From positions 1 to 38,763 of the forward strand of contig JACIWU010000022.1 of NCBI GenBank assembly GCA_014360805.1: a stretch of DNA of 38,763 nucleotides. Direction: 5' to 3'. Both the position numbers and the translations under genes were made by a program. The notes below the pieces were generated by a model. The model saw nothing but the letters and a program-made list of their open reading frames with translations. It did no database searches and was not told the origin of the DNA. Positions 1-38,763 of this stretch are shown one piece after another (position 1 is the first letter of the stretch; each line of letters begins with the position of its first letter). The stretch comes from Chloroflexota bacterium. Its GTDB lineage: Bacteria; Chloroflexota; Anaerolineae; DTLA01.

Positions 1-24
1 GGGAGAGGGGACGGCGGGCGAACA

Positions 25-60
25 CCCCCTTCTCGCCCCGCGTGCGGGGAGAGAAGGGGG
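25..60. repeat. Long intergenic hairpin
   Basis: A near-perfect palindrome: ten bases (25-34) pair with 51-60, and a further six bases (36-41) pair with 44-49 around a 2-base loop, with one G/A mismatch between the two helices. It lies just past the 3' end of the Rel gene. No T-run follows on either strand, so it is not a classical intrinsic terminator. It may protect the 3' end of the transcript or be one copy of a dispersed palindrome. Confidence 0.6.
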
Positions 61-95
61 CAGGGGGATGTGAGGGGTGATCCCCCGCGCGAGCG

Positions 96-2252
96 TCAGT
101 GCGTCTGCCGGCGCACCTCTAGGACATTGGGCAGCCGGTAGATGCGCGTGAGGATGCGGCTCAACTGGTCAATGTCCTCTATCTCCAGCGTGGCAGTGAA
201 GATGGCCGTATTGTCGCGCTTGTCCGTGCGGGCGTTGACGGCGCTCATGCTGGCCTTCTCGTCGGCCACGACCGCGGCGATGTCGCGCAGCAGGCCGCCT
301 CGGTCGTAGGCGCTCACCTCAATCTTGACGGGGTACGTCTGGCGTTTGGCCACGCCCCAGTCCACCTGGATCAGGCGCTCGCGGTCGGTGCGGGCCAGTA
401 GGTTGGGGCAATCACGCCGATGGATGGTAACCCCCCGCCCGCGCGTGATGTAGCCCACGATATCGTCGCCCGGAAGCGGGTTGCAGCATTTGGCCAGCGT
501 GGTGAGCAGGTTGCCCACGCCGGTAACGGTAACCTCGGACGTGGAGATCTTCGGGGGCGGCGGGGCGGTGGGCGGCAGGGCCAGTTCGGCCGCCACTTCC
601 CGCTCAATCTCCAGCGCCTTGGTGGTCAGGTGCTGCAGGCTCACGTCGCCGTAGCCAACGGCGGCGAAGAAATCGTCCACCTTGTCAAACTGGAGCGCAC
701 GGCCCAGTTGCTCCAGGTTCACGTCCTCCAGCCCCAGGCGTTTCAATTCGCGCTCCACGATGGTGCGGCCCTGGGCGATGTTCTCGGCGCGGTCCTGCTT
801 CTTGAACCACTGGCGGATCTTCTGCTGCGCCCGCGAGGTCTTGACGTACCCCAGGTGCGGGTTCAGCCAGTCGCGGCTGGGGCCTCCGCGCTTGGCCGTG
901 ATGATCTCCACCTGGTCGCCCGTGCGCAACTGATAGTCCAGGCTCACCAGCCGCCCGTTCACCTTGGCGCCGCGGCATCGGTCGCCGATTTCCGAGTGAA
1001 TGTGGTACGCGAAGTCAATGGGGGTGGAGCCGGCCGGCAGGTCTATCACCTCGCCCTTGGGTGTGAACACGTACACACGGTCCTGGAACACGTCGGTCTT
1101 CATGGAGTCCAGGAACTCGCTCGCCGAGGCCACCTCCTGGCGCCACTCCATCAGCGACCGCAGCCAGGCGATCTTCTTCTCAAAGGCGATGTCGCGCTGT
1201 TTGCTGCCCTCTTTGTAGCGCCAGTGGGCGGCGATGCCGTACTCAGCCGTGCGGTGCATCTCGTGGGTGCGAATCTGCACTTCCAGCGGCTTGCCATCGG
1301 GGCCGACCACGGCGGTGTGCAGCGACTGGTACATGTTATCCTTGGGGGTGGCGATGTAATCGTCAAACTCGCCGGGGATGGGCGTCCATAGGCTGTGTAC
1401 CACCCCCAGCGAGGCGTAGCAATCCGACACGGTGTCCACGATGACGCGCACGCCCTGCACATCGTAAATCTGGTCAAAGTCCAGCCCTTTGCGCTGCATC
1501 TTGCGGTAGATGCTGTAGATGTGCTTGGGGCGGCCATCTACCACGGCCTCAATGCCGGCCTCGCGCAGGCGCTCCTTCAGGGTGGCCGCCACCTGCGCGA
1601 TCTGGCGTTCGCGGTCGCCGCGCCGTTCGGCGATGCGTTGAGCGATCTCGCGGTACATCTCGGGATCCAGGTAGCGGAAACTCAGGTCTTCCAGTTCCCA
1701 CTTCAGTTGCCAGAAGCCCAGGCGGTTGGCCAGCGGCGCGAAGATGTCCAGGGTCTCCTGCGCGATTCGGCGGCGCTTGTCCTCGGGCAGCGCGCCCAGG
1801 GTGCGCATGTTGTGCAGGCGGTCTGCCAACTTGATGAGCACCACGCGCACGTCGTGCACCATGGCGAGGAACATCTTGCGCAGGCTCTCGGCGCGCTGCT
1901 CCTCCATGGTGGCGCGGCCTTCGCTGGACAGGCGGTCAATCTGGCCCAGTTTGGTTACGCCGTCCACTAGGCTAGCGACCTCGGTGCCGAACATCTCGCG
2001 CACCTGGTCAATGGTTACCGCCGTGTCCTCGGGCACGTCGTGCAGCAGCCCGGCGGCGATGGTCGTCGGATCCAGGTGCAAGTCGGCCAGCATCAGCGCC
2101 ACGGCCAGGCTATGCACGATGTACGGCTCGCCCGAAGCGCGCGTCTGGCCAGCGTGGGCGCGCTCGGCGACCTCGTAGGCGCGCTCTATGAGTTCCCGGT
2201 CCTCTTGCGAGACCGAGGCTGTGATCCGATTGAGAACACCCGATACGGTCAT
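96..2252 (-). CDS. rel: Bifunctional (p)ppGpp synthetase/hydrolase (Rel/SpoT)
   Basis: Makes and degrades the stringent-response alarmone (p)ppGpp in the cytoplasm. The protein is 718 residues, the usual length for long Rel/SpoT proteins. From the N-terminus it has an HD hydrolase domain with the HDVPED motif near residue 72, a RelA/SpoT synthetase domain (about 240-350, including the YQSLHT stretch), a TGS domain (about 390-450) and a C-terminal ACT domain (about 640-718). The HD motif is intact, so hydrolysis as well as synthesis is expected. The ATG at 2252 is preferred over a TTG two codons upstream; both lie behind a weak ribosome site. A promoter-like sequence lies 40-70 bases upstream. 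The gene is monocistronic here and divergent from the sensor kinase. Confidence 0.95.
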   Translation of the reverse strand: MTVSGVLNRITASVSQEDRELIERAYEVAERAHAGQTRASGEPYIVHSLAVALMLADLHLDPTTIAAGLLHDVPEDTAVTIDQVREMFGTEVASLVDGVTKLGQIDRLSSEGRATMEEQRAESLRKMFLAMVHDVRVVLIKLADRLHNMRTLGALPEDKRRRIAQETLDIFAPLANRLGFWQLKWELEDLSFRYLDPEMYREIAQRIAERRGDRERQIAQVAATLKERLREAGIEAVVDGRPKHIYSIYRKMQRKGLDFDQIYDVQGVRVIVDTVSDCYASLGVVHSLWTPIPGEFDDYIATPKDNMYQSLHTAVVGPDGKPLEVQIRTHEMHRTAEYGIAAHWRYKEGSKQRDIAFEKKIAWLRSLMEWRQEVASASEFLDSMKTDVFQDRVYVFTPKGEVIDLPAGSTPIDFAYHIHSEIGDRCRGAKVNGRLVSLDYQLRTGDQVEIITAKRGGPSRDWLNPHLGYVKTSRAQQKIRQWFKKQDRAENIAQGRTIVERELKRLGLEDVNLEQLGRALQFDKVDDFFAAVGYGDVSLQHLTTKALEIEREVAAELALPPTAPPPPKISTSEVTVTGVGNLLTTLAKCCNPLPGDDIVGYITRGRGVTIHRRDCPNLLARTDRERLIQVDWGVAKRQTYPVKIEVSAYDRGGLLRDIAAVVADEKASMSAVNARTDKRDNTAIFTATLEIEDIDQLSRILTRIYRLPNVLEVRRQTH

Positions 2253-2291
2253 GGTCAAGCCACCACTGGCGATTCTGCTTGGCAGTGTATT

Positions 2292-2320
2292 ATTTTAGCA
2301 CGCCCGACCGCGCCCCGCAA
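2292..2320 (-). promoter_or_regulatory. Predicted promoter of rel
   Basis: On the minus strand, TTGCGG (2315-2320) is separated by 17 bases from TAAAAT (2292-2297). It sits about 40 bases upstream of the Rel start. Confidence 0.5.
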
Positions 2321-2346
2321 ACCGATTGCTTCGGACCGTCTCGGTT

Positions 2347-2436
2347 CCAAAGTTTGTTGGCCGCGCCAGGTACACAGGGGCAACACACTTCCGAAAATAC
2401 GTCGCGCCTTGGCCGCCGACACAAGACGGAACCGAA
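2347..2436 (+). repeat. Dispersed intergenic repeat A, copy 1
   Basis: A 90-base intergenic block that begins CCAAAGTTTGTTGGCCGCGC and ends GGAACCGAA. It recurs in inverted orientation at 22275-22363 with the same ends and a similar middle (shared CACTTCCGAAA and ACACAAG segments). It codes for nothing recognisable. The rest of the 2259-2649 gap holds the two divergent promoters and one copy of repeat B. Confidence 0.75.
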
Positions 2437-2470
2437 TCGCCGGGCACGGTCTCGTCGCCCGTCCGTTGAG

Positions 2471-2490
2471 GTTCGTGGCGATTCGTGGAT
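2471..2490 (+). repeat. Dispersed short repeat B, degenerate copy
   Basis: GTTCGTGGCGATTCGTGGAT resembles the 'ATTCGTGTTATTCGTGGATA' units found at 25388-25452 and, inverted, near 22143-22265. It again lies next to repeat A, as it does at 22.2 kb. Confidence 0.55.
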
Positions 2491-2552
2491 ACGGCTTTCC
2501 TCCGTTGCGAGCGGCTTCGCCCGTCGGCGCGGCGGGCACCAACGCGCTGCGC

Positions 2553-2581
2553 TTGCGGGCGGCGCGCGCCGGTGCTATAAT
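2553..2581 (+). promoter_or_regulatory. Predicted promoter of the sensor kinase gene
   Basis: TTGCGG (2553-2558), 17-base spacer, TATAAT (2576-2581). The TGC before the -10 makes it an extended -10 element. The kinase start lies about 60 bases past the expected transcription start. Confidence 0.65.
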
Positions 2582-2649
2582 TCCCGTGCGAGAGCCGTGC
2601 ACGAAACAGAAGCCTGCTGGCACCGTTCGCCGAAAGGAGGGGGTAGCCC

Positions 2650-4647
2650 ATGAAAGGGGGCCTCGCACAGGTTCTGCGGCCTCTGCGGGGGCTGTTCCGC
2701 GGGTATCTTCACCGCATCCTTCTCATTGCCTTCTTCCTGGTTGCCTTCGTTCCCGTGGCCTTCGGCTCCCTGGCCATCTCGCGCGTGATTCAAGATTACC
2801 TGGCGCACGCCATTACCGACCGCGTGGACCGCGACATGAACCTGGCGCGGGCGTTCTACGATAGCGCGCGCCGCCAGGTTACGGCCGTCGCCGTCAGCCT
2901 GGCGCTGGACAACGAATTGCCCATATACCTATCGCCCGAAAACCTCTCAAAGGACGAAACCCTGCGCGTCATGGAGCGAATGATCCAAAACCGCATCGTG
3001 AGCAATGAGTTGGAGGGGACCCAGTTCATCGGCGTGTTCCGCCCCGACGGGCATCTGGCGGCCGGGCGCGTCCTCTTCGCGTATGGGGTCCAGCGTCCTA
3101 TCCGCCGCGACATAGATTGGAGCAGCCTGCCCATCGTGGCGGCGGCGCTCCGGCGGGGCGCGCTGACATCGGGCACGGAGATCGTCCCTGCCGAGTATCT
3201 GGAACCCATTGGCCTGGCCGAGCAGGCGCACATCCCGCTGATAGAGACACCGAAAGCCTCTCCAGAACTGTTTGACCCGCGAGAGGGCACGGCGGGCCTG
3301 GCGCTGATGGCGGTGGCGCCCGCACGCGGGCCTTCCGACGAGGTCCTCGGCTTCGTGGTCGTGATGCAGTTGTTCAACCGCGACTTCACCCTGGTGGACC
3401 GCATCAAGCAGGTCGCCGGCGTGGACACGGCCACCCTCTTCCTGGGCGACTGGCGCGTGTCCACCAACGTGCTCACGGAGACAGGCGAGCGCGCTATCGG
3501 CACGCGCCTGTCCGAAGAAGTCGCCAAAGTCGTCTTGTACGAGGGCCAGGAGTACACCGGCCGCGCGTTCGTGGTGAAGGAGGACTTCATCACGCGCTAC
3601 TCCCCCTTGCACAATCATGCCAATCAGGTGGTGGGCATCCTATACGTGGGCGCGCGAGAGGAGGCGTTCCTATCGCTGGTGCGCGACTTCAACCGCCGCG
3701 TCGTCCTCATCGCCGTCGTGAGCATTCTCATCGCGGTGCTCTTGTCGCTGCCGGTGGCCCGCTCCATAACCCAACCCATCAGCACACTGGTAACGGCCAG
3801 CGCTCGGGTCGCCTGCGGCGACATGTCCGTCCGCGTGCCCGAGAAGGGGCGCGGCGAACTCCGCGAACTGTCCGAATCCTTCAACCGCATGGTGGACGAA
3901 TTGCAGTCCACCCAGGACGAACTCCTGCACGCCAGGAACCTGGCCTCCATCGGCCAGTTGGCGGCGGGGGTGGCCCACGAGATCAACAACCCCCTGGGCA
4001 CCATCATGCTCTACTCCGACATCCTGAACCGCGAGGTGCCTCCCGACTCCACCATCAAGGACGACTTGCAGATGATCTCGCGGGAGGCGACGCGCTGCAA
4101 GGAGATCGTTACGGCGCTGCTGAACTTTGCCCGCCAAAGCCGCGTCATGGCCCAGGAGACCGACGTCAACGACCTGGTCCGCGAACTCGCCAGCGATTTG
4201 GAGCGCCTGCCCCTCTACGAGGACGTCGTCATCGTCCAGAAGTTGGCGCCCGACCTTCCCATCATCCAGGCCGACCCGACGCAATTGCGCCAGGTGCTGG
4301 TGAACCTGGCCAACAACGCCGCCGAGGCCATGCCCGAGGGCGGCACGCTCACATTCACAACGGCGCTGGACCCAGCGGGAGATCGGGTTCACATCTCCGT
4401 GGAAGATACGGGCATCGGCATCCCGCCGGAGAACATCCCCAAGTTGTTCACGCCGTTCTTCACGACCAAGCCCATCGGTCGCGGCACGGGACTGGGCTTG
4501 GCGATCACCTACGGCATTGTGAAAATGCACCGCGGGCAGATCACCGTGCAGAGCCAGGTGGGCAAAGGGACGCGGTTCACGGTGATCCTGCCGGTGCGCA
4601 TCGCGCAGGCCCAACCGACCGGCGCGGATGAAAGCGCCGCAGCATAA
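2650..4647 (+). CDS. Membrane sensor histidine kinase (Cache-HAMP-HisKA-HATPase)
   Basis: A 665-residue two-component sensor. A membrane segment (about 22-45) leads into a large extracytoplasmic region (about 46-345) with the size and pattern of a Cache-type sensor. A second membrane segment (about 348-370), a HAMP linker and a HisKA dimerisation domain follow, with phospho-acceptor His443 in VAHEINNP. The HATPase domain shows NLANNAAEAM, DTGIGIP and GTGLGL boxes. The start follows AAAGGAGG. It is followed after 15 bases by a receiver-kinase hybrid, so the two are co-transcribed. The signal sensed cannot be read from the sequence. The partner could be the next protein, the convergent receiver proteins downstream, or the receivers in the formate dehydrogenase operon. 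Confidence 0.93.
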   Translation: MKGGLAQVLRPLRGLFRGYLHRILLIAFFLVAFVPVAFGSLAISRVIQDYLAHAITDRVDRDMNLARAFYDSARRQVTAVAVSLALDNELPIYLSPENLSKDETLRVMERMIQNRIVSNELEGTQFIGVFRPDGHLAAGRVLFAYGVQRPIRRDIDWSSLPIVAAALRRGALTSGTEIVPAEYLEPIGLAEQAHIPLIETPKASPELFDPREGTAGLALMAVAPARGPSDEVLGFVVVMQLFNRDFTLVDRIKQVAGVDTATLFLGDWRVSTNVLTETGERAIGTRLSEEVAKVVLYEGQEYTGRAFVVKEDFITRYSPLHNHANQVVGILYVGAREEAFLSLVRDFNRRVVLIAVVSILIAVLLSLPVARSITQPISTLVTASARVACGDMSVRVPEKGRGELRELSESFNRMVDELQSTQDELLHARNLASIGQLAAGVAHEINNPLGTIMLYSDILNREVPPDSTIKDDLQMISREATRCKEIVTALLNFARQSRVMAQETDVNDLVRELASDLERLPLYEDVVIVQKLAPDLPIIQADPTQLRQVLVNLANNAAEAMPEGGTLTFTTALDPAGDRVHISVEDTGIGIPPENIPKLFTPFFTTKPIGRGTGLGLAITYGIVKMHRGQITVQSQVGKGTRFTVILPVRIAQAQPTGADESAAA

Positions 4648-4662
4648 GCAGGAGGCCGCCGC

Positions 4663-5862
4663 ATGACAGAGAAATACCCACGCATCCTGGTCATTGACGA
4701 CGAACTCGGAATCCGCGAGGGGTGTCGGCGCGTGCTCGCGCCCCTGGGGTATTCGGTGGAGGTGGCGGAGAACGGCGCCGAGGGGCTGCGCAAGGTGCAG
4801 GAGTGGAGCCCCGACCTGGTGCTCCTGGACGTGATGATGCCGGACATCACGGGCATAGATCTGCTGGATCCCATCCACGCCCACGACCCCGACATCGTGT
4901 GCATCATCATCACCGGCTACGCCACGGTGGAACTGGCCGTGCAGGCGGTGAAGCGGGGCGCCTACGATTTCATCTCCAAGCCCTTCTCGGCCGACACGCT
5001 CATCTTGGCGGTGCACCAGGGGCTGGAGCGGCGGCGGCTGGTGCTGGAGTCCAAGCGCATGCAGGCGCTGGAGGCCGAAGCGCAGGAACTGGCGCGGGCC
5101 AAGGAGGAACTGGAGCGCCTGGATAAGATGAAGAGCGCCTTCATGCTCACCGTGGCGCACGAATTGCGCGCGCCCGTCGCGGCCATCCAGGGCTACCTGC
5201 GGCTCATCCTGGACGGATACGCCGACCCCGACAAGCAACGGGAGATGCTGGAACGGTCCGACCAGCGCGCGTCGGAGTTGCTGGCGCTGATTGAGGATCT
5301 ACTGGCCCTGGCGCGCGTGAAGGATGCCGCGCCCGAAGAGAAGCGCGTGCCCGTCCCCGTGGGCGACGTGCTCAAACAGGTGGCCGATTTGCTTCAGGTG
5401 GAGGCCGCCAAGAAGCGCATCGCCTTCTCCGTTCGTGCCGAGGCCAATCCCACCGTCCTCGCCACCCGCGATCATATCCGCCAACTGTGGACAAACCTCA
5501 TCAGCAACGCCATTCGCTACACGCCCGAAGGCGGCAGCGTGTCGGTGTCGCTGGCCGTGCGCGACGACGCGGTGGAAGGCGTGGTGGAGGATACGGGCAT
5601 CGGCATTGCGGCCGAGGACCTGCCGCGAGTCTTTGACGAGTTCTACCGAACCCGCACCGCCAAGGAGATGGTCTCCGGCGGCACGGGTCTCGGTCTGCCC
5701 ATCGTGAAGCGCATCGTGGAGACCTACGGCGGGAACATTTCCGTGGAGTCGGAGGCGGGCAAAGGGTCGCGCTTCACCTTCAGGCTGCCCCTGCATGCCG
5801 AGCCGCAGCCCGTGGCAACACCGAATGCGGCCCGCAAATCGGAAGGCGAAGCGCAGGGTTAG
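4663..5862 (+). CDS. Receiver-histidine kinase hybrid (REC-HisKA-HATPase)
   Basis: A 399-residue soluble protein. An N-terminal receiver domain (1-120) has acidic residues IDDE at 11-14, phospho-acceptor Asp56 in LLDVMMP and the SKPF lysine near 106. A coiled coil (about 122-155) links it to a HisKA domain with His166 in VAHELRAP, then a HATPase domain with [15 protein letters not shown] and GTGLGL. This order makes it a kinase whose activity may be set by phosphorylation from the upstream membrane kinase, that is, a relay intermediate. It has no DNA-binding output. Its last bases overlap the stop codon of the convergent receiver gene by four bases. Confidence 0.92.
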
Positions 5863-6251
5863 CGGCTCCCGATTGCGCCGTTCGGCGGGTGTGCCTGCAC
5901 CTGCGCCAGGATGTCCGCCGGCGCCACCGGCTTCCTGAGCCACGCCACGGCGCCCAGCGCGGCAACGCGCTCCTGAATCTCGGCCATCGCCCCGTCCAGC
6001 GCCGACACCACGATGACCGCGGGCTGCCTGCGCGCCGCGCCCATGCAGATTTGGCGCAGAACGTCCATCCCGTCCAGCGTGTACGACATACGCATGTCCA
6101 GGATGAGGAAGTCTGCGGGGAAGGCAGCGAGCAGGGCCACGGCCTCTTTTCCGTTGTGGCACGCGCACACCTCGTGCCCTGCGCCCTGCAGCGCGAGGCG
6201 CATCTGCTCTACGAAGTCGTCGTCATCGTCCGCGATGAGTATCCTCGCCAT
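5859..6251 (-). CDS. Stand-alone response-regulator receiver protein
   Basis: 130 residues consisting of one receiver domain and nothing else. The acidic pocket is ADDDD near 7-11, the phospho-acceptor is Asp52 in LILDMRM, and the conserved lysine is Lys107 in LRKPVAP. After Asp52 the loop reads RMSYTLDG in place of the usual MMPxxxG. This matches the other receivers in the window, but this one lacks their FPT insertion. The ATG at 6251 follows the Lrp-receiver fusion gene by 29 bases on the same strand, so the two are probably co-transcribed. With no output domain it must act by phosphotransfer or protein contact. Confidence 0.88.
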
Positions 6252-6280
6252 TGGGGATGCTCCATTCTGCGCCTGGGGCG

Positions 6281-7120
6281 CTACCGTCGTTTGAGCAGGC
6301 GGCGCACCTCGTCCACGAGTCGCTGCGGGTTGACCGGCTTGGCCAGCAGTTGGTCTATGGGCAAATCTTCTCCGGTCGGGAACAGAGCCGCGTGTTCCGA
6401 CGTGGGGATAGACGTGATCATCAGGATGGGAACGTCGGCGAACTCCGGCTCCTGGCGCAGATCTCGCGTGGCGTCCACGCCGTCCAGGACGCCCCTCATC
6501 ATCACATCCATGATAATGAGATCGGGCTTCATGGCGCGGGCGCGCGCCAGCGCATCTTCCGCCGTGCCGGCGCTGACCACATCCATACGCTCGCTCTTCA
6601 GCACCTGGCGCACGATCTCCACGAAGTCGGGGTCGTCGTCCACCACCAGGATACGGGGCGGCGCGGTTTCCGGCAGGGTCCACTGGTGAGGCTCCTTGAA
6701 CGTCGCCAACACGTGCGATGTGGACACCCGCGAGATGCCTGGGATGAGGCTGATTTTCTCGGTGAGGAAGCGCGACAGGGCCGCCGTGTTCGCCAACAGC
6801 ACCTCAGCCATGATGTCGTACTCGCCGGTGAGAAAGTGGACGCAGCGCGCCTCGGGCATGGCGGCCAGGGCGCGCCCTACCCGCTCCACCTGGCCCACCT
6901 CGGCCTTGATGAGCAGGATGGTGTGGGTTTCCAGCCCCACGCGCTTGGGCTCCACGCACGCGGAGAATGCCACGATGCCCTCGTCTATAAGGCGCTCCAG
7001 CCGCTTGCGCACGGTGGCCTCGGCCACGCCCAGGGCGCGGGCTACATCCACGTTGCTGGCGCGCCCGTCCTCCTGCAGGTACCGAATGATCTCCCGATCC
7101 AGGTTATCAATCTGATACAC
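6281..7120 (-). CDS. Lrp/AsnC-type regulator fused to a receiver domain
   Basis: 279 residues with an unusual architecture. Residues 1-60 form an AsnC/Lrp winged helix-turn-helix (LDREIIRYLQEDGR, then an ATVRKRLERL recognition helix). Residues 65-142 form the Lrp ligand-binding/oligomerisation (RAM) domain, and residues 155-279 a full receiver domain with DDDPDF, Asp205 in IIMDVMM and Lys261 in LAKPVNP. Classical response regulators carry the receiver first, and Lrp proteins normally respond to small molecules, so this protein may join phosphorylation and effector binding. The receiver shares the VLDG loop and FPT insertion with the two receivers at 14.3-15.1 kb. The start is preceded by GGAGGG. 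It reads away from the formate dehydrogenase operon end, with a 243-base gap behind it. Confidence 0.9.
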   Translation of the reverse strand: MYQIDNLDREIIRYLQEDGRASNVDVARALGVAEATVRKRLERLIDEGIVAFSACVEPKRVGLETHTILLIKAEVGQVERVGRALAAMPEARCVHFLTGEYDIMAEVLLANTAALSRFLTEKISLIPGISRVSTSHVLATFKEPHQWTLPETAPPRILVVDDDPDFVEIVRQVLKSERMDVVSAGTAEDALARARAMKPDLIIMDVMMRGVLDGVDATRDLRQEPEFADVPILMITSIPTSEHAALFPTGEDLPIDQLLAKPVNPQRLVDEVRRLLKRR

Positions 7121-7274
7121 GCCCAGCCCTCCTCAAGGCAAGGGGGTTGTGTGAGGGTCCTACTATTGAATCCCGCTACTTCAATAGAACGCTCACATCT
7201 CCATTTCGGCCTGTCGGAACAGGGAACGCACTAGACGTAGGGCAAACCGGCAATTTGCTCTACGATGACCGCCG

Positions 7275-7340
7275 AGAGAGCAGCGCCAACCGAACGCGCG
7301 ATCTCCCGATAGGTCTCCGGGCACTATGCTACCACATCGC
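7275..7340 (-). pseudogene. Possible tRNA-like remnant
   Basis: Within the 243-base gap between the Lrp-receiver gene and the prenyltransferase gene, the minus strand carries pieces resembling tRNA parts in tRNA order. There is a GGTAGCATAGTG stretch like a D-arm, a CCCG/CGGG stem with a 9-base loop in the anticodon position, and a GCGCG-TTCGGTT-GGCGC T-arm with one mismatch. The acceptor ends do not pair and the anticodon loop is too long, so it is not a functional tRNA. I see nothing else in this gap. Confidence 0.25.
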
Positions 7341-7363
7341 ATGTTCTTACGAAAAAGCGAGCG

Positions 7364-8284
7364 TCAATAAAACAGCAATGCCACCCAACGGTCCAGGCAG
7401 GCCAGCGTCAGGATGAGTCCCAGGTATGGATACGCCGAGAGTTTGTACATTTTCCAGGCCGCCTGCGTCATCCCCGTGCGGAACAGGCGCACGCTGCTGC
7501 CGATGAGCGCCACGTTGAGCGCCAACGCCCCCACCGCGTACAACGCGCCCAGATCGCTGAACAGCGGCATGGACAGGGTTTCCACGCCCAGCGCCACCGC
7601 CAGGCCCAAGAGGATGCCCATGTTCTGGCGGGGGGTGATGGTCAGCGGGAAGATGCGCACGCCCGCCTGCAGGTAGTCGTGGCGGTACGCCTCCATGAGG
7701 CTCCACACGTGGATGGGCGTCCAGACAAAGATGAGGCCGCACAGCCCCCACATGAGCGGCTCTGGACGAGGGTTGACGCCCAGCCACCCGATGAGGAACG
7801 GCGCGCAACTGGCGAATTCGCCCAGCGGCACGTGGGTGATGGAACGCTTGCGGACGACGACGGACGCCAGGACTCCGACCAGGCCCGCGACGAAGGCCCA
7901 GGGGTTGAGCGCCCACGCGATGACCAGCCCCGCGAGCACAAGACCGATGGCCAGGGGCAACATGCGCTCGGCGGGCCATATGCGGCGGCTGGGCAGGGGG
8001 CGATGGCGCGTGCGTTCCATGCGCGCGTCCATGTCGCGATCCAGGTAGTTGGTGAGGCCGTTGGCGCCCGCGCTCCCCATGGTTACGGCCAGGGTAGTCC
8101 ACAGCAGGCGGCCCAGCGGGGGCGCGCCGCCCGCCGCCAGCACCGCCGTCGCCAGGCCGGCGAACGCCAGGAGCAAGGTCTCGCGCGGCTTGAGGACCTG
8201 TATGTAGGCGCGCCAGTCGGTGCCACGACGCGCCTGTTGCAGTGGGATCGTATCATCGGCTCGCACGTTCCATTCCTCAGGCAT
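7364..8284 (-). CDS. ctaB: Protoheme IX farnesyltransferase-like (UbiA family, haem O synthase)
   Basis: A 306-residue integral membrane prenyltransferase with about nine hydrophobic segments. The first Asp-rich site is NYLDRDMDARM followed by RTRHRPLP, and the second loop carries DYLQAGVRIFPL, both typical of the CtaB/CyoE branch that farnesylates haem B to haem O. Length is normal. The ATG at 8284 has a poor ribosome site; a GTG six codons later follows GAGGA and could be the true start. It lies 21 bases after fdhE on the same strand and ends the formate dehydrogenase run. Haem O is usually made for terminal oxidases, so its place here is unexpected. Another UbiA-family substrate is possible but less likely. 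Confidence 0.85.
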   Translation of the reverse strand: MPEEWNVRADDTIPLQQARRGTDWRAYIQVLKPRETLLLAFAGLATAVLAAGGAPPLGRLLWTTLAVTMGSAGANGLTNYLDRDMDARMERTRHRPLPSRRIWPAERMLPLAIGLVLAGLVIAWALNPWAFVAGLVGVLASVVVRKRSITHVPLGEFASCAPFLIGWLGVNPRPEPLMWGLCGLIFVWTPIHVWSLMEAYRHDYLQAGVRIFPLTITPRQNMGILLGLAVALGVETLSMPLFSDLGALYAVGALALNVALIGSSVRLFRTGMTQAAWKMYKLSAYPYLGLILTLACLDRWVALLFY

Positions 8285-8305
8285 CGGGATAGGCCCCCAT
8301 GGGGC

Positions 8306-9124
8306 CTACGCTACGCCCATGGCGACCAGGTCCAGCCCCACCGTGAGCAGATGCTCCACCGCCGGATTGACGGGCCTGGACAGCGCCCGTAAGTCTATCG
8401 TCTTCAGGCGATTTTGGCAAACGGGACACTCGTACAAGCGGTAGGCCGCATGGCCGGTGGTGTAGTACACCATGTTGGCGTCGTTGGAGCAGAACGTGCA
8501 TCCGACGCGGCGGAAGGGCCAGCAGGTGAAGCATCGCTGGCAGAACAGGTAGCGCCCGCCCACCGATGGCTCCAGTAGCGCCAGCACCGGCGCGCTGCCG
8601 CAGAACGGGCATGTGGGTCGTCGCCACTCGTCCACGGGCAGGTGGGGCACCACCCCTCCGGCCAGTCGGCGCAGTTCGCCCTCCAGCGCCATCTCCACGG
8701 CAGCCTCGGTCAGCGACGCGCCGTCGGCGAGGAGCGAGCGGCGTTCTTCCACGGCGGCCTGGGCCAGCGCCATCAGGCTCGCGGGCGCGGCCTCCACTGC
8801 CGCGCCGGCCCATTCCTGCCGGTATTTGCGGAGCACCGCGGCCATGCCCGCCACCTCGTCGGCGAAGAGGTTGCCCTCCAGCCGCAGGTCTGACCATCGC
8901 AACCAGGGGACGCCCTTCGCCAGGTCGCGGTTGTCGGGTGTGGAGAAGGGAAGGGCGCCCCCCTTCCCTTCTCCCTCAGCCAGGGCTTGCGCCGCTAGGA
9001 TTTCGTCGTACAACGCCAGCAGGGCGGCCAGGCCGGGGTTGTCGCCCCTGGCCTCCCGCAGGGCGCCCAGCGTCTCGGCGATGGAGTAGTGAGGCGATAA
9101 CGGCCGATCCGCGTTTGGGCTCAT
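8306..9124 (-). CDS. fdhE: Formate dehydrogenase accessory protein FdhE
   Basis: A 272-residue cytoplasmic protein of the FdhE family, needed for assembly or activation of respiratory formate dehydrogenases in other bacteria. The C-terminal half carries the family's cysteine pairs: CPFC (172-175), CQRC (195-198), CTFC (209-212) and CPVC (233-236), which form rubredoxin-like metal sites. The N-terminal helical half is variable. The ATG at 9124 lies 2 bases past the fdnI stop, so translation is probably coupled. A position directly behind the structural genes matches the assembly role. Confidence 0.9.
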   Translation of the reverse strand: MSPNADRPLSPHYSIAETLGALREARGDNPGLAALLALYDEILAAQALAEGEGKGGALPFSTPDNRDLAKGVPWLRWSDLRLEGNLFADEVAGMAAVLRKYRQEWAGAAVEAAPASLMALAQAAVEERRSLLADGASLTEAAVEMALEGELRRLAGGVVPHLPVDEWRRPTCPFCGSAPVLALLEPSVGGRYLFCQRCFTCWPFRRVGCTFCSNDANMVYYTTGHAAYRLYECPVCQNRLKTIDLRALSRPVNPAVEHLLTVGLDLVAMGVA

Positions 9125-9126
9125 GG

Positions 9127-9858
9127 CTACTCTGCCTTGGCCTGGGCGGCCGCTTTCGCCTTGGCTTCCTCGTACAGTTTCTTGGCCCGTTCCTCGCCGT
9201 AGTACCACTTGGCGTGGTGCTCGCGGGCGTAGGACTCGGAGATTACGCCGTATCGCATGCTCACCAGCGACTGCCACATCAGCGGGTGGCCCACTGCCAG
9301 GTAGAAGTGGATGATGAACATGCTGACGGTGGCGAACATGGTCAGGTCGTGGATGATGACCGCGGCCTGGAAGACGCCCACGGGCAGCACGCCCTTGCCG
9401 AACCACATGAGCGCGCCGGTCAGCACGAAGATGATGGTGCCCGACACCAGGATCACGGCATTCATCTTCTCGCCGGTGTTCCATCGGCCCTGCGGCGGCA
9501 TGTCCACGTGCCTACCCAGCAGATAGTAAGGGATGGCGCCCTTGAGCCAGCCGATGTCATCGCGCCCGAACCGCAGTTCCTTGAGCGTAAGCAGCAGGCG
9601 CCTCGGTTGCAGGATGGCGTAACTGAGCGGCACGGCTGCGAAGAACACGGCGCTGATGCGGTGCACCAGGCGCATGAACTGCCCCGCCTCGCCCCGAGCC
9701 AGCGGCGCCAGGAACGGGAAGAACAGCACCATGCCGGTCATCGTCAGCAGGATGAAGGTCAGGGTGTGCCCCCAGTGCAGGTAGCGTTCCAGCGCCGTGT
9801 AGCGCGGAATCCAGCGGATGCGGATTGCGGTGTCTGTCCCTTTGACTCGTACACTCAT
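9127..9858 (-). CDS. fdnI: Formate dehydrogenase-N cytochrome b subunit (gamma)
   Basis: A 243-residue membrane subunit that takes electrons from the iron-sulfur subunit and reduces quinone. There are four hydrophobic helices (about 30-50, 68-85, 135-155, 170-192). Candidate haem b ligands are His28 and His31 (LHWGH), His66 (VHRIS), His170 (IIHD) and His184 (IIHFYLAVGH). The C-terminal tail is alanine/lysine/glutamate-rich and predicted soluble. The ATG overlaps the end of fdnH by four bases, showing translational coupling, and fdhE follows after 2 bases. Confidence 0.92.
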   Translation of the reverse strand: MSVRVKGTDTAIRIRWIPRYTALERYLHWGHTLTFILLTMTGMVLFFPFLAPLARGEAGQFMRLVHRISAVFFAAVPLSYAILQPRRLLLTLKELRFGRDDIGWLKGAIPYYLLGRHVDMPPQGRWNTGEKMNAVILVSGTIIFVLTGALMWFGKGVLPVGVFQAAVIIHDLTMFATVSMFIIHFYLAVGHPLMWQSLVSMRYGVISESYAREHHAKWYYGEERAKKLYEEAKAKAAAQAKAE

Positions 9859-10646
9859 TCTACTTCCTCCATGCGGATGTGGCGCCGGGCGATGAAGAAC
9901 GCCGTGATGGCGGCCAGCGCGGTTACGCCAAAGGATGCGCCAACCAGCGGCTGCACCCAATCCTGCCACACGTGGGTCAACGCCGGCGACGCCGGGCTTG
10001 TGGGCAGGCCGTAGGTCTCGGGCTTGTCCAGCAGAACATACATGCGCCCCAGGCCGCCCAGCAGCATGTCGCCGTACAGGTTGGCGTTGGGATGGCCGTT
10101 CTTCTGGAGGTACAGCACCCGCTCGCGCCCTTTGGCGATCATCTCATTCCGTTCGCCGAACGAGAAGGCCCCCGCGGGGCACGTCTTCACGCAGGCGGGC
10201 TTCTCGCCGTTGGTAACCCTGTCCATGCAGAAGGTGCACTTGAACGACTTGCCCTTGCCCGTCAGGACATCGGTCAGCAGGCGCGGGATGTGGAAGGGGC
10301 AGAACTGGGTGCAGTAGCCGCAGCCGTTGCACAGATCCTGCTCCAGCGTAACCAGGCCCATGGGATGATGTTTGAGCGCGCCGGTGGGGCAGACCTTGAC
10401 ACAGGCGGCGTCGGTGCAGTGCATGCAGCCCTGCGCCAGGAAAAGCCACCTCATCTGTCCGCCCTCGTACTTTTCAATGAAGCGGATGCGCGTCCAGGTG
10501 TAGGGCGACAGGTCGGGCGGGTTCTCGTAGGAGCCGCGGTTGGTCGTCTTGGTGCCCGGCAAGTCGTTCCACTGCTTGCAGGCCACCTGACAACCCCTAC
10601 AGGCCATGCATTTGGATGAGTCGTAGAGCATCGCTACCTTTTCCAT
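9855..10646 (-). CDS. fdnH: Formate dehydrogenase-N iron-sulfur subunit (beta)
   Basis: A 263-residue electron-transfer subunit with four [4Fe-4S] cluster motifs. They are CMACRGCQVAC (13-23), CMHCTDAACVKVCP, CNGCGYCTQFCP, and the split CTFC...CVKTCP set. A single C-terminal membrane helix (about 232-255) anchors it facing the outside, as in the E. coli Fdn enzyme. It starts 2 bases after the fdnG stop and overlaps fdnI by four bases. It carries electrons from the molybdenum/tungsten site in FdnG to the haems of FdnI. Confidence 0.94.
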   Translation of the reverse strand: MEKVAMLYDSSKCMACRGCQVACKQWNDLPGTKTTNRGSYENPPDLSPYTWTRIRFIEKYEGGQMRWLFLAQGCMHCTDAACVKVCPTGALKHHPMGLVTLEQDLCNGCGYCTQFCPFHIPRLLTDVLTGKGKSFKCTFCMDRVTNGEKPACVKTCPAGAFSFGERNEMIAKGRERVLYLQKNGHPNANLYGDMLLGGLGRMYVLLDKPETYGLPTSPASPALTHVWQDWVQPLVGASFGVTALAAITAFFIARRHIRMEEVE

Positions 10647-10648
10647 GG

Positions 10649-13600
10649 CTACACCGCCTTTCTGATGTCCACAAGGAAGGCCTTGTATTCGGGGATCATG
10701 GTGTTGGCGTCGCCGATGTGAGGCGTGAGGTCGTTGACGACGTCGCCGGTGGCGATGCCTGCCCAGCCGAAGTGCCAGGGCAAGCCCACCAGGTCCACCT
10801 TCTTCCCGTCCACCACCAGCGGCTGCACGCGATCGGTAACGATGGCCACGGCGGTAACCTGCCCGCGGGCGCTGCTTACGATGACCTTTTCGCCGTTCTG
10901 GATGCCCTTGCGGCTGGCCAGGTCTTTGCTCATTTCCACGAACAGTTCAGGCTGGGCCTCGGCCAGCCAGGGGAGCGTGCGGGACATGGCCCCCGCCTGC
11001 CAGTGCTCTACCAATCGGTACGTGGTAGCGACGATGGGGAACTTGTCGGGCGTTCCCACGTGGTCGCCGATTTCCTTGTCCTGGTCCGTGGTCCACACTT
11101 TGATGGCCGGATTGTTCTGAGTGCCCGACAGCAGGTTCTTGACGGGGCTTTCCAACGGCTCGTAGTGCTCGGGGAAGGGGCCGTCGGCCAGCGGGCCGAA
11201 CAGCGCACCCTTGCCATCGGCGAGCATGATGAAGGGATCCTTGCCGCCGGGAGCGGTGGGCGCTTTGGTTGGGGCGAAGTCGGGCACGTCGTAGCCGACC
11301 CACTTCTTCTGGGCCTCGTCCCACCAGATGAGCGCCTTCTCCTGGCTCCAGGGCTTGCCGTTGGGGTCTGCCGAGCAGCGGTTGTAGATGATGTGGCGGT
11401 TGACCGGCCAGACCCAACCCCAGTACGGGTAGGTGCCCAGGCCGCCCGGGTCTTTGGTGCCACGGCGCTTGCAGGCGGGCAGGCGCCGCCCCTCGCCATC
11501 GTCCATCGTGGCGAAGTAGCCGGCGTAAATCCAGCACCCCGAAGCGGTAGTCCCGTCGTCGCGGAGCACGCCGAAGGTGGTGAACAGGTCGCCCTTCTTG
11601 CCCACGATGTTGCCCTTGTCGTCCACCACGTCGGCGGCCCAGTATCCGTTGATCTCCATGGCGACACGTTCCGGGTCGGGCGGGTCGCCGTAGTCCCAGA
11701 CTAGGTCCAGGAGGCCCCTGTCCTTGGCGGCGGTGCTGCCGGCGTAGGCCTGCTTGATGGCCTTCACCAGACGGTCCAGAATCCAGATGTCGCTCTTAGC
11801 CTCGCCCGGTGCACGGGCCACGGCGGGCCGCCACTGGATGAGCCGCCCGCTGGTAACGATGCTGCCGGCCTTTTCCAGGGCGTCGGCGGCGGGCAGGAGG
11901 AAGACCTCGGTCTTGATGTCCTTGGGGTTGACCCCAGGCGCGTGCCAGAAGCCGGCGGTCTCGGTCTCAAACAACTCCATGACCACCATCCAGTCCAGGT
12001 TGCCCAGGCTCTTGCGCTCCATGCGGTTGTTGGGGCCCGACACCGCGGGGTTCTGTCCCATCAGGAACATTCCCTTGATCTTGCCCGCGTGCAGGGCCTG
12101 GAACAGCGAGATCCACGAGTGGTCGCCCGCCCGCTTGGGCAGGTAATCAAAGTAGAAGTCGTTGTCCTTGGTGGCGGCATCTCCCCACCAGGCTTTGAGC
12201 AGACTGATAAGGAACTTGGGCTTGTTGGCCCAGTAACCGGTCTTGGGGGTCTCCTTTTGGATGTACTCCGCCAGGTCCTTGTGGGCGGCGGCCGACGGCG
12301 TTCCGATGTAGCCGGGGAGGATGTGGTACAGCACGCCCATGTCGGTGGAGCCTTGCACGTTGGACTCGCCGCGCAGCGCGTTGACGCCGCCGCCGGGCAC
12401 GCCGATGTTGCCCAGGAGCAGTTGCAGCATGGCCATAGCCCGCACGTTCTGCGACCCGACGGTGTGCTGCGTTTGCCCCATGGCGTACAGGATGGTGCCT
12501 GCCTTGCCGGGCTGGCCGGTCGCCGCGAAGGTCTCGGCTACCTTCAGGAACAGATCCTTGGGGCAGCCGGTGATTTGGGAGACCAGGTCGGGCGTGTAGC
12601 GGGCGTAGTGCTTCTTCAGGAGTTGGAAGACGCAGTTCGGGTCCTGCAGCGTCTCGTCGCGCTTGATGTTGCCGTCGGCGTCCCGCTGGTAGGCCCACGT
12701 GGTGCGGTCGTAGGCGCGCTTGGTCGGGTCGTAACCCGAGAACAGGCCGTCCAGATCCGCCGGGCCTTTGAAGTCTGGCGAGACGAGCGTGGCGGCATTG
12801 GTGTAGTTGACCACGTACTCTTTGTGGTATAGTTCGTTCTGCAGAATGTGGTTGATCATGCCGCCGAGGAAGGCGATGTCGGTGCCGCTTCGGATGGGGG
12901 CATAGATGTGGGCCTTGGATGCCGTGCGTGTGAAGCGCGGGTCCACGACGACGAGTTTCGCGCCCTTGTCTATGGCGGCGTTGATCCAGTACATGGAGGC
13001 CGGATGGTTCTCGGCCGGGTTGGCTCCGATGACGAAGACGCAATCGGAGTTCTTCAGGTCAATCCAGTGATTGGTCATGGCACCACGGCCATACGTTGTG
13101 GCCAGACCGGCCACAGTGGCCGAGTGTCATATCCGCGCCTGGTGCTCTATCCACACCAGGCCCAGGGCGCGCGCGAACTTCTGCGCCAGGTAGCAGTCCT
13201 CGTTGTTGTTGGCGGCGCCACCTAACCACGCGATCGCCTGGGTGCGGTTCACGGTTACGCCGTTGGCGTCCTTCTCCTCAAAGGTGGCATCGCGCGTGGC
13301 CTTGACCCGTTTGGCGATCTCGGCGATGGCCCAGTCCCAGGTCTTTTCCTCCCACTTGTCGCTGCCGGGAGCGCGGTACATCACCTTCTTCAGGCGCAGG
13401 TCGCTGATGGACATCTGGCGCACCGACACGGACTTGGGGTCTAGGGCCCCTCGGTTGATAATGTGGTCGGGATCGCCTTCTGAGTTGATGATGTGGCCGG
13501 TTTCGTCGGTGGCGATGAGTAGGCCGCATCCCGTGGAACAGTATGGGCAGACGGTGTGTCCCTCGCCGATGGGCTTGTGGAGCGGGAAGCGCCGCACCTC

Positions 13601-13687
13601 CTCGGCAGCAGCCAGCCGCGTGGGCAGGAGCAGCCCCCCCGCCGTCAAGCCCGACACCTTCATGAAATCGCGTCGGCTGATTTCCAT
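10649..13687 (-). CDS. fdnG: Selenocysteine-containing formate dehydrogenase-N catalytic subunit (alpha)
   Basis: Oxidises formate to CO2 at a molybdopterin (Mo or W) centre outside the membrane. The gene is one 1012-codon frame interrupted at codon 187 by TGA (13127-13129), flanked by HQARI and HSATVAGLATTYGRGAMTNH. This is the exact context of the active-site selenocysteine in FDH-N, so the TGA is read as Sec. The N-terminus has a twin-arginine signal (SRRDFMKVSG), indicating folded export. The [4Fe-4S] site shows Cys47, Cys50 and Cys54, but the expected fourth cysteine position (GALDPKS) is Asp83. The start at 13687 follows GGAGGTGAAGG. Annotation that treats the TGA as a stop would split this gene in two. 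Confidence 0.95.
13098..13129 (-). promoter_or_regulatory. Bacterial SECIS element of fdnG
   Basis: Directly after the UGA on the minus strand is a perfect 6-bp stem, GTGGCC/GGCCAC, around a GGTCT loop. The loop begins 21 bases from the first base of the UGA. By my recollection of E. coli fdhF, both the GGUCU loop and the spacing match its SECIS, which is bound by SelB. The stem lies inside the coding sequence. Confidence 0.9.
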
Positions 13688-13794
13688 GCGGTTCCTTCAC
13701 CTCCATTCTGAGTTCCTACGATGGACTGCCCGAACACGCTCCTTGTTGTATTCCGCTTCACCTCCATGAACAGAACTTGATGATGCCCTTCCGG

Positions 13795-14268
13795 TCAGGG
13801 GAGTTCAAAAGTTCGCAGCAGCGCCTGATCGGCCTTTTGCAGATCGGCATTCTGGATCACGCACGAGACAGTGGAGATGGACGTGCTGATGGCCAGGATG
13901 TTGATGTTTTCCGAGGCCAGGGCGTCAAACATCTGGCCGGCGATGCCCGGACGTTCGCGGAAGTCGGGCCCGAAGATGGACACGATGGCCACATCCTCGT
14001 TCACGCGGATGCAGCCCGCGCAGAGTTGCGGGCTCACCTGATTGACCAACGCCATGGCTCGGGCCATATCGTCGCGGTCCACGCAGAGCACGATGTGGTC
14101 GCGGTTCTCGGAGTCTATGCACTGGACGATGAACTGGACGTTGATATGCGCGTCGCCCAGCGCCTTGAGCAGGGCAGCCGCAACCCCCGGCCTGTCGGGC
14201 ACCGACAAGACCTCAATCTGGGCCAGATGCGTTCTGCGGATGACGCCGCCGATGCGGGTCTTTTCCAT
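13795..14268 (-). CDS. Double ACT-domain regulatory protein
   Basis: 157 residues made of two ACT folds (about 18-80, starting QIEVLSVPDRPGVAAALL, and about 93-155, starting VAIVSIFGPDFRERPGIAG). This resembles the detached regulatory tail of aspartokinase without any kinase domain. ACT pairs bind small ligands, usually amino acids. The ATG at 14268 follows AGGAGGC; a longer reading six codons upstream lacks a ribosome site. It lies between a receiver protein and fdnG in one minus-strand run, so it probably senses a metabolite linked to formate metabolism or regulates expression. No DNA-binding part is visible. Confidence 0.82.
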   Translation of the reverse strand: MEKTRIGGVIRRTHLAQIEVLSVPDRPGVAAALLKALGDAHINVQFIVQCIDSENRDHIVLCVDRDDMARAMALVNQVSPQLCAGCIRVNEDVAIVSIFGPDFRERPGIAGQMFDALASENINILAISTSISTVSCVIQNADLQKADQALLRTFELP

Positions 14269-14317
14269 AGGGCCTCCTGGCCGCACCCGATTGGCTACGG
14301 CAGCGCGCGCGGCGGAA

Positions 14318-14698
14318 TCAACCTCGCGCCAGCAACGCCGCGATGCGCTCCTTGAGTTGCTGCGGGTTCACCGGCTTGGTGATCCACCCGTCCACCGGAA
14401 TGTCCTCATCGGTGGGGAACATTCCCGACTCGGGCGTAACGGTGAGGGAAGTTACCAGGAGCACCGGCGTCCCCTTGAGTTGTGGGTCTTCGGCGATCTT
14501 GTGTGATACGTCCACGCCGTCCAGCACGTAGGACATCATGATGTCCAGGAGTACCAGGTCAGGCTTGTCTTTCTTCATGACCTTCAGCGCCTGTTCGCCG
14601 TTGCTCGCCGTGCTGATCTCATACCCTTCTGGCTGGAGGATGGAGCGTATTACGGATACAAAGTCGGGGTCGTCGTCCACAATCAGGATCTTTGGCAT
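14318..14698 (-). CDS. Receiver-only protein with VLDG loop and FPT insertion (second of pair)
   Basis: 126 residues, a single receiver domain with DDDPDF (8-13), Asp52 in LLDIMM, Thr83 and Lys108 in ITKPVNP. The loop after Asp52 reads SYVLDG, one residue longer than the usual form and without proline. Between the fourth strand and the lysine lies an extra stretch with MFPTDEDIPVDGW. The protein after 14732 and the receiver of the Lrp fusion share both features. The start follows AAAGGAGG. It sits between the first receiver gene and the ACT gene, upstream of the formate dehydrogenase genes, all on the same strand. Confidence 0.88.
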   Translation of the reverse strand: MPKILIVDDDPDFVSVIRSILQPEGYEISTASNGEQALKVMKKDKPDLVLLDIMMSYVLDGVDVSHKIAEDPQLKGTPVLLVTSLTVTPESGMFPTDEDIPVDGWITKPVNPQQLKERIAALLARG

Positions 14699-14731
14699 GC
14701 GAGGCCTCCTTTGGCTCCGAGTGTTGGGATT

Positions 14732-15103
14732 CTACGTGAGTCGTTCCACGGTCTGCAGTAGTTCCGTCGGGTTCACCGGCTTGGAAATCCAGCCATCTAC
14801 GGACAGGGATTCGTCCGTGGGGAAAAGTTTCGCGTGCGGCGTGTTGGCGATGGAGGTAACCATGACAATCGGGATGTCCTTGAGGTTGGGGTCCTCGCGG
14901 ATGACCCGGCTGACATCCAGCCCGTCCAACACCGTCGCCATCATGATGTCCAGCAGGATGATGTCGGGCTTGTCGGCACGCAGACGCTCCAGTGCCTGAT
15001 CGCCATTGGCCGCCGTGGACACCACATGCCCCTTGGATTCCAGCACCATCCGAGAAATCTCCACAAAGTCCGGGTCGTCGTCCACCACCAGTACCTTTGC
15101 CAT
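14732..15103 (-). CDS. Receiver-only protein with VLDG loop and FPT insertion (first of operon)
   Basis: 123 residues, one receiver domain: DDDPDF, Asp52 in LLDIMM, Thr83, Lys108 in ISKPVNP, loop ATVLDG and insertion LFPTDESLSVDGW. It is clearly a paralogue of the protein at 14318-14698. The ATG at 15103 follows GAGGAGGG; upstream in-frame codons fall inside the promoter. It is the first gene behind the strong promoter at 15168-15196, so it heads the formate dehydrogenase operon. A role as phospho-acceptor for the kinases at 2.6-5.9 kb is plausible but unproven. Confidence 0.88.
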   Translation of the reverse strand: MAKVLVVDDDPDFVEISRMVLESKGHVVSTAANGDQALERLRADKPDIILLDIMMATVLDGLDVSRVIREDPNLKDIPIVMVTSIANTPHAKLFPTDESLSVDGWISKPVNPTELLQTVERLT

Positions 15104-15167
15104 CTCACCCTCCTCTTGCAATGAGCGAACGGCCGCGGCCTGCCCGTCAAGACGATCGTCTATGTAC

Positions 15168-15196
15168 ATTATAGCACAGGATGCGAAAAATGTCAA
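15168..15196 (-). promoter_or_regulatory. Predicted strong promoter of the receiver/formate dehydrogenase operon
   Basis: Minus strand TTGACA (15191-15196), 17-base spacer, TATAAT (15168-15173), with TGC before the -10. Both hexamers match the consensus exactly. The first start codon lies about 60 bases beyond the expected transcription start. Confidence 0.85.
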
Positions 15197-15247
15197 TACC
15201 CTCGCGAAAATTTACGAAAATCGCACGAAGAGATGTCCGGGACATGG

Positions 15248-15276
15248 GAAACAAAAACGGGGCACTCGTGCCCCGT
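15248..15276 (-). terminator. Intrinsic terminator after the M23 peptidase gene
   Basis: On the minus strand a perfect 9-bp stem, ACGGGGCAC/GTGCCCCGT, around a 2-base loop is followed by TTTTTGTTT. It ends the rho-peptidase unit just before the promoter of the next operon. Confidence 0.85.
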
Positions 15277-15300
15277 TCGCGGTGCTGATGCCAGGCCAAC

Positions 15301-16386
15301 CTACGGCCTGGGCAGGTAGTTCAGCGGGTTGCGCTGCACGCCGTCCTTGCGAATCTCAAAGTGCAAGTGCGGGCCGGTGGATCGTCCGGTAGAGCCCATC
15401 AGGCCGATGACCTCGCCCTTCCGCACCGATTGCCCGGGCTTGACGTAGAAGATGCTGAAGTGGGCGTACAACGTCTGGAATCCGTTGCCGTGGTCTATGA
15501 CCACGTATTTGCCGTAGCCGGTGTTGCTGGAGCCGACCAGGGCCACGTAGCCGGAATCGGCGGCAACGATGCGCGTGCCCTCGGCCCACGTGATGTCTAT
15601 GGCGCGGTGGAGTTCCCAGTAACTCTGGGAGATGGCGCCTGTGGTGGGCCACACGAACGCGCCCGTGCCTCTGGACGCGCCTTCGGGAATCGGGCCGCTG
15701 TACACGTGGACGACGCGCGGCACGTAGGGTTTGCGCCCGCCAGGGACGATGAGGTACGTGCCCACCTGCAACTGCGGCGGGTCGCCCAGGTGGTTGTACT
15801 CGCATTCCAGGATGGCCGATGGCTCCACCTTGTACTGCTTGGCGACGCTCTCCACCGTGTCGCCTTTGACCACCTTGTGGTACACGCCGGACACGGGCAG
15901 AATGATGAGTTCTTCGCCGATTTGCAGCAGGTCGGGGTTCAGTTCCAGTTGGGGGTTGGCCCACATGATGGTGTTGCCGCTGATGCCAAACTGCTCGGCG
16001 ATGCCGTACAGGGTGTCGCCGTACTGCACGGTGTAGGTGATGACTTCCTTGCGCGGGCGTTCGGGAATGGTGGTGTGAGGCACCGGCGCGCGATGGAACA
16101 GGGAGTCGTCGGTCGTGCGGATACCGCCGCGGGCCGCAAGCACCGTGTACGGGCGCGGCTCGGCCTGCGAGAGTGCCACGGCTTCGGGAGCCGGCGTCGC
16201 CTTCGGCTGCGCCAGCCAGATGGCAACCACGGCCAGGGCCAGGAGCATCCCATGCGCACCCAGACGCGGGAGCGCGTGTGTGCTGCGAAGCGACTCGCGC
16301 AATCGCTTGCCGGCGAGGGCCAGGCCCCGCAGGGCCTGCGGCGCGTCCTTTGCGCCGTCCTCGCGTTCTTGGGTTGTTTCCGCCAA
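15301..16386 (-). CDS. LysM-M23 (LytM) cell-wall peptidase
   Basis: A 361-residue protein anchored by one membrane helix (about 47-59), then a linker, two LysM peptidoglycan-binding modules (about 118-164 and 170-214, each with a YGDT or KGDT box) and a C-terminal M23 domain. The zinc/catalytic residues are His260 and Asp264 (HRAIDI), His309 (YAHF) and His340/His342 (HLHFE), so the enzyme looks active. It should cut cross-links in peptidoglycan outside the membrane. The start is uncertain: a TTG at 16386 behind GGAGAGG is chosen because earlier codons overlap rho. It follows rho by 23 bases and ends at a terminator. Confidence 0.85.
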   Translation of the reverse strand: MAETTQEREDGAKDAPQALRGLALAGKRLRESLRSTHALPRLGAHGMLLALAVVAIWLAQPKATPAPEAVALSQAEPRPYTVLAARGGIRTTDDSLFHRAPVPHTTIPERPRKEVITYTVQYGDTLYGIAEQFGISGNTIMWANPQLELNPDLLQIGEELIILPVSGVYHKVVKGDTVESVAKQYKVEPSAILECEYNHLGDPPQLQVGTYLIVPGGRKPYVPRVVHVYSGPIPEGASRGTGAFVWPTTGAISQSYWELHRAIDITWAEGTRIVAADSGYVALVGSSNTGYGKYVVIDHGNGFQTLYAHFSIFYVKPGQSVRKGEVIGLMGSTGRSTGPHLHFEIRKDGVQRNPLNYLPRP

Positions 16387-16409
16387 TTCCCTCTCCGTTG
16401 TGCCCAGTG

Positions 16410-17735
16410 CTACAGGATGTCTTTCGTAAGAGTCGCCAGGAACTCGCGGTTGTTCTTCGTCTTCCGGAGCCGCTCCAGGATGGGCACGATGGCTTCCTCG
16501 CCGCCGCCGATGGCGGAGATCATGCGCCGCAGCGTCCATACCTTTTGGAGCGTCTCGCGGTCAAGGAGCAACTCCTCGCGCCGCGTGCCCGAACGCTCTA
16601 TGTCGAAGGCGGGGAAGATGCGGCGTTCGGCCAGTTTGCGGTTGAGGTGCAATTCCATGTTGCCCGTGCCCTTGAATTCCTCGTAGATGACGTCGTCCAT
16701 GCGGCTGCCGGTGTCCACCAGGCATGTGGCGATGATGGTCAGGCTGCCGCCTTCTTCTATGTTGCGCGCCGCGCCGAAGAAGTGCTTGGGCGGGTACAGG
16801 GCGCTGGGGTCCAGCCCACCCGACAGGGTGCGGCCGCTGGGCGGGACGACCAGGTTGTAGGCCCGCGACAGGCGCGTGATGCTGTCCAGCAGGATCACCA
16901 CATCGCGCTTGCTTTCCACCAGGCGCTTGGCCCGCGCCAGGGCCATCTCGGCCACCTTGGTGTGCTCTTCCACCGGGTCGTCAAAGGTGGAACTCACGAC
17001 CTCGGCTTCCACCGAACGGTCCATGTCGGTAACTTCCTCGGGGCGCTCGCCGATGAGGCACACCATCAGGTGCACCTCGCGGTGGTTGGCGCTGATAGCG
17101 TTGGCAATCTGCTTGAGGATGGTGGTCTTGCCGGCCTTGGGCGGCGAGACGATAAGCCCGCGCTGTCCTCGGCCAATGGGCGCCAGAAGGTTGATGAGAC
17201 GCGTGGCCAGGATGTCGGGCGTGGTCTCCAGGTTGAAGGCGCGGTTCGGGAAGATGGGGGTCAGCCGCTCAAAGTCCGGGCGGCGCTTGGCCGTCTCGGG
17301 GTCCAGGCCGTTGACCGCCTCCACGCGCAGGAGGCCGTAGTACTTCTCGGTGTCCTTGGGCGGGCGCACCTGGCCGATGACGAAGTCGCCCGTGCGCAGG
17401 CCAAATCGGCGTATCTGCGACTGGGACACATACACATCTTCGGGGCCAGGCAGCAGGTGGTCCGACCGCAGGAAGCCGATGCCATCCTGCACGATTTCCA
17501 GCACGCCGCCACCGAAGATGAGCCCCTGCTTCTCGGCGTTGGCGCGCAGCAGGCGGAACACCAGGTCCGTCTTCTTCAGGCGGCTGTAGCCCGAAATGCC
17601 CATGGCCCTGGCCATGTCCTGCAATTCGCCCAGCGTTTTCTCTTCCAGTTCCGCGATGTTCATCACGTTCCGGGCTGGCGGTGGCGTTGGGGTTTGTGCG
17701 ATTTGCTCGTTTTCTTCTGTCATTCGTTCTTCCAT
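16410..17735 (-). CDS. rho: Transcription termination factor Rho
   Basis: A 441-residue hexameric RNA helicase that ends transcription. An N-terminal Rho_N helical domain (about 27-65, [15 protein letters not shown]) precedes the cold-shock-like RNA-binding domain (about 70-150, with [18 protein letters not shown]) and the ATPase domain. The ATPase shows the Walker A loop PPKAGKTT, Walker [11 protein letters not shown] and the GGLDPSAL Q-loop region. Length is close to that of typical Rho proteins without large inserts. Two starts are possible: ATG 17735 (used here) or ATG 17723, which has GGAAG at better spacing. The promoter lies about 245 bases upstream, giving a long leader. Confidence 0.96.
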
Positions 17736-17975
17736 AATACACTTCTGTTTGGATTTGCGTTGCAGGTGCTCATGACCGTATGGAAGGGACATTGAGAGGA
17801 TCTGCGAGAGGGCACCTGAATCGCGCGATTATCTCTCTCCATATCTGGCAGTCCCACATGCGACTCGCCGAAACCTTGTCCCCACAAGGTTCTGCCGGCC
17901 TCGGGAGGTGGAACCTATGGGGACCAACGGATACGCCGCGCACCAAAACGACGAGGACCTGCCGGAGCCTTGACT
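17736..17975 (-). promoter_or_regulatory. Long untranslated leader of rho
   Basis: About 240 bases lie between the predicted promoter and the Rho start with no convincing gene on either strand. It contains a perfect 8-bp hairpin (AACCTTGT/ACAAGGTT, 17872-17891, 4-base loop). Rho controls its own synthesis through its leader in other bacteria, so this is a likely place for similar control. I recognise no known riboswitch. Confidence 0.5.
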
Positions 17976-17981
17976 AGGTAT

Positions 17982-18010
17982 AGTATATCACATTTCTTGT
18001 GATTAGTCAA
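17982..18010 (-). promoter_or_regulatory. Predicted promoter of rho
   Basis: Minus strand TTGACT (18005-18010), 17-base spacer, TATACT (17982-17987). The -35 overlaps the stop codon of glpX (18003-18005). Confidence 0.75.
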
Positions 18011-18989
18011 ATCGGATTTGGCTAATCTGCATCAGTTTGTCCCAGCGGTGGGTGGCCTCAATATACCGCGCCGTGCCCGACTTGGAGCGCATGGACAGGG
18101 AGTAGGTCTTGGCCCCATGGCCGAAGTAGCGCACCCCCTTGAGCAGTTCGCCGTCGGTGATGCCGGTGGCTGCGAAGAAGATGTTGTTGCCCGCCACCAG
18201 GTCGTCTATGGTGAGCACCTTGTCGGGGTCGCGGCCGTTTTCTACGGCCCAGCGGCGCTCCTCGTCGTTGCGCGGCCAGAGTCTGCACTGCATGTCGCCG
18301 CCGATGCACTTGAGGGCGCAGGCGGTGATGACCGCTTCGGGCGAGCCCCCCACGCCCATGAGCACATCCATGCCGGTGCCCTCGGTGGCCGCCATGAGGC
18401 CGCCCGAAATGTCGCCGTCGGTGATCAACTTGATGCGCGCGCCGCACGCCCGAATCTCGGCGATGAGTTTCTCGTGGCGCGGGCGGTCCAGCACCACGAC
18501 CGTCAGGTCGTCCACGTCCTTGCCTTTGGCCTTGGCGATGGCGCGCAGGTTGTCGGCCACGGGCGCGTTGATGTCAATGGCGCCCTTCGCCTCCGGGCCC
18601 ACGGCGATCTTGTCCATGTACACGATCTTGCCGGGCGCGTACATCGTCCCGCGCTCCGACAGCGCCACCACCGACAGCGACCCGGGCCTGCCCAGCGACA
18701 GCAGCCGCGTCCCGTCAATGGGGTCCACGGCGATGTCCACCTGGGGCGGCTCGCCGGTGCCCAGCCGCTCGCCGTTGTACAGCATGGGGGCCTCGTCCTT
18801 CTCCCCTTCGCCGATGACGATGACGCCATCCATCTGGATGGTGTTCAGGACCAGGCGCATGGCGTCCACGGCGGCCTGATCCGAGGCCTCCTTGTTGCCG
18901 CGCCCCATCCATCGGGCCGACGCCAGGGCAGCCGCCTCGGTTACGCGGACGAGTTCCATGGCGATGTTGCGATCGGGTACGGTGTTCAT
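18003..18989 (-). CDS. glpX: Fructose-1,6-bisphosphatase class II
   Basis: 328 residues. Removes the 1-phosphate of fructose-1,6-bisphosphate in gluconeogenesis. The metal/substrate motifs of the GlpX family are present: GEGEKDEAPML (near 60), VDPIDGTRL (near 87) and GVGGSPEAV (near 205). Length matches the family. The ATG at 18989 directly follows a strong AGGAGGAAC site; a longer reading upstream is not supported. It is transcribed in the same direction as rho, but a separate rho promoter overlaps its stop codon. Confidence 0.94.
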   Translation of the reverse strand: MNTVPDRNIAMELVRVTEAAALASARWMGRGNKEASDQAAVDAMRLVLNTIQMDGVIVIGEGEKDEAPMLYNGERLGTGEPPQVDIAVDPIDGTRLLSLGRPGSLSVVALSERGTMYAPGKIVYMDKIAVGPEAKGAIDINAPVADNLRAIAKAKGKDVDDLTVVVLDRPRHEKLIAEIRACGARIKLITDGDISGGLMAATEGTGMDVLMGVGGSPEAVITACALKCIGGDMQCRLWPRNDEERRWAVENGRDPDKVLTIDDLVAGNNIFFAATGITDGELLKGVRYFGHGAKTYSLSMRSKSGTARYIEATHRWDKLMQISQIRFD

Positions 18990-19135
18990 GGGTTCCTCCT
19001 CAACAGAATATGAACACGTTGTCGGGCCCAACCCGGTGCTCGCCCCGCTAAAGCCGACAACGCGGAGAAAAGCCCACGGGAACGAGGCAGCGCGGCCGAA
19101 TGCCGCCCGCCGACTGCGCAGCGCCCACCCGCCGG

Positions 19136-19165
19136 TTGACGTCCACGGCGGGCCGATGCTACAAT
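19136..19165 (+). promoter_or_regulatory. Predicted promoter of the membrane protein gene
   Basis: TTGACG (19136-19141), 18-base spacer, TACAAT (19160-19165). The start codon lies about 30 bases beyond the expected transcription start, behind GGAGGAGACGC. Confidence 0.65.
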
Positions 19166-19201
19166 CCCCACGCAGCGCCCAACCCGCACCGGAGGAGACG
19201 C

Positions 19202-19876
19202 ATGGATGTGTATCGGCTCCTGGAGCAGGTCTTCCGCGACCGCAAGGCCTTCTACTCGGATGTGCAAAAAGGCGTGAACCCCGTGCGCCACAGTTTGTGG
19301 GCTGCCGTAGCGTGGGCCGCGGCCTTGGCCATCTTCGGCGCGGTCATGGGTGTGCCTGGCGGAGTATACTACATGCTGGCCTCGGCAATCAAATTGCCCC
19401 TGCTTGTGGCGGTGGTAACCCTGGCCACACTGCCCCTCTTCCATTTCTTCGCGCTCTACTCCGGCGTCACGCTGACCGTGTACCAGACGCTCCTGTTGAT
19501 GAGCGGGATGCTGGTCATCGTGTCGGTGCTGGCACTGGCGTTCGCGCCGGCGCTGCTGGCGCTGTGGATTTCGGTCGGGCACTACGGGCTGTACAAGGTC
19601 GCCTGCGCGGCGGCGCTGGGGCTGTGCGCCACGCTGGGCATCCTGTTCGCCAAGCAGGGGCTGGATAGGATGGGCAAGGCCCCATCGCGCGCACGGGACA
19701 CGCTGTTCTGGGTGTGGGCAGCGGTGTACGCGCTGGTGGGCGGGCAGGTATCCTGGCTCGCGCGCCCGTTCATCGGCTCGCCCAACGCGCCCTTCCAGTT
19801 CCTCCGCGGCGCGGGCGGCAGCCTGTACCAAGAACTGGCGCGCTCCGCGTGGCAACTGCTCTTGTCCCTATTCTGA
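19202..19876 (+). CDS. Integral membrane protein, Yip1-like, function unknown
   Basis: 224 residues. A short soluble N-terminus (MDVYRLLEQVFRDRKAFYSDVQ) is followed by about five or six hydrophobic helices between residues 30 and 215. The pattern of a charged head, a VMG turn after the first helix and a run of helices resembles a family of bacterial membrane proteins found in cyanobacteria and Chloroflexota, sometimes mislabelled as actin-binding. No catalytic motif is visible. The ATG follows GGAGGAGACGC at good spacing and has its own promoter. It stands alone between glpX (divergent) and a repeat array (downstream). Confidence 0.75.
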   Translation: MDVYRLLEQVFRDRKAFYSDVQKGVNPVRHSLWAAVAWAAALAIFGAVMGVPGGVYYMLASAIKLPLLVAVVTLATLPLFHFFALYSGVTLTVYQTLLLMSGMLVIVSVLALAFAPALLALWISVGHYGLYKVACAAALGLCATLGILFAKQGLDRMGKAPSRARDTLFWVWAAVYALVGGQVSWLARPFIGSPNAPFQFLRGAGGSLYQELARSAWQLLLSLF

Positions 19877-19885
19877 CCTCTGCTA

Positions 19886-20142
19886 TTCCACCCGCCAGTC
19901 GTAGGGCGGGTTTCCATACCCGCCAATACGCAGAGCAGGTTTCCATACACGCCCGAGGCGCAGGCGGCGGCTAGGGATAGCCGCCCTACTGTTCCACCCG
20001 CCATTCGTAGGGCGGGTTTCCATACCCGCCACTATGCAGGGCAGGTTCCCACACCTGCCCGAGGCGCAGGCGGCGGCTAGGGATAGCCGCCCTACTGTTC
20101 CACCCGCCAGTCGTAGGGCGGGTTTCCATACCCGCCCAGCGG
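19886..20142. repeat. 106-bp tandem repeat, about 2.4 copies
   Basis: Three units start at 19886, 19992 and 20098, an exact period of 106 bases; the last is cut short. Each unit begins TTCCACCCGCC and contains the palindrome GGCGGGT-TTCCAT-ACCCGCC, plus further stems built on GGCGGCTAGGGATAGCCGCC. It fills the gap between the membrane protein gene and the convergent HExxH protein gene. The first two full units are nearly identical. Related GTAGGGCGG-TTTCCATA units appear again at 22110-22265. Confidence 0.9.
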
Positions 20143-20152
20143 CCCTACACCT

Positions 20153-21982
20153 CTATTCTGACGCCTGCTGTTCCACACGCAGCGTGTAGGCCGCAGCCTG
20201 GGATGTGTACGGCGTGAGCGACGCCACGATGAGCGTAAGCCCGCCGGCGGCGTCCAGGGTTGCCTGCGCCGTCCCGTCCGACGCCACATCTATCGGCACA
20301 ACCCGCGGCGGGTCGCCGTGGAGCACCGCCGTAACCTGATACCGCGCGGCGATGCGGTTCTCCACCCGCGCGAACCCGCGCGCTTCCCATCCGTTGTCGG
20401 TCTCGCCCTCGTCGCGCCAGTGGATTTCGGGTATCTCCAGGGCGCGCAGCCACAGGCCGTCCAGGTTGATGGCATCGTCGGTAAGGCACTCAAAGCGCAG
20501 CAGCACCTTGCGCCCCGCGAAGGGCGTCAGCGAGTAGGTTTCGTCCACCCACACGGGGGCCGCGCCTCCACCCGAGTTGCCCGTGTACCCCGGCCCGACG
20601 AGGCCGGTTTCGGGCGCTATGGGCCGGGTGTGCGCGCCGGCTAGCGGCTGCCACGTGGCCCCGCCGTCGGTGGAAACCAGCGCGAGCGCGAAATCCCAGT
20701 TCTCCTCCAGCGCGTACGCCATGGAAACGCGCAAGGTCGCCGCGGTTACGCCGGTCAGGTCTATCGCGCGCGTGAGGGTCGTGTCCTTGTTGTCGCCGCG
20801 GTTGGACCACCAGAGGCGATCCCCGTCCGATGCGGGAAGGGGCGACAGGCCCACGCTCGCCTGGCCGGCGAATTCCACGCGCACGGTCCCGGCGGGCGAC
20901 ACGGAGATGTAGTCCACGCCGAACGGAGACACGGCATCGGCGATGACCGCCGGTAACGCCGCGATAGCCCGGGCGGATGGCCTCGGCAGCGGAGACGGCC
21001 CGTAGTCGCCGCGCAGGTTGGCGACGGTCCAGTCGCGGAACAGCGAAGCGAAGTCGGCCCCTCGGCGTCCCAGCGCCCGCTCCAGTCCGTCCAGGCCGTT
21101 GGCCGGCTCGCGGGCCAGGTCGCGGATGAGGCCCTCGCCGTAGCGGTGGAGCAGATACTCCATGAGCAGGTAGGTGCCGCCGTAGTGAGGGCCGGCGTTG
21201 GCGGTGCGCGGCGGCCAGTACGCCAGCGGGATGTCGCTCGCGCTCAAATAGGCCGCGTAACTGTCCACCGGCAGTCCGGCCAGCCGGGTGGCCAGTTGCG
21301 ACAGGCCCTCGTTGACCCACGTCTCCTCGTCGGGGTCGCTGCGCCAGTGGAGCACGTGCTGGAACTCGTGGGCCAGGAGCGCGTCGTACCCCTCGGTGCC
21401 AGGGATGGCGGCCTGCAGGTTCACGAAGATGACGTCTTTCTCGTTGCTCCGCGGCGCAACGGCGCGGGGGTACTCGTCCTGGCTGAAGAAGTACGCGCCT
21501 GTGTTGGGCACCAGACCGTTGAACACGTGCAGGGGCCGGTTCCCGTCCGCGCCTGTGGTCGTCTCGTCGCCGAAGATCGCGCGCAGGGTTGGAAACGTCG
21601 TTTCGCCGAAGCGGCAGGCCGACGCTTCCAGACCCTCCGTGGGGATAGCGAAGCCGTCCTCCACCCACATGTACAGGTCAGGCGTCGCGGACTGGAGCGT
21701 CGCGGTGGCCTGGCGGTAGGCGTTCAGCAGCGTGTCGCTGACCCAGAACGCGGCGCGGTCGCCGACGTGGTAATCCTGCGGCGGGGGCGTGGCGTCGGGG
21801 ACGGCCCTGCCCAGCCGACGCGCCACCTGCACGGGGTCGCGGGCAGGCGGCTGGGCGCGGGCCAGGACTTGCTCCGTGGCGAGCGCGGGCGCGGCGGTGG
21901 GCGTGGGCGCAGGATTCCGGCACGCCGCGCACACGGCGGCGAGGATCGCGATCGCCAGAAACACGCGGAAGGGTCGGGTCAA
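20153..21982 (-). CDS. Secreted HExxH metallopeptidase-like lipoprotein
   Basis: About 609 residues. A hydrophobic signal (5-20) ends at Cys21, a probable lipid-anchored cysteine, though the lipobox is not ideal. The zinc site is His205-Glu206-x2-His209 (HEFQH) with a downstream NEG motif giving Glu225 as third ligand. This arrangement resembles M6/immune-inhibitor-A and other gluzincin peptidases. The second half (about 330-600) looks like beta-sandwich domains, including a MAM/jelly-roll-like stretch and a terminal all-beta segment. A TTG start at 21982 is chosen: the predicted promoter at 22037-22065 excludes the earlier ATG at 22036, and GGGAG lies 8 bases upstream. Substrate is unknown. 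Confidence 0.75.
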   Translation of the reverse strand: MTRPFRVFLAIAILAAVCAACRNPAPTPTAAPALATEQVLARAQPPARDPVQVARRLGRAVPDATPPPQDYHVGDRAAFWVSDTLLNAYRQATATLQSATPDLYMWVEDGFAIPTEGLEASACRFGETTFPTLRAIFGDETTTGADGNRPLHVFNGLVPNTGAYFFSQDEYPRAVAPRSNEKDVIFVNLQAAIPGTEGYDALLAHEFQHVLHWRSDPDEETWVNEGLSQLATRLAGLPVDSYAAYLSASDIPLAYWPPRTANAGPHYGGTYLLMEYLLHRYGEGLIRDLAREPANGLDGLERALGRRGADFASLFRDWTVANLRGDYGPSPLPRPSARAIAALPAVIADAVSPFGVDYISVSPAGTVRVEFAGQASVGLSPLPASDGDRLWWSNRGDNKDTTLTRAIDLTGVTAATLRVSMAYALEENWDFALALVSTDGGATWQPLAGAHTRPIAPETGLVGPGYTGNSGGGAAPVWVDETYSLTPFAGRKVLLRFECLTDDAINLDGLWLRALEIPEIHWRDEGETDNGWEARGFARVENRIAARYQVTAVLHGDPPRVVPIDVASDGTAQATLDAAGGLTLIVASLTPYTSQAAAYTLRVEQQASE

Positions 21983-22036
21983 CGGCTGCACTCCCAGGGT
22001 CAGGTCTGTCGGCCCTCGCGCATCGGGCCGCTGCAT

Positions 22037-22065
22037 ACTATAGCCCATGGGGGCGTTTGGGGCAA
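22037..22065 (-). promoter_or_regulatory. Predicted promoter of the HExxH protein gene
   Basis: Minus strand TTGCCC (22060-22065), 17-base spacer, TATAGT (22037-22042). An in-frame ATG follows the -10 immediately and so cannot be translated from this transcript, which supports a later start. Confidence 0.55.
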
Positions 22066-22109
22066 GCGGATGGAAGCCCCGCTCGCAGTGGCCGGTGGCA
22101 CCATGCCAA

Positions 22110-22265
22110 CACACGTAGGGCGGCTTTCCATAGACGCCGGCATTGTAACCACGAATAACGCGAATCCACGCGAATAGAATAAATAATGTAGACATGCAGA
22201 GCGGCCTCCCATAGCCGACGGCGTTGTAACCGCGAATAACGCGGATCCACGCGAATGGAATACAG
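22110..22265. repeat. 81-bp tandem duplication containing repeat B
   Basis: Two diverged units with a period of 81 bases. Each holds a GGCGG-TTTCCATAG-like part, then TTGTAACC-CGAATAACGCG-ATCCACGCGAAT-GAATA. The second part is repeat B in inverted orientation; the first part resembles the 106-bp repeat on the other side of the HExxH gene. Together with repeat A it fills the gap between that gene and the RNA unit. No gene is visible. Confidence 0.8.
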
Positions 22266-22274
22266 ACCCCAAGG

Positions 22275-22363
22275 TTCGGTTCCGGCTTGTGTTGGCGACC
22301 AAGGTGCGGCGCACTTTCGGAAGTGCGTCGCACCTGGCCCATGGCGCGGCCAACAAACTTTGG
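22275..22363 (-). repeat. Dispersed intergenic repeat A, copy 2 (inverted)
   Basis: The reverse complement of this block begins CCAAAGTTTGTTGGCCGCGC and ends GGAACCGAA, like the copy at 2347-2436, with a similar length (89 versus 90 bases) and shared internal segments. Repeat B again follows at its GGAACCGAA end. Confidence 0.75.
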
Positions 22364-22386
22364 AGCGTGTCTGCCGCCGCGGGGGC

Positions 22387-22415
22387 TTGCATTTTTTCGG
22401 GAAGTCTGCTATAAT
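22387..22415 (+). promoter_or_regulatory. Predicted strong promoter of a folded transcript
   Basis: TTGCAT (22387-22392), 17-base spacer, TATAAT (22410-22415) with TGC before the -10. It points toward the selenium genes. The next 370 bases contain no long gene. Confidence 0.75.
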
Positions 22416-22421
22416 CTTCAC

Positions 22422-22633
22422 AGACTTGGGTAGGCCATTCGGACCACTCGGGTAAGGAGAACGAAAGTGTACAAGGTGGTTCGTCGCCGCACATGAGCGA
22501 TGGCCCTGGGTGCCAGTTGGCGCCCAGCAGTTGGCCGTCACGCGCTGGGGTGCGGCGTCGGGCCCGCACCCTAGGCAACTCCTAGCCGCGACCTCCTGGG
22601 GCCGCTGCCGGCGCGTGATGGCAGCGGTTTTCT
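22422..22633 (+). ncRNA. Putative structured RNA or attenuated leader upstream of the selenium genes
   Basis: About 212 bases between a strong promoter and an intrinsic terminator, with a series of pairings. GGACCACT (22441-22448) pairs with AGGTGGTTC (22474-22482), allowing G-U pairs. GATGGCC (22499-22505) pairs with GGCCGTC (22533-22539), enclosing CTGGGTGCC/GGCGCCCAG (22506-22527). GGGTGCGG (22548-22555) pairs with CCGCACCC (22564-22571), and CTAGG/CCTAG lies at 22571-22585. A nine-codon reading (GTG 22467 to TGA 22496, MYKVVRRRT) has AAGGAG at ideal spacing and lies in the first stem. It could be a free small RNA or a leader controlling the genes after 22694. I match it to no known family. 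Confidence 0.55.
22602..22633 (+). terminator. Intrinsic terminator of the folded transcript
   Basis: A perfect 8-bp stem, CCGCTGCC (22602-22609)/GGCAGCGG (22620-22627), is followed by TTTTCTGTT. It lies 157 bases before the desulfurase-like gene, so it either ends a small RNA or acts as an attenuator. Confidence 0.8.
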
Positions 22634-22693
22634 GTTGCCCACAGCGGGAACACCCGCCCGCCAGGAGATTATGTCGACAGGAGGTATTGCGCC

Positions 22694-22783
22694 ATGGCCC
22701 ACCATCTGCCTCGCGCCTTCCCCTCGCGATGGCGTATTGCCTTAGCACGGGCTGACATCGGCCTGCCAACCCGCATGGTTTGA
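22694..22783 (+). CDS. Possible 29-residue small protein or leader peptide
   Basis: ATG 22694 to TGA 22783 encodes MAHHLPRAFPSRWRIALARA and nine further residues. An AGGAGGT site lies 8 bases upstream, and the frame ends 6 bases before the next gene. The peptide is basic and has no recognised family. A second overlapping small frame (from ATG 22670, behind CAGGAG) is also open. It may be a translated leader coupling translation to the next gene, or chance. Confidence 0.3.
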   Translation: MAHHLPRAFPSRWRIALARADIGLPTRMV

Positions 22784-22789
22784 AACGTC

Positions 22790-23956
22790 ATGAGCGGCAT
22801 CATCTACTTTGACAATGCCGCAACCTCATGGCCCAAGCCGCCAGAGGTTCTGGAGGCCATGACGCGCTTCCTGCGCGATGTGGGCGCCAACCCGGGCCGT
22901 TCGGGCCATCGGACGGCGGTGGAGGCCGGGCGGATTGTGTACGCGGCGCGCGAGGCGGTGTGCGAACTGGTGAACGCGCCCGACCCGCTGCGCGTGGCGT
23001 TCGCCGCCAACGTTACCCAGGCGCTGAACATGGCCATGCGGGGGCTGTTGCGCCCCGGCGACCACGTCATCACCAGTTCCATGGAGCACAACTCGGTCAT
23101 GCGCCCGCTGCGCGCGCTGGAGTGCGAGGGCGTGCAACTCACGGTGGTGCGATGCTCGCCCGAAGGGTTCCTGAACCCCGCCGACGTGGAGGCGGCCATC
23201 CGCCCGAATACCCGCATGATCGTGCTGAATCATGCGTCCAACGTGGCGGGGACGCTGCTGCCGGTGCGCGAGGCAGGCCGCATCGCCCGCGAGCGCGGCC
23301 TGCTCCTCCTGGTGGACGCGGCGCAGACGGCGGGGGCCTATCCCATTGACGTGCAGGCCGACGGGATAGACCTGCTGGCCTTCACCGGCCACAAGTCGCT
23401 GTTGGGGCCGATGGGCACGGGCGGGCTGGTGGTGGGGCCGCGGGTGGACGTGTCGCGCATGGAGCCGCTCATCCGCGGGGGCACGGGGAGCCGCTCGGAA
23501 CGCGAGGAGCAGCCCGACTTTCTGCCCGACATGCTGGAGAGCGGCACGCCCAACGCCGTGGGGATTGCGGGGCTGGACGCGGGCATCCGCTGGGTGTTGG
23601 CGCGGGGCGTGGACGCCATCCGCGCCCACGAGAGGACGCTGGCGCAGCGGGCGATAGACGGCCTGCGGGCCATCCCCGGCGTTACGGTGTACGGCCCACT
23701 GGACGCGGCGCGGCAGACGGCGACCGTCTCGTTCAACATCGCCGGCATGGAGCCATCAGAAGTGGGCCTGCGCCTGGACGAGGAGCACGGCATCCTGTGC
23801 CGCGTGGGGCTGCACTGCGCGCCGGCGGCGCACAGGACGCTGGGCACCTTTCCGGCGGGGACGGTGCGGTTTGGCATGGGCGTGTTCAGCACGACAGAGG
23901 AAGTGGACGCGGCCGTGGCGGCGGTGGCAAGCCTGGCGCGGGAGGCGCGGCGATGA
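22790..23956 (+). CDS. Class V aminotransferase, cysteine desulfurase/selenocysteine lyase-like
   Basis: A 388-residue PLP enzyme. Family features are IYFDNAATSWPKP at the N-terminus, VDAAQTAGA (175-183), PLP lysine Lys202 in FTGHKSLLGP and active-site Cys343 in GLHCAP. It belongs to the SufS/CsdB-like group often found beside selD and DUF3343 genes in selenium-using bacteria, where it is thought to deliver sulfur or selenium from (seleno)cysteine. Length is typical. It overlaps the DUF3343 gene by four bases (ATGA), so the two are translationally coupled. The exact substrate, cysteine or selenocysteine, cannot be told from sequence alone. Confidence 0.9.
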   Translation: MSGIIYFDNAATSWPKPPEVLEAMTRFLRDVGANPGRSGHRTAVEAGRIVYAAREAVCELVNAPDPLRVAFAANVTQALNMAMRGLLRPGDHVITSSMEHNSVMRPLRALECEGVQLTVVRCSPEGFLNPADVEAAIRPNTRMIVLNHASNVAGTLLPVREAGRIARERGLLLLVDAAQTAGAYPIDVQADGIDLLAFTGHKSLLGPMGTGGLVVGPRVDVSRMEPLIRGGTGSRSEREEQPDFLPDMLESGTPNAVGIAGLDAGIRWVLARGVDAIRAHERTLAQRAIDGLRAIPGVTVYGPLDAARQTATVSFNIAGMEPSEVGLRLDEEHGILCRVGLHCAPAAHRTLGTFPAGTVRFGMGVFSTTEEVDAAVAAVASLAREARR

Positions 23957-24177
23957 GCGAAGCCTACGCCGTGATCCTGGTGCACAGCACCAGCCACGCC
24001 ATCCGCGCCGAGAAGGTCTTGCAGGCCGCCGGCATCGCGTGCAAGATGATTCCGGTGCCGCGACACATCAGTTCGGATTGCGGCGTGTGCGTGCGGGTGA
24101 GCCGCATTGACGCGGAGGCTGCCCGCCGCACGCTGGAGGCCGTGGGGATGGAGATAGACGACATCCGCGACGTGTAG
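23953..24177 (+). CDS. DUF3343 protein, putative selenium/sulfur carrier
   Basis: 74 residues: a small alpha/beta protein with Cys30 (GIACKMIPVP) and the family signature SSDCGVCVR (Cys43, Cys46). DUF3343 proteins occur next to selenium genes and are considered candidate carriers of selenium or sulfur. The function is not proven. The start overlaps the desulfurase stop, and selD begins 110 bases later, so the three form a coherent selenium block. Confidence 0.85.
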   Translation: MSEAYAVILVHSTSHAIRAEKVLQAAGIACKMIPVPRHISSDCGVCVRVSRIDAEAARRTLEAVGMEIDDIRDV

Positions 24178-24198
24178 CGAATCGTACACCTCGCGGGG

Positions 24199-24228
24199 TG
24201 GACAAAACGGCCATCGGCGGCGTACAAT
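24199..24228 (+). promoter_or_regulatory. Weak predicted promoter of selD
   Basis: TGGACA (24199-24204), 18-base spacer, TACAAT (24223-24228). It would give selD expression independent of the upstream pair; readthrough from them is equally possible. Confidence 0.4.
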
Positions 24229-24287
24229 GTGCTGCGGGGAGCGTTTTCCCACAAGCCTCGCCGCACGTTCTGAGTAGGAGACCGAAC

Positions 24288-25349
24288 ATGAACGAACGCG
24301 ACAAGATTCGCCTGACGGCCCTTGCCTCGTGCGCGGGCTGAGCGGGCAAGATGGGGCCCGAGGCCCTGGCGCAGGTTCTGCAGCCACTGAAAGATGCCTT
24401 CCGAGAGGATCAATTCCCGGACTTGCTCGTCGGTCTGGGCAAAGCCGACGACGCCGCCGTGTACCGCCTGTCGCCTGACCTGGCCATCGTCCAGACGCTG
24501 GACTTCTTCGCGCCGGTGGTGGATGACGGCTACACTTATGGGGCCATCGCCGCCGTCAACGCCATGAGCGACGTGTGGGCCATGGGCGGCGAGGTGCTGC
24601 TGGCGTTGAGCATCGCCGCGTTTCCGCCGAACCTGCCGCCGGAGGTCGCTGGCGACATCCTGCGCGGCGCGGGCGACAAAGTCGCCGAGGCGGGCGCGGT
24701 ACTGGCTGGCGGCCACACCATGGAGGACAAAGAGCCGAAATTCGGCCTGTGCGTAACCGGCACGGTGCACCCCGACAAGGTCGTAACTAAGAGCCGCGCC
24801 CAGGTCGGCGACATCTTGGTGCTGACCAAGCCGCTGGGTGTCGGCGTAATCACCACCGCGCTCAAGCAGGGGCTGGCCGACCCCGCCCACGTGGAAGCGG
24901 CCACCGCCAGCATGTTGCGCCTGAACCAGGCCGCCGCGCGCGCCATGCAGGCCGTGGGCGTCCACGCCGCCACCGACATCACCGGCTTCGGTCTGTTGGG
25001 CCACGCGCAAGAGATGGCGGCCAACAGCGGCGTGGGCATCCGTTTCGTCCTGGAGGCGCTGCCCTTCCTCCCCGGCGCGCACGAGTACGCGGCCAAATGG
25101 GTGTTCCCGGGCGGCGCGTACAACAACGAGCGGTTCTACGAGCCGCACGTGTCCTTCGCCGAGGGCATCCCCGACGAGACGCGCCTGCTGCTGTACGACC
25201 CAGAGACGTCGGGCGGGCTGCTCATCGCCGTCGCCCCCGATCGGCTTGCCGCGCTGGAGGCCGCCATGCAGAAGGTCGGGCAGGCGTACTGGGTCGTGGG
25301 CGAGGTGGTGGAGGGCACAGGCACGGTGGCGGTGGTGGAGAGACCGTAG
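24288..25349 (+). CDS. selD: Selenide, water dikinase (selenophosphate synthetase), itself a selenoprotein
   Basis: 353 residues. Makes selenophosphate from selenide and ATP for Sec-tRNA synthesis. The frame begins at ATG 24288 behind TAGGAGACCGAAC and runs LTALASCAG-TGA-AGK. The TGA (24339-24341, codon 18) sits where SelD proteins have a catalytic Cys or Sec, so it encodes selenocysteine. Downstream are the AIR-synthase-like nucleotide-binding features GLGKADDAAVY, LDFFAPVVDD, GGHTMED and DITGFGLLGHA. A gene call that stops at the TGA would start at ATG 24351 and lose the catalytic N-terminus. Its product is required for the Sec in FdnG and in SelD itself. Confidence 0.94.
24339..24385 (+). 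promoter_or_regulatory. Candidate SECIS element of selD
   Basis: After the TGA a stem GGCGCA (24368-24373)/TGC-A-GCC (24379-24385, one bulged A) encloses a GGTTC loop, similar to the GGTCT loop in fdnG. The loop starts 35 bases from the TGA, further than the 21 in fdnG. A closer stem, GGGCC/GGCCC with a CGA loop (24354-24366), competes. Confidence 0.55.
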
Positions 25350-25380
25350 CCGCGAATGCGTGCGAGCGGGACCGCGCCAT

Positions 25381-25456
25381 TCATGTGCATTCGTGTTATT
25401 CGTGGATAACACCCTTCGCCATTTGTGCCCATTCGTGTTATTCGTGGATACACCCC
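25381..25456 (+). repeat. Repeat B, two tandem copies
   Basis: Two copies of CATTCGTGTTATTCGTGGATA at 25388-25408 and 25430-25450, period 42. They fill the selD-phosphoesterase gap together with a promoter. Confidence 0.85.
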
Positions 25457-25464
25457 CGCCCTTT

Positions 25465-25493
25465 TTGCCCGGCCCTGTCGCAGGTGCTATAAT
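25465..25493 (+). promoter_or_regulatory. Predicted promoter of the phosphoesterase-like gene
   Basis: TTGCCC (25465-25470), 17-base spacer, TATAAT (25488-25493) with TGC before the -10. The start codon lies 30 bases on, behind CGGAGG. Confidence 0.6.
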
Positions 25494-25522
25494 CGCGCCG
25501 ACAACATGTTCGGAGGTCATCC

Positions 25523-26455
25523 ATGGCGCGAAAGCGCGGGCGGCGCAGCACGGGCCAAATCTTCCTGTACATTCTGAGCGGCGTGGTCGTCCTGAGCATG
25601 GCGCTGGGGTACGCATTCCTCGCGGCTCCGTCGCAGCCGGCGACCCCGACCCAGGCTCCCGCGGCCCGGACGGCGAACCCTGCCGCGCCAACGCCGGGGC
25701 CGTCGCCCACGCCCACGCCTCTGCCGTCCATCACGCCGGTGCCAGTGGCTCCACGCCCCACGCTTGACCCTTCGGTCGCCGCGTACTCTTTCGCTGTCAT
25801 CGGGGAGACCGCCGGGAATCCCGATGTGTACCGGGCGCTCCTCAAGCAGATTGAGGCCGACGGCAACAGTTTCGTGATCCATCTGGGCAACATGGTGGAA
25901 CGTGGGTCGGCGGCGGAGTTCCAGGCGTGGCGCGAACTCATGGCCGATTTCCCGCTGCCCGTGTACCCGGTTCCGGGGAATCAGGACGCGCTGGACGGCT
26001 CGCTGGCCAACTACCTGGCGTTTACCGGCGCGCCTGGCGTGCACTACTCCTTTGACCGGGGGCAGGTGCATTTTGCGGTGGTGGACGCCTCGCGGGGGTA
26101 TCTGGGAGCCGAAGAGACGGCCTGGCTGGACGCCGATTTGGCGGCCACGCAGAAGCCCGTCAAGATTGTGGCGCTGCACTATCCGCCCTTTGACCCGCGC
26201 GGGTCCGACCAGGTGCTGACGATGGGCAACGAGGCGTTCACCGTGCTCATGCGCCAGCGGGGCGTCCGCTACGTGTTCGCAGGGCACATCCGCGCCTACG
26301 ACCAGACGACCCGCGACGGCGTCATCTACGTCATCTCGGGCGGCGGGGGCGCGCCCCTGTCGCGGAGCGAGGACCAGGGCGGGTTCTACCACTACGTGCG
26401 GGTCTCGGTGAACGGGACGGACATCCAGACCGAGGCGCGCAGGCTCATTCGGTAG
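25523..26455 (+). CDS. Membrane-anchored calcineurin-like phosphoesterase with degraded metal site
   Basis: 310 residues: a basic N-terminus, a signal anchor (12-34), a Pro/Thr-rich linker (about 38-82) and an extracytoplasmic metallophosphatase fold. The fold is clear (VIHLGN, VYPVPGNQD, VHFAVVD, ALHYPPFDP, VFAGHIRAYD, VISGGGGAP), but many metal ligands are replaced. The DxH position reads GETA (Glu95), the GD Asp is Asn123, the GNHD His is Gln154, and the GHxH second His is Arg257. His219 and His255 remain. It may be a pseudoenzyme or bind one metal. It ends 8 bases before a convergent gene. Confidence 0.82.
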   Translation: MARKRGRRSTGQIFLYILSGVVVLSMALGYAFLAAPSQPATPTQAPAARTANPAAPTPGPSPTPTPLPSITPVPVAPRPTLDPSVAAYSFAVIGETAGNPDVYRALLKQIEADGNSFVIHLGNMVERGSAAEFQAWRELMADFPLPVYPVPGNQDALDGSLANYLAFTGAPGVHYSFDRGQVHFAVVDASRGYLGAEETAWLDADLAATQKPVKIVALHYPPFDPRGSDQVLTMGNEAFTVLMRQRGVRYVFAGHIRAYDQTTRDGVIYVISGGGGAPLSRSEDQGGFYHYVRVSVNGTDIQTEARRLIR

Positions 26456-26463
26456 CCGCGTCT

Positions 26464-27510
26464 CTACTCCACCAGCCCCAGCCGCCGCGCCGCAGCCACC
26501 AGCCCAAACGGCCCCGTCATCATCATGTCGCCGTGGGGGGCGGCGGTGTGCCACCCCATGCCAGCCGCCATGTGACGGTTGGGCCCCGTAACCACCACGT
26601 GCGCGAATGGCTCGTGCCGTGGATAGTCGCTGCGCACATAGCACCCGTGCCCGTTGTCGGCCAGCACCTCCTCGTTGGGCAGCGTGGCCGCGCGAAACCG
26701 CGCGATGAAATCCCGCAGGCGGTCCGGGTTCAGGATCACCGTGTGGTGCTCAAAGACGCCGTACACCGTCTCACCGCGCACCAGGAAGGCGATGGTGTGC
26801 TGGTTGCCCAGGTTCACCACCACCAGCCCCTGCGCCTGGCGTTCGGTGGCGAAGGGGTCTTGCAGGGCGCCCAGGATGGCCGCCGGGCCGGTGTCCATGA
26901 GCAGAGCGCCCGGCACCTGCTCCTGCACCGCGCGCATGCGCGTCAGATGCGGCGGAATCTCGCGGTACGCCAGGGCATCCAGGTGTCCGCCGCTGTCAAT
27001 GAACCGCTCCCATTGGCGGAAGCGGAATCGGCGCTGGCTTTCGGTGAAGGTCTCCCCGTGGTCCTGCACGGCGATGGCGAACAGCGCCGGCATGTCCACC
27101 TCGAATAGGGCCAGCGCCTGGCGGATGGCCGGCAGGTCCACGTCGCCCGTCTGGATGGGCAGGGCGTCGGCGGGCGCCTGGTCCACGATCTCAATCCCCA
27201 GCGCGCGCACCTCTTCGGGGTTGTCGCGGACGGTCTTGGCAGCCTCAGGCGTGGCGAAGACCCGCAGCCCGGCCCGAATGTGCTTCTTCATGGCCGACAC
27301 GCACGGTCCGCCCCCCATAAGTTTCCCATGCAGGAACACGTCCCTGCGGGCCTCGGTGGCCTTGCGAATTCGGCGGGCCACGATGGTTGTCTGCGAAGGC
27401 AGCACCAACTGGTAGCAGTTCTCAATGGGCTTGTCGGCGTCGTACACGAGCATGTCTTGCGTGCCGGCCCCGACGTCTATGGCCAGCAACTGGCGGTGGG
27501 GTGATGTCAA
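26464..27510 (-). CDS. DUF1786 family protein (ASKHA-like fold), function unknown
   Basis: 348 residues. The N-terminus LLAIDVGAGTQDMLVYD looks like the phosphate loop of the actin/hexokinase/Hsp70 fold, and LVVVNLGNQHT (about 227-237) could be the second one. This fits the DUF1786 family, which databases sometimes label as pyruvate formate-lyase activating without support; there is no CxxxCxxC radical-SAM motif here. The TTG at 27510 follows AGGAGGAATTC at good spacing and is taken as the start. It lies 34 bases after a small membrane protein gene on the same strand, so the two probably form an operon. Confidence 0.75.
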   Translation of the reverse strand: MTSPHRQLLAIDVGAGTQDMLVYDADKPIENCYQLVLPSQTTIVARRIRKATEARRDVFLHGKLMGGGPCVSAMKKHIRAGLRVFATPEAAKTVRDNPEEVRALGIEIVDQAPADALPIQTGDVDLPAIRQALALFEVDMPALFAIAVQDHGETFTESQRRFRFRQWERFIDSGGHLDALAYREIPPHLTRMRAVQEQVPGALLMDTGPAAILGALQDPFATERQAQGLVVVNLGNQHTIAFLVRGETVYGVFEHHTVILNPDRLRDFIARFRAATLPNEEVLADNGHGCYVRSDYPRHEPFAHVVVTGPNRHMAAGMGWHTAAPHGDMMMTGPFGLVAAARRLGLVE

Positions 27511-27544
27511 TGAATTCCTCCTCGCGGGATCGGCTTGCGGGCGC

Positions 27545-27973
27545 TCACTCGGTGTTGTTGGCGTCTATCCTCAGCACGCGCGCCAAGGCAGGCAGCGTCG
27601 CGAACCAGAAGAAGCCATCCTTGAAGAATGCCAGGAAGTGGACAGGCCCGACCCGCGTAATATCCGCGTATTGCCCATAGAGCGTGCCGAAGTTCACCAG
27701 CGCCACGATGAACGCCAGCAGCACCGTGCGGGCGTCGGGGCGAAACGCTCTTTGGATGACGTAGAAACTGGCCAGCGCGCCCAGCACCTCGCAGACCAGG
27801 AGCGTGGCGAAGATGGCCCACACGTTGGGGTCGTTCTCCACGAAGGCCGAGGCGATCCCCGAGAACGGCGACGAGACGGCGGCCTTCAACTCGCCCGTGT
27901 CCACCCATACGATGACCATACCCATGACAATCAGCAGCGCCGCCAGCACGATCAGCGCGATTCCCTTCTTCAT
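27545..27973 (-). CDS. Small integral membrane protein of unknown function
   Basis: 142 residues with about four hydrophobic helices (roughly 4-24, 52-74, 80-103, 110-130). No motif is recognised. The ATG at 27973 follows GGGAGG with 7-base spacing; a TTG two codons earlier is too close to that site. It has its own promoter at 28024-28053 and leads into the DUF1786 gene. Confidence 0.7.
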   Translation of the reverse strand: MKKGIALIVLAALLIVMGMVIVWVDTGELKAAVSSPFSGIASAFVENDPNVWAIFATLLVCEVLGALASFYVIQRAFRPDARTVLLAFIVALVNFGTLYGQYADITRVGPVHFLAFFKDGFFWFATLPALARVLRIDANNTE

Positions 27974-28023
27974 GTTCAAACCTCCCGCTCCTGGCCTTGG
28001 TTCCGTGCCCGCCGCGTGGGCCT

Positions 28024-28053
28024 ATCATACGCGCAGGCGGGCCAGTCTGTCAA
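28024..28053 (-). promoter_or_regulatory. Predicted promoter of the small membrane protein operon
   Basis: Minus strand TTGACA (28048-28053), 18-base spacer, TATGAT (28024-28029). It is divergent from the cytochrome promoter 63 bases away. Confidence 0.65.
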
Positions 28054-28115
28054 AGTTGTGGGTGGGGCGGGCGCGAACGCACCCCGGAACCGAACGCCGC
28101 ACTTTTTCACTTTTG

Positions 28116-28144
28116 TTGACAACCTGTGTCCCTATATGTATACT
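28116..28144 (+). promoter_or_regulatory. Predicted strong promoter of the multihaem cytochrome gene
   Basis: TTGACA (28116-28121), 17-base spacer, TATACT (28139-28144). The start codon at 28185 follows GGGGAGGT. Confidence 0.8.
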
Positions 28145-28184
28145 GCGTACTACATCGCCAGTGGCATTCGCAGGGGAGGTTACC

Positions 28185-29876
28185 ATGAGTTGGCTAGGGA
28201 AAGTTCTCTCTCCCTTTGACCCGCGCGAGCCAGAGGGGCGCAAGCGCCTTCTGATATTCGTGGGAGGCCTCGTGATCCTCGTAGGTATCGGCGTGGGCCT
28301 CATTCTGGTCTGGGACTACACCAATAGCCCCGCGTTCTGCGGAACGCGCTGCCACACCATGCCGCCCGAATGGGTGGCCTACAACAACTCCTACCACGCG
28401 CGCGTCTCATGCGTGGACTGCCACATCGGGCGGGTGGGCACGCTGAGGGCCATCCAACTGAAGTCCACCCACGGCGGGCACCTTACAAGCCTCATCTTCA
28501 ACAGTTACGAGCGCCCCATCTACGTGAAGTCGCTGCGCCCGGCGCGGGAGACCTGCGAGCGATGCCACTGGCCCGACGCGGTGTTTGACGACTCCGTGCG
28601 CCGCATCGTCCACTACGAGCCCGATGAGCACAACACGCAGCGCACCACGTTTCTCATCTTCAAGACGGGGGGCGGGACCGAGCGCTTTGGCACGGGCCGG
28701 GGCATTCACTGGCACGTCATCAACAAGGTGTACTACATCGCCACCGACGACCTGAAGCAGAACATCCCCTGGGTGCAGGTTGTGGATGAGGCCGGCAACA
28801 CGACCGAGTACATGGACGTGGAATCGCCCCTCACCCCCGAGCAGATTGCCTCCGCCGAGAAGCGCCTCATGGACTGCGTGGACTGCCACAACCGCAGCGT
28901 GCACGATTTCAAGTCGCCCGACTCCATGCTGGATCGGGCCATTGAACTAGGCCGCATTAGCAAGAGCATCCCGTTCATCAAGCAGAAGAGCATGGAACTG
29001 CTGGACGCCCCGTATTCGTCGTTTGACCAGGCGATTCAGGCGATTGGGCAACTTCCAGCCTTCTACCAGACCAACTACCCCGACTTCTACGCGAAGAACG
29101 CCGACGCGGTGCAGCAGGCAGCCGCCATCGTCAAGGAGATCTTCCAGGATACGTACTTCCCGGACCTGTCCGTGGGCTGGACTACGCATCCGAACAACAT
29201 CGGCCACAAGGATTTCCCCGGCTGCTTCCGCTGCCACAACGGCAAGCACATGAACGCCCAGGGCGAATCCATCCGCCTGCACTGCAACATCTGCCACACC
29301 ATTCCGGTTGTGTCCAGCGAGGGCGCCCAGCCGAAGATTGCGGAACTGGGGAACCTGCTACTGTCGGCGCAGGAGCCGGCCTCTCACCTGGCGGCGAACT
29401 TCATGGCCGACCACCGCTTCCAGGCCGACAAGTCGTGCGAGGCCTGCCACGGCCCCATCAAGTTCGGCACAGACGATACGAGTTTCTGCAGCAATTCGGC
29501 GTGCCACGGCACCAAGTGGCCTGTGGTGAACCTGGACGCGGGATTCACGCACCCCATCTCGCTGGAGGGCAAACACGCCCAGGTGTGGTGCCACGAGTGC
29601 CACAACGGTGTCAAGAAGCCGCAATACGTCTGCGCCAATTGCCACCAGCCACCGGCGGGCCATTTCGCGGGCGACTGCGCTCAGTGCCACACACCGGCGG
29701 GGTTCAAGGAGTCGGCGGCCGGCTTGCTCAGCAACGCCAAACCCGTGCCCCACGCGATTGTCGGGCGCGAGCAGTGCCTGACATGCCACGCGTCGGCGGT
29801 GAAGCCTGTGCCTGCGTCGCACGCGGGGCGCACGGACGACACGTGCACCCTGTGCCACAGGCCGCGGAGTTCGTAG
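28185..29876 (+). CDS. NapC/NirT-type membrane multihaem cytochrome c
   Basis: 563 residues. One N-terminal membrane helix (22-43) anchors an extracytoplasmic cytochrome domain. I count eleven CxxCH haem sites (CVDCH, CERCH, CVDCH, CFRCH, CNICH, CEACH, CHECH, CANCH, CAQCH, CLTCH, CTLCH). Two spaced variants could also hold haem: CGTRCH (52-57, CX3CH) and CSNSACH (CX4CH). Up to 13 haems are therefore possible. The first site lies at SPAFCGTRCHTMPPE, the NapC/NirT position that takes electrons from quinol. The C-terminal third is cysteine-dense and resembles cytochrome wires. It is a single gene with a strong promoter; the acceptor is unknown. Confidence 0.9.
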   Translation: MSWLGKVLSPFDPREPEGRKRLLIFVGGLVILVGIGVGLILVWDYTNSPAFCGTRCHTMPPEWVAYNNSYHARVSCVDCHIGRVGTLRAIQLKSTHGGHLTSLIFNSYERPIYVKSLRPARETCERCHWPDAVFDDSVRRIVHYEPDEHNTQRTTFLIFKTGGGTERFGTGRGIHWHVINKVYYIATDDLKQNIPWVQVVDEAGNTTEYMDVESPLTPEQIASAEKRLMDCVDCHNRSVHDFKSPDSMLDRAIELGRISKSIPFIKQKSMELLDAPYSSFDQAIQAIGQLPAFYQTNYPDFYAKNADAVQQAAAIVKEIFQDTYFPDLSVGWTTHPNNIGHKDFPGCFRCHNGKHMNAQGESIRLHCNICHTIPVVSSEGAQPKIAELGNLLLSAQEPASHLAANFMADHRFQADKSCEACHGPIKFGTDDTSFCSNSACHGTKWPVVNLDAGFTHPISLEGKHAQVWCHECHNGVKKPQYVCANCHQPPAGHFAGDCAQCHTPAGFKESAAGLLSNAKPVPHAIVGREQCLTCHASAVKPVPASHAGRTDDTCTLCHRPRSS

Positions 29877-29994
29877 GCCGGGCACGCTGTGCCACCTGGG
29901 TTACCGCCGCGCAAGGCGCATCGCTCGGCATGACGGGGGCGCGAGGGCAGGCTCGCGTGTCTGCTCCCCGCTGGGAGCCCGGGCGGGGGCGCGC

Positions 29995-30699
29995 CTATTC
30001 GGTCGGTGCCCCCGTGTAGCGGCCCTGGAAGGCCTCCATCAGCGCCTTGCGCTGTTCGGGCGACAGGATTTCTTCCTTGGGTAGGCCCCGCAGGAAGTCC
30101 TTGAGTTGCTTTTCGGTGAGCACGGGCACGTCGGGGTTCTGGACGCTCAGTTCGGCCCTGGGCGACGAGAAGACCACGGCCCCGTGCACAGGCACCTCCA
30201 CATCGGGCAGCACCCGGGCGACAAACTTCTGCACCGCCTGCATCAGCGCCTGCAACTCGCGGGACGGGTTTCCCAGCGACTCGGTGCCGAAGAACGCGAA
30301 CAGGCGGCGAAGGTTGAAGGGATGCTTCCACCGATTGCCGTTGACCAGGATGCGCCCTTCCTGCGACTTGACCAGGAAGACGATGATGCCCGACGGCCCC
30401 ACAACCGCATGGGGCACCGGCCCGGTGTAGTTGAACAGCGTGAACTTGTTGCTGAAGCCCTTCAGCCCGCGCGTCAGCACCTGATCGGCGCGAGGCTCCT
30501 TGACCCACTGATTGGCATTGTACACGCCGATGTTGGACACGGTGAACCCGATGACCAGGCACCCCAGCGACACCAGGAACAGTTGCGGCGAGAACGAGAC
30601 CACAAACCCGACGAGAAGAATCAGCAAGCCGATGAGGCTGGCGCGCTTCCCCAGTTTGGCGCGCGAGGCGATCAACTGCTCGTCCGTTACGACTCTCAT
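29995..30699 (-). CDS. Membrane protein with NERD-like domain
   Basis: 234 residues. Two adjacent hydrophobic helices (about 19-38 and 42-60) are followed by a soluble domain whose VPHAVVGPSGIIVFLVKSQEGRI resembles the NERD (nuclease-related) core strand pattern. The usual catalytic Glu/Lys pair is only partly visible, so nuclease activity is doubtful. It starts at the base directly before the plsX stop codon, so it is co-transcribed with plsX. The 118-base gap after it contains only a short CGCGAG/CTCGCG hairpin. Confidence 0.65.
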   Translation of the reverse strand: MRVVTDEQLIASRAKLGKRASLIGLLILLVGFVVSFSPQLFLVSLGCLVIGFTVSNIGVYNANQWVKEPRADQVLTRGLKGFSNKFTLFNYTGPVPHAVVGPSGIIVFLVKSQEGRILVNGNRWKHPFNLRRLFAFFGTESLGNPSRELQALMQAVQKFVARVLPDVEVPVHGAVVFSSPRAELSVQNPDVPVLTEKQLKDFLRGLPKEEILSPEQRKALMEAFQGRYTGAPTE

Positions 30700-31710
30700 C
30701 TACGCTTCTCCTCCGGCGCCAAGTTGTTCGGCCACGCCGCTCTTGATTTGCTCCACGATTTTGCCGTTCACAGCGCGCTCGGCGACGCGGATGGCGTTGC
30801 AGATGGCCTTGGCGTTAGAGCGCCCGTGGGCGATAATCACGACGCCGTCCACGCCCAGGAGCGGCGCGCCGCCGTACTCGGCGTAGTCCAGGCGGTGCTT
30901 CACGGCGCGGAAGGCGGGCTTGGCCAGGAGCGCCCCCAGCGCCGCCACCTTGCGCCGCCGAATCTCCTCGCCGATGATGCCCAGCATGAGCGCGGCGGCC
31001 CCCTCGGCCAACTTGATGATCACATTCCCCGTGAACCCATCGGTTACCACCACGTCGGCCATGCCGGCGGGGATGTCCTTGCCCTCCACATTGCCGATGA
31101 AGTTCAGGTTGCTGCCCTTCAGGAGTCCAAAGGCTTCCTGAACCAACATACTGCCCTTCCCTGGCTCCTCGCCGTTGGAGACGATGCCGACCCTGGGGTT
31201 GGGCACGCCCAGCACGCGCTCGGCGTAGATGCTGCCCATGATGCCGAACTGCTGCAGGTAGAGCGGCTTGCAGTCGGTGTTCGCGCCGATGTCCAGGATG
31301 AAGGTGAACCCCTTCTGGGTGGGGAAGACGGTGGACAGGGCGGGGCGCTTGATGCCCGGGATGCGGCCCAGCCGGAACAGCGCCGCCGCCAGCACGCCGC
31401 CGGAGTTGCCCGCCGACATGAAGGCGTCGGCCTCGCCGCTCTTGAGCAGATTCATCCCCACCACCATGGAGGAGTCCTCCTTGGCCTTCACCGCTTCGGC
31501 GGGGTGCTCGTCCATATCAATCACCTGGCTGGCGTGGCGGAATTGAACCCTGTCGGGGGGCAGGGGGTAGTTTTCTAAAAGGGGCTTGACTTTGTCCTCC
31601 TGGCCCACAAGGATTACGTCCGCGGTGCCTTGGGCCAGATACGCTTGCAGACCCTGGATGACCACTTCGGGGGCGTCGTCGCCTCCCATCGCGTCCACCA
31701 CAATTCTCAT
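30700..31710 (-). CDS. plsX: Phosphate acyltransferase PlsX
   Basis: 336 residues. Converts acyl-ACP to acyl-phosphate at the start of phospholipid synthesis. Family motifs are present: IVVDAMGGDDAPE at the N-terminus, AFMSAGNSGG (about 97-106), DIGANTDCKP and DGFTGN. Length is normal. The ATG at 31710 follows AGGAGGCG; the reading frame further upstream runs antisense through a tRNA and is spurious. It is followed without a gap by the NERD-like gene. Its promoter overlaps the divergent tRNA promoter. Confidence 0.95.
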   Translation of the reverse strand: MRIVVDAMGGDDAPEVVIQGLQAYLAQGTADVILVGQEDKVKPLLENYPLPPDRVQFRHASQVIDMDEHPAEAVKAKEDSSMVVGMNLLKSGEADAFMSAGNSGGVLAAALFRLGRIPGIKRPALSTVFPTQKGFTFILDIGANTDCKPLYLQQFGIMGSIYAERVLGVPNPRVGIVSNGEEPGKGSMLVQEAFGLLKGSNLNFIGNVEGKDIPAGMADVVVTDGFTGNVIIKLAEGAAALMLGIIGEEIRRRKVAALGALLAKPAFRAVKHRLDYAEYGGAPLLGVDGVVIIAHGRSNAKAICNAIRVAERAVNGKIVEQIKSGVAEQLGAGGEA

Positions 31711-31752
31711 GGGGCGCCTCCTGGAGAGATTGCCCTGAAATAGGGCTACTCC

Positions 31753-31781
31753 ATTGTAGTGGACTTTTGTCCAGTTGACAA
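31753..31781 (-). promoter_or_regulatory. Predicted promoter of plsX
   Basis: Minus strand TTGTCA (31776-31781), 17-base spacer, TACAAT (31753-31758). Its -35 shares bases with the -35 of the divergent tRNA-Leu promoter through the palindrome GTTGACAAC-like core. Confidence 0.7.
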
Positions 31782-31803
31782 CTGGGCACGGGCAGGATAT
31801 AAT
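31775..31803 (+). promoter_or_regulatory. Predicted strong promoter of tRNA-Leu
   Basis: TTGACA (31775-31780), 17-base spacer, TATAAT (31798-31803), both consensus. The tRNA begins 10 bases later. Confidence 0.85.
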
Positions 31804-31813
31804 AAACTTTGAC

Positions 31814-31896
31814 GCCCGCGTGGTGGAATTGGCATACACAGCAGGTTGAGGGCCTGTGCCGGTGACGGCGTGGAGGTTCGAGTCCTCTCGCGGGCA
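31814..31896 (+). tRNA. tRNA-Leu (anticodon GAG)
   Basis: An 83-base class II tRNA. The acceptor stem GCCCGCG/CGCGGGC is perfect, the discriminator is A, and the anticodon stem GCAGG/CCTGT holds loop TTGAGGG (anticodon GAG). A long variable arm (TGCCGGTGACGGCG) and T-arm GGAGG-TTCGAGT-CCTCT are clear. The 3' CCA is not encoded (CCT follows the discriminator). Confidence 0.95.
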
Positions 31897-31955
31897 CCTC
31901 ATGCGCGACCGTCGGGAGGTTGCGCACCCTACGCAGCGCAGCACATCACCAGACC

Positions 31956-31984
31956 TTGACAGGAGCGCCAACTGCCTTTATAAT
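31956..31984 (+). promoter_or_regulatory. Predicted strong promoter of the liv operon
   Basis: TTGACA (31956-31961), 17-base spacer, TATAAT (31979-31984), both consensus. It lies 290 bases before livK, which leaves a long leader. Confidence 0.85.
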
Positions 31985-32020
31985 GGCTTCTGTTGAGATC
32001 ATCACAAATCCGTTGTATCC

Positions 32021-32127
32021 TGCGAGGATTGGAGTGCCAATGGGGGTAAACTCCAGTTGCTGCTCCAGCACAGGTTCGCTATCGTGCGCTACGACAGCGC
32101 AATGTTGCCTGCCTCGCAGATTTTTTG
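32021..32127 (+). promoter_or_regulatory. Folded leader with terminator-like end upstream of livK
   Basis: TGCGAGG (32021-32027) pairs with CCTCGCA (32112-32118), closing a junction with three inner stems: GGAG/CTCC (32031-32054), TGCTG/CAGCA (32058-32070) and TGCGCT/AGCGCA (32085-32101). GATTTTTTG follows at once. A closing helix next to a U-run is the layout of a riboswitch or attenuator acting on transcription. I do not recognise the class. The remaining leader to 32273 holds a strong AAAGGAGGTGATC site at 32143-32155. Confidence 0.5.
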
Positions 32128-32273
32128 TAACTTCTTGCGGCGAAAGGAGGTGATCGGAAACCCCAATCATGGGCGGCGGGGCGGCCCGCTGCCATCCACC
32201 GGACCCTGAGTGCAGTTGGAATCCCAGGACCTTTGGCCCCATGGGCCAACAACGTACAGGAGGAGAGGTGTTT

Positions 32274-33419
32274 ATGAAAACGGCAAAGTACATCGGTTTG
32301 ATCGTACTGGTGGCCATGCTGGCCAGCCTGTTCGCGGGCTGCGGCGGCGGTGGCGCGAAGACCATCAAGATCGCCATCATCGCCCCCATGACCGGCGACG
32401 TGGGCACCTTCGGGGCGTCCACCCGCGACGGCGCGGTCCTGGCCTTTGAGGAGTGGAACGCCAAGGGCGGCGTCCTCGGCAAGCAGATTGAATGGGTGGT
32501 GGCCGATGGCCGTTGCGACCCCCAGGAAGCCCGCAACGCCGCCAACAAGGTGATTGACCAGGACAAGGTCAAGTTCATCGTAGGCGAGGTCTGCTCCAGC
32601 GCCTCCATCCCCGTCTCCGAGGTTGCCAACGAGAAGAAGGTGCTGCAGATCAGCCCGACTTCCACCAACCCCAAGGTTACGACCTTTGCGGACGGCTCCA
32701 CCAAGCCCTTCACCTTCCGCGCCTGCTTCATTGACCCGTTCCAGGGCACCGTGATGGCCAAGTTCGCCCTGGAGAACCTGGGGGCGAAGACGGCGGCCGT
32801 GCTGCTGGATCAGGGCAACGACTACGTGCGCGGCCTGGCCGAGTACTTCAAGGAGTCCTTTGAGAAGGGCGGCGGTAAGGTGGTGGTCTGGGAGACCTAC
32901 ACCAAGGACGACACCGACTTCTCGGCCATCCTGGCCAAGGTAGCCGATGCCAACCCCGACTTCCTGTTCCTGCCCGACTACTACAACAAGGTGAACCTCA
33001 TCGCCAAGCAGGCCAAGGAAAAAGGCATCACCTGCCCGATGGGCGGCGGTGATGGCTGGGACTCCGAGGAGTTGGATGTGGCAGCGGTGGACGGCGGCTT
33101 CTTCAGCAACCACTACGACGCCGCGGACCCGCGCCCCATCGTGCAGTCCTGGCTGAAGACCTACGGCGCTCGCTACGGCGGCAAGGTCCCCGATGCTCTG
33201 GCGACCCTTGCCTATGACGCGGCCAACATGCTTCTGACCGCCATCCAGCAGGCCGGCAGCGACGATCCCGAGAAAGTGCGCGTCGCGCTGGAGAAGATCC
33301 AGTTTGAGGGTGTTTCCGGCAAGATCACCCTGGACGCACAGCACAACCCGATCAAGTCGGCCGTCGTCATCTCCGTGAAAGATGGCAAGAAGACCTACAT
33401 GGCCACGGTGAACCCGTAG
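32274..33419 (+). CDS. livK: Branched-chain amino acid-type ABC transporter substrate-binding lipoprotein
   Basis: 381 residues. A lipoprotein signal (MKTAKYIGLIVLVAMLASLFAGC, lipobox around Cys23, given here by its ends: MKTAKY and LFAGC) precedes a type I periplasmic-binding fold (IKIAIIAPMTGDVGTFG, GEVCSSASIPVSEV). It captures the ligand outside the membrane for LivHMGF. The ATG at 32274 follows AGGAGGAGAGG. An in-frame ATG 35 codons upstream (32169) would bury the signal peptide and is rejected. Ligands of this family include branched-chain amino acids, amides and urea; the true one is not certain. Confidence 0.93.
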   Translation: MKTAKYIGLIVLVAMLASLFAGCGGGGAKTIKIAIIAPMTGDVGTFGASTRDGAVLAFEEWNAKGGVLGKQIEWVVADGRCDPQEARNAANKVIDQDKVKFIVGEVCSSASIPVSEVANEKKVLQISPTSTNPKVTTFADGSTKPFTFRACFIDPFQGTVMAKFALENLGAKTAAVLLDQGNDYVRGLAEYFKESFEKGGGKVVVWETYTKDDTDFSAILAKVADANPDFLFLPDYYNKVNLIAKQAKEKGITCPMGGGDGWDSEELDVAAVDGGFFSNHYDAADPRPIVQSWLKTYGARYGGKVPDALATLAYDAANMLLTAIQQAGSDDPEKVRVALEKIQFEGVSGKITLDAQHNPIKSAVVISVKDGKKTYMATVNP

Positions 33420-33437
33420 TGCCGAATCCAAAACTCT

Positions 33438-33469
33438 ACGCGGGGGGCGTATCCGCTCGCCCCCCGCGT
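33438..33469 (+). terminator. Perfect 12-bp hairpin between livK and livH
   Basis: ACGCGGGGGGCG (33438-33449) pairs fully with CGCCCCCCGCGT (33458-33469). No U-run follows, so it is unlikely to stop transcription alone. Such hairpins after a binding-protein gene commonly protect its mRNA and raise its level above the membrane genes. Confidence 0.7.
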
Positions 33470-33534
33470 GAGTGAGGACTCATGCACATCCTTTGGCCCC
33501 TGGTTTCTCAGAATCTCTGCTCAGGAGATTGAGC

Positions 33535-34827
33535 ATGAATCGTACTTTGAAGTCCTTGGCCGTGTTTCTCGGAGGGATTGCCCTCGGGGTTGCGGCGGCC
33601 GGTCTTTTCTTGATTCTCAATTCCTCCATCACGCCGGAGGAGATGCAAGCCTGGGACAAAGACGGCCTTGTCCCGGGCCTCGTGATGCAGGCCGGTTCCA
33701 TCGGTTTTGGCGTGTGGTTTCTGTACCTCGTGGGGTTGATTACCCGCGCCAAGGTGCTCAAGATGCCCGGCGCGGGGTTCGGCAAGATCGCCCGTTCGGT
33801 CGCGGGCAACGCACTCATGATCCTGCTGGCCATCTGGTTCCTCTGGCGGATGTTCATCCAGCACCCCGAGGGCGTGCTTATCAACCCCACCCTGTTTGCC
33901 CAGTACGTTGTGGATGGCATCCGTCTTGGTTTTGTGTATGCGCTTATCTCGCTGGGCTACACGATGGTGTACGGCATTGTGCGCCTCATCAACTTCGCCC
34001 ACGGCGACGTGTTCATGGTCGGCGCGTTCACGAGTTTCTACGCCATCAAGGCGATGCGGCTGCATGTGTTGCCGGCCCAACTGTTCCCGTCTCTGTCGCC
34101 GTGGGTGGCCATCACCATCGGCACAGTCCTGGTGATCATCTTGTCCATGGTCGTGTGCATGCTTCTGGCCGTCGTCATTGAGCGCGTGGCCTACAAACCG
34201 CTGCGGAACGCGCCGCGCATCGCTGCCCTCATCACCGCCATCGGCGTTTCGTTCTTCCTGGAGTACTTCTCGTCGCTGCCCGAGGTCTTTACCTCCAACT
34301 ACATTATCTACGAGCAGCCGTTCAAGGTCGTCAGTTGGAAGATTTTGGGCGTGCAGATTTCCAACGTAACGATCATCATCATCCTGGTCTCCATTCTGTT
34401 CCTGCTGCTGTTGCGCTGGATCGTGTACGGGACCAAACTGGGCAAGGCCATGCGCGCCACATCGTGGGACAAGCCCACGGCGCGCTTGATGGGCGTTGAT
34501 GTGGACGGCGTGATCACCAAGACCTTCGCCATCGGCGCGGCGCTGGCAGGGGCAGGCGGCGTCCTGTACGCCATCGCCTACCCGCAACTCATCGTGTTCA
34601 TGGGCATCATGCCGGGCCTCAAGGCCTTCGTGGCGGCGGTGCTGGGCGGCATCGGCAACCTGAATGGCGCGTTCGTGGGCTCCCTCATCATGGGTCAGGC
34701 CGAGATGCTGAGCGCCGGCTACATCCTGACCCCCATGCGTGACGCCATCGCCTTCACCATCCTCATCATCGTGCTTTTGATTCGGCCCACCGGCATCTTC
34801 GGCGAACCGGAGGGCGAGAAAGCGTAG
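33535..34827 (+). CDS. livH: Branched-chain amino acid-type ABC transporter permease LivH, N-terminally extended
   Basis: 430 residues, against roughly 290-310 for usual LivH. The canonical permease starts near residue 120 (FAQYVVDGIRLGFVYALISL, NFAHGDVFMVG) and includes the GxxxGxAGxLY-like and MPGLKAFVAAVLGG regions. The first 115 residues add about three more membrane helices (7-28, 50-70, 88-108), with no match I recognise. The ATG at 33535 follows CAGGAGATTGAG. It is the second gene of the liv operon and pairs with LivM to form the membrane channel. Confidence 0.92.
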   Translation: MNRTLKSLAVFLGGIALGVAAAGLFLILNSSITPEEMQAWDKDGLVPGLVMQAGSIGFGVWFLYLVGLITRAKVLKMPGAGFGKIARSVAGNALMILLAIWFLWRMFIQHPEGVLINPTLFAQYVVDGIRLGFVYALISLGYTMVYGIVRLINFAHGDVFMVGAFTSFYAIKAMRLHVLPAQLFPSLSPWVAITIGTVLVIILSMVVCMLLAVVIERVAYKPLRNAPRIAALITAIGVSFFLEYFSSLPEVFTSNYIIYEQPFKVVSWKILGVQISNVTIIIILVSILFLLLLRWIVYGTKLGKAMRATSWDKPTARLMGVDVDGVITKTFAIGAALAGAGGVLYAIAYPQLIVFMGIMPGLKAFVAAVLGGIGNLNGAFVGSLIMGQAEMLSAGYILTPMRDAIAFTILIIVLLIRPTGIFGEPEGEKA

Positions 34828-34926
34828 GCGCGCGCTGAGTCTGGGGGGGAGCGGGCTTTTGCCGCTGCACCCCGTGCGTTCCATGAGGACAGTTCTCACA
34901 AGAAATCGGCACACCGGAGACGGGTT

Positions 34927-36015
34927 ATGAAGAAAAGAAGGCTTGAGTTTCTCGGAGCATCCTGGCTCTTTTGGGTCGGCGCTATCGCCGTTTATGCGGT
35001 GATCCAGGTGCTGTTCAGCACCAACGTGATCACGGACTACATGAAGACGGTGATCCAACTGGGCTGCGTCATGGCGATTGTCAGTTTGGGGCTGAACCTC
35101 ATCTACGGGTTCAACGGCCAGTTCTCCCTGGGCCAGTGGGGGTTCTACGCCATCGGCGCCTACGCCTCGGCGGACATCACGTACCGCTACGCGGCAAAGG
35201 TGAGCATCCCCTTGGACTTGGGCTTCGCCACGTTTGACGCGGGGAAGATCGCCATCTTCCTGGTGGCCATCGCGTTCGGCGCGCTGCTGGCCGGGCTGGT
35301 CGCCTACCTGTTCGGCCTGCCCGTGCTGAAGATGGGCGGCGACTACTTCGGCATCGCCACGCTGGGGTTCACCATCGTGGTCAAGGTGCTGGCCGACAAT
35401 ACGGATACCATCCTGCCGTTCCCCGAGATGAAGGGGGCACGCGGAATGGTGGGAATCCCGCGCCTGACGACCTGGTTCTGGTCGTTCTTCCTGCTGGTGC
35501 TGTGCATCATCATCCTACGCAACATCCTGCATTCGTCCACGGGGCGCGCCATCGTCTCCGTGCGCGAGAACGAGATCGCGGCCAAGGCCATGGGCATAGA
35601 CACGGTGAAGTACAAGACGCTCTCGTTTGTCATCGGGGGCATCTACGCGGGGCTGGCGGGCGGCATCTACGCGCACCTGTACGCCTTCCTGCACCCCAGC
35701 CTGTTCCACTTCATCAAGTCCTTTGACCCGATGATCATCGTCGTGTTCGGCGGCCTGGGGTCCATCACCGGCACCGTCGTGGCCGCTTTCGCGTGGGCGC
35801 TTTCGCTGGAGGGGCTGCGGATTATCTTACCCTCTGGCGCCGAGGCTTGGCGGTATATCATCTACCCCATCGGTTTGCTGCTCATCATGCTGCTCAGGCC
35901 GCAGGGCCTGCTGGGCGGCATAGAATGGGGGTTCCTCAAGCCGATAGAGTGGCCGCGTCGGAAGTTTGACACAGGCGCGCCCTCTTTGGAAACCGCTGGT
36001 CAGGAGGCAGGGTGA
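34927..36015 (+). CDS. livM: Branched-chain amino acid-type ABC transporter permease LivM
   Basis: 362 residues with about nine hydrophobic helices. LivM signatures are NLIYGFNGQFSLGQWGFYAIGAYA (given by its ends, NLIYGFNG and AIGAYA), GDYFGIATLGF, VRENEIAAKAMGI and VFGGLGSITG. It is the second permease subunit. The ATG follows CGGAGACGGG, 99 bases after livH. Its stop shares a base with the livG start (TGATG), showing coupled translation. Confidence 0.94.
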   Translation: MKKRRLEFLGASWLFWVGAIAVYAVIQVLFSTNVITDYMKTVIQLGCVMAIVSLGLNLIYGFNGQFSLGQWGFYAIGAYASADITYRYAAKVSIPLDLGFATFDAGKIAIFLVAIAFGALLAGLVAYLFGLPVLKMGGDYFGIATLGFTIVVKVLADNTDTILPFPEMKGARGMVGIPRLTTWFWSFFLLVLCIIILRNILHSSTGRAIVSVRENEIAAKAMGIDTVKYKTLSFVIGGIYAGLAGGIYAHLYAFLHPSLFHFIKSFDPMIIVVFGGLGSITGTVVAAFAWALSLEGLRIILPSGAEAWRYIIYPIGLLLIMLLRPQGLLGGIEWGFLKPIEWPRRKFDTGAPSLETAGQEAG

Positions 36016-36804
36016 TGGGCCCATTACTGCAGGTAGAGCGATGCACCAAATACTTCGGCGGCCTGCGCGCGGTCTGCAACTTTGACATCACCGTCAACGA
36101 GGGCCAACTCGCCGGCCTCATCGGGCCCAACGGCGCGGGCAAAACTACCGTCTTCAACATGATCACCGGCCTGTACACCGTAACCGATGGCGACATCCTG
36201 TTTGACGGCAAGAGCATCGTCGGGATGGAACCACATGCCATCGCGCAACTGGGCATCTCGCGGACGTTCCAGAACATTCGCCTGTTCCCCAACCTGACGG
36301 TGCTGGACAACGTGCGCACGGCCTACCACACCCACGCGGGCTACGGCCTCCGCGACGCCATCTTCCGCACGCCGCACTTCTGGCGCAAGGAGCGGGAACT
36401 TACCGAGCGCGCGCAGGAGTTTCTGGCCGTGTTCAACCTGGCCGACCGCCAGGACGAGATCGCCAAGAACCTGCCCTACGGCGAGCAGCGGCGGCTGGAG
36501 ATCGCTCGCGCCCTGGCCACCAACCCCCGGCTGCTCCTACTGGATGAGCCTGCCGCAGGGATGAACCCGAAGGAAGTGGTCAACTTGATGGATCTGATTC
36601 ACTTCATCCGCGACAAGTTCTCGCTCACCATCCTGCTCATTGAGCACCAGATGCGCGTGGTCATGGGCATCTGCGAGGAGATCACCGTCATGGACTTCGG
36701 CGAGGTTATCGCACGGGGGACTGCTGCCGAAATCCAGAACAACCCGCGCGTCATTGAAGCCTATCTGGGCCGCGGCGCTGCGGCCAGACTCGGAGGGGTA
36801 CGGT

Positions 36805-36815
<11 letters not shown>
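36015..36815 (+). CDS. livG: Branched-chain amino acid-type ABC transporter ATPase LivG
   Basis: A 266-residue cytoplasmic ATPase. Walker A is GPNGAGKTT, the signature region is the LivG form LPYGEQRRLEIARAL, Walker B is LLLLDEPAAGMNP, and the switch histidine is in LIEHQM. Overlap of one base with livM and eleven with livF places it firmly in the operon. A GGAGG site precedes the ATG at 36015. Confidence 0.95.
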
Positions 36816-37515
<700 letters not shown>

Positions 37516-37536
37516 TTTCACCGGAATTCAAACCCA

Positions 37537-37566
37537 CGCCCCGGTGAAACGGCCGGGGCGTTTTTT
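37537..37566 (+). terminator. Intrinsic terminator of the liv operon, with a competing inverted repeat
   Basis: CGCCCCGG (37537-37544)/CCGGGGCG (37553-37560), followed by TTTTTT. A second perfect 10-base inverted repeat, GTTTCACCGG (37515-37524)/CCGGTGAAAC (37541-37550), shares bases with the terminator's left arm, so the two folds exclude each other. Confidence 0.88.
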
Positions 37567-37578
37567 ATGGAGCCAGGC

Positions 37579-38408
37579 ATGACCGCAACGCTGGAACTCG
37601 CGGAGGGCACATACCTGATCCCGTCGGGGTCCAACACGGGCCTCATCGTCGCCGACGGCCGGGCGCTCATCGTGGACGCCGGGCTGGACGCCGACACGGC
37701 CCGCCGCGTGGCTCGGGCGCTGGCCGAGTTGCAGGCGCGGCCTGTCGCCCTGCTCCTGACCCACGCCCACGCCGACCACTTCGGCGGGGCCAGCGCCATC
37801 GCCGAGCGGTTCGGGGTCCCCGTGTACGCCCCCGCGCTGGAGGCGGCCATCGTGGAGAACCCATACCTGGAGCCGCAGTTTCTGTTCTCGGGCGCGGCAC
37901 CGGTGCCCGAACTCCTCGGCAAGTTCACACTGGCCGCGCCGTGCCGCGTGAGCGCTATCGTGGAGCCAGGGCCGCTGGACGTGGCCGGCATCCCCGTTCA
38001 GGTTGTGCCCCTCGCCGGCCACGCGCCCAATCAGGTGGGCTACGGCTTCGGCGGGACGCTGTTCTGCGGCGACGTGTTCTTCCCAAGCGAGACGCTGGCG
38101 AAGCACCCGATTCCGTTCTGCGCCGATGTGGCCCGCGCGCTGGACGCGCTCCAGCGCCTGCCCGCGATGCCCTACGACTGCTTCGCGCCATCGCCGACAT
38201 CATCCTGCAAGCGTGCGCGGCCCCTACGTCCACCGGCGACCTGGTGCGGGCGGTCATGGATGGCCTGGGCGCGACGCTCAACCAGATCGCGCAGTACTGC
38301 CTGGCCCAGACGACGGTGCTGGCCTGCGCTGCATGGCTCCGCGCGCAGGGCCGCCTGGAGGTGCGCTTCGCCGACAATCGCATGCTGTGGGCGCGGACGA
38401 TGGCGTAG
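37579..38408 (+). pseudogene. Metallo-beta-lactamase-fold hydrolase gene, frameshifted with a probable internal deletion
   Basis: The first frame (from ATG 37579, behind GGAG, or ATG 37567) encodes an MBL-fold enzyme with THAHADH (zinc site), GHAPNQVGY and LFCGDVFF. It reads well to YDCF at about 38184. From 38187 the coding sense moves to another frame (AIADIILQACAAP... to RTMA, stop at 38408), a typical C-terminal helical domain of such hydrolases. The expected stretch between them, which normally carries the last metal-binding histidine, is absent. A deletion of a length not divisible by three explains both. It may be a true pseudogene or an assembly error. The first frame runs on, without sense, to 38583. 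Confidence 0.75.
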
Positions 38409-38479
38409 GCGCCCCGTGCCCCGCCTTGGCGGCACAAGGCATCGCTGCCTGCGGAGAGCCGCGAAACCGCCCGAAATGC

Positions 38480-38507
38480 TTGACAACAGCGGGGAATGTG
38501 GTATACT
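38480..38507 (+). promoter_or_regulatory. Predicted promoter of a gene running off the window
   Basis: TTGACA (38480-38485), 16-base spacer, TATACT (38502-38507). No gene starts for about 200 bases after it. Confidence 0.7.
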
Positions 38508-38512
38508 TGGTA

Positions 38513-38712
38513 CGCGTCTCGGGTGCGTCGGAAAGCCCAAACCGGCATCCCTTCACTGGCATATTGGGCTATGGCCCCGATGACGCGGTCTCCTCGTCGC
38601 AACGGTGCGGCACTCACCTTGGTGCGCCGGTTCTTGTTTGGAACGGAAACCAGAATCGGGTTCTGGGATACGACGGCGTTCCCGGCATTTGTGGGAAGGA
38701 GGTGATGCCCGG
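38513..38712 (+). promoter_or_regulatory. Folded leader with ribosome site in a hairpin
   Basis: CGCGTC-TCGGG (38513-38523) pairs with CCCGA-T-GACGCG (38576-38587, one bulged T), enclosing AGCCCAA/TTGGGCT (38534-38570). A second region contains shorter stems (for example GGCAC/GTGC). At the end, CCGGCAT (38682-38688) pairs with ATGCC-CGG (38705-38712, one bulge) and holds the strong AAGGAGGTG site in its loop. This suggests a leader acting on translation. I recognise no known class, and no convincing gene lies between 38409 and 38704. Confidence 0.5.
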
Positions 38713-38761
38713 AAGTTACCGCGATGTCTCAACGCAACAGGTACACCCGGTCAGATTGTAG
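38705..38761 (+). CDS. Possible 18-residue leader peptide
   Basis: ATG 38705 to TAG at 38761 encodes MPGSYRDVSTQQVHPVRL directly behind AAGGAGGTG. The spacing to that site is very short. The other frame from ATG 38724 is the alternative product. Confidence 0.25.
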   Translation: MPGSYRDVSTQQVHPVRL

Positions 38762-38763
38762 AG
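38724..38763 (+). CDS. Partial gene start cut by the window edge
   Basis: ATG 38724 opens MSQRNRYTRSDCR and continues past the end of the window. The strong AAGGAGG site lies about 20 bases upstream, rather far. The product cannot be identified from 13 residues. Confidence 0.3.
   Translation, partial: MSQRNRYTRSDCR

Follow-up and report, generated by a model that had tools for sequence, protein, structure and literature searches.

Ribosome-mediated attenuation and the SECIS element are each known, and their combination in a leader whose sensed codon is a recoded stop appears to be new, as far as we found. In tnaC, free tryptophan is sensed at a true stop codon and no SECIS is involved, and the SECIS-like element of E. 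coli selAB reportedly acts on translation through the binding of SelB, with neither a decoded UGA mini-ORF nor a terminator switch. We know of no earlier attenuator that uses a recoded stop codon. In the literature that we searched, mostly outside subscription journals, no Sec-codon leader was described, and recent reviews of prokaryotic selenium biology contained no leader or attenuator. Lin et al. 2015 (PMC5322559), who proposed YedE, leave leaders unmentioned and call the regulatory network of selenium not clear.

The element described here lies in a stretch of 38,763 nt (the window), which is contig C22 of a draft genome of 3.24 Mb (Chloroflexota, class Anaerolineae). It is flanked by a minus-strand gene for an InhA-like peptidase on one side and by a plus-strand selenium operon on the other, and no evident gene was seen on the opposite strand at the element. 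The element is a folded leader of 217 nt (22422-22638) with a promoter, a nine-codon ORF and a terminator. We read it, with a probability of about 0.75, as a selenocysteine-decoding leader, i.e., a ribosome-mediated transcription attenuator with a recoded stop as its sensor codon. The features of the locus, in part predicted, are as follows:

22387..22415, plus strand: promoter, TTGCAT - 17 nt - TATAAT with an extended -10 (TGC)
22454..22459, plus strand: ribosome-binding site AAGGAG of the leader ORF, conserved in congeners
22467..22496, plus strand: leader mini-ORF VYKVVRRRT (GTG to ACA), then UGA at 22494-22496, the proposed Sec codon
22497..22574, plus strand: putative readthrough extension of 25 codons, closing at UAG 22572-22574
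22499..22539, plus strand: SECIS-type hairpin, upper stem 22506-22514/22519-22527, lower stem 22499-22505/22533-22539
22515-22518, plus strand: apical loop AGUU of this hairpin, on the 9-bp stem
22535..22547, plus strand: putative antiterminator strand CCGUCACGCGCUG, inside the readthrough frame, sharing bases with the lower stem of the SECIS and with the start of P2
22545..22574, plus strand: hairpin P2 (22545-22555/22564-22574), its 3' arm containing the readthrough stop; in the same place in most relatives
22602..22636, plus strand: intrinsic terminator, stem 22602-22609/22620-22627, U-tract 22628-22636; loop and flank 22609-22621 complementary to the antiterminator
22680..22783, plus strand: ribosome site and yedE remnant of 29 codons (MAHHLPRAFPSRWRIALARADIGLPTRMV, then stop); no yedE elsewhere in the genome
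22790..23956, plus strand: csd, cysteine desulfurase/selenocysteine-lyase-like (PF00266, TIGR01977)
23953..24177, plus strand: Se/S carrier protein (PF11823, DUF3343)
24288..25349, plus strand: selD with in-frame UGA (Sec) at 24339-24341, ..ASCAG-U-AGKMGPEALAQ

An earlier note made from the sequence alone had described a consensus-like promoter, a folded transcript with an intrinsic terminator, and a nine-codon frame with a ribosome site, and all three were borne out, although the note overlooked the role of the stop of this frame as the sensor codon. The -10 (22410-22415) is a perfect TATAAT with TG at -15/-14, and the congeners G001 and G002 retain both hexamers in slightly altered form; the -35 (22387-22392) matches the consensus at 3 of 6 positions only, which is why a generic promoter scan missed the promoter. 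Transcription would start near 22422. The leader folds with -110.2 kcal/mol (z = -2.7), and the terminator consists of the arms CCGCUGCC/GGCAGCGG (22602-22627) followed by UUUUCUGUU. With its loop of 10 nt it was missed by a strict pattern scan; in relatives the terminator is conserved, often with a 12-bp stem and a longer U run. The note had also recognised no known RNA family, and Rfam agrees (no match at the gathering score, and at E <= 10 two meaningless matches only). A T-box was rejected by eye, since the T-box consensus is absent and Rfam gave no match. Upstream of the promoter (22120-22262), a 62-nt repeat occurs in two copies that are 87% identical, with a GCGAATAACGCGAATCCACGCGAAT core.

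Homologues of the element were found ahead of selenium genes. BLAST returned matches ahead of yedE in two congeners and a partial match in another family, and the element is present in one copy in its own genome, which ruled out a repeat family or a multicopy sRNA; a search of plasmid DNA for the element gave no match. A phylum-wide search with model R1 yielded, besides the window, a single real match, G010, in which the leader stands directly ahead of selD-csd (the weaker matches that were inspected, at about 33 bits and below, lay inside or beside ordinary genes, e.g., acetolactate synthase, and were discarded). A search for YedE (TIGR04112, a putative selenium transporter) covered 396 genomes of the class and yielded 57 good loci, the upstream regions of which were read; they span many families, but they are kin to each other, and counts over them are inflated and do not represent independent events. 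In nearly all of these yedE loci a mini-ORF ends in H-R-R-T-UGA or a near variant, the H-R-R-T being retained via synonymous codons, and we predict from this conservation and from that of the Shine-Dalgarno sequence and the start that the leader ORF is translated. One yedE locus (L034, in G007) departs from the other leaders: its upstream leader-like ORF, MRSWWWPPVRYS-UGA, contains three Trp codons and two Pro codons.

G001 and G002 have the operon order leader-yedE-yedF-csd-carrier-selD. The window has lost yedE and yedF, and its leader stands before csd-DUF3343-selD; the 29 remaining yedE codons, between leader and csd (22694-22783), have 58% identity over 24 aa to the YedE of G001, and a deletion has evidently taken yedE and yedF out of this locus. 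The genes that the note had named as following the transcript (desulfurase/lyase-like, DUF3343, selD) agree with the profile families, the yedE remnant being the addition. The csd product belongs to the Aminotran_5/cysteine desulfurase family, is closest to TIGR01977 and scores below the SclA cut-off. As the leader stands ahead of yedE operons and of selD-csd, what its downstream genes share is a role in acquiring selenium and supplying Sec. Every occurrence that was found is oriented like the yedE or selD/csd operon that it precedes, which weakens the free small RNA that the note had offered as an alternative, and the element is very probably a cis-acting leader of the downstream operon.

The machinery for Sec is encoded in the same genome, with tRNA-Sec (anticodon UCA), SelA and SelB all present, and SelB was found in 52 of the 55 yedE genomes. 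A co-occurrence test of whether genomes without SelB are leaderless was dropped, as G125 (88% complete, without SelB) has a leader. The window SelD is itself a selenoprotein, because an in-frame UGA occupies its active-site position (ASCAG-U-AGK); its true start is at 24288, and the standard ORF listing begins 21 codons too late. G001 (L189) carries selD twice in tandem, and identity to the window SelD is 59% for one copy and 94% for the other.

Under a rule blind to the stop, 40 of 40 mini-ORFs end in UGA, and the reverse-complement control gave none. A second rule, blind to the peptide (a start with SD, UGA, and a hairpin with G in its loop 17-26 nt behind UGA), matches 49 of the 56 yedE loci (dinucleotide shuffles: mean 1.1, maximum 4), and with UAA or UAG substituted for UGA it matches 0 of 56 each. 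The hairpin conforms to what is described of bacterial SECIS elements, in which the apical loop lies 16-37 nt behind UGA (PMC10778597; criteria also from PMC1794560): in the window the loop is 18 nt behind UGA and contains G, and the hairpin behind UGA, taken alone, has z = -4.95 (0 of 200 shuffles). Of the cells of the SECIS stem, 99.5% are paired, and 6 of its 7 pairs have changed on both sides (0 of 500 shuffles). The apical loop is at +18 nt in nearly all loci of group A, mostly as R-G-U-U/C, and mostly at +20/21 in group B (L048-L072, roughly 20 loci), where a stem UGCAC-GGC-GUGCA is found and a recognisable terminator is mostly absent; the output step of group B must therefore differ from that of group A. 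The bulged U of the fdhF-type upper stem was not found, a U.G or C-G pair standing in that place; to our knowledge this bulge is a feature of the E. coli type and not of all bacterial SECIS. The hairpin at the window selD UGA is less strong than the leader SECIS and, for that reason, the SECIS rules in this clade are uncalibrated on a known selenoprotein.

The frame past the UGA is conserved in length. Of 35 loci, 30 close it within +69..+84, with +75 and +78 the commonest positions (shuffles 2.5, maximum 7); the other two frames close there in 2 and 4 of the 35. L016 has a longer spacer that preserves the frame, its stop being at +99, 24 nt farther out than that of the window. The closing codons are mixed (UGA 15, UAG 11, UAA 9 over the 35 loci), and an invariant first stop with a freely varying second stop is as expected of a Sec codon with a true stop behind it. 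It is hardly credible, then, that this is an ordinary leader in which UGA is a mere stop and another ligand or codon is sensed: the Arg codons before UGA would suit such a sensor, but there is no UAA or UAG in 56 loci, the frame past UGA is open and length-conserved, and the SECIS covaries. We consider it very likely that the leader UGA is recoded by the Sec machinery, and the residue inserted there would be Sec.

That the product is a small selenopeptide or selenoprotein (about 35 residues) with a function of its own and no part in regulation seems very unlikely; the synonymous retention of H-R-R-T before UGA and the conserved readthrough length would fit it, but conservation of the peptide ends where the SECIS hairpin ceases to dictate its sequence, four group B loci (L054, L058, L060, L071, with the loop at +26) have a second stop one codon past UGA, the element precedes selenium genes wherever it was found, and its coding strand covaries with the terminator. 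Highly improbable, too, is repression in cis by SelB bound to the hairpin without decoding, of the kind reported for the SECIS-like selAB element of E. coli (Thanbichler and Bock 2002): the hairpin is indeed SECIS-like, but such a mechanism has no need of an upstream mini-ORF with an SD, an invariant in-frame UGA and a readthrough frame whose length is constant while its stop codons are mixed.

The attenuator reading draws further on the complementarity of two strands downstream. The readthrough frame of group A loci contains, at about UGA+36..+50, a strand complementary to the loop and flanks of the terminator, and this complementarity is specific to the locus (own strands 21.2, against 14.7 +/- 0.8 when dealt to other loci). 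When the antiterminator strands were permuted, 0 of 20,000 permutations reached the own-locus complementarity (control stretch p = 0.35). Examples of the two strands (antiterminator/terminator loop) are:

window: UCACGCGC/GCGCGUGA
L019: GUACAUACC/GGUGUGUAC
L031: GGCCUGCGUC/GGCGCAGGCC
L033: AUAUGCAUC/GAUGCAUGU
L090: UCGCACGC/GCGUGUGA

P2 lies directly 3' of the antiterminator, and its 3' arm extends to, or contains, the readthrough stop in most loci. Five bases of the window antiterminator also belong to the lower stem of the SECIS, which links SECIS, antiterminator and terminator. The covariation check proposed in the note for regions upstream of homologous operons was thus positive both for the SECIS stem and for antiterminator and terminator, and of the selenium- or cysteine-responsive attenuator that it had suggested, the invariant UGA, the covarying SECIS-type hairpin, the conserved readthrough length and the covarying switch point to a selenium device. 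Comparison of homologous sequences, in sum, supports the mini-ORF, the identity of the UGA, the SECIS-type hairpin, a translated readthrough frame and a covarying antiterminator.

The proposed attenuator would work as follows. A ribosome would start at GTG 22467 and arrive at UGA 22494, where the conserved H-R-R-T may slow release and so favour the choice between two outcomes. With Sec-tRNA-Sec and SelB available, the SECIS hairpin would let UGA be read as Sec, and the ribosome, on its way to UAG 22572, would open the SECIS and occupy the antiterminator strand (22535-22547). The terminator (22602-22636) could then form and transcription would stop. With Sec in short supply, the ribosome would terminate or linger at UGA, the antiterminator would pair with 22609-22621, no terminator would form and the selenium operon would be expressed. 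A regulatory UGA (Sec) codon fits the product of the operon downstream (yedE-yedF-csd-carrier-selD).

Constrained folding of the window RNA gave the terminator a probability of 0.00 when the ribosome sat at UGA and of 0.89 when it was placed midway along the readthrough frame. With the ribosome parked at the readthrough stop, however, the antiterminator strand is re-exposed and favoured (terminator 0.04), and the model therefore needs the timing of ribosome and polymerase rather than equilibrium. Equilibrium folding of the relatives was mixed, with the terminator present in every state in L021, L023, L028, L031, L036 and L070, and we place no weight on this test. Antiterminator and terminator are, judging by their covariation, mutually exclusive, and constrained folding agrees with this in the window and is mixed in the relatives. 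We infer that RNA polymerase and ribosome are coupled and that the response has the sign high Sec = off; transcription attenuation with that sign is probable. The opposite output, in which readthrough as Sec switches the operon on, is unlikely: YedE was considered as an exporter as well as a transporter by Lin et al. 2015 (PMC5322559) and might remove excess selenium, and loop pairing, which spares 6-8 bp of the lower terminator stem, might stabilise termination through a conceivable pseudoknot, but readthrough should mask an antiterminator that lies within the readthrough frame, and the operon includes selD and csd, suppliers of Sec synthesis.

Candidates for similar leaders were seen beyond these loci. 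Outside Chloroflexota, leaders or candidates with UGA and a SECIS-like hairpin precede yedE in MAGs of Spirochaetes (L118, the readthrough frame of which also closes at +75), Fermentibacteria (L093, which could be a misbinned contig) and Desulfuromonas (L116, weak). Leaders with two UGA codons one codon apart were observed before yedE in L022 and L024 (family f42), L098 and L105 (Desulfobulbaceae) and L084 (Desulfobacterales), in the forms HHR-UGA-I-UGA, MKSR-UGA-A-UGA, MRRR-UGA-R-UGA and MARRR-UGA-N-UGA; in L098 and L105 the readthrough frames past the second UGA are equally long, and such leaders may be tandem sensors. We think it likely that UGA+SECIS leader peptides form a widespread bacterial class that senses the supply of Sec-tRNA and switches selenium-acquisition operons by transcription attenuation, with a second output in loci that lack the terminator and with tandem UGA-x-UGA versions in Chloroflexota and Desulfobacterota.

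If the attenuator reading is true, the element measures the end product itself, Sec-tRNA delivered at the ribosome, which bears on how bacteria sense selenium; it would give a function to tiny UGA-containing ORFs that gene and selenoprotein finders pass over, and would provide a native selenium reporter. The role of yedE would become testable, as uptake predicts repression by Sec and export predicts induction.

Among known systems, the amino-acid attenuators (trp, his and leu leaders) share with this leader a mini-ORF with a regulatory codon, an antiterminator, and a terminator before genes that supply the sensed amino acid. Here, however, regulation would hinge on a stop codon that tRNA-Sec, SelB and a SECIS recode, a shortage of Sec would lead to termination at UGA and not to mere stalling, and it is readthrough, not release from stalling, that would mask the antiterminator. 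With the SECIS of E. coli fdhF (in the sequence of which we verified the loop, GGUC, at 18 nt behind UGA) it shares the UGA, the distance of 18 nt to the apical loop, an R-G-U-[UC] loop and a short upper stem, but the leader encodes no enzyme, and its hairpin has no bulged U and overlaps the antiterminator with its 3' lower arm. The tnaC-type leaders have in common with it a short peptide with conserved last residues that ends in UGA, and differ in the SECIS and the recoded stop. The nearest precedent is the 5' SECIS-like element of E. coli selAB (Thanbichler and Bock 2002, cited in PMC8124441), in which a SECIS-type hairpin likewise regulates a selenium operon.
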